Source: Polyangiaceae bacterium
GTDB lineage: Bacteria; Myxococcota_A; Polyangia; Polyangiales; Polyangiaceae
Reading direction: 5' to 3'
NCBI GenBank assembly: GCA_029261965.1
Contig: JAJDAH010000380.1
Coordinates: 1-64,000, forward strand
Length of the DNA stretch: 64,000 bases
In this document: positions 1 through 64,000 of the stretch, piece by piece
Numbering within the stretch: position 1 is the stretch's first letter
How the letters are laid out: every line of letters begins with the position of its first letter
The notes under the pieces: generated by a model
What the model was told of the DNA's origin: nothing
Seen by the model: the letters and a program-made list of their open reading frames with translations, nothing else
Databases searched by the model: none
Translations under genes and position numbers: made by a program

Positions 1-2295
<2,295 letters not shown>

Positions 2296-2404
2296 GAGCT
2301 AAAGGGCGGAAATGATAGAGTTCGCGCTTTTAGGCGGCAAGCGTCGCGGGAGCGTGTTTCTCGCGGTGAAAACCCCCAAAAGCGCGACGCGGTACGCTTC
2401 GAAC

Positions 2405-2602
2405 ATGCCGCCCGCCCACGATCCGGCCTCCCTCACGTGCCCGCACTGTGGCGAGCCGATAGATACTTATCCCGATCCGGGCGGAGGCGATACGCAGATC
2501 TACGTGGAGGATTGCTCGGTTTGCTGTCGGCCGATTTCATTTCACGCCGAGTACTCGCACGAAGACGACGAGTACCGCGTCCAAGCGCACCGCGAAGTGT
2601 GA
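2405..2602 (+). CDS. CPXCG motif-containing cysteine-rich protein
   Basis: This is a 65-residue protein with CPHCGEPID near the N-terminus and a second pair CSVCCRP after the segment [13 protein letters not shown]. This is the layout of the small CPXCG zinc-ribbon family, whose function is not established. The start is placed at the ATG at 2405 because the family begins shortly before the first cysteine pair; the open frame extends further upstream to 2312. Its TGA overlaps the ATG of the next gene by one base (TGATG), so the two are probably translationally coupled. Confidence 0.8.
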
Positions 2603-3492
2603 TGCCCGAAATTCTCGAGGCGCCGGTGCAAGAGCGCGAGCTCGAGCAGGCCCTCGGCGTGGCGGGCCCGGCGGAAAAGCGGGCGATCGAGCGAGGCGGC
2701 GCGGTCCTGGTCAGCTCTCTGATCACGGCCGACGCACGGGTGCTCGGCTCCCACCAGCGCTCGATGAAGGGGGCGTACCGCCGAGCGTCGACGGGCGCGA
2801 CGGCGCTTCTCACAGGCCGCGTGGTGCACCACGTCCTGGCTCTGCCGAGCGTCGAGGCGCTCGTGCCCGACGCGACCCTCTCGAATTTGCTCAACCGAAA
2901 TCTGCGCGGCTTCTTGAAGGCCTACACACGCGCTGGTGTCCTTGCCCACTACTTCGGTCGGGATCATCTGACGTTTGTCCGGCGCCCGGGTGCCCTCGTC
3001 GGGTATGACGTCGGCCGAAAAGGCAGCGTCGTCATCGAAGTGTTCGTCGGACTCGACGCGGCGACCGTGGAGTCCGAAGAGGCAGCGCCCGGCGTTCTCA
3101 CTCTGTGTAAGAGGAGTCCCGAGGAGCTGGTCGACGTGGTGCATCGCACCCTCGCCGATCATTGGGGAGCACGACGCACGCGCGACGACGTCGGCGCCGT
3201 GAGCGGACCCCGCGAGCAGATGGATGAGCCGCCGGCCGGGGCGAAAGTCGGGACGGTGACCGTGCCCATCGGGACGGTGGAGGTACACGTTGCCGGCGAC
3301 GACGTTTTCATCCGGACCGACGCCCTCGGGGCGACCTACGCGTTCGACGACCTCGCCCAGAGCTTCTCTGCCGCCGTGGCCCTCGGAAGCGCGATCGATG
3401 ACGACCTGCTCGCGCCGCTCGCCGGTGCTCCACTCGAGGGCGCGCGCCCGAGCGATTTCCTGGACGCGCTCAGAGCTGCGCTCGACGCGTGA
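2602..3492 (+). CDS. Lipoate-protein-ligase-like protein (remote resemblance)
   Basis: This 296-residue protein has no signal peptide. Residues about 30-75 read VLGSHQRSMKGAYRRASTG followed by ATALLTGRVVHHVLALP. This resembles the lipoate ligase motif RRxSGGGAVxHxxGxLNYS, with the central glycines replaced by T-G-A-T. A later stretch, VGYDVGRKGSVVIEVFVGLD, sits where ligases have their lysine-containing KisGsA...HGtlL segment. I infer a divergent member of the biotin/lipoate ligase fold that may have lost or changed activity. It is coupled to the CPXCG gene by TGATG and overlaps the 3' end of the convergent gene by 23 bases. The gene itself is near certain; the fold call is tentative. Confidence 0.75.
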   Translation: MPEILEAPVQERELEQALGVAGPAEKRAIERGGAVLVSSLITADARVLGSHQRSMKGAYRRASTGATALLTGRVVHHVLALPSVEALVPDATLSNLLNRNLRGFLKAYTRAGVLAHYFGRDHLTFVRRPGALVGYDVGRKGSVVIEVFVGLDAATVESEEAAPGVLTLCKRSPEELVDVVHRTLADHWGARRTRDDVGAVSGPREQMDEPPAGAKVGTVTVPIGTVEVHVAGDDVFIRTDALGATYAFDDLAQSFSAAVALGSAIDDDLLAPLAGAPLEGARPSDFLDALRAALDA

Positions 3493-3943
3493 GCAGCTTT
3501 TCCACGCGCTCCATCGCGCCGCGCACCCCGAAGAGCGTCGAGATGTCCGGCGGCATCACGGGGCCGAGCGCGACTGATGCAAGCACGCCGCAAAGCTCGA
3601 GAAGCGCGGCTTCGTCCACGTCCGGCTCCGCGTGCACCTCCCAGATGCTTGGGCACTTTTGGGCGAGCAGCGACATGCCGGAAGCCCGACCTCGTTCTTC
3701 CGCAAGCACCGCGTCCTCGAGGTCGGCGGGCGTGCAGAACCGCGGCCGGATCGAGAAGGTGCCGCCGTCGGTTTTTTGGCTTTCCACCCGCAGCCGGACG
3801 GTGCCGTTCGGTGGGTGATCGAGCACGTCGAGGCTGAGACGAAAGTGGGTGCCAGCCTGCCGCTCGAGCGCGGCGGTGTCGATGCCGAGGTCGAGGACCT
3901 GCGTGAAGACCCGGTGCGGCAAAGGGTTCGGGGCTTGTTTCAA
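3470..3943 (-). CDS. Hypothetical protein
   Basis: This 157-residue protein has no signal peptide or recognisable motif and looks like a globular alpha/beta protein. The start is a guess. A TTG at 3943 overlaps the TGA of the upstream beta-helix gene (TTGA) and begins the protein-like part of the frame; the longer ATG frame from 4045 reads as low-quality arginine-rich sequence antisense in style. No strong Shine-Dalgarno site precedes the TTG. Convergent with the ligase-like gene. Function unknown. Confidence 0.6.
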   Translation of the reverse strand: MKQAPNPLPHRVFTQVLDLGIDTAALERQAGTHFRLSLDVLDHPPNGTVRLRVESQKTDGGTFSIRPRFCTPADLEDAVLAEERGRASGMSLLAQKCPSIWEVHAEPDVDEAALLELCGVLASVALGPVMPPDISTLFGVRGAMERVEKLLTRRAQL

Positions 3944-5676
3944 CGCCGCGGCCGTTTGCGATGACGTGCCAAGAGCCCGACGCCGAGTAGAGCAAGTCCG
4001 AGCGCGCCCACATTTCGATTGCCGCCGGCCGCTCGGCATCCGCAACCGGCGTCGCTCCCCGGATCCGTCGCTGCGCTGCCCCCAGCGGCGTCGCCGCCCG
4101 CTCCTGACGAGGTGCCGCCGGCACCCGTCGATCCCGCCGAGGCGCCTGCCCCGCCAGTCCCAGACGCATTGCCGCCCGAGCCAGGGGGACCGCCGCCCGA
4201 GCCAGGGGGATTGCCGCCGGTGCCAGGCGAGCCGCTAGCTCCTCCGACTGCGCCGCTTCCGCCAACCGCACCAGTCCCGCCAACCGCACCAGTCCCGCCA
4301 ACTCCCCCAACCGCGCCGAAACCCCCCGAGCCGCCGGCGCCGGCACACGCGGTGGCGCAGTGCTCGTAGGCCCCGACGTCGTAGGCGCTGCCCTGAGGCC
4401 TCGCGGTCCCGTCGCGATCGGTGTCGACCGCGGCGATTGTGATGCCTTGATCGATGGGAGCCGAGCTGTCGGCCAGGTGATAGTCGCCGCCCACGGCGTC
4501 GACGAACACCGAGGCGTCGGTCGCCATGTTCGACGGGTCGGTGGCTTCGGCCGGGAGGCCCCCGAGGGCGAGCAGGTTCAGAACTTCGAGCACGCTGGCG
4601 TTGGAGGACGCCTCTTGAAACCCACGACCGATGTCGAGGCCGAGGGTGACGTTGTAGACACGCAAGTTTTCGATGTCGTCTTCGTAGCGGACGGCGGTGT
4701 CGACGTCGTACACGACGGCGTTCTGCAGACGCACGTCCGCGCCCCCGCGCGAGCCCGGCCCGCGCAGTCGGAACGCAATCTCCGAGTCGAATACGGTGAT
4801 TCCGTCGAGCACGGCTTCGATGTGCTCTTTCATGTTGAAGGCCGCCATGTTGCTGATGAGCCCTCCACGAAACCCCCACGCGGCCGTGTTGCGAATGGTG
4901 ATGCGGTGGCGATTCGGGTTCGTGCTTGGCGGGCACACTTTGGTGTCGAGCGCGTTTTCTCCCGGGACGACGCCCGCGCTGTAACCGTTGACGTCTGCGG
5001 GCAAAGGCTCGAGCCAGAACCGACAGCCCTCGATGAGAATGTTGTCCCACCCTGGGCAGGCGCGCCCGGGGTCGAACTGCACGGCGTCCCCGGAGAACGT
5101 GTGGATGTCCGTGTCGCGAATGACCAGATCTCGAGTCGGGCCGCCGGTGATGCCGTGCGCATCGGTTCGGCCCCCCGTCGGGTTGAGGCAATGGTGGATG
5201 GACGAGCTGTCGACGGTGACGCCGACCGAGTCGCCGATGTCCATGCAGTCGCGGCTCGAGTTGCGGAGCTCCACCGACCTCATGGTGAACGGCCCGGTGT
5301 CGACGTCGAGCGGGATGCGGTCCCCAAACTGGCCGTCGAGCACGAGGCCCTCGACGATGTGATGCGCGTTGAAGATCCTCAGCACGCGACCGCTCGCCGT
5401 GACCAGCACCTCTCCGCCGCCCGGCGCCGCGCGAATGGTGATGGGTGAGGCCGCGGTGCCGTCGACTTGGGTCTGAACCTCTTCGTTGTAGGTGCCCGCT
5501 CGCACCGTGACGATGTCACCCGGAGCTGCGGCATTGACCCCGGCTTGAACGGTGCCGAAGGGGTTGCTCGCCGAGCCGTCGCCGTTCGAGCCCGCCTCGA
5601 CGAAAAGTTCGACCGCTCCGGCCGATGGGGCGACCAACAAGCACGAAACGAGCATGGGAATGATCGAACACCGCAC
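3940..5676 (-). CDS. Parallel beta-helix surface protein with MYXO-CTERM-like tail
   Basis: This 578-residue exported protein has an N-terminal signal peptide (MRCSIIPMLVSCLLVAPSAGA, GTG start at 5676; an ATG at 5655 is the alternative). It is followed by NGDGSASNPFGTVQAGVNAA and PGDIVTVRAGTY, the typical opening of right-handed parallel beta-helix proteins. Repeats of the form 'IRDTDIHTFSGDAVQF' follow. The helix ends with DGTARPQGSAYDVGAYE, the closing motif of choice-of-anchor-type beta-helix proteins. A GGxGA repeat linker of about 80 residues leads to CGCRAAGG, a hydrophobic segment and an RHRKRPRR tail, matching the MYXO-CTERM sorting signal. It is probably cleaved and attached at the cell surface, perhaps acting on or binding polysaccharide. 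Confidence 0.88.
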   Translation of the reverse strand: MRCSIIPMLVSCLLVAPSAGAVELFVEAGSNGDGSASNPFGTVQAGVNAAAPGDIVTVRAGTYNEEVQTQVDGTAASPITIRAAPGGGEVLVTASGRVLRIFNAHHIVEGLVLDGQFGDRIPLDVDTGPFTMRSVELRNSSRDCMDIGDSVGVTVDSSSIHHCLNPTGGRTDAHGITGGPTRDLVIRDTDIHTFSGDAVQFDPGRACPGWDNILIEGCRFWLEPLPADVNGYSAGVVPGENALDTKVCPPSTNPNRHRITIRNTAAWGFRGGLISNMAAFNMKEHIEAVLDGITVFDSEIAFRLRGPGSRGGADVRLQNAVVYDVDTAVRYEDDIENLRVYNVTLGLDIGRGFQEASSNASVLEVLNLLALGGLPAEATDPSNMATDASVFVDAVGGDYHLADSSAPIDQGITIAAVDTDRDGTARPQGSAYDVGAYEHCATACAGAGGSGGFGAVGGVGGTGAVGGTGAVGGSGAVGGASGSPGTGGNPPGSGGGPPGSGGNASGTGGAGASAGSTGAGGTSSGAGGDAAGGSAATDPGSDAGCGCRAAGGNRNVGALGLALLGVGLLARHRKRPRR

Positions 5677-5807
5677 GGCCCGTTCAGGGTAACGGTCGCG
5701 CGCGGCGATGCACAGCTCAATGGACGCGGCCATCGTGGCCGCCCGCGGAGCGCCTGGTGGATCGGTTGCAGCCCGCCGCCGCGGCGTCGTACGTTTCTCG
5801 CGTACCC

Positions 5808-8273
5808 ATGCCGAAGCTCGAGTTGGAAATCGTCGAAGAACGCCTGCCCGCCGCCGCTCCAGTGAGCACAAATTCCGCGTTCGAGGCGGTGTCGTCTGCT
5901 CGCGCGGCCACCGCAAGAGTCGTGGATGCGGTTGCGTCGGGCGCGCCGCGCCCTCCGCGAGTTTCGCTCGCCGGAGCTTGGGAACGAGTGGCACTCGCCG
6001 CCGACGCGGATCTCTCCTGTCTGCCTGCGGATGACGACTGGGCTCGCGTGCAGGTCCCGAACAACTACGGCTTGGAACCGACGTTGTCCGCGCACTTCGG
6101 GCCAGTCTATTACCGGCGCAAGCTTCCGGCGTTCGATGCCGAGAACGTGCGCCTCGCGTTCGATGCGGTCGACTATCTGTGCGACGCGTGGATCGGCGAG
6201 CAACACCTAGGGCGTCACGAGGGCTACTTCGCGCCGTTTGCGTTCGACGTGACCGGCAAGGTCCGCGACGGTTCGACTCTGTTGGTGCGGGTGCAGGATC
6301 CGTTCGAAGAGCTGGATCCCGGCGAACTCTTCATTCGCCACGCCAAACGCGTCATCAAAGGGACCCTGAAGTATCACGACTCGAGGCCAGGGGGATTGCC
6401 GGGACGGCACACTCCGGGGTGGACCGCGAGGCTCGGCCAATCACTCACGACTGGCGGAATTACCGCCGACTTGCGCCTCGAAGGAACCGGCGCTGTTCGA
6501 GTCGACGCCGTTTTCGTGACGCCGCTCAGCGTCGAGTCGGGCACGGTGCACGTCGCCCTCGTCTTGAGCAACTGCGGTAAGGAGCGTGTGGCGTGCACCA
6601 CGACTCTCCGCGTCGAGTCCCCGTCGGGAGGGAACAGCGACGCGGCCCTCGAGGTCGATCTGGCGCCCGGTGCGAATCGAGTCGACCTCCGGATGACGCT
6701 CGAGCAAGCCATCGCCTGGTGGCCGCGCTCCCACTCGGATCTCGGAGCACCGGCGCTCTACCAACTCGACGTCGAGGCTCACGTCGACGGCGCGATGAGC
6801 GATGTCCGCGGAGCACGTTTCGGTCTCCGGACGGCCAAAGTCGACGGCGACCCGAAGAAGCTCGTGGTGAACGGGACTCCCGTGTTCATCCAAGCGCTCA
6901 ACTACATTCCCCGACAGCACTTCGCCGACGTCGACGAGGCGTACTACCAGCGAGACATGGCGATTTGCGCCGACGCTCACGTCAACAGCTTGGGGGTGCA
7001 CGGTCACGTGCAGTGCCGCCCTTGCTACGACGCGGCGGACCACGCGGGCATGCTCGTGTTTCAGGACTTTGCGCTTCAGTGGCACTACGACTCGGGAAGC
7101 GAAAGCAATCCCGAGTTCATCGACCTCGCGCGTCGGCAGATCGCCGACATGGCCTACACTTTCTACAACCACCCGTCGATCGTGTACTGGGCCTGTCACA
7201 ACGAGCCGACGGCGCTGTTCGTACCCGGTGCGCCCAAGGACGCGAAGGCCGACTTCGACAACCAGGTGCTCGATGAGGAGCTCGACGAATGCCTCAGTGC
7301 CATCGACACCGTGCGGCACGTGCATCGCGCCTCCGGAATCGGCGACGATTTGCACTTGTACGATGGCTCACTCAATGGCGGGGACGTCTACGGCGTTCGC
7401 AATCACAAGACGTGGTTCGTTTCCGAGTACGGGTTCTGGACCGCGGGACCGCAGTCGGAAAGGTGGGGAGACTTGCGATGGCCCCCGGACGACGCGCTCA
7501 TGAAGGAGTGGCTGTCACGGATGAGCTTCGGTCCGTGGACGTTCAACTTCACAGGTTTGCTCGAACGGTATCCTTCGATGGACTCGTGGCGCCGCGCGAC
7601 GGAGCACTACGGAGCGCTGCTCGGCAAGTACCAAACCGAGTGGATCCGGATCCACCGCGGCGATCCATTTTTTGCCTACCGCTGGCACTTCTTTTGCGAC
7701 TGGTGGGGGTGGGCCGGCGGCGGTCTCGTCGACGTCGATCGCGAGCCCAAGGCCACGTATCACGCGTTCCGACTAGCTTCGCGACCGCTGCTCGTGTGCA
7801 CGTCGCTGCCGCACACGGTGGTGCGCCCGGGCGAAGAACTCGAGTTTCCGATCCACGTCGTCAACGAATCGCGACAGGCTGCGGAGGTGGAGATTTTTTG
7901 GTCGTGGCACCCCGCTCCAAGCTCGCTCGTCATCGGTGCGGACGAAGAGGTGGGCAAGAAGTACGAGCTCTTCAACGCGGCGACACCCAAGAGCATGGTC
8001 GCGATGCCACAAGACGGACCCTTGGGCCCTCCGCCGTCACCGCAGTCCGCGATCGCCAAAGGCGAGATCGTCGCGACGGCTCCTCCAGAATCCAGCACGC
8101 AGGTCGGCAGCGTGAAGGTCGTTGCCCCCGACGCGCTGCTGACCGGGGCAACGCTCTGTCTCCGGTGGGGCGAGGAGCGAAACTGGTATCACGTGCTCGC
8201 CGCCGAAGAGGATTGGTTTTGCGGCCCCGGGGCCTTCATCGTCACGGCCGGTGGCGCCGAGCGGCTTGCGTGA
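5808..8273 (+). CDS. Glycoside hydrolase family 2 protein
   Basis: This 821-residue protein shows the GH2 layout. An N-terminal sugar-binding beta-sandwich contains DYLCDAWIGEQHLGRHEGYF, a middle immunoglobulin-like domain follows, and a TIM barrel begins near NGTPVFIQALNYIPRQHF. The acid/base glutamate is E466 in the CHNEPTALF motif and the nucleophile is probably E540 in FVSEYGFW. A C-terminal beta domain follows. No signal peptide is visible, so it is probably cytoplasmic. The family includes beta-galactosidases, beta-mannosidases and beta-glucuronidases; the substrate cannot be read from the sequence. ATG at 5808 is chosen over the in-frame start at 5757. It is divergent from the beta-helix gene, suggesting joint polysaccharide handling (inference). 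Confidence 0.92.
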   Translation: MPKLELEIVEERLPAAAPVSTNSAFEAVSSARAATARVVDAVASGAPRPPRVSLAGAWERVALAADADLSCLPADDDWARVQVPNNYGLEPTLSAHFGPVYYRRKLPAFDAENVRLAFDAVDYLCDAWIGEQHLGRHEGYFAPFAFDVTGKVRDGSTLLVRVQDPFEELDPGELFIRHAKRVIKGTLKYHDSRPGGLPGRHTPGWTARLGQSLTTGGITADLRLEGTGAVRVDAVFVTPLSVESGTVHVALVLSNCGKERVACTTTLRVESPSGGNSDAALEVDLAPGANRVDLRMTLEQAIAWWPRSHSDLGAPALYQLDVEAHVDGAMSDVRGARFGLRTAKVDGDPKKLVVNGTPVFIQALNYIPRQHFADVDEAYYQRDMAICADAHVNSLGVHGHVQCRPCYDAADHAGMLVFQDFALQWHYDSGSESNPEFIDLARRQIADMAYTFYNHPSIVYWACHNEPTALFVPGAPKDAKADFDNQVLDEELDECLSAIDTVRHVHRASGIGDDLHLYDGSLNGGDVYGVRNHKTWFVSEYGFWTAGPQSERWGDLRWPPDDALMKEWLSRMSFGPWTFNFTGLLERYPSMDSWRRATEHYGALLGKYQTEWIRIHRGDPFFAYRWHFFCDWWGWAGGGLVDVDREPKATYHAFRLASRPLLVCTSLPHTVVRPGEELEFPIHVVNESRQAAEVEIFWSWHPAPSSLVIGADEEVGKKYELFNAATPKSMVAMPQDGPLGPPPSPQSAIAKGEIVATAPPESSTQVGSVKVVAPDALLTGATLCLRWGEERNWYHVLAAEEDWFCGPGAFIVTAGGAERLA

Positions 8274-8311
8274 CCCTCCCCGAGGGAGACTGACGAAACA
8301 AGAGTGGATTC

Positions 8312-9094
8312 ATGCCCGAGGTCACGAGCGGCATTGTCACCCTGTTGACCGACTTCGGCGTCGAGCAGCCCTTCGTGGGCGTCATGAAGGGCGTGATCTA
8401 TGGGCGTTTTCCCGCGGCGCGCATCGTCGATCTGGCCCATGGGATCCAGCCGCAGAACGTCGCCGAGGGCAGCTTTTGGCTCGAGCGAAGCTACGAGTGG
8501 TTTCCGTCGGGCACGGTTCACCTGGCCGTCGTCGACCCCGGAGTGGGCGGCGAACGAGCCGCCCTAGTGGCCGAGTCCGGCGGACACGCTTTTGTCGGCC
8601 CCGACAACGGTTTGTTCGGGTTCCTTCCCGCGGACGCCGAGTATCGTCGTGTCGACGCCCGAAAGCTCGGCATTCCCGAGCCGAGCAACACGTTTCATGG
8701 GCGCGACGTGTTCGCCCCCGTCGCAGCGGAGCTCGCGTCGGCCAAGCTCGGGTTCGACGCCGTGGGTCCCAAGCACACGCCGGCTGCCGCGCCCGCTCTC
8801 GGTCGCGCGAAGGCCAATGGCGATCGCGTGCAAGGCGAGGTGGTGGCCATCGACCGTTTCGGCAATTTGATCACGAACATCGAACAATCCCTCTTGAAGG
8901 GGTGGCGATCGCCGCGCGTGAAAATCGGCAAGATGGAGCGAGCTCTCGAGCGAACGTACTCGGACGGCGCCGCCGGGGAATACGTGGCGGTCATCAACGC
9001 GTTCGGAACTGTGGAAATTGCTCGACGCAACGGCCACGCCGCCGAATCCCTCGAGCTCGGCCGCGGCGCGCCCGTGACGGTCGAAGGGAAATAG
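8312..9094 (+). CDS. S-adenosyl-L-methionine hydrolase (SAM hydroxide adenosyltransferase family)
   Basis: This 260-residue protein has the DUF62/SAM hydroxide adenosyltransferase signature: IVTLLTDFG near the N-terminus (aspartate that binds the ribose), a DLAHGI motif, VVDPGVGG and FVGPDNGLF. The C-terminal beta domain includes IDRFGNLITNI. The family splits S-adenosylmethionine into adenosine and methionine using water. It starts with ATG at 8312, 38 bases after the GH2 gene on the same strand, so the two may be cotranscribed. Confidence 0.92.
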   Translation: MPEVTSGIVTLLTDFGVEQPFVGVMKGVIYGRFPAARIVDLAHGIQPQNVAEGSFWLERSYEWFPSGTVHLAVVDPGVGGERAALVAESGGHAFVGPDNGLFGFLPADAEYRRVDARKLGIPEPSNTFHGRDVFAPVAAELASAKLGFDAVGPKHTPAAAPALGRAKANGDRVQGEVVAIDRFGNLITNIEQSLLKGWRSPRVKIGKMERALERTYSDGAAGEYVAVINAFGTVEIARRNGHAAESLELGRGAPVTVEGK

Positions 9095-9159
9095 CGCCGT
9101 TCACCGTCGAAAACTGCCCAACTGCGTCGAGCTGGCGTGTGTCCAACGGGTCGTCAACA

Positions 9160-12018
9160 ATGCAGCAGATGCAGCGATTCACGGCGGCCTTGGTATTCAG
9201 CTTGGTCTGCGCGGCCTGCGCACCGGCGCCGTCGAAACCACCACCCCAAGCCGGCGGGACCAAACCCGCCGCGTCGGTGGCGGGGCCCAAAGCGCCGACC
9301 GCGAGCCGCCTCGATCAGGGCTGGGCCGCCCTCGAAGCGAGTCGCTACGCGGCGGCGGAGGCGCACTTTCGCGCCGCGGCCGAGGGCGCCGATCGCGCGT
9401 GGGCGCTCACCGGGCTCGCCAACGTGCAGCTCGTCACTGGTCGCTACTCAGAAGCGGCGACTGGTGGCGCCGAAGCCACCGAGCTCGGCGGTCCGAGCAA
9501 GCTCGACGCCGCGTGGGTCCGAGCCGAGGCTCTTCGACGCCAAGGCCACCTCGACGAAGCGGCTCGTGTGCTTCGCACGGTCGAAGCGGACCCAAAGGCC
9601 AGGCGCGTGCGCCTCGCCCTCGGCGAGGTCCTCATCGAAATGGGCAGACGGCAGGACGCCGAAGCGCCGCTCATGACGTTGGTCGAGGACTACAACGACG
9701 ATCGCATCAACAAGTCGGATCCCATGGGGCTGGCGATGGTGGGCCGCGCGGCGCACCTGCTCCGGAGCGCCGTCGATGCCAACGACGCATTCAACGAAGC
9801 CGAGAACGCGGCAGACGCGAACGTGCAGACATTGCTGTGGCGAGCGGAGCTCTTCCTCGAGAAGTACGATCCTGGACACGCCGAGGAGGTGATCGTCGAA
9901 GTCCTCGAGAAGGCGCCGAATCATCCGGACGCTCGCGTGTGGTTGGCCCACGTGAAACTGGTCCAAGCCCTCGACTTCGACGCTGCCGAAGCCGCAGCGC
10001 GTCGTGCGCTCGCGGTCAACCCCAAGCATTCCGGTGCTCACTTCGTGCTCGCGGGCATCTCGCTCCGCGACATGGAGCTTCGTGAGGCTGACGCACGCGC
10101 CCGGGCAGGCCTCAAACACCACCCCCGGGACCTCGATTTGTTGAGCATGAAGGCGGCGGTGAGGTTTCTCGCCGACGATCGCAAGGGGTTCGAGCGGGCG
10201 AAGAAGCGCGTGCTCGATCTGAACCCGCAGTTCTCGAGGATGTACCAAATCCTCGGTGACTTCGCCGATTGGGAGCACCGCTACGAAGAAATCGTCGTGA
10301 TGATGCGCGAGGGATTGGCGGTGGATCCCGAGGACGGCAAGGCCTTGGCGATGCTCGGTCTCAACTTGATTCGCTCGGGCGAAGAACGGGTTGGCGTGCA
10401 GACCTTGGGCCGCGCGTTCAGGGTCGATCCCTTCAACGTCCGCGTCTACAACACGCTGAATCTCTACGAAAAGGTCATCCCCGAGTCCTACGTGACCGTC
10501 GACGGCAAGCGGTTTCGTATCCGCTACCACAAGGCCGAAAAGAAAATTCTCGAACGCTACATTCCTCAGCTGCTCGAGAAGGCGTGGAAGAAGTACGTGT
10601 TGGACTACGGGTTCACCCCGGCCGAGCCCGTGGGGGTCGAGCTCTATGCAGAACGGCAGAACTTTGCGATTCGCACGAGCGGGCTTCCAAACACTGCGAT
10701 TCAAGGGGTGTGCTTCGGCAAGACGCTCGCGTCGATGTCGCCCAAAAACGAGAGCTTCAACTTGGGCATGACGCTCTGGCACGAGCTGGCGCACGTGTTT
10801 CACATTCAGCAGTCGAAGAACCACGTGCCCCGTTGGTTCACCGAAGGGCTCGCGGAATACGAAACCCTTCGCGAACGATACGAGTGGCGTCGAGAGCAGG
10901 ATCCCGCGCTCTACCAAGGGTTCCGAAGCGGACGCCTCCCACGAGCCGCGGCGATGAATCGTGCGTTCACGCGGGCGGAGGAAATGGCGGATATCGCCAT
11001 GGCCTACTACGCGTCGAGCCAGATCGTCACGATGCTCGCCGAAGGTCACGGCATGCGAAAGATGGCGAAGATGCTCGAGCTGTGGGGAGCCGGCAAACGC
11101 ACGCCGGAAGTCCTTTCCGCCGGGATCGGATTGAGCCCGGAGGAGCTCGACCAACAGTTTCGTCATCACGCCAAGCACAAGCTCCTGGCGCGGTACGACA
11201 AGCAGTTCGTCCCGATAGGGCGCACTGGACCCTATGCCGCCGCCAAACGCGCGGCAGAAGAGCAGCCGAAGAATCCTCGGGTGCAGACCGTGCACGCGAT
11301 CGCCGCGCTCAAGAAGGGCAAGAAGGAAGAGGCCGAGAACGCCCTCGCGCGAGCACTCACCCTCGACCCGAAGTTCCCGGACGCTCGGTGGGTGCAGGCT
11401 CGTATGGCGCTCAGCGAGCGCAAGCTCGCGACGGCAAAGCGTCACCTCGACGAGCTGCTCCGACACCAACACGACGGGTATGTGGTCAGGATGTTCCTCG
11501 CGCAGTTGGCGCTGGCGAAGAAGGACCACAAGGCGCACAGGAGCGAGCTCGAAAAGGCGCACCAGTTCGATCCGACTCAATCCGAGCCACTTCATGCGCT
11601 CGTCGAAATCGAGATCAAAGAGGGCAAGAGCGCGCTCCCCTACCTACGCAAGCTCGCGAAAATCGACGAGCATGACGCACGGGTTTTCAGGAGACTCATC
11701 AACGCGCTGATCGATGCCGGGGAGATCGACGAGGCGATTCGAGTCGGCGAGTCGGCCATCTGGGCCGACATCGAAGGGTTGTGGACACATTCGGTTTACG
11801 CGGACGCCCTGGCCGCTCGCGGTCGGAATCGAGAGGCCATTTACGAGCTCGAGTCTGCCCTCTTGTGCTCGGGCAAGAACCCGGCGAAGGCCGACGTGCA
11901 CGCGCGCCTCGCGGGCATCCACAAGTCGATGGGCAACGCTCCGGCGTCGCGTCGACACGTGAATGAGGCGCGAAAGCTCGACCCTGGGGCGCCCCGCTTG
12001 AAGAGTTTGGGACTCTAG
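9160..12018 (+). CDS. TPR-repeat lipoprotein with gluzincin metallopeptidase domain
   Basis: This 952-residue lipoprotein has the N-terminus MQQMQRFTAALVFSLVCAAC, with the lipobox VCAAC giving a lipidated cysteine followed by a Pro/Ala linker. Tetratricopeptide-like repeats fill residues about 50-440. The catalytic domain holds WHELAHVFHI with HELAH at 541-545 and the third zinc ligand E562 in FTEGLAEYE, which fits the peptidase MA family of gluzincins. More TPR repeats follow to the C-terminus. It is probably an envelope-bound protease with protein-protein docking repeats. The open frame extends upstream over the SAM hydrolase gene, but only the segment from 9160 is credible. Confidence 0.88.
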   Translation: MQQMQRFTAALVFSLVCAACAPAPSKPPPQAGGTKPAASVAGPKAPTASRLDQGWAALEASRYAAAEAHFRAAAEGADRAWALTGLANVQLVTGRYSEAATGGAEATELGGPSKLDAAWVRAEALRRQGHLDEAARVLRTVEADPKARRVRLALGEVLIEMGRRQDAEAPLMTLVEDYNDDRINKSDPMGLAMVGRAAHLLRSAVDANDAFNEAENAADANVQTLLWRAELFLEKYDPGHAEEVIVEVLEKAPNHPDARVWLAHVKLVQALDFDAAEAAARRALAVNPKHSGAHFVLAGISLRDMELREADARARAGLKHHPRDLDLLSMKAAVRFLADDRKGFERAKKRVLDLNPQFSRMYQILGDFADWEHRYEEIVVMMREGLAVDPEDGKALAMLGLNLIRSGEERVGVQTLGRAFRVDPFNVRVYNTLNLYEKVIPESYVTVDGKRFRIRYHKAEKKILERYIPQLLEKAWKKYVLDYGFTPAEPVGVELYAERQNFAIRTSGLPNTAIQGVCFGKTLASMSPKNESFNLGMTLWHELAHVFHIQQSKNHVPRWFTEGLAEYETLRERYEWRREQDPALYQGFRSGRLPRAAAMNRAFTRAEEMADIAMAYYASSQIVTMLAEGHGMRKMAKMLELWGAGKRTPEVLSAGIGLSPEELDQQFRHHAKHKLLARYDKQFVPIGRTGPYAAAKRAAEEQPKNPRVQTVHAIAALKKGKKEEAENALARALTLDPKFPDARWVQARMALSERKLATAKRHLDELLRHQHDGYVVRMFLAQLALAKKDHKAHRSELEKAHQFDPTQSEPLHALVEIEIKEGKSALPYLRKLAKIDEHDARVFRRLINALIDAGEIDEAIRVGESAIWADIEGLWTHSVYADALAARGRNREAIYELESALLCSGKNPAKADVHARLAGIHKSMGNAPASRRHVNEARKLDPGAPRLKSLGL

Positions 12019-12088
12019 TCCCCCAGGATCCAGCCACGGTGTCGAAAAACACCCGGCTGCAGTGAAAAACCGCGCCGTCCAGAGACTT

Positions 12089-12928
12089 TCAGGGCCGGAG
12101 AGCGAGCAATCGTCGAAGCCCTTCGAGTCGGTTGAGAGAGAACCTTTCGGCGGGAGGCAAGGAAGGCCTCGCCTTCAACTTGCCGAGGTACTCGGCGAAA
12201 GCGACCTTGTCCACGCCGCGCACCTTGCGCACCAAGTCGTAGAGCCGATCGACGGTGTCGTTGGGCATGCCGCGCCCGACGACCGCGTAGCAGCGGACGA
12301 GCCCATTGATCCATCGGCCGTCACCCGTCGCGTCGGCGAGCTTGAGGGAGTACTCGGTCATCTGATCCTCGAGACTGCCTTCGAGCTTCTGCGAGTGCTC
12401 GACCTCCTCGCTCAGCATGCCGAGGGCCGGACCGAGCACCCGGACGGCCTCGTCGACGTCGCCCATGGCGAGCGCCTTGTCCGAGACGCTGCCCAAGAGC
12501 TCGAGCACGTTGGCTCTTGCCGTGTCGTCCTCCACGCCGGGGAATTGCGAGGCCCCGAGCGTGATCTGGGTGCGGACCATCTCGGAGCCGACGTGCCCGT
12601 CGTAGCGAAGCACGAACGTGCGAGAGCCGATCGCGATGACGTCGCCTGGGGTGAGCCTGACGCTGCCCTCGACCCGCTTTCCGCCGACCGTCATGCCGTT
12701 GACGCTCCCGAGGTCAGTCAATGAAACGCCGTTGTCGTCGACGACGAATTCGGCGTGGTGCCTCGAGACCAGCGCCTCGTCTATCGTGATGGCGCAGTCG
12801 GGGCTTCGGCCGACGACGACCGAGCCGGCAATGGGCAAGGGGCGTCCGTCGAGCTCGAGCGAGTACCGGCCCGCACGAGTCGAGGCGGGCAGGTCGACCA
12901 GGGTTGCCGAGCTCGATGCGTGGGCCAT
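12089..12928 (-). CDS. FHA domain protein
   Basis: This 279-residue cytoplasmic protein has a forkhead-associated domain at residues about 20-100. It shows the phosphothreonine-binding pattern GRSPDCAITID, then VSRHHAEF and GSVNGMTVGGKRV. The C-terminal half is alpha-helical without a known signature. FHA domains read phosphothreonine written by Hanks-type kinases, and two such kinases are encoded in this window, although neither is adjacent. ATG at 12928 is chosen because the domain begins soon after. Convergent with the metallopeptidase gene. Confidence 0.9.
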   Translation of the reverse strand: MAHASSSATLVDLPASTRAGRYSLELDGRPLPIAGSVVVGRSPDCAITIDEALVSRHHAEFVVDDNGVSLTDLGSVNGMTVGGKRVEGSVRLTPGDVIAIGSRTFVLRYDGHVGSEMVRTQITLGASQFPGVEDDTARANVLELLGSVSDKALAMGDVDEAVRVLGPALGMLSEEVEHSQKLEGSLEDQMTEYSLKLADATGDGRWINGLVRCYAVVGRGMPNDTVDRLYDLVRKVRGVDKVAFAEYLGKLKARPSLPPAERFSLNRLEGLRRLLALRP

Positions 12929-13100
12929 GGGACTGTCATCTAGCAATCGGCGTGCCGTCGGCCGAAATGCGTTTTTGGCGCTTTCGGCCCGCGTGCTCGC
13001 CGCTGGTCGGCAGGGGTCGTTGGCTGGCGCCGACGGCACCGTCGCTCTCGGCCTGCAGTTGACTGTCTCCGGTCGAGCTGCCGGCGGTAGGGTGGCTCCC

Positions 13101-15509
13101 GTGAGCAAGGAAACGACCACGCTCCGCCAGCGGCCGTTTCTGTTGGGCCTGTTTCTCGTCACGTCGACGACGCTCGCCGTCGAGGTTCTCGACACGCGGA
13201 TCCTGAGCGTGCTCACGTGGTACTCGCTCGCGTTCCTCGTCATCGCGATGGGTTTGTTCGGCATCACGGCCGGCGCGGTGCGTGTGTACCTGAACCCCGA
13301 CGCCTACTCGGCGGACAAGCTCGCGTCGCGTCTCTCGCGCGACTCGCTCGAGCTCGCGGTGGCCGTGCCCGCCAGCTACGTGCTGCTGCTCCTTCTGCCG
13401 CTTCGCATCGCCTTCGTGTGGACCACGGTGATCGAGTTCATCGTGTTCGCAGCGATCATCGCGATGCCGTTCGTTTCCGCCGGCTCGGTCATCGCGGCCG
13501 CCCTGACGCGCACGCCGTTCCCCGTGGGCCGCGTCTACGCGGTGGATCTCGCGGGAGCTGCGGTGGGCGCTCCGTTGGTGCCCGCCTTGCTCTGGCTCAC
13601 CAATGCCGGGCCCGCGATCATCGCGCTCGGCGGGGTGGCGGCGCTCGGGTCGGCGGCGTTTGCCCACTCGGGTGGCGACGTCCGCCGCACTCGCCGTGGG
13701 CTGCACGTCGCCGCTGGCATTTTCCTGCTCTCTCTCGTCGACGCTTCGGTGCCGAACGGGCTCGTTCCGCTCTGGGTCAAGGGGCACCCCGAGAATCGAG
13801 AGATCGTGCAGCTGGAGGACTGGAACAGCCATTCTCGTATCCAGGTCTGGCCGGTGACGACGGAGCTCCCGGCGCTCTGGGGCGAAGGGACCTGCGATAA
13901 GAAGCCGGTTTCGATGCGGCTCTTGGTCATCGACGGTGACGCGGCGACGCCGCTCTATCACGCGGACCACGGTATCGAGACGCTCGACTTTCTCCGTTGC
14001 GATGTCACGAACGTCGGCAACGAGGTTCGTCCGCACGGTTCGGCGGCCATCATCGGGGTCGGGGGCTCGCGCGACATTCAGTCCGCGCTGCTCTACGGCC
14101 ACGACTCGGTGGTGGGCATCGAGCTCAACGGCGCGTTGCTCGACGTGCTTCGTGGGCCGATGGGGCACCCGACCCGGGTCGTGGAAGATCCCCGAGTCGA
14201 GCTCGTGCACGACGAAGCCAGGAGCTATCTCGCGCGCACGCCCGAGACCTACGACATGATCCAAGCGAGTCTCATCGACACCTGGGCCGCTACCGGCGCG
14301 GGGGCGCACGCGCTCAGCGAGAACGGGCTCTACACGATCGAGGCGTGGGACATGTTCCTCGACCGCTTGAAGCCCGGGGGCATCTTCACCGTCTCGCGAT
14401 GGGCCACTGGTGAGACAGCGCGGTTGGTGTCGTTGGCGGCGGCGACGCTCATCGAACGCGGCGCCCCGCGGGCTCGCGAACACATTGCCCTCGTCGAGGG
14501 TGGTCGTGTCGCGACGCTCGTGCTCGGGCGCGATCCCCTGACGCCCGAGGATGTCGGCCGTATTCTTGAGGTTTCGAAGAGAAGGAATTTTCGAATCCGC
14601 GCGTTGCCGGGCGTGCCGGACGCGGGCCCGAAGCTCACCGCGATGCTCGACGCGACGACTCGCGAGCAAATCGAGGACGAGGCGCTTCTCGAGATGCTCG
14701 ACTTTCGGCCTCCGACCGACGAGCGGCCCTTCTTTTTCAACGTCGTCCGCTTGAACGCGTGGGGTAAAGATATGCCCGGCCAGATGGCGGGCGGTCTCGA
14801 CGGCAATCGACTCGCGACGATGACCTTGGCGCTCGCGCTCTTCGCGTCGCTCGTTCTCGCCTTCGGCGCCATCGTGGTTCCGCTCTGGCGGCGTGCTCGG
14901 CCACGCGGCGCCCGTGGACCGACCCTGTGGGCAGCGCTGTCGTATTTCGGGCTCATCGGCGTCGGGTTCATGTTGGCGGAAATCGGCCTGTTGCAGCGGC
15001 TGAGCATCGTGCTCGGTCACCCGAGCTACAGCCTGATCGTGGTTCTGGCGAGTCTCGTGGCGTCCGCCGGAATCGGTTCCCTCTTGTCGGACCGGCTGCC
15101 GCTGGACCGGGCACCGTACTGCTTCGTCTATCCGGTCGTGCTCGCGCTGCTCGTCGGCGCTCTCGTGGTCGTCATGCCTGGTTTGGCGCCGGAGATCGAA
15201 GGGCAATCTCTAGTCGTGCGAATCTCTTTTGCCGTCGCACTGTGCTCCGTGCTCGGGATGGCGCTCGGCGTGGCGTTCCCCGCCGGTATGCGAATTTTCG
15301 GAGGAGCGCACGAAGACGAAGCTCCTTGGCTCTGGGGGCTGAACGGCATCGGCGGAGTCATCGCGAGCAGTGTGGCTTTGGTCATCGCGCTCGAATGGGG
15401 TTTGTCGAGCACCTTCGCCGCCTCCGCCGGTTGTTACCTGTTGCTCGTCCCCGCGATTCTCGTCATGCGAAAAGGAGCGCCCGCCGCCGATCCGAAAGCG
15501 GCGGGCTGA
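13101..15509 (+). CDS. Membrane-fused spermidine-synthase-like protein
   Basis: This 802-residue protein has multiple transmembrane segments at the N-terminus (about residues 10-230) and again at the C-terminus (about 570-790). Between them is a SAM-methyltransferase-like polyamine synthase domain. The domain contains AAIIGVGGSRDIQSALLYG, GIELNG and VHDEARSYLARTPETYDMI, as in spermidine synthases. Such fusions are known in proteobacteria, but their substrate is mostly unproven. It starts with GTG at 13101; the in-frame extension up to 12618 is antisense to the FHA gene. It is divergent from the FHA gene (172 bases apart) and convergent with the response regulator. Confidence 0.87.
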   Translation: MSKETTTLRQRPFLLGLFLVTSTTLAVEVLDTRILSVLTWYSLAFLVIAMGLFGITAGAVRVYLNPDAYSADKLASRLSRDSLELAVAVPASYVLLLLLPLRIAFVWTTVIEFIVFAAIIAMPFVSAGSVIAAALTRTPFPVGRVYAVDLAGAAVGAPLVPALLWLTNAGPAIIALGGVAALGSAAFAHSGGDVRRTRRGLHVAAGIFLLSLVDASVPNGLVPLWVKGHPENREIVQLEDWNSHSRIQVWPVTTELPALWGEGTCDKKPVSMRLLVIDGDAATPLYHADHGIETLDFLRCDVTNVGNEVRPHGSAAIIGVGGSRDIQSALLYGHDSVVGIELNGALLDVLRGPMGHPTRVVEDPRVELVHDEARSYLARTPETYDMIQASLIDTWAATGAGAHALSENGLYTIEAWDMFLDRLKPGGIFTVSRWATGETARLVSLAAATLIERGAPRAREHIALVEGGRVATLVLGRDPLTPEDVGRILEVSKRRNFRIRALPGVPDAGPKLTAMLDATTREQIEDEALLEMLDFRPPTDERPFFFNVVRLNAWGKDMPGQMAGGLDGNRLATMTLALALFASLVLAFGAIVVPLWRRARPRGARGPTLWAALSYFGLIGVGFMLAEIGLLQRLSIVLGHPSYSLIVVLASLVASAGIGSLLSDRLPLDRAPYCFVYPVVLALLVGALVVVMPGLAPEIEGQSLVVRISFAVALCSVLGMALGVAFPAGMRIFGGAHEDEAPWLWGLNGIGGVIASSVALVIALEWGLSSTFAASAGCYLLLVPAILVMRKGAPAADPKAAG

Positions 15510-15538
15510 CCAAAGAACCGGGACACAGATCCCGGGGA

Positions 15539-16909
15539 CTAGTCGTCTTTGCCGCCGCGGAGGCCGAGCGCGCGCGCTTTCTTGTAGAGGTGGCTTCGTT
15601 CGAGGCCGAGCGCCCGAGCCGTCGCGGCCATTTGATGCTCGTGCTGAGCGAGGGCCTCTTCCAAAATCGTGCGCTCCGCCTCTTCGACCAGAACCTTGAA
15701 CGGCACGCCGTCCCGATAGAGGCCCACCGCGGCGGGAGAAGCACTCATTCCGAGGGCTCTCTGTACGTCGTCGGCGCCAATGTTGTCGTCTGGCGAGAGA
15801 ATGACGAGCCGCTCGATGAGGTTTCGGAGCTCGCGCACGTTGCCGGGGTACGAGTGCCGCGCGAGGGCGGCCATGGCGGCGTCGTCCACCTTGACCTCGG
15901 GTCGTGTGTTCGCGCGGCGAGCGGCATCGAAGAAAAACGACGCCAATAGCGGAATGTCTTCGCGCCGTGCTCGGAGCGGCGGAAGCTCCAACGGGACGAC
16001 ATTGAGCCGGTCGAACAAGTCCGCACGAAAGGCTCCGTTTTCGCACGCCTCAGCCAGATCCCGATTGGTCGCGGCGACGACGCGCACGTCGACCTTGATC
16101 GTTTCGTGGCCACCCACTCGCTCGATCTCCTGCTCTTGCAGGACCCGCAGGAGCTTGGCCTGCATGGCGAGCGGCATGTCGCCGACTTCGTCGAGAAACA
16201 GGGTCCCATTGCTCGCGCGCTCGAACTTGCCGCGGCGCTGTTTGGTCGCCCCGGTGAACGCGCCGGCTTCGTGTCCGAACAGCTCACTCTCGATGAGCTC
16301 CGCAGGCACCGCGGCGCAGTTGAGCTTCTCGAGGCTGGCCTTGGCCCGCGGCGACGCGCGGTGGATGGCGCGGGCCACTAGCTCTTTGCCCGTTCCGCGT
16401 TCTCCGGTGACGAGCACGCTCGCTCTCGCCCGGGCTGCTCGAGTGACGTTCTCGCGGAGCTCCGCCATGTTTCGGCTCTCGCCGATGAGCTCGTCGAAAT
16501 GGCCGGCTTCGGCTTTGAGGGTGCGGGCTTCCTCCTCGGCGCGAATCAAGCGGAGCGCGTTGTCCAGCATGACCAGCAAGCGGTCCGTCGAGAGCGGCTT
16601 CTCGAGGAAGTCGAGCGCACCGAGCTTGGTCGCGCGGACCGCGACGTCGATCGTGCCGTGCCCGCTCATGACGATGACGCCCACGTCGTTGCCGGCGGCG
16701 CGCAGTCGTTCGAGCAGTTCGACGCCGTCACCGTCGGGCAGCGCAACGTCGAGCAGCACGACGTCGTACGACCGCTTGGCAATCCGCTCTTCCGCGACCT
16801 TGACGCCTCCGGCGACGTCGACCGCGTACCCCTCGAGCGAAAGTGCCTTCTTGAGGCTACTCAGGATGGTCGGCTCGTCGTCGACGACCAGAACTTGCTC
16901 GCCTGACAT
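15539..16909 (-). CDS. Sigma-54-dependent response regulator (NtrC family)
   Basis: This 456-residue protein has three domains. The receiver domain has acidic pair D10-D11, phospho-acceptor D54 and K104. The AAA+ domain has Walker A GERGTGKE (169-176), the sigma-54 contact loop GAFTGA (216-221) and LFLDEVGDMP. A Fis-type helix-turn-helix lies at the C-terminus (AATARALGLERSHLYKKARAL). It activates sigma-54 promoters after phosphorylation by a histidine kinase. No partner kinase lies in the window, so it is an orphan regulator here. It starts with ATG at 16909 and is divergent from the DUF4388-DnaJ gene. Confidence 0.95.
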   Translation of the reverse strand: MSGEQVLVVDDEPTILSSLKKALSLEGYAVDVAGGVKVAEERIAKRSYDVVLLDVALPDGDGVELLERLRAAGNDVGVIVMSGHGTIDVAVRATKLGALDFLEKPLSTDRLLVMLDNALRLIRAEEEARTLKAEAGHFDELIGESRNMAELRENVTRAARARASVLVTGERGTGKELVARAIHRASPRAKASLEKLNCAAVPAELIESELFGHEAGAFTGATKQRRGKFERASNGTLFLDEVGDMPLAMQAKLLRVLQEQEIERVGGHETIKVDVRVVAATNRDLAEACENGAFRADLFDRLNVVPLELPPLRARREDIPLLASFFFDAARRANTRPEVKVDDAAMAALARHSYPGNVRELRNLIERLVILSPDDNIGADDVQRALGMSASPAAVGLYRDGVPFKVLVEEAERTILEEALAQHEHQMAATARALGLERSHLYKKARALGLRGGKDD

Positions 16910-17065
16910 GGGCGGACATTAGCAGGTTCGATTATCCCGGCCGAACGCTCGATCGACGAGGTGGCGGTGGCGCGGGAAGCAGTCGTGGCGCGGTGCTCGT
17001 CCGTCGGAGCTTCAGCGAGCGCGGCGGTGTGGACATCGGGCTGTGCTAGGTTGCTCTTGTGCCTC

Positions 17066-18742
17066 ATGTCCGCGCAACCGACGGCTAAAGGAACGCTCGC
17101 GGAGAAGCCGCTGGATCATCTGCTGGTGTTCATGCTCGACCGGCAGTTGAGCGGAACGTTGGTCATCGAAGCGCCCGGCGAGAAGCGCAGTGCCATCTTG
17201 CTCGAGCAGGGGTTCCCGTCGAAGGCCAAGACTGCAGAACCGGTGATCCATCTCGGGCGGCTGCTGCTCGAGCGGGGCGCTATCGACGACGCCACTTTGA
17301 ACGGCACTCTCGGCATGATGACCCAGCGAAAGCAGCTTCACGGCCAATGCCTCTTGAGCACCGGAGCGGTCGATGAAGACACGCTGAAGAGCGCGCTCGA
17401 GGAGCAAGTCGCGCGCAAGATTCACTGGATGTTCAACCTGCCGGCGAAAAGCCTGTACGGCTATTACGCCGACCAGAACCTCTTGGCGGGTTGGGGCGGG
17501 CCGTCGGGAACTCCAGTCGAGCCGCTCGCGTTGATTTGGCGGGGCGTCAGAAATCACGCCGATCCGCTGCGGGTGGCGACCACGGTCAAGAAGTTGGGTG
17601 ACCGCGTGCTGCGCTTCCACCACGCCGCGCAGCCCGGCCGTTTTCTTCTCGGGCCCAAAGAAAAGGCGGTTGTCGACATCATGAGGGCCAAACCGCAGTC
17701 ACGCGGCGGTCTGGACAGCGCTGGACTCACCGAAAGCGATGTGCTCGACAAGCTCGTCTACACCCTAGCGATTACGAGGCATCTCGATCTCGGTGCCGAC
17801 GCCGCGCCGCCCATCGGTGTGGCCGTGGCGCGGACGCCCGCCATCGCTGTTCCCGAAGCGGCGCCGCCCGCGCCCCCGCCCGAGCACTCCCAGGTCGCGC
17901 CGCCGGCCAGCACGGTGCCGTCGAGCGCGTCCGTCGGCCCGCCGTCGTCGGTCGCGCCGGCGTCGATTTCCCCGGGCTCCTTGAGCGGCGACCCTCTGGA
18001 AAAAGTAAAACGAGAGGCGCGCGAGTTCGCCGCGGCGATCGAGAAGAAGACTTTCTACGAGATGCTCGACGTGTCGCAGACGGCGAGCACTACGGACATT
18101 CAGGGCGCGTTTTTCTCTCTCGCGAAGCAGTGGCACCCCGACCGCTTGCCACCTGAGTTCAATGACATTCGGTCGGTCGCCACCAAGGTGTTCGCGCGCT
18201 TGAGCGAGGCCCACGCCACCCTCGACGATGCGGCTAAACGCGCCGACTACGACGACCTCATCAAAGCCGGCGGCGGCACGCCGGAGGAGCAGGAGCAGGT
18301 TCAGAAGGTCCTTTCGGCCGTGACCGAGTTTCAAAAGGCCGAAGTGCTGCTCAAGATGAAGAAGTTCGACGAGGCGCTGGTTCATTCGAGAAACGCGTTC
18401 GAAAGCGACCCCGAGCAGCCCGAATACCGAGCGCTCTACGCCTGGATTCGCGCGCACACGTCCGAACGCAGCCAGAGCAAGAAGTTCGGTGACCTGGTGA
18501 AGGATCTCGACATTGCCGTCGAGGCCGCGAAGGCGAACGTTCGCCTTCGGGTTTGGCGGGCCCAAGTACTCAAGCTCGCGGGCGAGCACCACCGCGCGCT
18601 CAAGGACTTCAAGTACATCGTGGCGCGGGAGCCGAACAATCTCGACGCGGCGCGGGAGATCCGACTGGCCACGATGCGTGGCGACGTCGACAGCACGCCG
18701 CCGGGCAAAGGCGGTCTGTTCGGCAAGCTCTTCAAGCGCTGA
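17066..18742 (+). CDS. DUF4388 - J-domain - TPR protein
   Basis: This 558-residue cytoplasmic protein has an N-terminal DUF4388 domain (residues about 8-75, PLDHLLVFMLDRQLSGTLVIE), a module common in myxobacterial signalling and gliding proteins. A Pro/Ala/Ser-rich linker (about 250-315) follows. A DnaJ-like J domain (about 330-400) carries the intact HPD motif in AKQWHPDRLPPEF, so it could stimulate an Hsp70. The C-terminal quarter has TPR-like helices. It starts with ATG at 17066; the upstream frame from 16961 lacks support. It is divergent from the response regulator and six bases from the end of the convergent Kelch-like gene. Confidence 0.88.
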   Translation: MSAQPTAKGTLAEKPLDHLLVFMLDRQLSGTLVIEAPGEKRSAILLEQGFPSKAKTAEPVIHLGRLLLERGAIDDATLNGTLGMMTQRKQLHGQCLLSTGAVDEDTLKSALEEQVARKIHWMFNLPAKSLYGYYADQNLLAGWGGPSGTPVEPLALIWRGVRNHADPLRVATTVKKLGDRVLRFHHAAQPGRFLLGPKEKAVVDIMRAKPQSRGGLDSAGLTESDVLDKLVYTLAITRHLDLGADAAPPIGVAVARTPAIAVPEAAPPAPPPEHSQVAPPASTVPSSASVGPPSSVAPASISPGSLSGDPLEKVKREAREFAAAIEKKTFYEMLDVSQTASTTDIQGAFFSLAKQWHPDRLPPEFNDIRSVATKVFARLSEAHATLDDAAKRADYDDLIKAGGGTPEEQEQVQKVLSAVTEFQKAEVLLKMKKFDEALVHSRNAFESDPEQPEYRALYAWIRAHTSERSQSKKFGDLVKDLDIAVEAAKANVRLRVWRAQVLKLAGEHHRALKDFKYIVAREPNNLDAAREIRLATMRGDVDSTPPGKGGLFGKLFKR

Positions 18743-18748
18743 CGGCAG

Positions 18749-20641
18749 CTACTCGAAAATCGGCAGCCGCCGAATTCGCACACTGCGGATGGTGCTCGTT
18801 TCTCCCGGTCCCACACCCAAGGCGACCGTGAGGCGCTCGCTTGGCACGGGACACCGGCGGAACTCGCCACCTCTGCGAAGGACGACGACGCCCGAAAAAC
18901 GATCGGCGACTACGGTTTCCGGTGGTTGGGTTCCCCCTGAGTCTGGCCATGGGCACGAGAAATCACCGACGGGCGTGCCCCCGAAGTAGACGATCGGGAG
19001 CGACCCGGCGGTCACGTTCGCCTCCACACGCACGTCGGCGTACCGCGTGTCGGTGACTACCGCGCGACCGAGAGCATCGCGCAGCAAGAGGCCGCTACGC
19101 GGCTCGTAGCGTATCGAGGTCCCGGACGGTGGAATGTTCGGCGCGACGTGGCGCGCGTCGCCGAGCAACAGGGGTGCGACGTCGCGGGACAACGGACCGC
19201 GCACGTCATGACGAAGCCCGCGGAGCACCGGTTCGCCGGATTCGCGGGGGTGCAGCCAGACGAACAGCCCGGGTTCCAACGCGAGCGGCGGAGGCAAGGA
19301 CGACAAGGGGATCGCGCCTGGGTCGATGCTCGGTGTGACGAAACGTCCGGACCAAGGGTCGAAGCGTCTGACCTCGGTGGATCCAAAAAGCCACGGCGAG
19401 CCGTCGCTGGCGGCGACCAGGAGCGGCCGGGGGCCGGGATCGATGTCGAGCGGGGCGAGGGTCTCTCGCACGCCGTCCGCGGTCAGCCAGATCACGCCAC
19501 GAGAAACACAGCCGGCGAGGCAAGGAGAAAAGGGACACTCGACGTCGCGAGCCAGGGTGGTGTCGCAACCGCCGACGACGAGGGCGCTTCCTCCAGGCAG
19601 CGCGACCGTCCCGGCGCCGAGCCTGGGTGGCAGCTCCACTGGATTGCGCGCGAACGCCCGGCCATCCGCGGTGAGCCATTCGGCCTGGGTCGCCGGCTCG
19701 ACGCCGTTTCGAGTGCCGCCGAGCACGAGGGTCCGCCCGTCGTCGAGCGAAAGCACCCGTGGCGCGATGCGCGCGTCCGCCAGCGTGGCCAGACCTGCAA
19801 TGCTCGAGGTTCCATCCGGCGCGATCGCTTCGAGGGTGCGTTTGGCGAAACCCGATTGGTCTTGCCCGGCGATCAGCAACACGCCGCCTCCGGGTAGCCC
19901 GACCGCCCCGTGTCGAGCGCGCGGTTCGATGAGCTCGATCTTGCGGGTGAATGCGGCGTCGATCGGATCGAAGAGGTGGGCGCTCGCCAACGCGTCGAGC
20001 TGGTCGCCAGCGAGCGGGTCGAAGCCGCCCGCCACGAGGACCCGTTCGCCGTCGGATGTCGTCATCGCGGTTGCCGTCGCGAACGCCCGCCTCTGATTGG
20101 CTTGCCGCTCGGGAGCGACGAGCTCCACGCGACCGGTGCGGATGCTGGCGACCAGTGCGCCCCCCGATTCGATGTTGTCGAGGGAGGCGCCGCCAGCGAC
20201 CAGGACGATTCCAGCAAGCGGCGCGAACCCGATCGCCTGACCTCCGGCACCGCTCGGGCCCGGGTACCGTGAGCCCGCGGTCGGCCCGAGGTCGCATGCG
20301 CCGGTCTCGTCCCACAGCGTCAGCTCGAGATTCCCGCTGACGTCCTTTTTTGTCGTGCCGAGCCAGCGAGACGCCGACCGAGTCGCCAGGGCTTCTATGC
20401 CCGCGGTTTCTGGCGGAAACCCCAGCTGTCGGTTGCGCTCGGCGAGCTCGACGAGCTCGAAGCTCGCCGGTGTGGCGTCGAAATCCCCGAGAGCCGTCAA
20501 TAGCAGGCTGGCCCGAGCGTCGACGGGGCAGCCTGCGACGGCGTGCGGCCGAACCTCGACGAGCACGTCTTCGGGGCTTCCAGGTCCGCAGCCACAAAGC
20601 AGCGGAACTAGCCAGAGGGCGCTAGGATGAGGCCGCCGCAT
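18749..20641 (-). CDS. Kelch-like beta-propeller lipoprotein
   Basis: This 630-residue lipoprotein starts MRRPHPSALWLVPLLCGCG, with the lipobox LLCGC. The body contains repeated strands with double glycines, such as GIVLVAGGAS, GGVLLIAGQD, RTLVLGG and SALVVGG. This is the pattern of Kelch or galactose-oxidase-like propellers. It is probably an envelope binding or scaffold protein. Its start codon (20639-20641) overlaps that of the divergent kinase (20640-20642), so its promoter must lie inside the kinase gene. Confidence 0.83.
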   Translation of the reverse strand: MRRPHPSALWLVPLLCGCGPGSPEDVLVEVRPHAVAGCPVDARASLLLTALGDFDATPASFELVELAERNRQLGFPPETAGIEALATRSASRWLGTTKKDVSGNLELTLWDETGACDLGPTAGSRYPGPSGAGGQAIGFAPLAGIVLVAGGASLDNIESGGALVASIRTGRVELVAPERQANQRRAFATATAMTTSDGERVLVAGGFDPLAGDQLDALASAHLFDPIDAAFTRKIELIEPRARHGAVGLPGGGVLLIAGQDQSGFAKRTLEAIAPDGTSSIAGLATLADARIAPRVLSLDDGRTLVLGGTRNGVEPATQAEWLTADGRAFARNPVELPPRLGAGTVALPGGSALVVGGCDTTLARDVECPFSPCLAGCVSRGVIWLTADGVRETLAPLDIDPGPRPLLVAASDGSPWLFGSTEVRRFDPWSGRFVTPSIDPGAIPLSSLPPPLALEPGLFVWLHPRESGEPVLRGLRHDVRGPLSRDVAPLLLGDARHVAPNIPPSGTSIRYEPRSGLLLRDALGRAVVTDTRYADVRVEANVTAGSLPIVYFGGTPVGDFSCPWPDSGGTQPPETVVADRFSGVVVLRRGGEFRRCPVPSERLTVALGVGPGETSTIRSVRIRRLPIFE

Positions 20642-22289
20642 GTTCCCGCAGATCTTCGGGAAATACGTTCTCGATCGCGAGCTGGCGTCGGGAGGAATGG
20701 CTCGTGTGTACGAGGCGACCCTCCGTGGCGCTGGTGGGTTCGAGAAGCGCCTCGTGGTCAAGCAGATCCGGCCCGAGCTCGCGTCGGATTCGGCGTTCGT
20801 CGAACGTTTCGTCGAAGAAGCCAAGACCGCGGTCGAGCTTTCCCACCCGAATATCGTGCCCGTCTACGAGCTCGGGGTCGAGCAAGGTGTGTACTACATC
20901 GCCATGGAGTACTGCGAGGGAGCGACCCTCGCGGAAATTCTCCGCGAAACTGGCCCTCTTTCACCCGACGAAGGCGCCTACGTCGGCGTCGAGATTTGCC
21001 GCGGCCTGGACTTCGCGCATCGGCGCGCCGGGGTCATTCATCGAGACGTCACGCCGCGCAACGTGCTGGTCGACGACGAGGGCGCTGTGCGTCTCATCGA
21101 TTTTGGAATCGCGGCGCCAGCGGACCCGGATGGAGATGGGGAGAGCGTGGGTGACGTTCTCGGCTCGCCTGGTCACATGGCGCCCGAGCAGTACGAACGA
21201 ACGAATCTCACCGCGGCTTGTGACGTGTTTGCCGTTGGGACGTTGCTCATCGAAGCGTGGACCGGACGACCGCCATTTCGGCGTTCGACCGTCGCCGAGT
21301 CGCGCGCTGCACTAGAAACGTCGCCGCCGAGCATCGCCGAGCACGACCCTCAGCTCGAGCCCCTCGGCGAACTCGTGGCGACCGCCGTCGAGCTGGATCC
21401 CAAGGAGCGGCCCGAAAGCGCCGAGCAACTCGCGCGTCCCCTGAGGGAGTTTCTTCGCGGCTCGGACGCCGGCGACGTCGCACGCAGGCTCGGCGCACGG
21501 GCGCATCGCGCGCGGGATCGGGCCGACTCGAACCAGGCGTGGGGCAACGAAACGATCAGCGGTGATCCCGAGGACGGTGACCGGCAATCGACCGAAACTC
21601 GAACTTTCGCGGCTCGCGAGGACGTGTCGGTGTGGACCCGCCCGCTGCCCAAAGACACGCCGTCGAGCGGTCCCGGCGAGGGCTCGGGGCCGGCGACACG
21701 AAAGATCTCGAGCGTGGCGCCCCCCGAGGCCAGCCGCGCGGCGAGCCTCGGAGAAGCCGAAGTCGATGGCCCATCGCGGGGGCGATTCGCTCGCCCGCTC
21801 GCGCTCTTGGCAACCATCGGAGTGCTGGCGTTCGGCGTTTCCAAGATGGGGGGCAAAGCGCCCACCGCACCCATCGACGCCCCAAGCGCCACCGTGGCGA
21901 CTGCGAAGGCATCATCGGAGCCTTCGATGCCGCCGAGCGCCTACGCAGAGCAGGCGACGAGCTCTGCGCGCCCGAGCGCGGCGCCGCCGGCCACCGCCGC
22001 ACCACGCGCCAGCGTTCCGATCCCGAACGTCGTGGCGGATGCCGGCGTGGTCGCCGCGACCGAGAAAGGAACACTCACCGTGACCGCGGCACCGGCGTCA
22101 CAGGTCTCCGTCGCCGGGCAGACCTTCGGCTCCACACCTCAAACACTCCAACTGAAACCCGGCTCGTACACCGTCGTCTTCACGTTCCTCGGCGAGAGGT
22201 TGAGCGCGGGCACACGCGTCAAACCCGGCGAGCGTCGCACCGTGCACGCCGACTTCACGAGCGAGCCCCCAAAGGCGTCCGTCCGTTGA
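20640..22289 (+). CDS. Ser/Thr protein kinase with transmembrane segment and PEGA-like C-terminus
   Basis: This 549-residue membrane kinase has its catalytic domain at residues about 8-270: ASGGMARVY (16-24), K41, HRDVTPRN (134-141), DFG (154-156) and an APE equivalent in MAPEQ. HRDV-[ST]-P-x-N replaces the usual HRDLKPEN, a variant often seen in myxobacterial kinases. A charged linker leads to one transmembrane helix (about 380-400). An outer Ala/Pro linker and a PEGA-like beta domain follow at the C-terminus (GTLTVTAAPASQVSVAGQ, STPQTLQLKPGSYTV). The sequence AGGATGAGG at 20625-20632 is a good Shine-Dalgarno site for the ATG at 20640. Confidence 0.93.
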   Translation: MFPQIFGKYVLDRELASGGMARVYEATLRGAGGFEKRLVVKQIRPELASDSAFVERFVEEAKTAVELSHPNIVPVYELGVEQGVYYIAMEYCEGATLAEILRETGPLSPDEGAYVGVEICRGLDFAHRRAGVIHRDVTPRNVLVDDEGAVRLIDFGIAAPADPDGDGESVGDVLGSPGHMAPEQYERTNLTAACDVFAVGTLLIEAWTGRPPFRRSTVAESRAALETSPPSIAEHDPQLEPLGELVATAVELDPKERPESAEQLARPLREFLRGSDAGDVARRLGARAHRARDRADSNQAWGNETISGDPEDGDRQSTETRTFAAREDVSVWTRPLPKDTPSSGPGEGSGPATRKISSVAPPEASRAASLGEAEVDGPSRGRFARPLALLATIGVLAFGVSKMGGKAPTAPIDAPSATVATAKASSEPSMPPSAYAEQATSSARPSAAPPATAAPRASVPIPNVVADAGVVAATEKGTLTVTAAPASQVSVAGQTFGSTPQTLQLKPGSYTVVFTFLGERLSAGTRVKPGERRTVHADFTSEPPKASVR

Positions 22290-22293
22290 GCAA

Positions 22294-22833
22294 CTAACGA
22301 AGCTCTGAGTTAGACGTTGCTCCGGTTTTTCGGAGCGCCTCGTACAAAACGATCGAAACCGCATTCGCCAGGTTCAGTGATCTGACCGCTCCGAGCGTCG
22401 GAATGGCGACGAGGTCGGATCCCCGTTTGGTGAGCAGCTCCATCGGCAGGCCCTCGCTCTCACGTCCGAACACCAACGCGTCACCGGGAGCGAACTCCAC
22501 GTCCAGATAGTTCGTCGGGGCTCTCCCGGTGAAGAGCCAGGACCTGGGTCGCCGGCCGGGGCTGGCTGCGCCAATCGCTTTCTCGGCGGAATCGAGGTCG
22601 TCGTGCTGCTGGACCTGGACGAGGTGCCAGTAGTCGAGCCCCGCGCGACGCACCGCGTGGTCGCTGATGCTGAAACCGAGCCGTCCGACCAGGTGGAGGG
22701 GGGACCCAGTGGCCGCGCAGAGCCGGGCGATGTTGCCCGTATTCGGGGGAATTTCCGGCTCGACCAGCACCACCTGGAAGGGCCGGGCGGGCGCCGGGGC
22801 TCTCAGCCGCGGCCCTGATGCTGTGCCAGCCAT
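22294..22833 (-). CDS. trmL: tRNA (cytidine(34)-2'-O)-methyltransferase TrmL
   Basis: This 179-residue SPOUT methyltransferase has VLVEPEIPPNTGNIARLCAA at the N-terminus, LGFSISDHAVRRAGLDYW in the middle, and the SAM-binding knot GDALVFGRESEGLP with SLNLANAVSIVLYE. It methylates the ribose of the wobble nucleotide in certain leucine tRNAs. The length matches the family when the ATG at 22833 is used; a TTG at 22902 would add 23 residues not usual for the family. It ends four bases from the end of the convergent kinase. Confidence 0.9.
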   Translation of the reverse strand: MAGTASGPRLRAPAPARPFQVVLVEPEIPPNTGNIARLCAATGSPLHLVGRLGFSISDHAVRRAGLDYWHLVQVQQHDDLDSAEKAIGAASPGRRPRSWLFTGRAPTNYLDVEFAPGDALVFGRESEGLPMELLTKRGSDLVAIPTLGAVRSLNLANAVSIVLYEALRKTGATSNSELR

Positions 22834-22931
22834 GGAAAAGCCCTGTTTTGTCGAAGGAGGAGCCGGTTCGAAGCTGCGCTTGACGACGGTCCCGGCCCGC
22901 AAGTAGCCTCGCCCGGGCGGAGACCTGACCC

Positions 22932-24161
22932 GTGGGAATCATTACACGTTTCGCTGCAGTAGCGGCAGCGGCCGGCGCTTTTTTCGTTCCAGCCGTAGCG
23001 GCTGCGGACCCGTTGAACCCTGCGTTTGAGCGCTTGGTGGTCGACCCGCGTTGTCACGCGACGCAGATCGTCAACGGTCTTCCAACCGATCCGGGCGCGT
23101 TCAACGACGACCCGCGAACGATGGCGCAGCTGCGTTTCGATACCGGACGAGAGACGTGCACTCCGGATCACGCTGCGTTCAAACGGTTGATGAACCAGTG
23201 GGGCATCGCATTCGCTCCAACGGCGATGCACTCGGCGCGCACGGTTGGGTTCGGCGGCTTCCATTTTTCGATTGAAGGCGCCGTAACGAAAATCGACGAC
23301 GGTGCGCGCTACTGGCGACTTGGTACACAGGGACCCAAAGACCCGACGACCGGTGCGTCCTCCATCATCAACGACAGCCCGCCGAGCTCCGTGCAGGTCT
23401 GGTCGATGAAGCTCCGCAAGGCGTTCGGTTTCGGTCTCGAAATCACTGGTTCCGTCGGCTTCATGCCTGACACGAGCATTCTCGTCGGCGGCACGGACAT
23501 TCGTCTCAGCTTGCTCGAAGGTTTTCGCGAGGGCATCGGCGGAATCTTCCCCGACGTCGCGGCGGGTGGCGGCGTGCGAACGATTACCGGCGTCTCGGCG
23601 TTCCAGCTCTCGGTCGCGTCGGTGGACGTGCAGATCTCGAAGCCGCTCCCCATCGCCGACTCGTCGATCATCACGCCGTGGATCGGTTGGCAGATGGTGT
23701 TCATGTTCGCGGACTCGAACCTGATTGACCTCACCCCGGCGACTGACCCGGTCAACTACTGCAACTTCACCGGCATCAACGTCCCCGGTAACCCCGACAC
23801 GACCCGCGATGACAAGACGCCCGGTCCTGGTGCCGGGCAGCCCGCGAACCAGGTGTTCGACGGTCAGCCCGTGTGCGCCGGTGGATCGCCGATCGACTTC
23901 AACAACAACGTCGTTTTTCAGAAGGCGCGCTTCGAGCGTCAGCGGTTGAACTTCGGGCTCAGCTATCAGTACGAGATGGTGCAGGCCGGCTTCCAGTTCA
24001 TGACCGACATCGTCGACCCTGCCTCGGCCCAGATTGGCGGGGGCAGCACCACCGTCGTCGACACGCAGACGGGTGTGACCCGACAGATCACCGACAAAGA
24101 GCTGCTCGAGGACGAAGACCGTCAGTGGACGATCGTCGTCGACATCGGCGCGCGCTTCTAG
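22932..24161 (+). CDS. Exported protein, probably outer-membrane barrel-like
   Basis: This 409-residue protein has a clear Sec signal peptide (MGIITRFAAVAAAAGAFFVPAVAAA) and a GTG start at 22932, preceded by GGAG. The mature part alternates polar and hydrophobic residues (FHFSIEGAVTKI, VQVWSMKLRKAFGFGLEITGSVGFM) and ends in an aromatic-terminated strand (WTIVVDIGARF). That ending is typical of outer-membrane beta-barrels recognised by the BAM machinery. No named family is recognised. Confidence 0.75.
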   Translation: MGIITRFAAVAAAAGAFFVPAVAAADPLNPAFERLVVDPRCHATQIVNGLPTDPGAFNDDPRTMAQLRFDTGRETCTPDHAAFKRLMNQWGIAFAPTAMHSARTVGFGGFHFSIEGAVTKIDDGARYWRLGTQGPKDPTTGASSIINDSPPSSVQVWSMKLRKAFGFGLEITGSVGFMPDTSILVGGTDIRLSLLEGFREGIGGIFPDVAAGGGVRTITGVSAFQLSVASVDVQISKPLPIADSSIITPWIGWQMVFMFADSNLIDLTPATDPVNYCNFTGINVPGNPDTTRDDKTPGPGAGQPANQVFDGQPVCAGGSPIDFNNNVVFQKARFERQRLNFGLSYQYEMVQAGFQFMTDIVDPASAQIGGGSTTVVDTQTGVTRQITDKELLEDEDRQWTIVVDIGARF

Positions 24162-24226
24162 CTAGTCCCGCGTCTCAAAAGTCGCGGAGGAAATTCGCGC
24201 GGCGCGTATTCTCGCACAGCAGGGGA

Positions 24227-24895
24227 CTAGTGCAGTAGTTGCCCGTCGCTGCGGTCGACGTGGATGGAGCCGTCGTCGCTTTGCCACGGGGCAGCTTTGA
24301 GGTCGTCGAGCTTCCCGCCGAAACGGGCGCCGAAGTAGACGCCCAGCGCGCTCACCAGAAAGCTCGCGTAGAGCCCCCAGCCCCACGTGAAATCGACGGG
24401 CACCAGGCGGTGGCCCTGCGGCGGAAGCGACCAGAGCATGATGACCTCGCCGAGGGTCATCGCGGCGAACAGTACGGTGATGATGCGCACCCCGCGCATC
24501 TTCATGATCGTTCGGCGGGTCAACACGAGTGGAATCATCACGAACCAGGCCACCGCGCCGCCCCAAAGCCAGCCCGCGCGCCCGCGCGCCAAGTCGAACC
24601 CGCTGATCAGAATGTCGTTCGGCTTGCTCATGTCGACCCATGGCGCGAAAAAGACGGCCAAACCGGCAACGGCGAGCAGGACGAGGGCAGCGCGGCCGCG
24701 ACCGGCATACGTCCACGGCATCGTTCGGTCTTCGGGCGGGACGTACTCGCCTTCGGCGATTTCCTCCGCGATCGCTTCGGCCGACGGTGGCAGCTTGTCG
24801 AGCGGTCGCAGGTCGACCTCGCAATGGGGGCAGAGCTTGGCTTCGTCGCGCTCGAAGAGTTCGCGACAGAAGGGGCACGCCAACAGCTCGCTCAC
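24227..24895 (-). CDS. Zinc-ribbon membrane protein, function unknown
   Basis: This 222-residue protein (GTG start; an ATG at 24922 gives nine more residues) opens with a zinc-ribbon-like pair, CPFCRELF then CPHCEVDL. Four or so transmembrane helices follow (about residues 65-180), then a short acidic tail. A TATGCT -10-like box lies just before the GTG. The arrangement resembles many small bacterial zinc-ribbon membrane proteins of unknown role. Convergent with the barrel-like gene. Confidence 0.78.
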   Translation of the reverse strand: MSELLACPFCRELFERDEAKLCPHCEVDLRPLDKLPPSAEAIAEEIAEGEYVPPEDRTMPWTYAGRGRAALVLLAVAGLAVFFAPWVDMSKPNDILISGFDLARGRAGWLWGGAVAWFVMIPLVLTRRTIMKMRGVRIITVLFAAMTLGEVIMLWSLPPQGHRLVPVDFTWGWGLYASFLVSALGVYFGARFGGKLDDLKAAPWQSDDGSIHVDRSDGQLLH

Positions 24896-25065
24896 GGTCA
24901 AAGCATACGCTAGGGCAGGCATTCTCCTCTTGCGACACCCCGCCGCGCTCCAGGTTCCCAGTCGGTGGCTCCATTTTTGACGCGGCGCGGCATTCCTCTG
25001 GCGACCGCGCCGCCGTTTTGCAGGTGATCACAGATCGAGGGGAGTAGCCTGGTCGCGAGAAAATC

Positions 25066-25758
25066 GTGCAGGAAGAGGTGGCTCAGATCTTCAGTCTCTC
25101 GGCGGACGCTCCGGCCCTGCTGCGAGCGCTGACGCATCCGAGCTTCGCGAACGAGCTCGACGGCGAGGGCGACAACCAGCGCCTCGAGTTTCTTGGCGAC
25201 GCGGTGCTGGGTTTGTGTGTGAGCGAGCTGTTGGTGGAGCGATTTCCCGCCGCCGACGAGGGGGCACTCAGCCGCATGCGCGCCAAGCTCGTCAACGCTG
25301 ACGCGTTGGCTACTTGGGCGCGAGACAACCACATTCCGGCGTCGCTGCGTCTTGGCCGCGGAGCGATGGCTGGTGGTTTGGCAGACAGTACGAACGTGCT
25401 TGCGGACGCCGTCGAGGCGCTCATTGCCGCCTCGTATCTGGAGTCGGGCCTAGACGCGGCTCGGCGCGCATGCCGTCTCATTGCCGAGCGATCGATCGAT
25501 GCGCTCAGCATTGTCGAACGCGATCCGAAGAGCGAGCTGCAGGAGCGTGTGCAGGCGGGCGGCGCCGAGGCGCCCACCTACGTCGTCGTGGATTCTGGGG
25601 GGCCGTCGCACGAGCGCTGGTTCGAGGTGTCGGTCCAATTCCAAGGCGCGGACGTTGCTCGTGGCCGAGGTCGATCCAAACGTTTGGCGGAGCGCTGCGC
25701 CGCCGAAGAAGCACTGGCGAACAGCGCGGCCTGGCCGGAATTACCCGCGAGGGAGTGA
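25066..25758 (+). CDS. rnc: Ribonuclease III
   Basis: This 230-residue double-strand-specific RNase has a catalytic domain with the signature NQRLEFLGDAVLG (family NERLEFLGDxxL) and the second acidic motif ADAVEALIAASYLE. A C-terminal dsRNA-binding domain follows (KSELQERVQ...KRLAERCAAEEAL). It processes rRNA and other structured RNAs. It starts with GTG at 25066. Its stop TGA overlaps the next ATG (TGATG), so the downstream exported protein is coupled to it. Confidence 0.95.
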   Translation: MQEEVAQIFSLSADAPALLRALTHPSFANELDGEGDNQRLEFLGDAVLGLCVSELLVERFPAADEGALSRMRAKLVNADALATWARDNHIPASLRLGRGAMAGGLADSTNVLADAVEALIAASYLESGLDAARRACRLIAERSIDALSIVERDPKSELQERVQAGGAEAPTYVVVDSGGPSHERWFEVSVQFQGADVARGRGRSKRLAERCAAEEALANSAAWPELPARE

Positions 25759-26186
25759 TGATCAAGCAAAAGACATTGGTTAGACGTTGGGCGCTCGCCC
25801 TGGTGCTCGCGGTGGGCGCGACGTTCGTCGCGACGGATTCCTGGGCCGGAAGCTACCTCGACCGCGCGGCGCTCTTGGTCGCCCACGCCAACCAAGAATC
25901 CGCGTACTTACGTGCCCGGCTCTCGGATGACGAGCTCGCGAAGATGCTCCACAAGATGGCGGTAGCGCGAGTGGGCGCCGCCAAGACCATGAACGTGCCC
26001 AAGGAAGTCGCGCAGGCGCATCCGCACCTGCTGTTGATGCTCGAGAACCACGAGCGAGCGGCCGAGGCCGCGGTCGACGGCTCGTCTCAGCGATTTCTCG
26101 TCTATCAGCGTCGGGCTCGCCATGAGGAGAGCATCTTCCGTGGGATCCTCAAGCAGCTCGGCTGGCCCCTGCCGAAGTTGGAGTAG
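25758..26186 (+). CDS. Small exported helical protein
   Basis: This 142-residue protein has a signal peptide (KTLVRRWALALVLAVGATFVATDSWA, cleavage after A) and a helix-rich mature part (YLDRAALLVAHANQESAYLR). It has no known motif. The start overlaps the RNase III stop. The stop codon lies in the first copy of a perfect 20-base tandem duplication. It is probably periplasmic. Confidence 0.78.
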   Translation: MIKQKTLVRRWALALVLAVGATFVATDSWAGSYLDRAALLVAHANQESAYLRARLSDDELAKMLHKMAVARVGAAKTMNVPKEVAQAHPHLLLMLENHERAAEAAVDGSSQRFLVYQRRARHEESIFRGILKQLGWPLPKLE

Positions 26187-26216
26187 CGAGGGCGTCGTTG
26201 GAGTAGCGAGGGCGTC
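26177..26216. repeat. Perfect tandem duplication of 20 bp
   Basis: The unit GTTGGAGTAGCGAGGGCGTC occurs twice back to back (26177-26196 and 26197-26216). The first copy contains the TAG stop of the upstream gene. The second lies between two convergent genes. No hairpin is formed. Confidence 0.9.
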
Positions 26217-26227
26217 GAAGCCGAGTT

Positions 26228-27232
26228 CTAGCGAAGACCTTTTTCGGTCTTTTTGGGCGTCGGGTCTTTGCGCGAAGGTCGGCGCGGGACCGTGCCCGGT
26301 CGCTCCTGCCCGCCGACGTCACCGCCGTTGTCGATCTTGACGTACTTCACGAGGGCGGCGTTGACCTCCCCGACGTCGTCTTTCCAGAGCTTGTCGACCA
26401 GCGCGTCTCGTTTTTCGACGAGCTTCTTGCGAAGGAGGATCTGCCGAATCTGCGGGGCCTCGTCGTCGACGGCACGCGTGACGGACCGCATGCCGCCACG
26501 GCGCCACACCACCGCCCACTTGCCGCCTTCGTTCACCGGCTGCGGCACCACGGCGCCGTTTTTCACCTTGTTGGCGGCCTCGAACAGAGCCGGGTCGACC
26601 TTCACGCGGGGTCGGTCCGTTGCGCCGTCGGGCCGGACGAAGCCGAGATTTCCTTCGCGCATTTTTGTCGCGTCGTCGATCGAATGCTCGCGCGCCAACT
26701 TGGTCCAAGTCTTGGGGCCGTCCGTGCCCTGGACTTGTTTGATGATGCTCTCGGCGAGGGCCTTGTCTTTGACGAGGATCCGCCAGATCTGCAGGCGCCG
26801 GGGCGTGACGTAGCGCGTCTTGTTTTCTTCGTAGTACTCCGCGACGTCGGTGTCGCTGATGGGGGACTTTTCTTTCATGTCCTCCCGAAGGCGGTTTTCG
26901 AGCGTTCGGCGAAGGATGTCGCGAATGCGATCGTGAACTTTGGGCACCTGGTCGAGCTTGTTGACCCGGGCGTGCTCGACGTACAGGGCGTCGAGGGTAG
27001 CGACCTGCTCGACGTAAGCCTTGCGGATCTCCTCCGGCGTCTTTCCGAACTTCTGCCGCTGATGCGGGGGCATCTTGGCGAGCGCGTCAGCGACTTCGCC
27101 GACGGTGATCTCGGTGCTGCCCACACGCACGACGACAGCCTCGTCGTCCTGGGCGCCGGCGGGTCGGTCCTGGGTGAGGAGGGCTGCCGCGAGGGCGACC
27201 GGAAGCAGCAGCGTGGCTCGTTTCGACGTCAT
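26228..27232 (-). CDS. Parvulin-type peptidyl-prolyl isomerase, exported
   Basis: This 334-residue protein has a signal peptide (SKRATLLLPVALAAALLTQDRPAGAQ), a SurA-like N-terminal helical region (EEIRKAYVEQVATLDALYVEHA) and a PpiC-type domain. The domain includes RRLQIWRILVKDK, WTKLAREHSID and EGNLGFVRPDGAT. The C-terminus is basic. It probably assists folding of outer-membrane proteins in the periplasm. An ATG at 27253 is an alternative start. The order and spacing suggest its own transcription unit with the next upstream gene on the minus strand. Confidence 0.88.
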   Translation of the reverse strand: MTSKRATLLLPVALAAALLTQDRPAGAQDDEAVVVRVGSTEITVGEVADALAKMPPHQRQKFGKTPEEIRKAYVEQVATLDALYVEHARVNKLDQVPKVHDRIRDILRRTLENRLREDMKEKSPISDTDVAEYYEENKTRYVTPRRLQIWRILVKDKALAESIIKQVQGTDGPKTWTKLAREHSIDDATKMREGNLGFVRPDGATDRPRVKVDPALFEAANKVKNGAVVPQPVNEGGKWAVVWRRGGMRSVTRAVDDEAPQIRQILLRKKLVEKRDALVDKLWKDDVGEVNAALVKYVKIDNGGDVGGQERPGTVPRRPSRKDPTPKKTEKGLR

Positions 27233-27285
27233 GCCGGAAGCGGTTCTTAGCATCACCCCATCTCCGCACACAGCGAGAGCGACGA

Positions 27286-27750
27286 TCAGCGGCCTTTGTC
27301 GCCGCGATGAGGCCCGCGTTTCGGTTTCTCCCGGAGCACGCCGGCGGTTCGAAGTACCTCGTCGGCCACACCGACGAAACGGTACGTTTCCGGGCGGAAT
27401 TCGTATGCCCGATGTAGGCGCCGGACCAGCTCCACGAGCTGTGGCGTCTCTGGGGCGGGTTTTGGCGGCGGGCACGCTTTCTTGAGGCTCTGGAGGGGCT
27501 CATCGAGACTGAGCAACTCCTGCACGTGCAACAGCACCTCCACGGGCTTGAGCTCGTGTCCGGTGGAACGTCGTTTCCCTTGCCTCAGCTCGTCGAGGAG
27601 TCGCTGACGGCGCTTCTCGGTGCGTCCGTCGAGCCCGCTTCGATCGGTCAGGGCGTCGTTGAAGGCGCGGGCCGCGCGGCGCTTCTCCACGGCCTCACGA
27701 CTCCCGCGGCGGTTTTCCTTCTTGTCCGAGCGCGCGCGCGGCTTGCTCAC
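27286..27750 (-). CDS. Hypothetical basic protein
   Basis: This 154-residue protein (GTG start) has a lysine/arginine-rich N-terminus (residues 1-60) and a helical C-terminal half (PQLVELVRRLHRAYEFRPETYRF). No known motif. The basic N-terminus could bind nucleic acid (inference only). It lies 52 bases after the methyltransferase gene on the same strand, so the two may form an operon. Confidence 0.65.
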   Translation of the reverse strand: MSKPRARSDKKENRRGSREAVEKRRAARAFNDALTDRSGLDGRTEKRRQRLLDELRQGKRRSTGHELKPVEVLLHVQELLSLDEPLQSLKKACPPPKPAPETPQLVELVRRLHRAYEFRPETYRFVGVADEVLRTAGVLREKPKRGPHRGDKGR

Positions 27751-27802
27751 CCGTGCACGTTAGCAGTCAGCTCGGAGGATCCGGGTAACGAATCGACGGC
27801 GC

Positions 27803-28849
27803 TCAGGAAGCTTGGGCCTCTTGCTGGCGCCGACTGCCGGTCCGGCGAAGCCCGGGCTTCGGCACGGCGACCACTCGTTCTTCGAGCGGGCGGACCCCCT
27901 GGGCGCGGAGACGCTTGCGGGTGACCCGCAAGGCCTGAGAGCTCTCGTCGACTCCAACGACGCGGCGGCCCTTGCGCGCGCAGACCGCCAGCGTGGTCCC
28001 ACTCCCCGCGTAGGGGTCGATCACTAGGTCGCCGGGATCGGTGCACGCCTCGATGAGACGCTCGATCAAAGCTTCCGGCTTCTGCGTCGGGTACCCCGTT
28101 CTCTCCCGCGCAACGGGGGCGACGATGCCGATCTCCCAGACGTCGCCCATCGGCGTTCCTCGGGATTCTTCGTCGGTGGTGCTCGAGCGGGTTCGCCGAC
28201 CGTCGCCGCCGACGACAGCCCGCTGCTTGTTTCGACCCCACGTGGCCACCGTCGACGCGGCGAGCGGCTCGTAGAGTTGCCGAAACCGCGTGTCTCCGTC
28301 GGGGTCCTTCACATAACGAAGAAGTACGTCGTGCACGCGTTGGAAGTTTTTCGTCTTGCTCGGCCAACGGCGATAGCGCCAGACGATCTCGCTGGCGAAG
28401 CACTCGGGACCGAAGATCTCGTCGCACAGGACCTTGGCGTAGTGGCTCGTTTTGGGGTCCACATGCAGGACGAGGCACCCGTGGCTGGCGAGCAGCGCCC
28501 ACGCGCCCTCGATCCGCGCCTTCAGTGCGTCCAGGTATTCGGACAGGCTGTTCCAGCGATCATCGAACGCGGGGGACACCGATCGGACGATTTTTCCCGT
28601 TCGGGCGTCTCGCGAGCGATTGACGCGCGCGTGCTGGCGCCCCGTGAAAAATGGCGGATCGAGATAGGCGAGCGCAAATCCTTCCTCCGACCGATCGGCG
28701 AGGGCGCGCATCGCGGAAACGTTGTCCCCTTCGACGAGCATGCAGGACGGATGACCGCGGCGGGCGAGCTCCAGATTCGAGGCGGTCGGCTCCGGGTTGA
28801 CGGATTTTCCGGGCCACTCGAGCCGGACACGCGGGGAGAGCACTGTCAC
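27803..28849 (-). CDS. Solitary DNA methyltransferase (N6-adenine or N4-cytosine, beta-class order)
   Basis: This 348-residue enzyme has the catalytic motif DPPF (LAYLDPPFFTG) in its N-terminal third and the SAM-binding motif DPYAGSGTT in its C-terminal part, as in beta-class enzymes. Other pieces are TGYPTQKPEALIERLIEA and VHDVLLRY. It starts with GTG at 28849, three bases from the divergent trpS frame extension and 113 bases from the chosen trpS start. No restriction endonuclease is adjacent, so it is probably an orphan methylase with an epigenetic or replication role. Confidence 0.88.
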   Translation of the reverse strand: MTVLSPRVRLEWPGKSVNPEPTASNLELARRGHPSCMLVEGDNVSAMRALADRSEEGFALAYLDPPFFTGRQHARVNRSRDARTGKIVRSVSPAFDDRWNSLSEYLDALKARIEGAWALLASHGCLVLHVDPKTSHYAKVLCDEIFGPECFASEIVWRYRRWPSKTKNFQRVHDVLLRYVKDPDGDTRFRQLYEPLAASTVATWGRNKQRAVVGGDGRRTRSSTTDEESRGTPMGDVWEIGIVAPVARERTGYPTQKPEALIERLIEACTDPGDLVIDPYAGSGTTLAVCARKGRRVVGVDESSQALRVTRKRLRAQGVRPLEERVVAVPKPGLRRTGSRRQQEAQAS

Positions 28850-28962
28850 GAATGAAATCGTACCGAGTCGCGATCCGAGGGGGCCAAGTTCGAGCGCTCG
28901 CGCGGGGTGTGCTTCTGCGCTCTTGCCTCGGAGGTCCGCTGGGGCTAACCCCGGGCATCGTC

Positions 28963-29982
28963 ATGGCGGACAAGCCCATCATTCTCTCCGGCATGCAGCC
29001 CACCGGCGGGTTGCACATCGGTAACTATCTCGGTGCGCTCAAGCAATGGGCGACGCTCGTGCGTGAGGACCAGCACGACGCGTTGTTTTGCATCGTGGAC
29101 GCCCACGCGATCACGATTCCCTACGAGCCGGAGAAGATGCCTGGTTTGGTGCTCGATGCCGCGACGTCGTACATCGCGGCGGGCATCGACCCTGACCAAT
29201 GCACGATTTTCCTCCAGAGCGACGTGCCAGAGCACATGGAGCTCGCGTGGTACCTGTCGGCGGTGACGGCGCTCGGCGACCTGCACCGCATGACGCAGTT
29301 CAAAGAGAAGAGCGACCAGCACAAGGAAAACGTCAACGCCGGCTTGTTCACCTATCCCGTGCTGCAAGCGGCGGACATCCTCATCTACAAGGCGAATCTC
29401 GTCCCCGTTGGTGACGATCAAAAGCAGCACCTCGAGCTCGCTCGGGAAATTGCCCGGCGCTTCAATACGCGTTTTACCAACGTCTTCCCCGAGCCGCAGG
29501 CCAAGCTCTCGAGGACGCCGCGGATCATGGGGCTCGATGGCAAGAGCAAGATGAGCAAGTCGAAGGGCAACACCATTGGGCTTCTCGACGCGCCCAAGAC
29601 CATCGAGAAGCGCCTGAAGAGCGCCTTTACCGACGAGAAGAAGCTACGCCTGGGCGATCCTGGCCGGCCGGAGGTCTGCAACGTGTTCACGATGCACACG
29701 GCACTGTCGCCCACCGACCAGATCGACACGATCCGGGCGGATTGCCAGAGCGGGGCGCTCGGGTGTGGCGACTGCAAAAAAGCGCTGTCGACGGTCATGC
29801 TCGCAGAGCTCGAGCCGATCCGTGCGCGAGCCGACGAGCTCAACGGCAATCCGAAGCGCGTGCTCGAAGTTCTGAAAGATGGCGGCGCGCGAGCGCGAAA
29901 GCGGGCTCAGGCGACGATGGCGGACGTGCACACGGCGATGGGCCTCACGACGGACCACCGCGGGTATTCGTCGAGGTCATGA
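28963..29982 (+). CDS. trpS: Tryptophanyl-tRNA synthetase
   Basis: This 339-residue class I synthetase has the HIGN motif at residues 18-21 (MQPTGGLHIGN) and the KMSKS loop in SKMSKSKGN. It charges tRNA-Trp with tryptophan. The length matches the usual bacterial enzyme when started at the ATG at 28963; the frame upstream to 28852 has no family match. Its TGA overlaps the ATG of the next gene (ATGA). Confidence 0.95.
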   Translation: MADKPIILSGMQPTGGLHIGNYLGALKQWATLVREDQHDALFCIVDAHAITIPYEPEKMPGLVLDAATSYIAAGIDPDQCTIFLQSDVPEHMELAWYLSAVTALGDLHRMTQFKEKSDQHKENVNAGLFTYPVLQAADILIYKANLVPVGDDQKQHLELAREIARRFNTRFTNVFPEPQAKLSRTPRIMGLDGKSKMSKSKGNTIGLLDAPKTIEKRLKSAFTDEKKLRLGDPGRPEVCNVFTMHTALSPTDQIDTIRADCQSGALGCGDCKKALSTVMLAELEPIRARADELNGNPKRVLEVLKDGGARARKRAQATMADVHTAMGLTTDHRGYSSRS

Positions 29983-30437
29983 AACGTCTCGGGCTCCTCG
30001 TCGCCTTCGCCTTCGCCTTCGTTCTTTCGAGTTGCGAACGTGAGCAGCCCGAGGCCGACCCTGCCGCAGTCGTGCAAGCTTTCGTCGAGCGCATGCAGGG
30101 AGTGCATGGCGATCCGGAACGCGCGCGGGACGCGTACGAGCTCATCTGGTCCGAGGCCAAAGAGAATCTCACCGAGCGTGCACGTCGCGCGAGCGCCGTC
30201 GCGGGTCGCAAGGTCGGCCCGGAGGAAATGATCGCGCAGTCCAGGTTTTCGTTACGGTACAGGCCGAAGAGGTATTCGGCGAAGGTGAGCGGGGACTGGG
30301 CAGTCGTGACGGTGGCCGGGGAAGCTCCGGCGACCCAGAACACACAAATCGAGTGCGTTCGCGAAGACGGAGTGTGGCGCGTTCGACTGGATTTCCCGCG
30401 TTCGGAACCCATTCAACGCCGTTGGGACGCGGGCTGA
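29979..30437 (+). CDS. Small lipoprotein
   Basis: This 152-residue protein begins MKRLGLLVAFAFAFVLSSCE, with the lipobox VLSSC. The mature part has helical DPAAVVQAFVERMQGVHGD, then short strands (SGDWAVVTVAGEAP, VREDGVWRVRL), resembling small NTF2-like or SnoaL-like folds (inference). The start overlaps the trpS stop (ATGA), suggesting coupled translation. Confidence 0.82.
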   Translation: MKRLGLLVAFAFAFVLSSCEREQPEADPAAVVQAFVERMQGVHGDPERARDAYELIWSEAKENLTERARRASAVAGRKVGPEEMIAQSRFSLRYRPKRYSAKVSGDWAVVTVAGEAPATQNTQIECVREDGVWRVRLDFPRSEPIQRRWDAG

Positions 30438-30458
30438 GCTCCGCATCGATCGGCGCGA

Positions 30459-30497
30459 ACAAAACGAAAAACGCACGCCAGGTTTCCGGCGTGCGTT
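30459..30497 (-). terminator. Rho-independent terminator of cdnL
   Basis: The arms 30470-30479 (AACGCACGCC) and 30488-30497 (GGCGTGCGTT) form a ten-base-pair stem with an eight-base loop. On the minus strand the stem is followed by TTTCGTTTTGT. It lies 64 bases downstream of the cdnL stop and is also downstream of the convergent lipoprotein gene. Confidence 0.85.
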
Positions 30498-30560
30498 CGT
30501 CGAGGTCTCTCTGCAAACGTTCAGGACCGCTAACGGCCCATGGATGGATGCTCGGGAGAC

Positions 30561-31064
30561 TCAGTTGGAGAAGAAGATGGCTTCGATCTCGGTCTTCACC
30601 TTTTCTTCGGTCTGCTCACGCGCGACGGCGATCTCCTTGACGATGAGCGTCCGTGCCGTGTCGAGCATGCGCCGCTCGCCGAACGAGAGCTGCTTGTTCG
30701 CCTTGAGTCGGTAGAGGTCACGAAGGACCTCGGCGACGTCGTAGATCGAACCGGTCTTGATCTTGTCCATGAAGCCGCGGTAGCGCCGGTTCCACGTTTG
30801 CGTGTCGAAACCGATCGTGCGCTCTTTGAGAATGTCGAAGATCTCGCGAATCTCCTGCTCGCTGATGACCTGCCGAAGGCCAACGGCATCGGCGTTCGAC
30901 ACCGGCACCATGATCTTTCGGTCGGTATCGAGGATGCGCAGCACGTAGAAGTACTGGCGGTGCCCCGCAATGTCCTTCTCGTCGATGCTCACGACCTCCG
31001 CCACGCCTTGTGCCGGATAGACCGCTTTGTCGCCGACCTTGAATTGCATTTCAGTGCTTGCCAT
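30561..31064 (-). CDS. cdnL: CarD/CdnL-family RNA-polymerase-binding regulator
   Basis: This 167-residue protein has an N-terminal RNAP-interacting domain (MQFKVGDKAVYPAQGVAEV, residues about 6-70). The C-terminal DNA-binding helical region is TWNRRYRGFMDKI, VLRDLYRLKANKQLSFGERRM. It stabilises open complexes, especially at rRNA promoters; in Myxococcus the homologue CdnL is essential. AAGGAG at 31075-31080 is a good Shine-Dalgarno site. The gene has a near-consensus promoter about 215 bases upstream and a clear terminator, so it is monocistronic. Confidence 0.95.
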   Translation of the reverse strand: MASTEMQFKVGDKAVYPAQGVAEVVSIDEKDIAGHRQYFYVLRILDTDRKIMVPVSNADAVGLRQVISEQEIREIFDILKERTIGFDTQTWNRRYRGFMDKIKTGSIYDVAEVLRDLYRLKANKQLSFGERRMLDTARTLIVKEIAVAREQTEEKVKTEIEAIFFSN

Positions 31065-31283
31065 GTGTCTTTCGCTCCTTGATGCACCGGACGCGTTTGA
31101 AACTCGAACGCGTGTTTATCCGGCGACTTGGACCCCTGTCATGATTCTGAGTAGGACATCGGCCCAGCCTTTGGTGTTGCCACACGAACAGGCTGGGAAA
31201 GTCAGGTATTCCAGGCTTAGACTCGGAAGGCTCAGTTTTGCAGCACCGGGCCCGTTCTCAAGTCAGTCCTCGCCAGCGGCGAC

Positions 31284-31312
31284 ACTCTAGTCAGCACGTT
31301 CGGGGTTGTCAA
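31284..31312 (-). promoter_or_regulatory. Sigma-70-type promoter of cdnL
   Basis: On the minus strand, TTGACA (31312-31307) is separated by 17 bases from TAGAGT (31289-31284). It points toward cdnL and predicts a transcript start near 31277, giving a leader of about 210 bases. Confidence 0.75.
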
Positions 31313-31571
31313 TAAAAACGACGGAGCCCCCACGGGTAAGCGCTAGTGCAGGGGCTGCACCGGCCATAAAACGCTGTAATTGCAATCAAAAATGGCCGCC
31401 CATTCCAACCAATCGAGGGGGCCTAATTGCCGGAAATGCATGGCGCGACGCGCAAAAAGGCCCCGGATCCCCAAGGAAAATTCGGATCCGTCAAGAGTTG
31501 GCCTCGCGGAGCAAAGTCGCGCTCCCCGTTCGGGGTCGCGCCTACTCTCGTCTACTCCCCCATGGGGAGTA
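31313..31571. other. Structured part of a gene-free region
   Basis: No convincing coding frame is present in the 507 bases between cdnL and ppx; the right-hand part is described here. Two hairpins lie at its right end. One pairs 31519-31528 with 31531-31541, with small internal mismatches. The other pairs TACTCCCC (31553-31560) with GGGGAGTA (31564-31571). A run of eight T (31580-31587) follows on the plus strand but overlaps the ppx end and is eight bases from the stem. On the minus strand the second hairpin directly follows the ppx stop and may help end that transcript. A small plus-strand RNA is possible but unproven. Confidence 0.4.
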
Positions 31572-32498
31572 TTATGGCATTTTTTTTGCTGCGAGTCGCT
31601 GAGCGACGCCCCATCTCACTCCGCGATCCGACACCACCACGGATTTGGCGGAGCACCACCGCATGGTCTCCGTGACGATGGTCGTGCCGGCGACGATCAC
31701 GTCCGCCCGTTGTGGCTCGAGTCCGGGAACCTCGACCCGTTCGTCGTGTGACATCCGAGCGAGTCGTTCGCCGAGCTCGTGGACCTCTGCCGCCGTCAAC
31801 TCGGCGCCGTGCACTACGGCGGAATCGTAAGTCGAGAGCTGGTGGTGAATCGCTGCGAGGGTCGTGAGCGTCCCGGCGACGCCGATGAGCCTGTCCGTCG
31901 ACGGCGCGTTCCCTATCTGTGAGAGCGCGCGACGGACGTCCTCGGCGACGGCCTCGAGCTCGGCAGCCGTCGGCGGGTCGCTGCGGATGTGGCGTTCGGT
32001 GAGACGCACGCTTCCGACGTCGAGACTCTTGCCGTGTTGGATGCAGGCGCCTCGACCGTCGAGCCGCCCGAAGATCACCTCGGTGCTGCCGCCACCAACG
32101 TCGAATACGAGGCACTCTCCTTCGATGTCGAGCCCGCTCGCGGCGCCCTCGAACGTCAGCGCTGCTTCCTCGTCACCGCTGATGACCCTGGGGCGGGTTC
32201 CGAGAATCTGCTCGACCCGGTCGACGAACTCGTTTCCGCCGTCGGCGTCGCGCATCGCGCTGGTGCCGACGACGTCGAGGTGGCTCGTGTCAGCGTTCGC
32301 GATGAGCGCGGCGTACTCCTCGAGGCAAGCGAGGGTACGTTCGACCGCGTCCGACCGAAGCCGACGCGAGCGATCGACTCCTTGACCGAGGCGCGTGAGG
32401 GTCGCGCGCTCGAAGACGACGCCGAGACCCGCCGCGCTCGACTCCGCGACCAGCAAGAGCACCGAGTTCGTCCCGATGTCGATCGTCGCGACGCGCAC
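31572..32498 (-). CDS. ppx: Exopolyphosphatase / guanosine pentaphosphatase (Ppx/GppA)
   Basis: This 308-residue protein has the family opening VATIDIGTNSVLLLVAE, FERATLTRLGQGVDRS, VVGTSAMRDADGG and the phosphate-binding FDVGGGSTEVIFG. GVAGTLTTLAAI and AGTTIVTETMRW follow. It removes terminal phosphate from polyphosphate and possibly from pppGpp. It has the short form, without the extra C-terminal domain of long E. coli Ppx. It starts with GTG at 32498, preceded by AAGAAAGG. It lies 59 bases after the OmpA-like gene on the same strand. Confidence 0.92.
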   Translation of the reverse strand: MRVATIDIGTNSVLLLVAESSAAGLGVVFERATLTRLGQGVDRSRRLRSDAVERTLACLEEYAALIANADTSHLDVVGTSAMRDADGGNEFVDRVEQILGTRPRVISGDEEAALTFEGAASGLDIEGECLVFDVGGGSTEVIFGRLDGRGACIQHGKSLDVGSVRLTERHIRSDPPTAAELEAVAEDVRRALSQIGNAPSTDRLIGVAGTLTTLAAIHHQLSTYDSAVVHGAELTAAEVHELGERLARMSHDERVEVPGLEPQRADVIVAGTTIVTETMRWCSAKSVVVSDRGVRWGVAQRLAAKKMP

Positions 32499-32557
32499 GC
32501 GATGCCTTTCTTCGCCCGAGCCGGCGCCCCCCAACGCGGGCGCCCAGAGGCTCGTTT

Positions 32558-33394
32558 TCAGCTGCCCGCAGCGAGGCTGTTGAGGTTCAGCATCTCCTCG
32601 ACGTTCGGAAGCACGACGAGCTCGACTCGTCGGTTTCGTGCACGACCGGCGTCGTCGTCGTTCGAAGCCACGGGATCGGTGTCGCCATACCCTGCGGCGC
32701 TCCACTTGTTCGGTTTCAAGCCGCCGCCCTGGTCCTCGACCGGAGACGTCAAGTGTACGAGGACCGAGCGGGCCCGCATCGCCGACAGCCCCCAGTTGTC
32801 CTTGTACACGCCGCCCTTGAGGGGCTTGGAGTCGGTGTGCCCCGCAACCTGAAATTCGCGGTTGTTGAGGTCCGCGTCGGTGCGAATGACGTTGGCGATT
32901 TGAGTGAGGATGTCCTCGCCGTCTTTCTTGAGCTTGTCCTTGCCGGAGTCGAACAAGACGTCGCCGGGCAGCTGAATCACCATGCGGTTGTCGCGCACGA
33001 CGACCTTGAGGCCGAGCTGGGTCAGCTTCTCGAGCTTCGACTTCAAGAGCGCGAAGCGCTTTCGGATCTGCTCGAGCTGCTCCGCCCGTCGCTGGTACTC
33101 CTCGAGCGCCTTCGCTTGACGTTTGAGGTCGGCGGCGAGGTTGTCGAGGCTCAGGCCGCGTTCCTGAAGCTGGCCCTTGAGGTCTTGCACTTCTTGCAAC
33201 GCCGCTTGGTAGTCGTCATCGCATTTCTTGTTGGCTTGGCGCTGTGCCGCGAGCTCGTTGCGCAAGCGCTCGTTCTCGCGAACCTTCTGGTCCCACTCTT
33301 CTTGTGAGTAGCCGCAGCCAACGATCGTGAACGCTGTGAGCGCCACGACCCAACGAATCAGTCGTGCGTGTGAAGAAAAAATCAGAGTTGCCAT
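32558..33394 (-). CDS. OmpA-family lipoprotein with coiled coil
   Basis: This 278-residue lipoprotein has a signal peptide ending in the lipobox IVGC (cysteine at residue 27). A long heptad-rich coiled coil follows (residues about 30-120, ERLRNELAAQRQANKK and LKRQAKALEEYQRRAEQLE). The C-terminal OmpA/MotB domain has the peptidoglycan-binding motif (FQVAGHTDSKPL, NWGLSAMRARSVLVHL, GYGDTDPVASND...RNRRVELVV). It probably links the outer membrane to peptidoglycan. A GAGG site lies upstream of the ATG, and a TATACT -10 box about 115 bases upstream. Confidence 0.92.
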   Translation of the reverse strand: MATLIFSSHARLIRWVVALTAFTIVGCGYSQEEWDQKVRENERLRNELAAQRQANKKCDDDYQAALQEVQDLKGQLQERGLSLDNLAADLKRQAKALEEYQRRAEQLEQIRKRFALLKSKLEKLTQLGLKVVVRDNRMVIQLPGDVLFDSGKDKLKKDGEDILTQIANVIRTDADLNNREFQVAGHTDSKPLKGGVYKDNWGLSAMRARSVLVHLTSPVEDQGGGLKPNKWSAAGYGDTDPVASNDDDAGRARNRRVELVVLPNVEEMLNLNSLAAGS

Positions 33395-33506
33395 TCGTTT
33401 TCTTTCGCCTCGTTCGACGGAGCACATCGGCACCGACTTCAGCGCACGCCCGCCTATCGCGCCTCTCTTGCCCGCGTCAACCCGACCCCTAAAGAGCACT
33501 CATTAA

Positions 33507-33512
33507 AGTATA
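33507..33512 (-). promoter_or_regulatory. Possible -10 element for the OmpA-like gene
   Basis: TATACT on the minus strand lies in an AT-rich patch (about 33490-33555), unusual for this genome. The -35 region is poor, so an activator or alternative sigma factor may be needed. Confidence 0.4.
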
Positions 33513-33686
33513 GCGATATTAGGTAGTTAGAACTCATCTTGCTAAAATCACTAAGGAATTCGCGGGCACCTTTTTGGCCAAATTGGCCCCGGCCAGGAAC
33601 ACTAAACGGGTGCTCTCTCCGCACCTCTTGCGCGGCGTGATCGGGAGATAGGGAGACTCGGCTGAGTTGCCCTCGCACTTTTTTCG

Positions 33687-33716
33687 TTGACACATCACAA
33701 TAGGTGGCAATATACG
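33687..33716 (+). promoter_or_regulatory. Promoter of the H1-like gene
   Basis: TTGACA (33687-33692) is followed after 18 bases by TATACG (33711-33716). The predicted leader is about 48 bases and ends with a strong Shine-Dalgarno site GAGGAGG (33758-33764) before the ATG at 33771. Confidence 0.7.
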
Positions 33717-33770
33717 TCGTGCAACATACCTCGGGGTCTTTGAAAGGCCCCCCTATTGAGGAGGCATCAA

Positions 33771-33896
33771 ATGGCCGCAAAAAAGAGGAAGACGACCAAG
33801 AAGAAGGCTGCGAAGAAGGTTGCTAAGCGCCGCAAGAAGGCGACGAAGAAACCCGCGAAGAAGGCCAAGAAAAAGGCCCGTCGCAAGAAGAAGTAA
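33771..33896 (+). CDS. Lysine-rich histone-H1-like mini-protein
   Basis: This 41-residue protein is built of KK, AKK and KKA units: 21 lysines and 5 arginines, with Ala, Thr and one Pro, and no aromatic or acidic residue. This matches the basic tail of bacterial histone-H1-like (HctA/Hc1-type, AlgP-like) proteins, which bind DNA or RNA without sequence specificity. The start is set by GAGGAGG seven bases upstream of the ATG. The gene has its own promoter and terminator and so appears monocistronic. It is not part of a larger frame. Confidence 0.85.
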   Translation: MAAKKRKTTKKKAAKKVAKRRKKATKKPAKKAKKKARRKKK

Positions 33897-33988
33897 TTCT
33901 TCGACAAGCCTTGCCTGAGGGCGCCCCATCTGGAGCTTCGGTTTCGGTGACGGCGCCCTTAGGTTCGTCTAGGGGGGGGACTAAAATG

Positions 33989-34026
33989 CCCGGGATCGCG
34001 CGTTGCGACCCGGGTTTTGGCTTTTT
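33989..34026 (+). terminator. Rho-independent terminator after the H1-like gene
   Basis: Arms 33989-33999 (CCCGGGATCGC) and 34005-34014 (GCGACCCGGG) pair with one bulged A. The stem is followed by TTTTGGCTTTTT. It lies 93 bases after the stop. The same stem followed by CATTTTAG on the minus strand may also end the convergent gene. Confidence 0.85.
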
Positions 34027-34036
34027 GTGGCCGGAG

Positions 34037-35647
34037 TCAGTCGCCCAGGTAGAGGCGTAGGGCTTCGGCGGCCCCGCGCCGATCGAACCCGACCCCGCGG
34101 AGCACGTCGCGTTTCGAGATCTGCTCGAAGAGCCGCTGAAGGAACCCGTTGAACGCCATGCACTCGTCGATGGCGTCTTCCAGTCTCGCGGGATCCACCA
34201 AATCGGTGTCGCCGAGTCGACCCATGGCCGCCATGAAGGCGTCGAAGCGCGGGTAGTCCGCGGTACGGAGCAGCGGATAACCCATCGCCTGGAAGTACGA
34301 GAGAAACTCTCGCACGTACTGAAAACCTTGGATTGCGGCCCAACGATCTTCGGTTGCCGAATGCTGAGCTTTCGTCGAAAAGGCACGAACGATCTGCGCG
34401 AACATCCACACGTCGCGTCGCAACCGTTCGCTCGTTTCGCGGCGCGCCGCCTGGTCGTCGAACACGCCGCCTTCTTCGAGGCTCACGCCGAGCGCCCGGC
34501 CGAGAAAGAGGATGGCGTTGCGAATGGCCGGACGGAGATTGGTGACGGCCTTCTGCAGACTCACTCGGAATTCGTGGTCGCTCGAGCGGTGGTCCGGAGC
34601 GGGTAGGTCGTGCTGAAACGCACGTCGCATTTCGAGCCGAAGGCTACCGGCGATGCCCTCGAGCGCACTTTTGATGCCGATCAACCGGTGCCCGTGGCTG
34701 CGCAGCGCCGCGGATTCCGTGTGGATGTCGAGGCGCGCGACGCTGAAGATCTCTCGGTCGAAACTCTCGGCGAGCAGGACGCCGGAATGTTGCCGAAGGT
34801 AGTCACTCAGCGCGCGAGCGTCCGACCGAAGCACACTCAAGACGAGATACGCGCGACCGACGGCTCTTCGCCGGCGGCTCGTCGTTTCGACGGCGATGCG
34901 GCTGAGCAGTCGCAGGTAGCGGAGCATGCGAAAGAGCGAGAGGAACGTCAGGCTGACGAGCCGATGTGCCTCGTCGCCGCGCACGCTGTGAATGAGCTCG
35001 AGCACTTGGGTCGACCGGATGCGGTCGAACTCGGGGCGAAACTCGAGCGCCGTCAGCGGGTTGAAGAAGGCATTTTGGCCGATTTCCCGCTGAACCAGCG
35101 ACATGACGGCGTAGAACAATCGGAAGTTCACCCGCGGGGCTCGGAGCACGCCTTCGATCATCTCGGTGGTGCTGGTGAGGGCGTGCCGAAGGGCGACGAG
35201 GCTTTCTTCCGGCGAAGTCTGCGCACCACTCTCGTGAATCAACCGGCCCCGGATCCGATCTTCCGGAAGCACGGTTTCGAGATAGCGGTGAAAAACGAAG
35301 GTGCGGTCACGGGGGCCGAGTAGTTGGCGAGCCAAGGAGGTGGCGTGCTGCATGCCGTCGTCGAAGAGCTGCATGCCGTCCTTGAAGTCGGTCCCGACGA
35401 TCGGAGAACGCCTCGGCGGTCCGGGATGATTTCTCGGGTTCGCAAAACACGCGCTGCCCTTGAGCAGGATCTCGAACTCGAAGAGCAGCTCATCCTTGGC
35501 CTCGATGGTGAGGCCGGCGAACCATTCGTCTCGGGCGGTTCGCTGGTCTTTCGGGAGCCGCCGCGTACGGCTCAACAGATCGGAGTAGCCCGCGCCGCCA
35601 GCGGGAAACAGCGTCGTCACGCCGTTCGGCGCACCCTCGTTCGGCAT
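34037..35647 (-). CDS. Large helical protein, function unknown
   Basis: This 536-residue protein has no signal peptide. It is almost wholly alpha-helical with alternating charged and hydrophobic stretches, for example SLTFLSLFRMLRYLRLLSRIAVE and RNAILFLGRALGVSLEEGG. No motif of a known enzyme family is visible. The start ATG at 35647 follows the AgmX/PglI-type gene by 15 bases, so the two form an operon on the minus strand. Confidence 0.83.
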   Translation of the reverse strand: MPNEGAPNGVTTLFPAGGAGYSDLLSRTRRLPKDQRTARDEWFAGLTIEAKDELLFEFEILLKGSACFANPRNHPGPPRRSPIVGTDFKDGMQLFDDGMQHATSLARQLLGPRDRTFVFHRYLETVLPEDRIRGRLIHESGAQTSPEESLVALRHALTSTTEMIEGVLRAPRVNFRLFYAVMSLVQREIGQNAFFNPLTALEFRPEFDRIRSTQVLELIHSVRGDEAHRLVSLTFLSLFRMLRYLRLLSRIAVETTSRRRRAVGRAYLVLSVLRSDARALSDYLRQHSGVLLAESFDREIFSVARLDIHTESAALRSHGHRLIGIKSALEGIAGSLRLEMRRAFQHDLPAPDHRSSDHEFRVSLQKAVTNLRPAIRNAILFLGRALGVSLEEGGVFDDQAARRETSERLRRDVWMFAQIVRAFSTKAQHSATEDRWAAIQGFQYVREFLSYFQAMGYPLLRTADYPRFDAFMAAMGRLGDTDLVDPARLEDAIDECMAFNGFLQRLFEQISKRDVLRGVGFDRRGAAEALRLYLGD

Positions 35648-35662
35648 CCGCCCGGTCGCCGA

Positions 35663-36271
35663 TCAGGGGTTGAGGTTGAACGGATAGTTGGTGGTCGTGT
35701 CCATCCCAGTGGGATGCGGCTTGAACTTCAGCTTCTTGATCACTTCGATGGAGCAGTCCACCACCTGGGGCGAGCGAATGGTGCTTTCCTTGATGTTGAG
35801 TTCGGCCTGCTTCACCTCTCCGCTCGGGCGAATCACGAACTTGATGACCATGTCGCCCTTCAGCCCGGGGATCTCTTTGAGCGCGGCCTCGTAGCACTTT
35901 CGTATTGCGGCACGGTTGGCCTTGACGACTTTGGCGATGTCGGCCGGATCGCGCTTCGAGGGCTTGGCCGCGGACGTGTCCGTTGCTCCGGCACGCTCGC
36001 CCTCGTCCGATTCGCCCTCGTCCGATTCGCCCTCGTCACCCGACCCGTCGTCACTCGCTTCGTCATCGCCCGACTCGCCGTCGTCGGCCGGCGCGTCGTC
36101 GGCCGGCCCGTCCGGCACTCGAGTGGCGGCACCGGCGCTCGTGGGTGCGTTGCCGGGCGTGGTCTCGCTCATGCCGGTCGGCTCCTTGACGCAGCCCGAG
36201 AAGGCGGCGAGCAGCACGAGGGCGCCACCCGTCATCAGATTCGCGAATGCACACGGTTGCATGCGGCGCAT
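35663..36271 (-). CDS. AgmX/PglI C-terminal-domain lipoprotein
   Basis: This 202-residue lipoprotein has the lipobox AFSGC. An acidic low-complexity linker follows, with a 15-base DNA repeat giving ESDEGESDEGE (residues about 65-85). The C-terminal domain includes IAKVVKANRAAIRKCYEAALK, GDMVIKFVIRPSGEVKQAEL and IKKLKFKPHP. This is the TonB-C-like AgmX/PglI domain common in myxobacteria, some members of which take part in gliding motility. ATG at 36271 is chosen among three near ATG codons. Confidence 0.85.
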   Translation of the reverse strand: MRRMQPCAFANLMTGGALVLLAAFSGCVKEPTGMSETTPGNAPTSAGAATRVPDGPADDAPADDGESGDDEASDDGSGDEGESDEGESDEGERAGATDTSAAKPSKRDPADIAKVVKANRAAIRKCYEAALKEIPGLKGDMVIKFVIRPSGEVKQAELNIKESTIRSPQVVDCSIEVIKKLKFKPHPTGMDTTTNYPFNLNP

Positions 36272-36338
36272 CATAGCGGGGAAGCCTGCGCCCCCCATCG
36301 GTCTTTTTTTGCGGCCGGTCGCCGAGTCGCGATGGGAG

Positions 36339-36914
36339 TCAGCCAGCCTTCAGGAAGGGCTCCCATTCCTCGTACTGGTCCTGCGTCGACATGAGGATGT
36401 GCGCGGTCGTGGACCATCTCGGCTTGCGGGGTTGCCGCAAGAGCTGCATTCCCGCTTCTACCGGTGTGCGCCGCCCCTTCTTGAGGTTGCAGCTTCGGCA
36501 CGAGATTACGAGGTTTTCCCAAGTATCGGTCCCGCCCCGGGAACGCGGCACGACGTGGTCGATGTTGAGCTCCCGAACGCCGGGGCGCCGAACGCAGTAC
36601 TGGCACTGGTAGTGGTCGCGCAGCATCAAGTTGCGGCGGGTGAGCCGGATCACCACGTTGGGCGACCGGTCGTAGCGGAGCAGGTGCAGCACGCGAGGCA
36701 CCCTGAGCTTTCCGTCGATGACGGGGACGACGTCGTCGTTGTCGCGGATGGGCAGGGCGCGCCAGCTGTCGAAGTCGTAGAGCTCACCGCCCTCGTCCAG
36801 AGCGTGGCCGGCGTCGCAATACAAGAGCACCATGGCCCTGCGGGCGGTGATTAGGCTCACCGGCGCCAGGTACCGATTGAGCAGCAATACCGGCAGCGTC
36901 AAGCAGTCGCGCAT
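36339..36914 (-). CDS. HNH endonuclease family protein
   Basis: This 191-residue protein has the HNH/McrA-like core at residues about 105-155. A first zinc pair (CQYC) is followed by LNIDHVVPRSRGGTDTWENLVISC and a second pair (CRSCN). The N-terminal half is beta-rich without a known motif. A GTG at 36950 would add 12 residues. It may be a free-standing nuclease; it is not linked to the methyltransferase about 8 kb away. Confidence 0.88.
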   Translation of the reverse strand: MRDCLTLPVLLLNRYLAPVSLITARRAMVLLYCDAGHALDEGGELYDFDSWRALPIRDNDDVVPVIDGKLRVPRVLHLLRYDRSPNVVIRLTRRNLMLRDHYQCQYCVRRPGVRELNIDHVVPRSRGGTDTWENLVISCRSCNLKKGRRTPVEAGMQLLRQPRKPRWSTTAHILMSTQDQYEEWEPFLKAG

Positions 36915-37025
36915 GGACGCGGGGCGGATCGTCGAATCAGCAATGCCCACTGAACGAGAGCCTAGCACGCCGGACGGAGTGCGGCGTGGACCCGACGCGG
37001 CTGATGGGCTACTCCCCATCGCCAC

Positions 37026-38363
37026 ATGACGCTCGTTTCGCGAATCGCCCTGGCCGGCGTCGTCTCATCGGCGTTGGCCTGCGGACCCGTGGGCCTGCGC
37101 GAGCCGGACTGGCCGCCGACGGGCAAGAAGTGGTTCGATCGCGCTTCGGAGAGCTACCGCACTGGCGACATCGAGGACGCTCACTTGGCCGTGGTGAAGG
37201 CGCTCCGCGTCGTTCCCGATCGTGATGAGGTGCGACTGCTCGGCGCGCGCGTCGCGCTCGCCCAACTCGAGTTCGACGAGACGATTCGCCTCACCGAAGG
37301 ATTGGCGAGCACGGACGCTCGCGGCGTACGGGGGCGAGCACTGTGGTACGGCGGACAGCTCGAGCGCGCCGCCGACGAGCTCGACCAGTTGCTCGCAGAT
37401 CCCGAGGTTCGCGACCCTTGGGCTTCCGACATCGCCAAGCTCGCTCGCCGCGGCTCGGGGCGCACGCCGTTTCGCATGACTGGCGCGATGCTGGCGGCGG
37501 TCGAGATGCCGCGAGTGGCCGCCACATCGTTGATAGTGCCCTTGGAAGTGAACGGCGAGCAGGCGCTGGGTCTGATCGCCACCCGCATGGCCGAGGCGGT
37601 GGTCGACTCGAAGGCGGGGAGCGAGCCGGCCTGGGTGTCGCTCCGGTTCGGAGAGCGGGTCGAGGTGAAGGACGTTCCTGCGCTCGCCCAGGATCTGTCG
37701 GGGATCTCGCGCGAGCTCAACGCGCCGATCAAGATTCTCCTCGGCGTCAACTTGCTCAGGCATTTGCGACCCACGTTCGACTTTCGGGGCTCGCAATTCG
37801 TGGTGCGGAACTTCGATCCGCCGCCGCCGCCGGACGCGACGACCGTCAAGCTCAACTACGTCAAAGGCGGCGGCATGCTCATGCGCGGCGGCCTGGGCAG
37901 TCGTGATGGCGGTCCGGAGGGGGCGTTCCTCATCGACACGCTCATGACCTTCCCCATCGCGCTCGATGATGCCGGCTGGAAAAAGGCCGGCGTCGGGCTG
38001 TCGACCCTCGAGAGCGTGCCGAATCAAAGCTCGCTCAAGTACGGCCGCCTTCCGATGCTTCGAGTCGGGGCGTTCGAGCTACCCGAAGTGACCGGCGTGT
38101 ACGGTGCGCCGGTCCAGCAACTCGCCGACGGCCTCGAGATCGAGCTCGACGGTCTCGTCGGGTCGGGCCTGCTCGCGGAGTTTCGGGTCACCCTCGTCGA
38201 CGCGGGCCGCACGATGTGGCTCGAGCCGATGCCGATGGCGCCCGCGCTCGACCCGGCCAACCCGGCCGCTCCGGCTTCCGACGACGCTCCTGCGGGAGTT
38301 CCCGGCGGAGAGGGCGTGCCGGACTCCGACAAAAAGCCCGCGGCACCTGCTGAGAGCGGTTAG
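37026..38363 (+). CDS. Lipoprotein with degenerate retropepsin-like region
   Basis: This 445-residue lipoprotein has the lipobox SALAC. A TPR-like helical region lies at residues about 35-130. Two beta-rich segments follow that look like retropepsin-type aspartic proteinase halves, but the expected DTG triplets are absent (ATRMAEAVVDSKAG and FLIDTLMTFPIALD). A Pro/Ala-rich tail ends the protein. It is likely an inactive homologue used for binding (inference). The stop is 13 bases before coaD. Confidence 0.7.
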   Translation: MTLVSRIALAGVVSSALACGPVGLREPDWPPTGKKWFDRASESYRTGDIEDAHLAVVKALRVVPDRDEVRLLGARVALAQLEFDETIRLTEGLASTDARGVRGRALWYGGQLERAADELDQLLADPEVRDPWASDIAKLARRGSGRTPFRMTGAMLAAVEMPRVAATSLIVPLEVNGEQALGLIATRMAEAVVDSKAGSEPAWVSLRFGERVEVKDVPALAQDLSGISRELNAPIKILLGVNLLRHLRPTFDFRGSQFVVRNFDPPPPPDATTVKLNYVKGGGMLMRGGLGSRDGGPEGAFLIDTLMTFPIALDDAGWKKAGVGLSTLESVPNQSSLKYGRLPMLRVGAFELPEVTGVYGAPVQQLADGLEIELDGLVGSGLLAEFRVTLVDAGRTMWLEPMPMAPALDPANPAAPASDDAPAGVPGGEGVPDSDKKPAAPAESG

Positions 38364-38376
38364 GCTCGCGCGCGAG

Positions 38377-38871
38377 ATGAGTGGCGCTCAAATCGCGATC
38401 TACGCCGGAAGCTTCGACCCGCCCACCAACGGTCACCTCGACCTCATCGACCGAGCTTCGAAGCTTTTTCCTCGGGTCGTCGTCGCGGTCGGCATCCACC
38501 CGACCAGAGTCTCACTGTTCAGCGTGGAGGAGCGCCTAGAGCTGCTCAAAAAAATCAGCCGACCCTTCGGCAATGTCGAAGTCGACTCCTTCTCCGGCTT
38601 GCTGATCGATTTCGGTGAGCGGCTCGGCGCCAGGGTCATCGTTCGAGGTCTGCGCGCGGCAACCGACTTCGAGTACGAGCTTCAAATTGCCCACGCCAAC
38701 GCCGATCTGCGCCCCGAGATCGATACGGTGTTTCTGCCCACGCGCACGAACTACGGCTTCATTTCGGCCTCTCTCGTTCGTGAAATCGCGAGCCACGGCG
38801 GTGATGTGACGCGTTATGCGCCCGGCGTCGTCTGCGAGGCGCTGGAGACGAAGTTCGACCGGAAGAGCTAG
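38377..38871 (+). CDS. coaD: Phosphopantetheine adenylyltransferase
   Basis: This 164-residue enzyme has the nucleotidyltransferase signature YAGSFDPPTNGHLDLI (H20 in the TNGH motif), RGLRAATDFEYELQIAHAN and NYGFISASLVREIA. It transfers AMP to 4'-phosphopantetheine in coenzyme A synthesis. The length matches the family. Confidence 0.96.
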   Translation: MSGAQIAIYAGSFDPPTNGHLDLIDRASKLFPRVVVAVGIHPTRVSLFSVEERLELLKKISRPFGNVEVDSFSGLLIDFGERLGARVIVRGLRAATDFEYELQIAHANADLRPEIDTVFLPTRTNYGFISASLVREIASHGGDVTRYAPGVVCEALETKFDRKS

Positions 38872-38958
38872 CGGTTCACCCCCCGCGGAGGGGGTCGCCG
38901 AAATCGTACATGGGCGTTCGATTGAGTCGAGGGCGTGGTCGTCGTCATGGCTGGGGTT

Positions 38959-38964
38959 TACAAT
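38959..38964 (+). promoter_or_regulatory. TACAAT -10 box placed for leaderless transcription
   Basis: TACAAT ends six bases before the ATG at 38971, so transcription would begin at or next to the start codon. No Shine-Dalgarno site is present. The -35 region is weak. Confidence 0.45.
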
Positions 38965-38970
38965 CGGCAC

Positions 38971-39981
38971 ATGAGTAGGACTTGGCTGTTGGACCACGCC
39001 CGCGTTTTGTCTTTCTTCGTCGGAGGTCTCGCTCTCGCCTGCGGTGGTAGCGACCCGGCCGAAGGTGACGGCACGGCCGGTGGAGCCGGGAGCGGCGCCG
39101 CGAGCAACGGCGGTAGCGGTGCAGCGGGCAACGGCGGGTCCGGCGGCGGCACGGCCGGCAACGGCGGCACGGGCGGAGGCAACGTCGGCGCCGACTGGGA
39201 GACGTTGCTCTCGGGAGATTGGAGCTTGGCCTCCGGCTCGGAGAACTATCAGTGCGTGCGAAAGACGATGACCGAGGATGTCTTCATCGCCGGATTCGAT
39301 CCGATCGCCCCGCTTGGCACGCATCACACCGTGCTGTCGATAGGCGACGTATCGGGGCCGGACGGTATCGAGCCCTGCGGCCCGGGCACGAACAACGGTA
39401 CGTCGCTTTTTGGCGCCGGCGTCGGCACGAATCTGCTCGAGTTTCCCGCAGGGGTCGCCGTTCGGATATCGGCGGGTCAGCAGCTGATGCTGAATCTGCA
39501 CCTGTTCAACGTCGCCGCCGACACGCTGACCGGCACGTCGGGAGTGAGCGTGCGGCGCGTCGCCCCCGAGGACGTCGAGAACGAAGCCCAGGTCATGCTC
39601 ATGGGGCCGTTCAACATCGCGATTCCGCCGATGCAGGAGGCCACTGTGCAAGGTGGGTGCACTCAGGAAGGGGCAACCACGCTTTTTGCGATTCAGCCGC
39701 ACATGCATCAAATCGGGTCGCACATGAGGGTCGTCGCCGAGAGCTCGATCGACGGGGACATCGTGATTCACGACGAACCCTTCGATTTCGATCGGCAAGA
39801 GGTTCACTTGATCGATCCGGTCCGCATGGCGGCCGGCGACTTCGTCTCGGTCGAGTGCACCTGGCAGAACCCGACGTCGAGCTTCGTGACCTTCGGCGAC
39901 AGCTCGACGCAGGAAATGTGCTTTGGCGTCGTCTATCGCTACCCGAAGGTCGGCCAGCGAAAGCTCATTTGTCCGAACTGA
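38971..39981 (+). CDS. Dicopper peptidylglycine-monooxygenase-like lipoprotein
   Basis: This 336-residue lipoprotein has the lipobox LALAC and a Gly/Ser/Ala linker (residues about 30-70). The core shows candidate copper ligands in the order known from peptidylglycine alpha-hydroxylating monooxygenase. For the first site these are H118-H119 (THHTVLS) and H177 (LNLHLFN); for the second, H244 and H246 (PHMHQIG) and M316 (QEMCF). The spacing is nearly that of the animal enzyme (70 residues between the last two ligand groups). The copper type II ascorbate-dependent monooxygenases hydroxylate C-H bonds. The substrate here is unknown. Confidence 0.82.
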   Translation: MSRTWLLDHARVLSFFVGGLALACGGSDPAEGDGTAGGAGSGAASNGGSGAAGNGGSGGGTAGNGGTGGGNVGADWETLLSGDWSLASGSENYQCVRKTMTEDVFIAGFDPIAPLGTHHTVLSIGDVSGPDGIEPCGPGTNNGTSLFGAGVGTNLLEFPAGVAVRISAGQQLMLNLHLFNVAADTLTGTSGVSVRRVAPEDVENEAQVMLMGPFNIAIPPMQEATVQGGCTQEGATTLFAIQPHMHQIGSHMRVVAESSIDGDIVIHDEPFDFDRQEVHLIDPVRMAAGDFVSVECTWQNPTSSFVTFGDSSTQEMCFGVVYRYPKVGQRKLICPN

Positions 39982-41059
39982 CCCCGGCTTCGTCCGCCGT
40001 CGTCACGCCGTAGGTCGCCCAGGGCGTCGGCATGAACAGCGCCACGAAGAGCGCGAGGGTGAACCAGCCCACGATCTTTCTCCCTCGAGTGAGCTCGCCG
40101 GGTCCCGTTGGGGGGTGGGTGTCACCAATTCGCGATAGCCACCCGATGAGCCCGAGTAGCAGAAACCACATGAACCAGAAGAACGAGTTGCCGATGACGA
40201 CCGCACGTGGAGTTTCCGCTTCGCCGAGCACCACTGGGACGCCGAACTTCAGCAGGTTGTAGAGCACGATCGCCAGGAGCGCGTAGCGGATGACTCGCCC
40301 GATTTGGTTCTGGACAGGGCCGAGCAGCGCGTAGGCGACGTGTCCGCCATCGAGCTGGCCCCAGGGCACTAGATTCAGCATCGTGATGAGAAGGCCCACC
40401 CAGCCGGCGACTGCGGTCGGATGGATCGACACGTCATGCCCCTCGGGGATCGGTCCGACCACCAGCCACTTGAGCAGCATGTACAGCAAGCTCTCACCCT
40501 CTTGCATGTAGCTCGCCGGTAGCTCACCGACTTCGGAGAGCGACAGCCCGATGAGCAGGACCGGCACCGCGACGACCATTCCGGCGAGGGGTCCCGCCGC
40601 GCCAATGTCGAGGAGCGCGTTGCGGCTCACGATGCGCTCGCGAAACGCGATCACCGCCCCGAGGGTGCCAAAAGGGCTCACGAATGGCAGCGGCAGGAAA
40701 TACGGCAAGGAGGCGTCGACGCCGTGGATGCGTGCGGCGATCCAGTGGCCGAACTCGTGAAAGAGCAGGATGGTGAGCAGCGGCACCGCAAACACCCAAC
40801 CGCGCGGCAGCTCGTCTAGACGAGCCAACGTTTCGCGGAAGGTCGCCGCCGGGGGGGCGTCGCCGACCGTCCAGACGAACGCGCCGACGTAGAACACGCT
40901 CAGCGTGGTGAGCACGAACAAGATCAGGTTGGTTCGCCACTCGATCGGCGCCGGCTTTCGGGGCCCGCGTTCGCTCGGCAATGGGCCGGGCACGTCCGGG
41001 CCTTCGCCAAACGCTGGCTGAGGAAAGCTGCCGCGGCCTCGGTTCGAGCTATCGGTCAT
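39965..41059 (-). CDS. Site-2-protease-type (M50) membrane metalloprotease
   Basis: This 364-residue protein has several transmembrane helices. The zinc motif HEFGH is at residues 101-105 inside a hydrophobic segment, and the second motif NLVPWGQLDGG supplies the third ligand aspartate. The 40-residue N-terminus is cytoplasmic and proline-rich. This enzyme type cleaves substrates in the membrane, often in sigma-factor signalling. It overlaps the SctL-like gene by 11 bases and is the last gene of the operon. It overlaps the convergent lipoprotein gene by 17 bases. Confidence 0.93.
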   Translation of the reverse strand: MTDSSNRGRGSFPQPAFGEGPDVPGPLPSERGPRKPAPIEWRTNLILFVLTTLSVFYVGAFVWTVGDAPPAATFRETLARLDELPRGWVFAVPLLTILLFHEFGHWIAARIHGVDASLPYFLPLPFVSPFGTLGAVIAFRERIVSRNALLDIGAAGPLAGMVVAVPVLLIGLSLSEVGELPASYMQEGESLLYMLLKWLVVGPIPEGHDVSIHPTAVAGWVGLLITMLNLVPWGQLDGGHVAYALLGPVQNQIGRVIRYALLAIVLYNLLKFGVPVVLGEAETPRAVVIGNSFFWFMWFLLLGLIGWLSRIGDTHPPTGPGELTRGRKIVGWFTLALFVALFMPTPWATYGVTTADEAGVSSDK

Positions 41060-41717
41060 CTTCCAGAGATTCGCGGAGCTTCTTGGCGAGCCGATCGAGC
41101 TGTGGCGCGAGACTGGCGTCGAGCACACCGATTTCGGTGTCCAATCGAAGGCTGCCCCGGGCCCGTTCGGGGTCGGGGTGGATCTCGACGAGCTGGCCGT
41201 CGAGGCCGAGGCTCGCCAGCGAACGCTCGAGATCGACGGCGTCCTCGGGATGCGCCGCGATGCCGATTCGCCGGGCCCCCTTGGCCTCGCTCAGCGCTTG
41301 TTTGGCCAGATCGACGATTCGCGACGGGTCGAGGCGAAGTTCTTCGCCAAGCAGCCTCTCGGCGAGCACTCGCGCGAGGCTCACGGCGCGGTCGAGCGAG
41401 CGCTCATCGGCGCGCCCCTCGAGATCGGCGAGCCGCACGGCCTTCGCCGCCAGAGCGGCTACGGCATCGGCACGGCCCTGCTCCTCCGCGCTCAGCCGGA
41501 TCGTCGCCGCCTCTTTCGCGGCCTCGTGCTTCAGCTTTTCGGCTTGCGCGGTAGCTTCTTGCACGATCTGTCGCGCGCGGTCGGCGGCCTCGACGACGAC
41601 GCGAGGTTCCGCTCTGCCTCGGGGGGTTCGTGACGACTGCGGTGTTGTCGACGTTCGGCTCGTTTCGCCGATTTCGTCGCGCTTGATGACTCTTCCGAGC
41701 TTCATCGGATCCGCCAT
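41049..41717 (-). CDS. FliH/SctL (YscL/HrpE)-like protein
   Basis: This 222-residue protein has a long alanine/glutamate-rich coiled coil in the middle (residues about 45-110, ARQIVQEATAQAEKLKHEAAK). The C-terminal globular domain has HPEDAVDLERSL, VEIHPDPERARGSLRLDTEIG and DASLAPQLDRLAKKL, the pattern of flagellar FliH and type III secretion stator proteins. These regulate the export ATPase. No ATPase, ring or export-gate gene lies in the window, so this is an orphan here. It overlaps neighbours on both sides. Confidence 0.83.
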   Translation of the reverse strand: MADPMKLGRVIKRDEIGETSRTSTTPQSSRTPRGRAEPRVVVEAADRARQIVQEATAQAEKLKHEAAKEAATIRLSAEEQGRADAVAALAAKAVRLADLEGRADERSLDRAVSLARVLAERLLGEELRLDPSRIVDLAKQALSEAKGARRIGIAAHPEDAVDLERSLASLGLDGQLVEIHPDPERARGSLRLDTEIGVLDASLAPQLDRLAKKLRESLEDDR

Positions 41718-41923
41718 GCTTCCACGGAGGTGACGATCTTCGCGACCTCGGCAGCGAGCACGGCGGCTTTGGCCCGCCTGTCCGGGTTCTGGAGGCCTCG
41801 AACGAGCGTGTTGGCTGCCGCGCTAGGCGCCCTCAGCGGCTCTGTGAGCTCGTTGTTGCGCCGATCGAGCAAATAGCTCGTGGCGACGAACGAGCGTTCG
41901 AGCTCCACCGACAGGCCGCTCAT
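41702..41923 (-). CDS. Small operon protein, function unknown
   Basis: This 73-residue helical protein begins MSGLSVELERSFVATSYLLDRR and ends in a helix EVAKIVTSVEAW. The start overlaps the stop of the hydrolase gene (ATGA) and the 3' end overlaps the SctL-like gene by 16 bases, strong evidence for coupled translation. No family is recognised; it may be a partner of the SctL-like protein (inference). Confidence 0.68.
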   Translation of the reverse strand: MSGLSVELERSFVATSYLLDRRNNELTEPLRAPSAAANTLVRGLQNPDRRAKAAVLAAEVAKIVTSVEAWRIR

Positions 41924-42780
41924 GATGCGCTCGTCGCCTCCGTCGCGACGTAGCGGTCGCCGTCACGCGTCGCCCGGCCGTCTTCCTCCAACTTGATGAG
42001 ATGTGCGCGGATGCTGAGCGCGGCGAGGGGCCAAGCGACCTTCGGCGTGTCGTCGTAGGCCCGCGGCAGCAGGTCTCCGGGCTCGGCGCCGGAGCTGCCG
42101 GCGGCTTCGAGCGCGGCCAACACTTTCGCTTCGCGCATGCCTCGGTGCCGAATGTAGGTGTGAAATAGCTTCTCGGGCTGCTCGATAGGCTCGCCGTGGG
42201 CGGGCAGCGCTACCCTCGCGCCCAGGGTTTTGAGCCGCGCGAGCTGCTCGAGGTACGTGCGCATGTGCCCGTCTTCCGGGCCGATGAGAATCGTTCCGGC
42301 GCTGGCCACCATGTCGCCGACGACGACGTGGCCGCTCTGTCGCTCGAACAGGCAGAGATGGCCGGCGGCGTGCCCTGGGGTGTGCAGCACCTCCCACTTC
42401 TGCGGGGTGGGCCCGTCGAGCACGAGCTCGTCGCCGTCCGAGAGGAGACGAGCGATGTCGAGTCGCGGCAGCCTCTTTGCCGTCTCGGCGTGGGCCCACA
42501 GGGGCAAACCGAGCTCCTGCGAAAGCAGCTCGGCACCTCCGACGTGGTCCACGTGGTGGTGGGTCATGAACACGGCCCGGAGCTCGCGACCTTTCGACAC
42601 GAGCGACCGGGCCCACTCGACCCACTCGCGCTGCTCGTCCTCGTAGGGTGTGGCGGGTTCGACGAGGACCACTTCGCGCTCGCCGAGGGCGTAGCTGTTG
42701 GTGTGCGTCGCAGGGGGCAGCGTCGGCGTGCGGGCGGCAAAGCCGTGCACGCCGGCTCCGATGTCGCGGGGGCGGAGCAT
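41920..42780 (-). CDS. Metallo-beta-lactamase-fold hydrolase
   Basis: This 286-residue protein has the zinc motif THHHVDHVGG, further ligands in HTPGHAAGHL and VVGDMVASAG, and a C-terminal helical domain (winged-helix-like). This layout matches LACTB2/glyoxalase-II-type hydrolases, many of which act on thioesters or RNA. ATG at 42780 is used. The upstream extension to 44655 reads antisense-like through the thiolase gene and is not real. It overlaps the next gene at ATGA. Confidence 0.9.
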   Translation of the reverse strand: MLRPRDIGAGVHGFAARTPTLPPATHTNSYALGEREVVLVEPATPYEDEQREWVEWARSLVSKGRELRAVFMTHHHVDHVGGAELLSQELGLPLWAHAETAKRLPRLDIARLLSDGDELVLDGPTPQKWEVLHTPGHAAGHLCLFERQSGHVVVGDMVASAGTILIGPEDGHMRTYLEQLARLKTLGARVALPAHGEPIEQPEKLFHTYIRHRGMREAKVLAALEAAGSSGAEPGDLLPRAYDDTPKVAWPLAALSIRAHLIKLEEDGRATRDGDRYVATEATSAS

Positions 42781-42791
42781 GATTCTCGATA

Positions 42792-42847
42792 GGGCTCTCG
42801 GGTCTGGGCTCTCGGGTCTGGGCTCTCGGGTCGGGGCTCTCGCGTCT
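42792..42847. repeat. Four tandem 14-bp units between thiolase and hydrolase genes
   Basis: The unit GGGCTCTCGGGTCT occurs four times (42792, 42806, 42820, 42834); the first two are identical and the last two differ by one base each. The tract fills the gap between the thiolase stop and the hydrolase start and touches the stop codon. Confidence 0.9.
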
Positions 42848-44042
42848 AGGCGCGCTCGACGACGACGGCGACCGCTTCTCCGCCGCCGATGCAGAGCGTT
42901 GCTAGTCCCCGTTTGGCGCTTTGATCCTTCATTGCAAAAAGCAGCGTGGTCAGGATGCGGGCTCCGGAGCAGCCGATGGGGTGCCCGAGCGCTACGGCGC
43001 CACCGCGCACGTTCACCTTGGCCGGATCCAAGCTGGCGAGCCGGCTGCACGCCATCGCGACGCACGAGAACGCTTCGTTGATTTCCCAGAGATCGATGTC
43101 GTCGGTTTTCAGGCCGAGACGTTCGAGGGTCACATCTATCGCTTTGGCGGGCGCGGTCGTGAACCACTCGGGGGCTTGGGCTGCGCTGCCGTAGCCGACG
43201 ATGCGCGCGAGCGGCTCGAGGCCGTGTTTCTCGACCGCTTCTTCCGTGGCCAGCACGAGTGCGGCAGCCCCGTCGTTGATGCTCGATGCGTTGGCCGCGG
43301 TCACGGTGCCGTCCTTTTTGAACGCCGGGCGAAGCTTGCCGAACTTGCTCGGGTCGCCGCGGCCCGGCTCTTCGTCCTGCTCGACGACTACGGGGTCGCC
43401 CTTGCGCTGGGGAACCTGAACTTCGACGATTTCCGAGCGAAACAGCCCTTCCTTCTGCGCGTGAATCGCCCGCCGGTAGCTCTCCCGGGCGAAGTCGTCT
43501 TGAGCTTCTCTGGTGAGCTCGTACTTCTCGGCGCACATCTCGCCGGCGTTGCCCATGTGGAAGTCGTTGTAGGGATCCCACAGGCCGTCGAAGATCATCC
43601 CGTCGACGACCTTGCCGTCCCCCATGCGATATCCGGTGCGCGCCTTGTCGAGGTAGTAGGGGACCTGACTCATCGCCTCCATGCCGCCCGCCACGGCGAT
43701 GTGCCCGTCGCCGAGCAGGAGTGTCTTCGTCCCGAAGACGACCGCCTGAAGCCCCGAGCCGCAGACCTTGCTGACGGTCGTGGTCGGCACGGTGTTGGGG
43801 ATTTTGGCGCCGAGGGATGCTTGACGCGCCGGCGCCTGTCCGATGCCCGCGCTCAGGACGTTGCCCATGAACACTTCGTCGACCTGGCCGGGTTCGATCT
43901 TCGCGCGTTCGAGGGCGGCACCGATGGCGACGGATCCTAGAGAGGGTGCCGACGAGCTCGATAGCACTCCGAGATAGCTCCCGATGGGCGTGCGAGCGGC
44001 GCTCACGACGTAGACCGCTGACTGAGGGTTCTGAGATGCCAT
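42846..44042 (-). CDS. Acetyl-CoA acetyltransferase (thiolase)
   Basis: This 398-residue thiolase has the first catalytic cysteine C94 in VSKVCGSGLQA, NASSINDGAAALV, the NEAFS motif, and the active-site histidine in GGAVALGHPIGCSGAR. A late cysteine lies in LCIGGGEAVAVV. It condenses or cleaves acyl-CoA with CoA. The start ATG at 44042 is preceded by GAGGAG. It is the first gene of the operon leading to the hydrolase, SctL-like and protease genes; 65 bases and the tandem repeat separate it from the second gene. Confidence 0.95.
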   Translation of the reverse strand: MASQNPQSAVYVVSAARTPIGSYLGVLSSSSAPSLGSVAIGAALERAKIEPGQVDEVFMGNVLSAGIGQAPARQASLGAKIPNTVPTTTVSKVCGSGLQAVVFGTKTLLLGDGHIAVAGGMEAMSQVPYYLDKARTGYRMGDGKVVDGMIFDGLWDPYNDFHMGNAGEMCAEKYELTREAQDDFARESYRRAIHAQKEGLFRSEIVEVQVPQRKGDPVVVEQDEEPGRGDPSKFGKLRPAFKKDGTVTAANASSINDGAAALVLATEEAVEKHGLEPLARIVGYGSAAQAPEWFTTAPAKAIDVTLERLGLKTDDIDLWEINEAFSCVAMACSRLASLDPAKVNVRGGAVALGHPIGCSGARILTTLLFAMKDQSAKRGLATLCIGGGEAVAVVVERA

Positions 44043-44181
44043 GGGGTTCTCCTCGCGGGACCGAGAGTGGGAGATAGCCCGCTCGCTGGTCGACCGCCAG
44101 CCTCCCGGTATTGCGGTCTGCCGCCTTCATGGCCCCTCCCGAGGTCGCCGGGCCCCGGGCTAAACGGGTAGGCTCCCGGAC

Positions 44182-45045
44182 GTGCGCACCGGCCAACGAA
44201 GCACCACGAGCGACTTGGTTGCCGCGCTCCGCGCCATCTACAGCGAGGTCGGGCCCCATCTGAACGTTGCCGAGGATCCACTCGCGGTCGACTTGCTGGC
44301 GCCGCCACTGTCGCTCCTGGCTAGGGCACTGTCGTCTTCCGCGCTCGCCGCGGGGGTCACCCACCGTGTTTTGAGCATGGCGACCTTCGGCCTCAGCCCA
44401 GGAGTGGCCCTGCGCACGGCGAAGATCGACGACGTCGTTCGCGCGGCCGTCGACGAGGGAATCGAGCAGATGGTCGTGCTCGGCGCTGGCCTCGATGCTC
44501 GGGCGTGGCGACTGCCGGAGCTCGGCGAGGCGGTGGTGTTCGAGCTCGACTTTCCGGCGACTCAACAGTTCAAACGCGAGCACGTGCGCGCGATCCAGCC
44601 CCTCGCGAAGGAAGTCCGCTTCTGTCCCATCGACTTCGAAACCGACACCATCCAAGAGGTGCTCGGCGCCGGCGGTTTCGACGAAACGGTGCCAAGCGTT
44701 TGGATCTGGGAGGGCGTGACGATGTATCTGACGATGCCCGCCATCGAAGCCACTCTCAATGCGATTTCCGCTCTGGCGACGAGCAAGAGCCGGCTCGTCT
44801 TGACCTACGTGCCCCCGGACTACGGTCCGGCGTGGATGCAGAAGCTCTCGGTGTTGTTCAGAGCCGTGGGCGAAGAGCTTCGCGGGTTCATGAGCAGCCG
44901 CGACATCGAACGAATGCTCGAAGCGCGCGGCTTTCGCTTGGGGAGCAACGAAACCTCCCCGGACATCGCGGCTCGGCTTTGGCCGCCGAGCGAGCAGAAA
45001 CGCGTCGGCGACTTCGAACGAGTCGCCGATGCGACCAAGATCTGA
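44182..45045 (+). CDS. SAM-dependent methyltransferase, PPM1/LCMT-like
   Basis: This 287-residue protein (GTG start) has the SAM motif QMVVLGAGLDARAWRLP, then FELDFP and WIWEGVTMYL, the pattern of the TIGR00027/LCMT-like family often found in actinobacteria and myxobacteria. The target is unknown. It is divergent from the thiolase operon. Confidence 0.87.
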   Translation: MRTGQRSTTSDLVAALRAIYSEVGPHLNVAEDPLAVDLLAPPLSLLARALSSSALAAGVTHRVLSMATFGLSPGVALRTAKIDDVVRAAVDEGIEQMVVLGAGLDARAWRLPELGEAVVFELDFPATQQFKREHVRAIQPLAKEVRFCPIDFETDTIQEVLGAGGFDETVPSVWIWEGVTMYLTMPAIEATLNAISALATSKSRLVLTYVPPDYGPAWMQKLSVLFRAVGEELRGFMSSRDIERMLEARGFRLGSNETSPDIAARLWPPSEQKRVGDFERVADATKI

Positions 45046-45069
45046 ACGCGGTCTGGCGCGAGCGAGGGT

Positions 45070-46266
45070 CTAGCGCACGACGGTCGAGCAACCCAGGACG
45101 ACGTCGAGAGTACCGAGCACGTTGGTCGCTCGGTCGCAGGTCGCCGGACAGAGGTTGATCTGCGTCTTGGCGTCGTCGAAGTACCAGCCGGTTTGACCCT
45201 GGCAGTCGTTGCCCGTTCCCACGCCGGGGATGATCTCTTGCGGCATTCCTTCGGGGGTGAAGCCGATGTTGATCTGGTTGGGGTCGCCCGTCTGCTGTCC
45301 CGCGGGGACCGGGATCGAGAGCGAGCAGCTGATGCTTCCGCGGATCACGTTGAGCGCGTCGAGGAAGTCTTGGCCTGCAGTGGCCGTGTTGACCTGAAGC
45401 GCGCTCATCGTGCCGCCCGCCTGCGCGATCTGATCGAGCCCGGCGATGTTGCCGATGCCGATGACGAACGTCTGGACGTCGGGGAGCCCCATCGCCGCAG
45501 CGTTGGACACCGACTGAATGCTGCTGTTGCAGTCGTTCGGGTTACCGTCGGTCGCCAGGACGATGACGACCTTGCGACCAGGGTTCTGCATTCGAAGCGC
45601 TGTCGTGGCTTGAATCGCGCTTTCCATCGCGGGCAGGGTCGGCGTGCCACCGCCGGGAGTCGTGGCGCCCATGGCCGCGACGATGTCCGGCGCGACGCCC
45701 GGCAACGGCTGGATGTTCACCGCCGGTGGCAGGTAGTCGTTCAGATCGCAGGAGCCGCCGCCAAGCGGGATGCAGAACACCGGTCCGAACGGCACGCAGC
45801 CCGGCAAGCACGCCGGCGGCACGCCGCAGTTCGGCAGAATCATGCCCGTGTCCGGCGGGAAGAACTGCAATCCGACGCCGATGCCCGAGCTGTCGGGGGA
45901 ATTGACGAAGTCGCGGATCGCGCCAGTGACCGCGTCCCAGACCGAGCTAGTGCCGCCGCCAGCGTCGCTCATCGAGCCCGAGCGATCGAGCATGATGTAG
46001 AGGTCCAGCGGCAATGCTTCGCCGCCGTAGGTGTCCGTCGCGCATCCCGATGGGAGACCGCCGTCCTGGCCGGGCGTGGTGTTGATGCCGCCTCCGACAC
46101 CACCGCCACCACCGCCGGCCCCGAAGCCACCCGCACCGATTCCGGGGCGCTCACTCGAGCTGCCGCAAGCCGGCAGAACGAACGCGCTGCCCGCGACGCC
46201 CAAAACCAACACACTCATACTGCGCGCAACGTTCTTCACGATTGGCCTCGCTGACTGCGCAATCAC
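45070..46266 (-). CDS. VWA-domain lipoprotein
   Basis: This 398-residue protein (GTG start; ATG at 46218 alternative) has the lipobox LPACG and a Gly-rich linker. A von Willebrand factor A domain (residues about 75-300) has the metal-binding MIDAS motif LDRSGSMS and TDGNPNDC. Cysteine pairs are spread through the C-terminal part. It is probably a surface protein for metal-dependent binding. Convergent with the methyltransferase. Confidence 0.88.
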   Translation of the reverse strand: MIAQSARPIVKNVARSMSVLVLGVAGSAFVLPACGSSSERPGIGAGGFGAGGGGGGVGGGINTTPGQDGGLPSGCATDTYGGEALPLDLYIMLDRSGSMSDAGGGTSSVWDAVTGAIRDFVNSPDSSGIGVGLQFFPPDTGMILPNCGVPPACLPGCVPFGPVFCIPLGGGSCDLNDYLPPAVNIQPLPGVAPDIVAAMGATTPGGGTPTLPAMESAIQATTALRMQNPGRKVVIVLATDGNPNDCNSSIQSVSNAAAMGLPDVQTFVIGIGNIAGLDQIAQAGGTMSALQVNTATAGQDFLDALNVIRGSISCSLSIPVPAGQQTGDPNQINIGFTPEGMPQEIIPGVGTGNDCQGQTGWYFDDAKTQINLCPATCDRATNVLGTLDVVLGCSTVVR

Positions 46267-46477
46267 CCGCTAAGCGCAGCAAAAAAGTAGAACAGGGGTT
46301 TTGAGTATCCACGCAATTTGGTTCATGGCAACGAGCATTTCGTGTGCGCGGCGGCTAACGCGTCCCGCGGGATTAACGCGCGGATAGCTCAACGCGTTGC
46401 GTCCAACGCGGAAACCCGATGGAACTTAGGCCGCGAGGCCGATCTGCAACATATTGCAGCACGCAAGAAAGCAATTT

Positions 46478-47212
46478 TCAGCGCGGTCCGCCGGGGATCC
46501 ACTCGCCCTCGTAGAAGCGCTCGTGCGGAACGTAGCGCGCCTTGTAGGCCATGGGCGGGCAGTCCGCGATGTAGAGGCCGAGGTACAGGTACTCAAGGTC
46601 CCACGTCTTGCAGAGTTCGATCTGTTTGAGAATCGAGAACACTCCCGGACTCAGCGGCTCGATCGCGGGATCGTAAAACGTGTACACCGCCGACAACGAT
46701 TCGGCGCCCCTGTCGACGATGGCGACGGCGACCAGCTCGTCGCCCTGGAAGTACCTGAGCTCGAGGCTGTCGCAGCACGTGTGAACCAGGAACGCGCGGT
46801 AGCCTTCGTGATCGATACGTTCGTGACCGTCGTCGAGGCCACGAGCGACGCGATGTTTGTTGTAGAGCTCGACTCGCCGGTCGTCGACGATCGGGGGGCC
46901 GAGCTCGGTGCGAAGCCGTGAGTTTGCGCGGGCGAACACCCGGCGCTGGGTGCGACCCGGACTGAACTTGGAAACGTCGAGGCGAATCGGCTCGCACGCT
47001 CGGCAGCTCGGGCACGCCGTCGTGTAGAGAAAAAACCCCTGGCGCCGATCCCCCTTTTTCAACCGCGCGTCGAGCTCGTCGTGGCTCAAAGATCGCACCG
47101 GGAGGCGTAGCGGCATGCGCGCCAACCGTTCGCGCAGGTATGGGCACGGCGAGACTTCGTCGTGAACGACGACCTCGGCGGGTTCAGCGGGAATGATTCG
47201 GTGGGTGCTCAC
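46478..47212 (-). CDS. bpt: Aspartate/glutamate leucyltransferase (Bpt)
   Basis: This 244-residue protein matches the Bpt/Ate1-like family. The N-terminal cysteine cluster is CPYL...LYTTACPSCRACEPIRLDVSKFSP. The transferase domain has YRAFLVHTCCDSLELRYFQGDELVAVAIVD, AVYTFYDP and YLYLGLYIADCPPMAYKARYVPHE. It adds leucine to N-terminal Asp or Glu, marking proteins for ClpAP. It starts with GTG at 47212; the longer open frame to 47710 is antisense to the next gene. Confidence 0.9.
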   Translation of the reverse strand: MSTHRIIPAEPAEVVVHDEVSPCPYLRERLARMPLRLPVRSLSHDELDARLKKGDRRQGFFLYTTACPSCRACEPIRLDVSKFSPGRTQRRVFARANSRLRTELGPPIVDDRRVELYNKHRVARGLDDGHERIDHEGYRAFLVHTCCDSLELRYFQGDELVAVAIVDRGAESLSAVYTFYDPAIEPLSPGVFSILKQIELCKTWDLEYLYLGLYIADCPPMAYKARYVPHERFYEGEWIPGGPR

Positions 47213-47345
47213 GTTCAGGGTGTCGAGCGAGGGGTCCCGACTGTGCCCAAGATTTTGGAGGCGAGCTAGGGGGCACGTCGCGCCTCGCGTCGCTTCGAGA
47301 AGTGGGTAAAGCGCACGCGCCATTCTGGTGGTACAAAGATTCAGT

Positions 47346-48059
47346 ATGAAGGCGCTGACGTTGGTTGGCATCGCGACGCTCGGGTTCGCGCTTGTCGCGT
47401 GTGAAAAGCAGCCAGCACCCGAAGACCCCAAGCCCGAACCCACCGTGACCGCGTCGGCCGAGTCGGAGCCGGCCGAGTCGGAGCCGGAGGTCGCGGCTCC
47501 AGAGCCGACCACCGCGGAGACGCCTGCGCCGTCGGCGCAAACCGAGGAGGACGCTCCGGAAAAGGTCGCGGTCGTCGAGCGGCCCCAACCCGCCGCCGCG
47601 ATTCGCCAGGGCCCCGCGCCGATCGCCTCGCCCAAAGAGACGGCGGAACCCCCACTGGAAAAAGTGGAGCCGCCACCGAAGGAGAAGGTGGTCAAGACGA
47701 GCAAGGGCAAGGCCGTCAGCGACGCGCCGTTTTCGGTCTGGCTCCAGGGTGCGGGCAGCTATCCGTCGGGTAAGCCGGGCGCCGTGACGGCGGTCCTCGT
47801 CGCCAAGAAACCCTATAAGTGCAACGACAAGTATCCCTACAAGTTCAAGCTCGACGCGGCGCCGTCGGGCATCAGCTTTCCGAGCACGACCGTTCGTTCG
47901 ATGAGTGTCGGCGCCCAGCGCTCGACGATGAGTATCCCGTTCCAGGCCGATTCCGCAGGTTCGAAACGAATCTCGGGCACGCTCAGCTTTTCCGTCTGCA
48001 CGGATTCGAAGTGCCTCATCGAGAAGCGGAAGCTCGCCGTCGACGTGAAGGTCGAGTGA
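47346..48059 (+). CDS. Lipoprotein with Glu/Pro linker and C-terminal beta domain
   Basis: This 237-residue protein has the lipobox LVACE. A long Pro/Glu/Ala-rich linker (residues about 20-110) is followed by a beta-sandwich-like domain (SVWLQGAGSYPSGKPGAVTAVL, RISGTLSFSVCTDSKCLIEKRKL). No named family is recognised; the C-terminal fold resembles extracellular binding domains (inference). ATG at 47346. Confidence 0.78.
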   Translation: MKALTLVGIATLGFALVACEKQPAPEDPKPEPTVTASAESEPAESEPEVAAPEPTTAETPAPSAQTEEDAPEKVAVVERPQPAAAIRQGPAPIASPKETAEPPLEKVEPPPKEKVVKTSKGKAVSDAPFSVWLQGAGSYPSGKPGAVTAVLVAKKPYKCNDKYPYKFKLDAAPSGISFPSTTVRSMSVGAQRSTMSIPFQADSAGSKRISGTLSFSVCTDSKCLIEKRKLAVDVKVE

Positions 48060-48065
48060 GCGATC

Positions 48066-48872
48066 TCAGCTGCCGTTGGCCGTGACGCGGCCGCGCATCA
48101 CGTCGAGCTCGCTTTTCATCCGAGCGTGAACCGCCTCGCTCAGCCGGCGGTGGTCGAAGCCGTGGTCCGCCGGGTCTATGGGTTCGAGCACGTGGATGCG
48201 AACACGCGTCGGCGTGATCTTGAAGCTGCCTTTGGGCAGGACGGTGGCGGTGCCGTCCATGACGATGGGCACCACGGGTAGCTGGTTGCGTGCGGCGATG
48301 CGGAAGGCTCCCTTGAAGAAGCTCTTGAGCTCGCCGTCCGGCGACCGGGTTCCCTCGGGGAAAATGAACAGTGAGTGCCCCTCGGCGATGCGACGCAGAC
48401 ACGTGCGATACATGCGCATGATGCTCGGCAAATGCCCCCGCTTGAGCGACACGTACTTGCAGAGCGCCATGTTCCACCCGAGAAAAGGCGCGTAGAAGTT
48501 CTCCTTCTTGCTGACCCACAAGAAGTCGAGGCGGGTGCCGAAGACCGCCAGGATGTCGACCATGGATTGATGGTTGGACACAAAAACGTACGGTCCGCCG
48601 GTGAGGGCGTTTTCGCGGCCGGTGACCTCTAGTCCAGCCAGTGGCGCCCAGGCCAAGTAGTGCCCGCCCCACACGCAGCTGTAGCGATGAAGGAGGCGTC
48701 GTTTCGAGTCGAACGGAAGTGTGAACAACCAAATCAGGAACGCCGGAAAGAAGAGCGCGATGATCGTGACCAACAGGTAGGGCCAGAAAATCAGGTTGAA
48801 CACCACGAGCGTCAGCGCGCCACGGCGGGCCGGAGCGCCGTGGCTGGCGTCTACTGCAGCGCTTTCGGTCAT
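48066..48872 (-). CDS. plsC: 1-acyl-sn-glycerol-3-phosphate acyltransferase
   Basis: This 268-residue membrane protein has an N-terminal transmembrane segment and the acyltransferase motifs SNHQSMVDILAV (NHxxxxD), FPEGTRSPDG and PVVPIVMDGT. It makes phosphatidic acid in phospholipid synthesis. It starts with ATG at 48872, eight bases after the phosphoesterase gene stop on the same strand, so likely an operon. Confidence 0.93.
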   Translation of the reverse strand: MTESAAVDASHGAPARRGALTLVVFNLIFWPYLLVTIIALFFPAFLIWLFTLPFDSKRRLLHRYSCVWGGHYLAWAPLAGLEVTGRENALTGGPYVFVSNHQSMVDILAVFGTRLDFLWVSKKENFYAPFLGWNMALCKYVSLKRGHLPSIMRMYRTCLRRIAEGHSLFIFPEGTRSPDGELKSFFKGAFRIAARNQLPVVPIVMDGTATVLPKGSFKITPTRVRIHVLEPIDPADHGFDHRRLSEAVHARMKSELDVMRGRVTANGS

Positions 48873-48879
48873 CTTCGAG

Positions 48880-50364
48880 TCAGAGCAGGCGAGCCGCGCC
48901 GAAATCGAGCGCGCGCCGGCGTAGAGTGGTCGCTGCGTGCACGTGTTCCCGACGCCAATCCGGTCCGCCGGCGGTCCTGTCGATCAAACGAGCGAGCTCG
49001 TCCTGGCCAGGCACCGCTATTCCCGGTGGAGCGATGAGACGCATCTGCGGAGGTAGAGTCACCGTGGGCAGCTGCGCGGCGGGTCGCGGGTTCTGGGCGA
49101 ATTCGGGATCGATGACGCTCGAGAAGTCGTTCGTATCTTCGACCCGGGTGTTGAGCGGCTCGAGACCGAAGCGTTTCGTCACGGTGGAGATCACGGAAAC
49201 GTGGTCGAGCATGGTGCTGTCGATCGCTCCCTGTTTGACCATGGGCCCGGCGATGACCGTCGGCACGCGGAAACCGAGCTGACGGAACTCCGGCAGCTCG
49301 TCGGTCGTCGTCGGCGGTGAAACGTGGTCGTAGAATCCACCGTGCTCATCGTAGGTGATGATGAGCATGGTCTTGTTCCACTGCGGGCTCGCCGCCAAAG
49401 CGTTGTGGATCGTGGCGATGAAGGCTTGTCCCGCGTTGACGTCAGCCGGGGGGTGGTCGTCGTTCCGCCCCATCATGTTCAATGCGCCGAACACTGGGTC
49501 GATCATCGAGAAGCTCGGAAGGGTGCCGTTTGCCGCATCGTCGAAGAACTCGGTTTCGACCTTGGGGAAGCTGGCCCCGGCTCCGTAGGTGAACGGCGTC
49601 GGCAGATCGGAGAAGTAGTACTTGTTCGAAACACCCGCGTCGTTCAACGCGTCGAAAACGCTCCGGGTCTTTTCGATGGCGTCGTTGCTCATCCGACCCC
49701 GAGCCGTGGCCAAGTGTAGGTAGAAACGATTGGGCCATGTGCCCGCCATTACCGAGGAGAACCACCGGTCGCACACGACGTAGTTGTCCGCCATCGCGTA
49801 GTGGACTGGGAGCTGGTCGCGGACGTAGTAGCGCATGACCTCGGCGAGGTCGGGCGCGCCCCGGTCTTCGTATTCGGTGACGAACCCGTCGTTGGCGCCG
49901 TCGTTCCACTGCGCGTGAGAACGGTTCCAGCTGTGAGGCGGGTCTTCGAGCGTCACCGAGCTGATGGCGGGTGAAACGACGTAGGGGTTGCCGCTCGAGT
50001 CGAGATTCGACTCGGTGCCGTCGAGCCCGTCCACCTCGCGTCCTTCGACGAGCTTCAATGAACCGAAGTAGTGATCGAAGGAGCGGTTCTCCATCATGAG
50101 CACCACGAAGTGATCGACGCTCTGGAGCAGATCTTCGGGTGTGCCACCCGATCCCCCGGCGCCGCCGCTGTTGCTGCCGCTGCTTCCGGCAGCCCCGGCG
50201 CCTCCGCCCGTGTCACCCGCGGCGCCGCCGGTGTTTCCCGTCGCGTCAGCCCCGTCTTCCGAGCTACACCCGAGCGCGGCACCGCCGAGGATTGCACCGA
50301 CTCCTGCCATCGCCCGTCGCCGGGACAGCTCACCATCGCGCGTCGAATCGTCGTTTTTTGCCAT
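48880..50364 (-). CDS. Tat-exported phosphoesterase (phospholipase C / AcpA-like)
   Basis: This 494-residue protein has a twin-arginine signal (SRRRAMAGVGAILGGAALGC) that ends in a lipobox cysteine, then a Gly/Ser linker. The catalytic domain has VLMMENRSFDHYFGSL, DEHGGFYDHVSPP and VPTVIAGPMVKQGA, typical of the PLC/acid phosphatase AcpA family. It probably splits phosphoesters or phospholipids outside the inner membrane. ATG at 50364. It neighbours PlsC, a possible lipid-handling pair (inference). Confidence 0.92.
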   Translation of the reverse strand: MAKNDDSTRDGELSRRRAMAGVGAILGGAALGCSSEDGADATGNTGGAAGDTGGGAGAAGSSGSNSGGAGGSGGTPEDLLQSVDHFVVLMMENRSFDHYFGSLKLVEGREVDGLDGTESNLDSSGNPYVVSPAISSVTLEDPPHSWNRSHAQWNDGANDGFVTEYEDRGAPDLAEVMRYYVRDQLPVHYAMADNYVVCDRWFSSVMAGTWPNRFYLHLATARGRMSNDAIEKTRSVFDALNDAGVSNKYYFSDLPTPFTYGAGASFPKVETEFFDDAANGTLPSFSMIDPVFGALNMMGRNDDHPPADVNAGQAFIATIHNALAASPQWNKTMLIITYDEHGGFYDHVSPPTTTDELPEFRQLGFRVPTVIAGPMVKQGAIDSTMLDHVSVISTVTKRFGLEPLNTRVEDTNDFSSVIDPEFAQNPRPAAQLPTVTLPPQMRLIAPPGIAVPGQDELARLIDRTAGGPDWRREHVHAATTLRRRALDFGAARLL

Positions 50365-50530
50365 CTCGTGGATGAGTATACCGACGGTGGCGGGGTTGGA
50401 TTGCGCGTCGCGGTCGTCGGACTGCGCGAGCGAGCCCGCCGGCCGGGCGTCCGGGGGCATATCTAAGAGACACGACGGTGTTGGCGGCTTCCTTGCCAAA
50501 CCGATCGAAGGTTTGCCAACCTGGCTTTAC

Positions 50531-51535
50531 GTGTCCCAGCAGCCACCTGGTCAGCCGCCTGACGGGGCTCCGCCGCCCGATTCGACCGCGCCCGCGGCCG
50601 GCGTCGAGGCCGGGCAGTCGCTCTCACCACAAGCCGGTGCGCCGCTGCCGCCCGTACAGACTGGGGTGCAACCTCCCGCGGCGGCGTCGCCACCAGTGGG
50701 TTACGCGACACTTCCGCCGGACGCCTCGCTGCAGGAGGGAGGCACCTCGTGGGGGGTCGCCGCGTTCATGGCCGTCGGGGGACTCGTCATCGGCGCTGGG
50801 GCCGCGTTGATACTCGCGCCAGCGGACAGACCGGAGGTGGCTGTTGCCAGTGCTCCACCGCCGCCGCCGCCCGCCCCGTCGGCGTCGGCCGCGCCGCCCA
50901 AGGTGCTCACCCCCGTCGAGAAAGCGGCCGCTGGCGATGCGGAGGCGATGGCAGCGATCGCGGCGAAGACCATCGAGCAACGTTCGGTCGAGGAATCGAT
51001 CGCTCTCGGCCGGGGTCGAAGCGCCGAGAAAGTCACCGGGGTTCTCAAGCTCGGAAAAACTCTCGAAAAGAACCCTGAATTCGGGAACGACCCGGAGATG
51101 CACAAGCGCCTTCGTGAGCTGGCCAACGATCCCGAAGTCGCGGTGGAAGCGTTGTTCATCACGTCGAAGCTCCAGGGCACCGGTGGGCCGGATGTCTTCT
51201 ACGATGTGTGGACCGGGACCCGGAAGAAGACCGTAGCGACCGAGCTCGCTCAGAGCCTGCTCTTCAGCAAAGACGTCCGCGCGAAGGCCTCCGACGCGCT
51301 GAGTGTCGCGCTCGACCTGAGGACCACGACTGACTGCGAAGAAATGAAAGCGGTGCTCGAACGCGCCAAGGAGCACGCCGATCGGCGCTCGATTCGCAGC
51401 CTGGGCAAGTTGAACCTCAAGTTCGGTTGCGGAGAGAAGAAGAACGAAGACTGCTGGAAGTGCTTCCGGACGACGCATTTGTTGAAGGACGCGATCAAGA
51501 CGTCCACCAAGAATCCGGCGCCGCGACTTCGCTGA
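50531..51535 (+). CDS. Membrane-anchored protein with proline-rich cytoplasmic region
   Basis: This 334-residue protein (GTG start at 50531) has a Pro/Gln/Ala-rich N-terminus (1-70), one transmembrane helix (about 75-98), a second Pro-rich stretch, then a helical domain (about 135-330). The latter contains four late cysteines (FGCGEKKNEDCWKCF) and HEAT-like periodicity. No family is recognised. Divergent from the phosphoesterase gene. Confidence 0.75.
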   Translation: MSQQPPGQPPDGAPPPDSTAPAAGVEAGQSLSPQAGAPLPPVQTGVQPPAAASPPVGYATLPPDASLQEGGTSWGVAAFMAVGGLVIGAGAALILAPADRPEVAVASAPPPPPPAPSASAAPPKVLTPVEKAAAGDAEAMAAIAAKTIEQRSVEESIALGRGRSAEKVTGVLKLGKTLEKNPEFGNDPEMHKRLRELANDPEVAVEALFITSKLQGTGGPDVFYDVWTGTRKKTVATELAQSLLFSKDVRAKASDALSVALDLRTTTDCEEMKAVLERAKEHADRRSIRSLGKLNLKFGCGEKKNEDCWKCFRTTHLLKDAIKTSTKNPAPRLR

Positions 51536-51563
51536 GCTTCCCCGCCCGCGCGCCCACGCGCTC

Positions 51564-52418
51564 TCAGACGATTCGAATCGTCATCGAATGGCGGTGGCCA
51601 CCGCGATCGATCTCCACCGTCACCTTCTCGAGGGAGCTCAGGCGGGCGTAGAGCGCGACGAGGCGTTCGATTTTCGACGCGGGGATGCCGTTGATCGACA
51701 GGATCCGATCGCCATTGACGAGGCCAAAGGTCGCCAACAACGAGCCTGGGCGCACCCCCGAGACTGCAAAGGACTCGATGCGACCACCGACGAATCGCGG
51801 GTCGAGACGGGCTCCTCCGAGCACGCTCGACGCGGCTCGTTGGGCGGATCGTCTCGGACCATTCGGGGCCTTGGCTGCGCGCGACCCGGAACCGGTGGTG
51901 CCCGCGGTGGTGCCCGCGGTGGTGGCAGCCGAGCGCACTCGCCGCTCTACCATGGGGACTCGACACCAACCGGTCGGGTCGCTCATCCACACCGTTGGCG
52001 AGCGGTCGCGCGGATGAGAGCCGATGTATTCGACCTTGCGGGTTCCGAAGACGTCTCCGACGCGTCGTCGCCCGGCGCGGTCGCCGCTTCGCAAGGTCGC
52101 GATGGACCACGTGGGGTCCGTCGATTCGGTGAGCACCGGTACGCGGAGGTCCGGGCACCTGGGAGCGGTCAGCGGATCGACCGAAGGGCGAGGCGCCATT
52201 CTGAATGTGTCGACAGCCGCAGCGGGCGCGCCGGTCGGCTTGCTGGGGGGCACGGTCTCGGCGTCCGAGTGCGGAGCCTTTGATGGCGGCACGGCGTAGG
52301 AAAGCCATTCGGCGCTGAGGAGGTGATTGCACCCCTGGGCGTTCAAATAAGCGGCGAGGGCGAGCACCGGCAGAGGGACCCCTTGAACGCCGCGACGTAG
52401 ACAACGATCGATTCGCAT
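51564..52418 (-). CDS. GspC-like protein (type II secretion inner-membrane component)
   Basis: This 284-residue protein has an N-terminal transmembrane segment after a basic start (MRIDRCLRRGVQGVPLPVLALAAYLNAQG). The linker carries a repeated TAGTTAGTTG stretch (12-base DNA repeats). The C-terminal PDZ-like domain includes SGVRPGSLLATFGLVNGDRILSINGIPASKIE, as in GspC. No other gsp gene lies in the window. The call rests on overall layout, so a general PDZ membrane protein is the alternative. Confidence 0.72.
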   Translation of the reverse strand: MRIDRCLRRGVQGVPLPVLALAAYLNAQGCNHLLSAEWLSYAVPPSKAPHSDAETVPPSKPTGAPAAAVDTFRMAPRPSVDPLTAPRCPDLRVPVLTESTDPTWSIATLRSGDRAGRRRVGDVFGTRKVEYIGSHPRDRSPTVWMSDPTGWCRVPMVERRVRSAATTAGTTAGTTGSGSRAAKAPNGPRRSAQRAASSVLGGARLDPRFVGGRIESFAVSGVRPGSLLATFGLVNGDRILSINGIPASKIERLVALYARLSSLEKVTVEIDRGGHRHSMTIRIV

Positions 52419-52670
52419 CGCGTCGGGCGGGTGCGAGGTCCGTGCCAGATGGGCCGCGGCGCGACTACTCCCCTGGATCCGTGATTGCTTTGACGGCAAA
52501 GGCGCAGATCTGCTCCGCGTCCCGGTTCCTTCACTACTGGTCGTTCGCGGGTTGTTTCGGCCGCCGCGCACATCGTCACGAGTCAGCTTGTCGGCGAGTG
52601 CCGGTCTCCACAGGCGCCGCGTGACAAAGTGGCGCTGGCGTTTCGATGCCGGACGGGCACACTGCCGAAC

Positions 52671-53396
52671 GTGTCGGTGGGCTCGATCTCGCGGATGTTG
52701 GGTTCGGCGGTTGCGGGTGGCGTGATTGGCGGTCTCGTCGTGTGGTGGCTGGTCCGCCCCGCGGAGGTGTCGCCAGAGCCGGAGCCGGCGAGGGCCTCGG
52801 CTGCGGAACGCCGTCGAACCCCCGACGAGGACGCGGACCGGCGAGCTCGAGCGCTCGCGGGACGAGTGAACGCACTCGAGCGCAAGAGCGCAGCGGCGGC
52901 GGAGCTCGGCAAGTACGCCCGGCAAATGGCGGCGAACGACGACGCCGGCGACGACTCGCCCGAACGTCTGTCCCCGGTCGTCGATGCCGAAGACCCTGTA
53001 TTCGGGCTGGCGGTTCGCAGCGTGCTCGACCGAGTCGAGTGGGAGCGCGACGAAGAACGACGAGTGACCCGCGCGCAACGTCAACAGCTGCGGGTGGCCA
53101 GACAGGCGGATTTCCTCGCCGAGAAGCTCAACCTCACGAGTCAGCAGAAGGACGAGGTTTCGAAGATCTTCGAGGAACAAGCCGAGAAGTTCCAAGCCTT
53201 GCGTCGTCCTCCGGACGGGGGTCCGCGGCCGGTGACCCGTCGTGGGTGGCGTGAGCAAACCGGCGCCATTCGGGCCCAGACCGACACGGCGCTCGGCGAA
53301 GTCCTCGACGAGCAACAGATGAAGGACTACCAGGCGCTTCAGGAAGAAGAGGACTTCGGCGGTGGACCGCGTCGCGGCGGCCGCCGCCGCCGGTGA
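52671..53396 (+). CDS. Membrane-anchored CpxP/Spy-like helical protein
   Basis: This 241-residue protein (GTG at 52671; GTG at 52629 is an alternative) has one N-terminal transmembrane segment (SAVAGGVIGGLVVWWLV) and a helical periplasmic part. A stretch LAEKLNLTSQQKDEVSKIFEEQ resembles the LTxxQ motif of CpxP/Spy chaperones. The C-terminal Gly/Arg-rich tail is unusual. Function inferred only as envelope helical protein. Convergent with purS. Confidence 0.7.
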   Translation: MSVGSISRMLGSAVAGGVIGGLVVWWLVRPAEVSPEPEPARASAAERRRTPDEDADRRARALAGRVNALERKSAAAAELGKYARQMAANDDAGDDSPERLSPVVDAEDPVFGLAVRSVLDRVEWERDEERRVTRAQRQQLRVARQADFLAEKLNLTSQQKDEVSKIFEEQAEKFQALRRPPDGGPRPVTRRGWREQTGAIRAQTDTALGEVLDEQQMKDYQALQEEEDFGGGPRRGGRRRR

Positions 53397-53415
53397 TGAT
53401 GAACCGCGCGCGCGA

Positions 53416-53664
53416 TCAATCGCCGAGCTGGATCTCGTAGTCCTCGATGACCGGGTTGGCGAGCAGCTCGTCGCTCATCTTCGAGAGCTTCTGTTCGAGG
53501 TCGCCTTCGCTTCCGGCTGAATCATCGAGCTCGATTTCGATGAGCTTTCCGATCCGTACGTCCTTCACGCCGCTGACACCGAGATGGCCGAGGGCACCCA
53601 GCACTGCTCGGCCCTGCGGGTCGAGAACCTCGGTCTTGAGTCGTACGTAGACGGTTGCTTTCAC
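53416..53664 (-). CDS. purS: Phosphoribosylformylglycinamidine synthase subunit PurS
   Basis: This 82-residue protein matches PurS: TVYVRLKTEVLDPQGRAVLGAL, VKDVRIGKLIEIEL and ANPVIEDYEI. PurS links PurQ and PurL in the fourth step of purine synthesis. It starts with GTG at 53664, preceded by GAGGAG. purQ and purL do not follow. Confidence 0.92.
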   Translation of the reverse strand: MKATVYVRLKTEVLDPQGRAVLGALGHLGVSGVKDVRIGKLIEIELDDSAGSEGDLEQKLSKMSDELLANPVIEDYEIQLGD

Positions 53665-53685
53665 GGGTTCGCTCCTCGACGGACT

Positions 53686-54651
53686 TCAGGGCAGGCCGAG
53701 ATTTTTTCGCAACCGAGGAGTCGGGTCTTCGAGGTTCGGCTCGAATGCGGCGCCGGTGAGCGTTTCAATCGCTTCGATGTAGCGTCGACTCGCTTCGATG
53801 CGCACCTCGTCCGGGATTGGCGGTACGGGCCCGTCGCCGCGATACCCCTCGGCGGCGAGATAACGCCGCAGATACTCCTTGTCGAAGCTCTCCGGGGCTT
53901 CGCCGGCGTCGAAGCGCTCCTGATACGTGCTGGAGAACCAAAACCGCGAGGAGTCGGGGGTGTGGATCTCGTCGATGAGCACGATTTCACCGTCTTTGGT
54001 TTTGCCGAGCTCGTACTTCGTGTCGACGAGTATCAACCCGCGTTCGGCGCACTTCTTCTGTCCAAAGGCAAAGAGCTTCATCGCCATTTCGGCGGCCGCG
54101 TCGAATTCGCTCGGCGGCATTTTTGTCAGCTCGAGGATCTCTTCGCGGGACGCGGAGACGTCGTGGTCGCCTTTAGCCGCCTTCGTGCTCGGCGTGAGGA
54201 TCGGCTCCGGGAGCTTCTGGTGCTTCTTCATCCCCTCGGGCAGCTTGTTGCCGCAGAACAGGCGACTTCCGTTTTCGTAGTGCACCCAGATGCTCGTCGA
54301 GGTGGTGCCTGTCAGGTAGGCGCGCACGACCATCTCCACCGGCAGCGGGTCGCACTCCTTGGCGACGAGCACGTTCGGATCGGGGGTTTCGATGACGTGG
54401 TTCGGTGCGACTCGTTTCGTCTGCTCGAACCACCATGCGGCGATGTGATTGAGGATCTGCCCTTTGAGGGGCAACGTGCCCAGCACTCGGTCGAAGGCGC
54501 TGACGCGGTCGGTGACGACGATGAATCGTTTGCCGTCGGCCGACGTGTAGTTGTCCCTGACCTTCCCCTCGTACTTGGTCCCGAGCTCTGGCAGATCGGT
54601 GCCCTCGAGAGGGTGTTCGAGCGCCTTGCGGAGGGCGTCTGCGCTGACCAT
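53686..54651 (-). CDS. purC: SAICAR synthetase (PurC)
   Basis: This 321-residue protein has [40 protein letters not shown] and [31 protein letters not shown]. It joins aspartate to CAIR in purine synthesis. The length is of the longer type found in many bacteria with fused-free PurC. It lies 21 bases upstream of purS on the same strand, a purC-purS operon. Confidence 0.96.
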
Positions 54652-54801
54652 CGCGCGACGCTAGGAAACCGGGCCGCGCGGGTAAAGGGCAAGATGCGCC
54701 AGGTCGCGTGACGACGCCCGGCCCCGAGAGCGGCGGGCTGGGGGTTTGTTGGGGGCAGCTTGGGTGCGGAAGCTCCAGCTCCGCCGGCGTCCCGACGGGG
54801 G

Positions 54802-55878
54802 CTACAGGCCGAGATCCTTGGCGTTCACCCAGAAGTGTTCAGGCGGCGACAGATTGAGCGATTTCGGCAACACGCTGGCGAAGCCGACGACGATGTCGAG
54901 CACGAGGACCTCGGTGCCTTTTTCGATCACACCGATGATCGGCGTCGTGTCCTTCGGCGCCAGCCGCAACGCGACTTCCTTGGTAGCGGTGACCTTCTTG
55001 GTTTCGCCCTGCACGGCTAGCTTGGGGCCGCTGCGGCTGCGATTGGTGCGACGGGTCTGCTGATCCATCGTCTCGCCCCACGGCAAGCGCTTGAGATCTC
55101 GTCGCCGCGCCCACGCATCCACGACGATGTCTCCGTGGTGGACCACGTGGATGTACCCGCCCCGCGCCTTCTGGCTCCAGAAGAGAATTCCTTCTTCCGA
55201 CACGTTGTAGAGGGTCGCGACCAGTTGTCGGTCCTGGCCCGCAGAGTCGTACAGGTCGACGGAATCCTTTTTCGTGACGTAACCGCGCGCCTGTCCCGGC
55301 TTCTCCCACCCTGGCGGTGTGCCCGGTTCGAGCGACACCGACGTGCAGTTGGTCCATGCGCTGAACGTCCCCTGGATTGGGTACTTCAACGTCTGCTTGA
55401 TCTTGATGCGATCGTTCTTGGCTCCGACGAAGCTGACCTGTTGCTTGCTTCCCATCCAGATGTGCCCTCGCACGGCAGGGATTTCGGCTTTGGTGTAGAG
55501 CGGCAGCTCGTCGGCATCGATCCACCCGTCGATGCGGAAGCTCCCCGAGCCCGTTCCAGTCTGCACGGCGACGCGTCCGCCTTTCGCCTTCGGAAAGTCG
55601 TAGGTCACCAGCTTGCTTTCGACACCCGTGAACGAAGCGATGTGATTGCCGCCCGCTTCTTTGTCGTAGATCTTCAGATCTTTGGGCATCAGGGTCGAAC
55701 CCTGGAGCATGCACTTTCGGCCGGTACCGCCGGCTTGGCCGGTTGATGGCTCGGCGGTAGCCGCGCTTGCGAGACTGCCGGCCGCCAAACACAAGGCGGC
55801 GAGCATGCCCCACCGGGTGAGTCCGTTCCGATTCGTCTCCACTTTGCCTCCTGGGACTATCTTCTTGCTCGTTGCCAT
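54802..55878 (-). CDS. Exported protein with SH3-like domains
   Basis: This 358-residue protein has a Sec signal (RWGMLAALCLAAGSLASAATA). The mature protein consists of beta-rich repeats with patterns such as GGRVAVQTGTGSGSFRIDGWIDADEL and VTATKEVALRLAPKDTTPIIGVIEKGTEVLVLDI, which resemble bacterial SH3 domains. It is probably periplasmic or surface-bound and may bind peptidoglycan (inference). An ATG at 55878 and a GTG at 55881 are both available. Confidence 0.78.
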   Translation of the reverse strand: MATSKKIVPGGKVETNRNGLTRWGMLAALCLAAGSLASAATAEPSTGQAGGTGRKCMLQGSTLMPKDLKIYDKEAGGNHIASFTGVESKLVTYDFPKAKGGRVAVQTGTGSGSFRIDGWIDADELPLYTKAEIPAVRGHIWMGSKQQVSFVGAKNDRIKIKQTLKYPIQGTFSAWTNCTSVSLEPGTPPGWEKPGQARGYVTKKDSVDLYDSAGQDRQLVATLYNVSEEGILFWSQKARGGYIHVVHHGDIVVDAWARRRDLKRLPWGETMDQQTRRTNRSRSGPKLAVQGETKKVTATKEVALRLAPKDTTPIIGVIEKGTEVLVLDIVVGFASVLPKSLNLSPPEHFWVNAKDLGL

Positions 55879-55910
55879 CACACAATTGGACGAGCGAAAC
55901 CCCTACCGCA

Positions 55911-56819
55911 ATGCTACCTTTTGAATTCGAGTACGCCACCCCGCGTAAACTACCGAAAGCAAAGAGCATTTCTGGTCGAGTGGTGGTCGTGGACATCGCG
56001 TTCGCCGGAGCGGGTAGCAAGGGCTTCGACAAGATCACGCTCCCTTTCATCGATGGTCTGGGCGAGCGACTCCGAGGATGGGTGGACCACCACGACCACG
56101 AGGAGCATCGGCGCTTTGCCGACGATCCCCGTTTCGTGCTCGCGACCAAAGCGGAGCACGGGGCGTGCCCGGAGATGATCGACCCGGCGCTGGTCGAGCG
56201 CATTGGTCCGGTCGACACCATCGTTTGCCACACCGATTTCGACGGGCTCGCCAGTGCCGCGAAGTGGGCTCGCGGCGGCGTCGAGCCCTATGACGGATGT
56301 GATGCCGACGCTCACGCCGTCGATACGCGTCTCGGCAAGCCGAGTCCCATCGGCGAGCGCATCGATCGCGCGCTTCGGGCACGCAGCCGCGACATCGGGC
56401 TTTTCGGGGTTGTGGTGCGCCATCTGGCCACCGGGCTGGAAGACGCGTCCCTGTGGCAGCCGATCGACGAAGCCGCTGCCGAGCTCGTCCCGATCGAGCA
56501 GGAGACTCGTCGAGCGGCGTCGAGCTACGAGACGTTCGAGCCGGACCTCGCCATCGTCGACGTCATCGAGGGCTACACGAGAGTCGACAAGACGCTCCTG
56601 TTGCTGCTCGGTCAAGAGCGGGCGCGCATCAGCATCGTGCTCGACCGCGACAACGTGAGCATCGCCGCGAAGTTCGACAGTGGTCTGAATTTCGTGGAGC
56701 TATTCGACATGGGTGGCGGCATGCCGACGCGAGTCTCGGTACCGCGTGGCCGGCTCGGCGAAGTCCTGGCGGCGCTCGGTGCAGATCCCGATGTGGCCTC
56801 CCGCTACGGCGCGGGCTGA
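55911..56819 (+). CDS. DHH-type phosphoesterase-like protein
   Basis: This 302-residue protein has motifs of the DHH family: VVVDIAFAGAG near the N-terminus, WVDHHDHEEH (DHH at residues about 58-60) and IVCHTDFDGLASAAKWA, which resembles the D-x-D substrate motif. The middle is helical. DHH enzymes cleave phosphodiesters in nucleotides or RNA. The aspartates and histidines look intact. Confidence 0.83.
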   Translation: MLPFEFEYATPRKLPKAKSISGRVVVVDIAFAGAGSKGFDKITLPFIDGLGERLRGWVDHHDHEEHRRFADDPRFVLATKAEHGACPEMIDPALVERIGPVDTIVCHTDFDGLASAAKWARGGVEPYDGCDADAHAVDTRLGKPSPIGERIDRALRARSRDIGLFGVVVRHLATGLEDASLWQPIDEAAAELVPIEQETRRAASSYETFEPDLAIVDVIEGYTRVDKTLLLLLGQERARISIVLDRDNVSIAAKFDSGLNFVELFDMGGGMPTRVSVPRGRLGEVLAALGADPDVASRYGAG

Positions 56820-57114
56820 CACCAGGAGGCGCAACAATGCCGCATTGCGTCATTGAGGGCGCTCCAGTTTTCTCGAACCGTGCGGAGAATCTGTGGATTT
56901 GTTCCGGCTCATCCCTTGACCGTTTGTGGAGTCTTTATCGTTAATTGCATGATTTTACATGGGAAACGTGGTGTTGCTCGGCATGCTTCCTCGTGGTACG
57001 CGGTGCGTTCCACTTTTGAAACGCCATCGCTCGCAACACGCCGAAACAACGTGGGGCGGGGGCTGGCTCAACTAGCTCGCGGTCGGGGGGACCTGCCGCG
57101 AATTTGGGGAACAG
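56820..57114. other. Gene-free region with AT-rich centre
   Basis: This stretch holds no credible frame. A low-GC patch around 56880-56970 may hold the promoter of the next gene (TTGACC at about 56918), but the -10 match is poor. I see no hairpin of note. Confidence 0.4.
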
Positions 57115-58014
57115 ATGGCTGCGAAGGCACACGAGACTAGGTCGTTCGAAGAGATCCTCTTTCACAACGATCGCGTTTCGTTGTGTCTCCTGGTCAACCG
57201 GAGGACCCGCTGCTTGAGGATCATCGACTTCAGGTCAGGGCCGAACCCGGCGAAGCGCATGTTCGTGATGAGCTTGGCTCAGCGCGAGGGCATGGAGCGG
57301 GTGTTCACGCTCGTCGAGCGTGAGGAGGTTTCCACCTGGAGCCGCCTCGGTTTTCATCGCGAGGGCAGCATTCCCGGGTTCTACAAGCGCAGCGACGCTC
57401 ACATTCTCGGGGCGATGGTCCCGCGCGCGCTGACGAATGGGCGCGACGCCGAGTCCGGCGTTCACCCGGTCAACGGAGCGGCGAACAACCGCGCCGAGAA
57501 GCTCTATCAGTCTGCCCGCAAGCTGGCGAAAGAGCGCGAGGGCCAGTCGATGCCCGCCGTGCGCGTCCAGACCAAGCGCGACCAGGACGTGGTCAAGGCC
57601 ACGAGCCAGGCGCTCAGGAACGGTCGAGCCCTCACGGGCTTCGAGCCCTTTGGTCGCGACGTCGACCGCAAGAGTTATCTCTGCACCGCTCGCGGCGGTT
57701 TCTCGTTGGCGGCGTCCGTCGAGAGCCAGCCGTGCTTCAGCAACGCTTTTCTCGAGTTGTTGACGGCTCCGAGGACCGAAAAAGAAGCTGCGGCGACGAC
57801 CGCGGCGATTCGAGGACTCTGCGACGCGCTTTTCGAGCAGGACGTCGTGAGTTGTTTTGCGGTGTCGCCGATCGACGATCTTCAGATGTCGGCGGCGTAC
57901 CTGATGAACGGTTTCCGTCGCACAGGTCGGCTGCAGCAGCACCTGCTCCGGGGCGAGGAACGAAGCGACCTTTTTGTCTGGTCACGCAAGCTCGCCTCGC
58001 CCGACGAAGGTTGA
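57115..58014 (+). CDS. GNAT-like protein with two acetyltransferase-like halves
   Basis: This 299-residue protein starts with ATG at 57115. The N-terminal half ends in VSTWSRLGFHREGSIPGFYKR and the C-terminal half in MSAAYLMNGFRRTGRLQQH. Both resemble the final helix and strand of GNAT folds (GF-xx-x-G...Y). The loop between is basic. I infer a tandem GNAT-like protein; whether both halves bind acetyl-CoA is not clear. Confidence 0.68.
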   Translation: MAAKAHETRSFEEILFHNDRVSLCLLVNRRTRCLRIIDFRSGPNPAKRMFVMSLAQREGMERVFTLVEREEVSTWSRLGFHREGSIPGFYKRSDAHILGAMVPRALTNGRDAESGVHPVNGAANNRAEKLYQSARKLAKEREGQSMPAVRVQTKRDQDVVKATSQALRNGRALTGFEPFGRDVDRKSYLCTARGGFSLAASVESQPCFSNAFLELLTAPRTEKEAAATTAAIRGLCDALFEQDVVSCFAVSPIDDLQMSAAYLMNGFRRTGRLQQHLLRGEERSDLFVWSRKLASPDEG

Positions 58015-58099
58015 GTCGCCGGGCACCTGGACGCGGCGTGGGGTCTGGCCTTACCCTGACTTCCCACGTGCACGGCGCCGCCGCGGGCGCTCGACGCCG

Positions 58100-59260
58100 A
58101 TGAGCATCACTCGACGAGACGCGCTCAAGCTGTTGGTTGCCGGCGGCGTCGTTGGAGTGGGCTGCGAGCGCGCCCGTCCGGGCAAAGCGGCCTCTGGGGA
58201 AGCCGACCCCGGGGAAGCCGACCCCGGTAGGAAAACGAGCGCCCGGGCCGATCCGGTGGTTGGTGTGGAGCCGCTCGGCGCCACTTGGCAGACGCTCGAC
58301 CCGTTTCTTTTTTGCGCCTACCACGACGACGCTTACCCCGCGGGCAACGAGCAGATGGGGCCGGCGGCATCGCTCGCGGGTCGCCAGCTCGGCAGTGACT
58401 TTGGCCGCAAAGACGGCTGGAGCATGTACCACGGGCAAACCGTTCCCGGCTTCCCGCGGCATCCTCATCGCGGGTTCGAAACCGTCTCGGTGGTTCGTCG
58501 CGGTTTGCTCGATCATTCGGATTCACTCGGCGCGACGGCTCGGTACGGCGAAGGCGACGTGCAGTGGCTCACCGCTGGAGCGGGCATCCTCCACGCAGAA
58601 ATGTTCCCGCTCGTACGGCGCACCAACCAGAACCCGCTCGAGATGTTCCAGCTCTGGCTCAACCTTCCCCAGTCGAAAAAGATGGTGCAGCCGCACTTCT
58701 CGATGCTCTGGAAGCCGAGCATTCCCGTCGTGGTCGCGCGCGACGTCGGTGGAGTGGCCGCGGAGATCGACCTCGTGGCCGGTCGTCTCGGTGCCGTCGC
58801 GGCTCCATCGCCGCCGCCCAATTCTTGGGCGGCCGATCCCGAAAGCGACGTGGCGATTTGGACCATCAAGCTGGCGGCTGAGGCGCGTTGGGTCATGCCG
58901 CCCGCTCGGCCCGGCTCGAATCGGGCGCTCTTCTATTTCCGGGGCAGCGGCTTGAGCGTCGGGGGTCGCGCGGTCGATGTGCGACACCGAATCCAGCTCG
59001 CGCCCGACCGGGAGGCAGTGCTCGAAAACGGACCCACGGAGTCCGAGCTGCTGATGATGCAGGGCAAGCCGATCGGCGAACCCGTCGCCAAGCGCGGGCC
59101 GTTCGTGATGAACACCGAGGAAGAAATCCGGCAAGCATTTTCTGACTACCGGCGAACTGAGTTCGGCGGGTGGCCGTGGCAAAAGGACGATCCGGTGCAC
59201 TCGAGACCGGAGGGTCGGTTCGCGAAACACGTCGACGGCCGAATCGAGCGACCAACGTAG
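58100..59260 (+). CDS. Tat-exported lipoprotein pirin
   Basis: This 386-residue protein has the pirin motifs GFPRHPHRGFETVS and WLTAGAGILHAEM, whose His and Glu residues bind the metal. The C-terminal cupin continues with FYFRGSG and LLMMQGKPIGEPVAKRGPFVMN. The N-terminus MSITRRDALKLLVAGGVVGVGC has a twin-arginine motif (TRRDALK) and the lipobox VGVGC, followed by a 15-base repeat (GEADPGEADPG). Pirins are usually cytosolic, so an exported lipoprotein form is unusual. ATG at 58100. Confidence 0.88.
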   Translation: MSITRRDALKLLVAGGVVGVGCERARPGKAASGEADPGEADPGRKTSARADPVVGVEPLGATWQTLDPFLFCAYHDDAYPAGNEQMGPAASLAGRQLGSDFGRKDGWSMYHGQTVPGFPRHPHRGFETVSVVRRGLLDHSDSLGATARYGEGDVQWLTAGAGILHAEMFPLVRRTNQNPLEMFQLWLNLPQSKKMVQPHFSMLWKPSIPVVVARDVGGVAAEIDLVAGRLGAVAAPSPPPNSWAADPESDVAIWTIKLAAEARWVMPPARPGSNRALFYFRGSGLSVGGRAVDVRHRIQLAPDREAVLENGPTESELLMMQGKPIGEPVAKRGPFVMNTEEEIRQAFSDYRRTEFGGWPWQKDDPVHSRPEGRFAKHVDGRIERPT

Positions 59261-59325
59261 CGGGCGCGATGCGCGCGGCCGGCGCTAAGCTGGCATCGGC
59301 GGCGGAGGGCTGACAGTATCGCGGC

Positions 59326-61806
59326 GTGCGACTCCCCAAGGTGCTGGTTGGACTCGTCTGTCTGTCGGCGAGCCCGGCGTTCGCTCAGAGCCCGGGTGCC
59401 GCAGCTCCACCCGGTCGAGCCCAGCTGGCCCTCGACGTGAAGTTGAGCCTCGCGGGGCTGAGCGCTCGTTCTTGCGCACAAGCCCCGTGCGCCGGTGCGG
59501 AGTCCCCAGTGGCGATCGCGCCCGAGGCGTTGGCGCAGGCGTCTCGGGGCACGGTCGCGGTCGTGCCCATCGGTCAGGGGCGCCACGCGGTGCACGTGCG
59601 GATCCCCGTCGGGGTTCGAGCGTGGGAAACCGTGCTCGCGGCGCCCAGTCGGGGCGCGCAGCCGAAGATCGTATTCAACGATTGGACGGGGCTGGTGAAG
59701 GGCCAAGACGGGCTTCGCTCGGGTCCCATCGTGCAGGTGTCCGAGGCCATGGCCGATGGCACGCGTCGAATCGTCATCGGCGAGCAGCGCGAGGACCTGA
59801 CGCTGTGCGGGCGACCGGCGGCACTTCGACCGAAAATGCTCGTCGCAAAGAGTCTCGAGCTCAAGGCGGCGCGGATGCATCGCCTCTCCGTTCAAGAGCG
59901 TTCGGCGGCAACCAGGATCGGCGCGACTCGGCTCGAAGGGGAGTGGAAGCCTGGGCCGCCGCTCCTGCGCGCGGTAGCCGCCTCGAGCGCGGCGTCGGGA
60001 ACGAATCCGGCGGCGCTCACCGATTCGGACCTCGAGACCACATGGGCCGAAGGGCGGGGTGGATCGGGGCGCGGCGAGTTTGCCGTCCTCCAAGCCACCC
60101 CCGAGGTGGGCATCCGCGCGTTCGAGATCGTGATTCGACCGCCCACCGAAACGCCCGCGAACGGCGTCGCGCCGGACGAAATCTACCTCGCGACGCCCAA
60201 GCGTCTCTTTCATGTGTCGATGCCCGAGGACGTGTGGGGTGTTCCCGGCGCCCGCTACTCCGTGAAGCTTCCCGAGCCCGTGCGAACCGACTGCGTCGCC
60301 CTCGTGACCCACAGCGCTCAAGGCGAAGGCAAGGACATGCGAGTCTCCTTCGCCGAAATTTCGGCCGAGAGCGAGCTTGGCTCGCAAAGCATCTCGGAGC
60401 TCGTGGCGGCGCTGGCCAGCGGTGACGCTCGTGCGGTCGCCGCCGCCGCCGTGCTTCGGAATCTAGGCGACCCGGCGTTCGGCGCGGTGGCGAAGGCCTT
60501 CGATGGACTGGACGAAGGCGGCCGCCGCGTCGCACTCGACGTCGTGGACCACGCGCCGTGCAAGACGTCGGTGCCGGTGTACGTGCGCGCATTGCTCGGA
60601 GCACATGCGGCGCAACAGATCCACGCGAGCCATCGGCTTCGGCGTTGTGGCTCCGAAAGCGCTGAGCCGCTCTCGCTAGCCCTCCGTCGAGCCAACGCCA
60701 AAACCGTCGGGTTGCTCGCGGAGATGCTGGCCGTGGTCGCGCCGGATACCGCCGTGACCGAGATGCTCGCTCGGGTCGCGAAGGGAAACCGAGAGATCCG
60801 CGCCGTGCTGCGGGTGGCGCTGGCGAGGGCTTCGACCTCGGAAAAGTCCGCCAACAAGATCCGCGAAGCGCTCGACGATGGGTCCGTGCCCCCGGTGGTG
60901 AGCATCGACTTGCTGCGCGCCCTCGGGCCTCGGCTCCCGCGATTCGGCGCTCAGGCCCAAAGGGCGTTTCTTCGCTTGGCCAAGCCGGGCGCGAACCTGC
61001 GCACTCGCTATCTGTTGCTCGTTCCCGCCGCGCACCTCGCCCGCTCGTCGCCGGCGGCCAAGAGCTTTCTCTCCAAAGCGATCACTTCGGACGAGAGCCA
61101 CTTCGTCCGCGCCGGCGCGGCGCTCAGTGTCCAGCGGCCCGGCGAGTTTCGCGACGAGCTCCTCCAGGCTCTCGGCGACGACAACGTGCGTGTTCGCGAA
61201 GCCGCCGTCGCGACGCTTGGTAGCCCCCACGGTACGTTTGCTTGGGAGCAGATCGTCGAGAGACTCACCAAGGACCGGTGGCCGCTCGTCCGGTCTCGAG
61301 CGGCGCGGGCCCTCGCCGATCTCGGTCCGAGTCGTTCGATTGACCGAGCGCTCGCCGGCGCTCTCGAAGACCAATCCGGTCATGTACGGTTGCCCGTAGT
61401 TCTGGCGCTCGGGAATCGGCGCGCGCTCGCCGAGGCGCCGCTCGTGCGAGAGCGACTTTCCGACGGCGATGAGATCCTCGCCGTACGGGCGAACGCTGCG
61501 CGTGCCCTCGGCTTGATGTGCGACCAGACGTCGATTCGGCTGCTCACGGATTGGGCGAACAAGCTGGTCGACGGTCGTGCGTCCGAGGCAGCGCATGCGA
61601 TCGGACCCGCCGCGGTCTGGGCGCTCGGACAGCTCGGGCCGACGGACCTGAAGAAGCGTCTCACGCCGCTTCTGGCAAAAGAGGCCCCCGTCGTTGCGCG
61701 TGCCGCCGCCGGTATGGCGCTCCGCGCCAACGGTCAGCGCTGCCGTCGACGCCCGGCAACGGTGGCTCGACGCGCTTTGCCGCGGAGGGTAGCCAGCGGG
61801 CTCTGA
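59326..61806 (+). CDS. Exported HEAT-repeat protein
   Basis: This 826-residue protein (GTG start) has a Sec signal (MRLPKVLVGLVCLSASPAFA). A beta-rich N-terminal part (about 30-340) includes a discoidin-like segment (ALTDSDLETTWAEG). HEAT repeats make up the C-terminal half (DDNVRVREAAVATLGS, LVRSRAARALADLG, AVRANAARALGL). It is probably a periplasmic or surface scaffold. Its TGA overlaps the ATG of the epimerase gene (TGATG). Confidence 0.82.
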   Translation: MRLPKVLVGLVCLSASPAFAQSPGAAAPPGRAQLALDVKLSLAGLSARSCAQAPCAGAESPVAIAPEALAQASRGTVAVVPIGQGRHAVHVRIPVGVRAWETVLAAPSRGAQPKIVFNDWTGLVKGQDGLRSGPIVQVSEAMADGTRRIVIGEQREDLTLCGRPAALRPKMLVAKSLELKAARMHRLSVQERSAATRIGATRLEGEWKPGPPLLRAVAASSAASGTNPAALTDSDLETTWAEGRGGSGRGEFAVLQATPEVGIRAFEIVIRPPTETPANGVAPDEIYLATPKRLFHVSMPEDVWGVPGARYSVKLPEPVRTDCVALVTHSAQGEGKDMRVSFAEISAESELGSQSISELVAALASGDARAVAAAAVLRNLGDPAFGAVAKAFDGLDEGGRRVALDVVDHAPCKTSVPVYVRALLGAHAAQQIHASHRLRRCGSESAEPLSLALRRANAKTVGLLAEMLAVVAPDTAVTEMLARVAKGNREIRAVLRVALARASTSEKSANKIREALDDGSVPPVVSIDLLRALGPRLPRFGAQAQRAFLRLAKPGANLRTRYLLLVPAAHLARSSPAAKSFLSKAITSDESHFVRAGAALSVQRPGEFRDELLQALGDDNVRVREAAVATLGSPHGTFAWEQIVERLTKDRWPLVRSRAARALADLGPSRSIDRALAGALEDQSGHVRLPVVLALGNRRALAEAPLVRERLSDGDEILAVRANAARALGLMCDQTSIRLLTDWANKLVDGRASEAAHAIGPAAVWALGQLGPTDLKKRLTPLLAKEAPVVARAAAGMALRANGQRCRRRPATVARRALPRRVASGL

Positions 61807-62855
61807 TGAGTCGCGTTCTCGTCACCGGCGCATCCGGCTTTGTCGGTTCCCGGCTCGTCCGCGCGCTCGTCGACCGCGGTGAACAGGTCAAGGCGCTCGT
61901 GCGGCCCGGGTCGAGCTTGAAGCAGCTTCGCGGCTACTCGCCTGGACAAGTCGAGCTCGCCGTCGGCGACATCATGGTGGGTCACACCGTTTTCGCCGCG
62001 CTTGCTGGTTGCAACCGGCTGTACCACGTCGCGAGCAACTTCCGCATGTGGGCGCCGAACCCCGAGGACATTCTGGCGCCCGCGATAGAAGGCACACGCA
62101 ACACTCTCGAGGCTGCGCGTCGCCGCGGCCTCGAAAAGATCGTCGTGACGTCGAGCGTCGCCGCCCTCGGCACGACGAGCGATCGCTCCAGTATGGACGA
62201 GTCGAGTGAGTTCAACTTGCCCGACGCCGAGACGTACATCCTCTCGAAGTACCGAGCTGAAGAGGTCGTTCAAGAAATGATCGACGCGGGTTTGCCCGCG
62301 GTCATCGTTCTGCCGTCGGGGATCTTCGGACCAGGAGATTGGAAGCCCACACCGTCGGGTGACGGCATTCTTCAGTATCTGCGGTATCCGCCTTGGCTGA
62401 AGTTCCCGGTGACCGCCGGAGGGTTGAACATCGTCGATGTCGACGACGTCGTCAGCGGGCACATGCTGGCCATGGACAACGGCAGCATCGGCGAGCGCTA
62501 CATTCTCGGTGGTGACAACGTCACCTTCGAAGAGATGTTTGGCATTCTGTCGGACTACACGGGTCTCGCGCGGCCGGGCATGAACGTTCCCCGCGGCATC
62601 GTCATGCTGAGCGGCGTGCTTCTCGAGCTCGCAGCGCGCTTTGGTGGAGCCGATCCGGCGGTGACTCGGCGTCTCGCGCGTGACTATGCGTTCGGCTACG
62701 CCTGGGTTTCGAGCGAGAAGGCGGAGGCCCAGTTGGGCTACGAGCACCGCCCGGCGAAAGTGGCGCTGGAGCGCTCGGTTTCGTGGTTTCTCGAGAAAGG
62801 GTACGTGTCGGAGAACGTGACGCGCCGGTTGCGTCTCGAGCTCCGACCAACGTGA
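61806..62855 (+). CDS. HpnA-like NAD(P)-dependent sugar epimerase/reductase
   Basis: This 349-residue short-chain reductase-type protein has the nucleotide motif VTGASGFVGSRLV (G-x-x-G-x-x-G), LYHVASNFRMWAPNPEDI, SSVAALG, the YILSK catalytic Tyr-Lys motif, and PSGIFGPGDWKPTPSG. It ends with GERYILGGDNVTFEEMF. These follow the hopanoid-associated epimerase HpnA pattern closely. The start overlaps the HEAT gene stop and its stop overlaps the next start. Confidence 0.9.
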   Translation: MSRVLVTGASGFVGSRLVRALVDRGEQVKALVRPGSSLKQLRGYSPGQVELAVGDIMVGHTVFAALAGCNRLYHVASNFRMWAPNPEDILAPAIEGTRNTLEAARRRGLEKIVVTSSVAALGTTSDRSSMDESSEFNLPDAETYILSKYRAEEVVQEMIDAGLPAVIVLPSGIFGPGDWKPTPSGDGILQYLRYPPWLKFPVTAGGLNIVDVDDVVSGHMLAMDNGSIGERYILGGDNVTFEEMFGILSDYTGLARPGMNVPRGIVMLSGVLLELAARFGGADPAVTRRLARDYAFGYAWVSSEKAEAQLGYEHRPAKVALERSVSWFLEKGYVSENVTRRLRLELRPT

Positions 62856-63583
62856 TGCAGCGGTCGGCGTCGCTCGGAGAAGGTGCGCTCTTGGGGGTGC
62901 TGTGCGCCTTGGTTGTCGCGGTGCCCGCGGCGTGGCGAGTGGCCGGCGAAGCGGTGTCTGTGCCCATCGCTTGCGTGGGATTGGCTGGCGGTGCGGTTCT
63001 TCTCTTGGCGCCTTTGTTGATGGCGGCTCGGGCGTCGCGCCCGTGGCCCAAGGCCGCCTCGCCATTGCCCGCGGCCGTGCTCATCGCTCTCGGACCGCTG
63101 ATGTTTTTCGCCGCGCTCCTCAAGGTGTTCACGCACCATCGCCCGCTCGGGGCGACCACTTTTGCGATCGGCTCGGCGGTGATGATGCTCGGGGCCATCG
63201 CGCTCGCGGCGCGTTTCGGGCAGTGGGCGCGCTCCGCTGGCCGCATGCGGCTGGTCGGGCGAGCCGCTCTCGCCGGGTCGATTCTGTTTTCACTCGCCCT
63301 CGCCGCCCGAGAAGTGGCGCCGGCACTCGGCGATATCGGTGCGAGAAGCGGAGCCCGCGGTCAAATGTTTGACGTCTTGCTCGCGGTCATCGTCGTCGTC
63401 GTTGCGAGTCGCCTGAGTCTTCCGAGCCCCGTCCAACGCTTGGCGAAGCTCGGTGGAATCGTTGTCTTTGTGGTGCTGGCCCTGAGTGGCTTTTTCGTGC
63501 TCCGCGCGACACCAGAGCTGCTCGAGTCGGCGCGTTCCTCGGCGCCGCTGGTTTTGGGGGTCGGAAGCTGGTTGGGGGGTTGA
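62855..63583 (+). CDS. Integral membrane protein
   Basis: This 242-residue protein has about six hydrophobic segments (for example GALLGVLCALVVAVPAAW, PAAVLIALGPLMFFAALL and FDVLLAVIVVVVASRL). No enzymatic motif is visible. Its start overlaps the epimerase stop (TGATG), so the three genes are translationally coupled. Confidence 0.83.
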   Translation: MQRSASLGEGALLGVLCALVVAVPAAWRVAGEAVSVPIACVGLAGGAVLLLAPLLMAARASRPWPKAASPLPAAVLIALGPLMFFAALLKVFTHHRPLGATTFAIGSAVMMLGAIALAARFGQWARSAGRMRLVGRAALAGSILFSLALAAREVAPALGDIGARSGARGQMFDVLLAVIVVVVASRLSLPSPVQRLAKLGGIVVFVVLALSGFFVLRATPELLESARSSAPLVLGVGSWLGG

Positions 63584-63698
63584 CAGCGAAGCCGGTTTTT
63601 CGACCGGTGGTCACGTTGACGGAGTGCATGGGCGACCTTACGCTTGATAGTCGGTGCCCAGTTTTCTCCCCTCGTGTTTGGGGAGTTCGGTCCAACCG

Positions 63699-64000
63699 AT
63701 GTCAGCCCGTCGCCATCGCTTTCTCCTGTTCCTTGCGGCGCTGATCTCGGCGCTTTTTGCGGTTGGCATTGCCCAGGCCGCCCCGCCTACGCCGCCAGCG
63801 GCCCCGGTCGCCAACGTGCCGTCGATGGAAGAAGCCCCCGACGCCAGCACGGACGAGCCCGAATACCGCGATCCGAGCCACTCTCCGCGGGTATCGAAGT
63901 CTGAAGTCCAGCGGCCTCCGGTCCCCGCTGGTTACAACACGCTGCGCATCGGCAACTGGATCACGTTCGCCTACCCGCCGTCGGTGCGCCAGCAGGTCGA
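63699..64000 (+). CDS. Exported protein (3' end outside window)
   Basis: The first 100 codons are visible. A signal peptide (SARRHRFLLFLAALISALFAVGIAQA) is followed by a Pro/Ala stretch, an acidic segment and the start of a beta-rich domain (NTLRIGNWITFAYPPSV). No family can be assigned from this part. ATG at 63699. Confidence 0.7.
   Translation, partial: MSARRHRFLLFLAALISALFAVGIAQAAPPTPPAAPVANVPSMEEAPDASTDEPEYRDPSHSPRVSKSEVQRPPVPAGYNTLRIGNWITFAYPPSVRQQV

Follow-up and report, generated by a model that had tools for sequence, protein, structure and literature searches.

The window, i.e. the whole stretch of 64,000 nucleotides that was analysed, carries on its forward strand an open frame of 386 codons plus a stop (58100-59260, ATG to TAG) which codes for a pirin. 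Both Pfam domains are recognized: Pirin at residues 112-187 (E 3.2e-23, 82.3 bits for a gathering score of 26.1) and Pirin_C at residues 254-356 (E 1.6e-20, 73.8 bits for a gathering score of 27). No NCBIfam model matches the protein (E <= 1). The features of the gene are the following.

58100..59260, + strand: pirin gene, putative Tat lipoprotein, 386 aa plus stop (ORF and Pfam)
58100..58162, + strand: twin-arginine leader, residues 1-21, MSITRRDALKLLVAGGVVGVG (sequence; 49 of 158 relatives are laid out alike)
58163..58165, + strand: Cys22, presumed lipidated (sequence; 48 of the 49 relatives with an RR leader have the Cys)
58166..58252, + strand: low-complexity linker, residues 23-51 (pLDDT below 50 for residues 1-36; the linkers of the relatives are their most variable part)
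58316..58432, + strand: subfamily-specific insertion, approximately residues 73-111, AYHDDAYPAGN...GSDFGRKDGWSMYH (DPF-to-HPH spacing; conserved residues)
58433..58660, + strand: Pirin N-terminal cupin, Pfam 112-187, ligands H121/H123/H165/E167 (Pfam, relatives, AF2 model)
58859..59167, + strand: Pirin C-terminal cupin, residues 254-356 (Pfam)
59168..59257, + strand: subfamily C-terminal tail, residues 357-386, past Pirin_C, GGWPW...RFAKHVDG (Pfam, relatives)

The first 22 residues, MSITRRDALKLLVAGGVVGVGC, contain a pair of arginines at positions 5-6, an uncharged stretch at 11-21 and a cysteine at 22. The TRRDALK segment (T-RR-DALK, residues 4-10) and the VGVGC lipobox to which a sequence-only reading of this DNA had drawn attention are thus both in place. 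The lipobox proper is GVGC; its glycine in position -3 is not the commonest residue there. No Tat-signal model of Pfam or NCBIfam scores on the protein (E <= 1; these profiles span 21 positions), and such short profiles are known to miss many true signals. Inspection of the sequence ahead of ATG 58100 gives no clear Shine-Dalgarno motif, and two GTG codons, at 58256 and 58265, are in frame, so that a leaderless product could in principle be made from either.

The flanking genes, both on the + strand, are 85 bases before and 65 bases after the pirin gene. The upstream 299-aa ORF (57115-58014), which ends 85 bases ahead of the pirin start, looks acetyltransferase-like by eye in its N-terminal half and has no match in a Pfam scan. 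Directly downstream (59326-61806) is a HEAT-repeat protein, whose N-terminus reads by eye as a typical secretory leader (MRLPKVLVGLVCLSASPAFAQS) and which has a sub-threshold match to the F5/8 type C domain at residues 227-267. No promoter-like site was found around the pirin gene, and terminator-like sites occur at chance level. When the ORFs of 49 leader-bearing loci were compared all against all, with at most about 4-6 kb of flanking DNA and less for the 1.5-kb loci, every neighbour family was limited to 4 loci at most, and we therefore rejected an operon or pathway reading.

Conservation and ancestry of the leader

The comparison is based on 195 loci, of which 193 match at 1e-5 (two do not); those from Myxococcota are the best-scoring matches of a genome search rather than a full census. 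The strict combination of RR, hydrophobic run and lipobox is present in 41 of the 193 pirin frames versus 24 of 1693 other ORF frames, the latter being ORFs of at least 300 codons from the same loci, among which true Tat lipoproteins still count as controls. Another 24 loci have the RR and the hydrophobic run and no regular lipobox. By eye, 13 of them were taken as leaders (atypical lipoboxes, L085, which has no cysteine, and L187, the true leader of which was read separately), a manual step that is biased towards clear cases; for the remaining 11 we rejected the leader reading and consider the segment to be upstream sequence.

Nine of the 193 loci have no DPFLF-type anchor; once these, the duplicate of the window and short rows were taken out (181 rows left), thinning at 90% identity gave 158 rows for a tree. 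A leader is found in 49 of them and none in 109. The search for pirins with this N-terminus across Myxococcota, suggested by the sequence-only reading, returns many, and its refuting condition that every homologue lack a signal peptide does not hold. In 48 of the 49, a cysteine stands 15-24 residues past the RR, L085 being the sole exception. The lipobox varies: it is VAGC in L090, and in several relatives position -1 is an aspartate (TDC, VDC, ADC).

The tree was calculated from the domain alone (rows cut 12 residues ahead of DPF, leader excluded) by a quick maximum-likelihood method, and many of its branches are weakly supported. The leader and leaderless labels change five times on it, compared to a mean of 41.9-42.0 when they are shuffled, and none of 500 shuffles is as low. 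The well-supported branches force at most one origin, the direction of which (gain or loss) is undecidable from the tree. The window pirin groups with L004 (support 96), then with L085 (support 98). L004 (6001-7080) is a Planctomycetota MAG with a putative Tat-lipoprotein pirin, which may have arisen by horizontal transfer or may reflect a mis-binned contig. L085 (G363:C208) comes from a Myxococcota genome that belongs to the window's class; its pirin, 63% identical to that of the window, has an RR leader and no lipobox cysteine, which suggests that some of these pirins may be exported with no lipid anchor.

Substitution rates give the same picture of constraint. In six of six close pairs of other leader-bearing genes, dN is lower than dS over the stretch from the start to the cysteine (0.02-0.29 and 0.14-2.6, respectively), and in all six the dN of the linker exceeds that of the leader and that of the pirin domain. 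A constrained leader followed by a drifting linker is the pattern predicted for a working export signal. The leader is not a chance pattern.

A different possibility is that translation starts downstream, at GTG 58256 or 58265, so that the protein is cytosolic and the leader is the translation, on paper only, of non-coding DNA. The leaderless relatives begin exactly there, and the ribosome site ahead of ATG 58100 is not clear, but the layout of the leader is common to relatives whose domain is just about 60% identical, dN is below dS in the leaders of the relatives, and the labels are clustered on the tree. We consider this explanation highly improbable; the downstream start lacking the signal, which could have overturned the original proposal, was looked for and no better one is evident. 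From its sequence, the window pirin very probably leaves the cytosol by Tat.

Whether the exported protein would also receive a lipid is a separate matter. It could be exported by Tat without lipidation, the hydrophobic stretch serving as an uncleaved N-terminal anchor or being cut by signal peptidase I. L085, which retains the RR and the hydrophobic stretch and has no cysteine, would be consistent with that, as would the atypical glycine at -3 in the window and the aspartate at -1 in relatives; against it, the cysteine is held at its place in 48 of 49 relatives while the linker behind it drifts. Non-lipidated export is improbable on this evidence, and lipidation of the window pirin quite probable. 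Both the conservation and the tree lend good support to the predicted export and lipid anchoring of an intact pirin fold, as first proposed.

A long-insertion subfamily with a conserved metal site

The spacing from DPF to HPHRGFET is 54-55 residues in 155 of the 155 relatives in which it was measured (3 of the 158 rows, which have no exact motif, were left out of the count), and 23 in a paralogue of the same genome. Near-invariant residues in the insertion are H75, D77, P80, P88, G98, D100, F101, M109, Y110, H111 and G112. Judged by these sequence features, the window pirin is a member of a distinct long-insertion subfamily which has two parallel forms, one predicted to be cytosolic and the other exported. 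Comamonadaceae and Myxococcota also have long-insertion pirins that lack the leader. These share the insertion and the ligands with the window pirin, at about 55-64% identity, but their ORF begins directly at the domain, with no RR leader (109 of the 158 rows).

The window protein has matches at E <= 0.001 in 253 of 377 Myxococcota genomes, other pirins included. Its own genome codes for two further pirins, on contigs C447 and C258. The former, the paralogue mentioned above, has canonical length and no RR leader in the printed sequence; the latter was left out, being too distant for the cut-off of the script. Of the long-insertion subfamily, this genome yielded just the putatively exported form. 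In the seven other genomes with two such genes among the best-scoring matches, one gene has the leader and one does not, in seven cases out of seven. In other search sets, whose sampling outside Myxococcota is uneven, a leader is found in 4 of 77 usable loci, the window aside: two from Polyangiaceae, one from a 'delta proteobacterium' and one from a Planctomycetota MAG.

HPHRG (H121, H123) and H165-A-E167 are invariant in 158 of 158 relatives. We take H121, H123, H165 and E167 to be the metal ligands of the N-terminal cupin of pirins; the claim that the pirin metal motifs are intact thus holds for the window protein and for every relative. Such invariance speaks for the metal site being functional in the exported as well as in the leaderless forms.

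The AF2 model of the window pirin has a mean pLDDT of 90.3; the leader is disordered, and residues 1-36 are the sole stretch below 50. In fold searches the solved structures nearest to the model are Yersinia YhaK (Z 30.9, rmsd 1.7, 261 aligned residues) and human pirin (Z 29.6-29.7, rmsd 2.0, 260 aligned), and the predicted fold is that of a bicupin, with Z of 29.3-30.9 to YhaK, 6d0p and human pirin. The protein shares this fold, both Pfam domains and four identical ligands in the N-terminal cupin with human pirin (1J1L), Yersinia YhaK (7TE5/7TG5) and E. coli YhhW (1TQ5). It is set apart from them by its putative Tat-lipoprotein leader, a DPF-to-HPH interval that is longer by about 31 residues (by comparison with the paralogue of its own genome) and a conserved tail of 30 residues.

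A fused variant with an additional N-terminal domain

In eight leader-bearing genes (six of the family labelled f25, one of f33 and one of f53), the frame is open upstream of the RR segment. The resulting layout is a domain of approximately 150 residues (which starts like MTPEEAL...LDEATENLTFEEFDWAFEE), then RR-TALK-hydrophobic-Cys, the linker and the pirin. A profile search detects the domain in 10 of 377 Myxococcota genomes (eight f25, one f33, one f53); all ten matches sit in the open frame of the pirin, and the domain occurs nowhere else in this search.

L177:4002-5606, - strand: fused pirin; others in L171, L131, L152, L163, L183, L121, L187, L201 and L206
L177:5880-7433, - strand: metal transporter (Nramp) beside a fused pirin
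L163:5793-8237, + strand: metal transporter (heavy-metal P-type ATPase) beside a fused pirin

In the three closest pairs, the dN of the domain is 0.10-0.12 versus a dS of 0.41-0.53, and the dN of the RR segment is 0.02-0.04. The model of the domain has four main helices, with block-mean pLDDT of 75-97 over residues 1-120. Searches of Pfam and NCBIfam, with one member each time, return no family of note (best E 0.13), and a PDB sequence search returns a single chance-level match (E 0.84); when the whole fused model is used for a fold search, pirins and other cupins fill the matches. We considered that the domain might be of the anti-sigma type, and rejected the idea since there is no family match and no sigma factor among the flanking genes (10 ORFs of 5 loci). 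The flanks of these five loci are mixed: Nramp, heavy-metal ATPase, LysR, RCC1, HTTM and GST, and four ORFs without a family. A metal transporter adjoins two of the five, which is too few to weigh.

Given this layout, the fused protein may cross the membrane and display a domain at either face, or translation from an internal start may additionally yield the simple lipoprotein, and the two may coexist.

Proposed function and significance

Tat carries folded proteins, and the genes for TatC and LspA are both present in the genome of the window. We propose that the pirin would fold in the cytosol and be loaded there with its metal, Fe(II) most likely or possibly Mn(II), and that the folded protein would pass through Tat. 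Lipoprotein signal peptidase would then cut ahead of Cys22, and the lipid on this residue, together with the flexible linker of about 29 residues, would tether the pirin at an envelope membrane. In the periplasm or at the cell surface it would most likely act as an oxygenase whose substrate is a diffusible aromatic compound or a similar small molecule.

Precedent for parts of this scheme comes by analogy from a cupin of another family. The Mn(II) protein MncA of Synechocystis (2VQA) is described as a cupin that is exported folded by Tat with metal trapped in the cytosol (PMC11742986). On this reasoning, Fe(II) or Mn(II) acquired in the cytosol would be delivered to the envelope by a Tat-exported pirin. 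MncA is of the oxalate decarboxylase type and is not called a lipoprotein there (PMC11742986), so that the likeness is one of analogy and not of membership; in the fold search the AF2 model aligns with it at Z 12.8 (rmsd 3.9, 207 aligned). Regarding catalysis, quercetinase activity is reported for pirins (PMC3765361), which by analogy makes an oxygenase acting on a small molecule the simplest guess. The role that the sequence-only reading suggested, in extracellular redox or quercetin-like cleavage, is likewise a conjecture.

It may be that the protein is mainly a sensor rather than an enzyme, the pirin domain outside reading the redox state of iron or a ligand and signalling to a partner. The solved structure of the Yersinia relatives is titled 'redox-sensitive bicupin', and 10 of 377 genomes fuse a conserved N-terminal domain ahead of the membrane segment of the pirin. 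However, the window pirin has no domain inside, and no conserved neighbour offers itself as a partner. We regard this explanation as rather unlikely for the window pirin, for which an enzymatic main role is a candidate with about even chances. Somewhat more doubtful still is the broader proposal that exported pirins are envelope sensors of redox or iron, of which one lineage became a single-pass receptor with the helical domain inside, an internal twin-arginine segment across the membrane and the folded, metal-loaded pirin outside; if true, a Tat substrate would have a large folded domain ahead of its signal, facing the cytosol, and outside-in signalling would have a new route.

Taken as a whole, the explanation that we prefer, a mononuclear-metal bicupin that would be exported folded by Tat, lipidated on Cys22 and active as an oxygenase in the envelope, is likely. 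The sequences point to an exported, probably lipid-anchored branch of pirins, a new variant which is widespread within Myxococcota. In the searchable literature on pirins and on Tat-exported cupins, which leaves most subscription papers outside its coverage, we found no Tat or lipoprotein pirin, and within that literature the envelope is, as initially noted, an unusual location for this family.

A Tat-exported branch would shift the unsettled question of the role of bacterial pirins outside the cytoplasm. Export by Tat predicts that the metal is loaded in the cytosol ahead of export, and the putatively cytosolic and exported paralogues of the same genome are natural pairs for comparison. Last, the fused variant could reveal a link between inside and outside.
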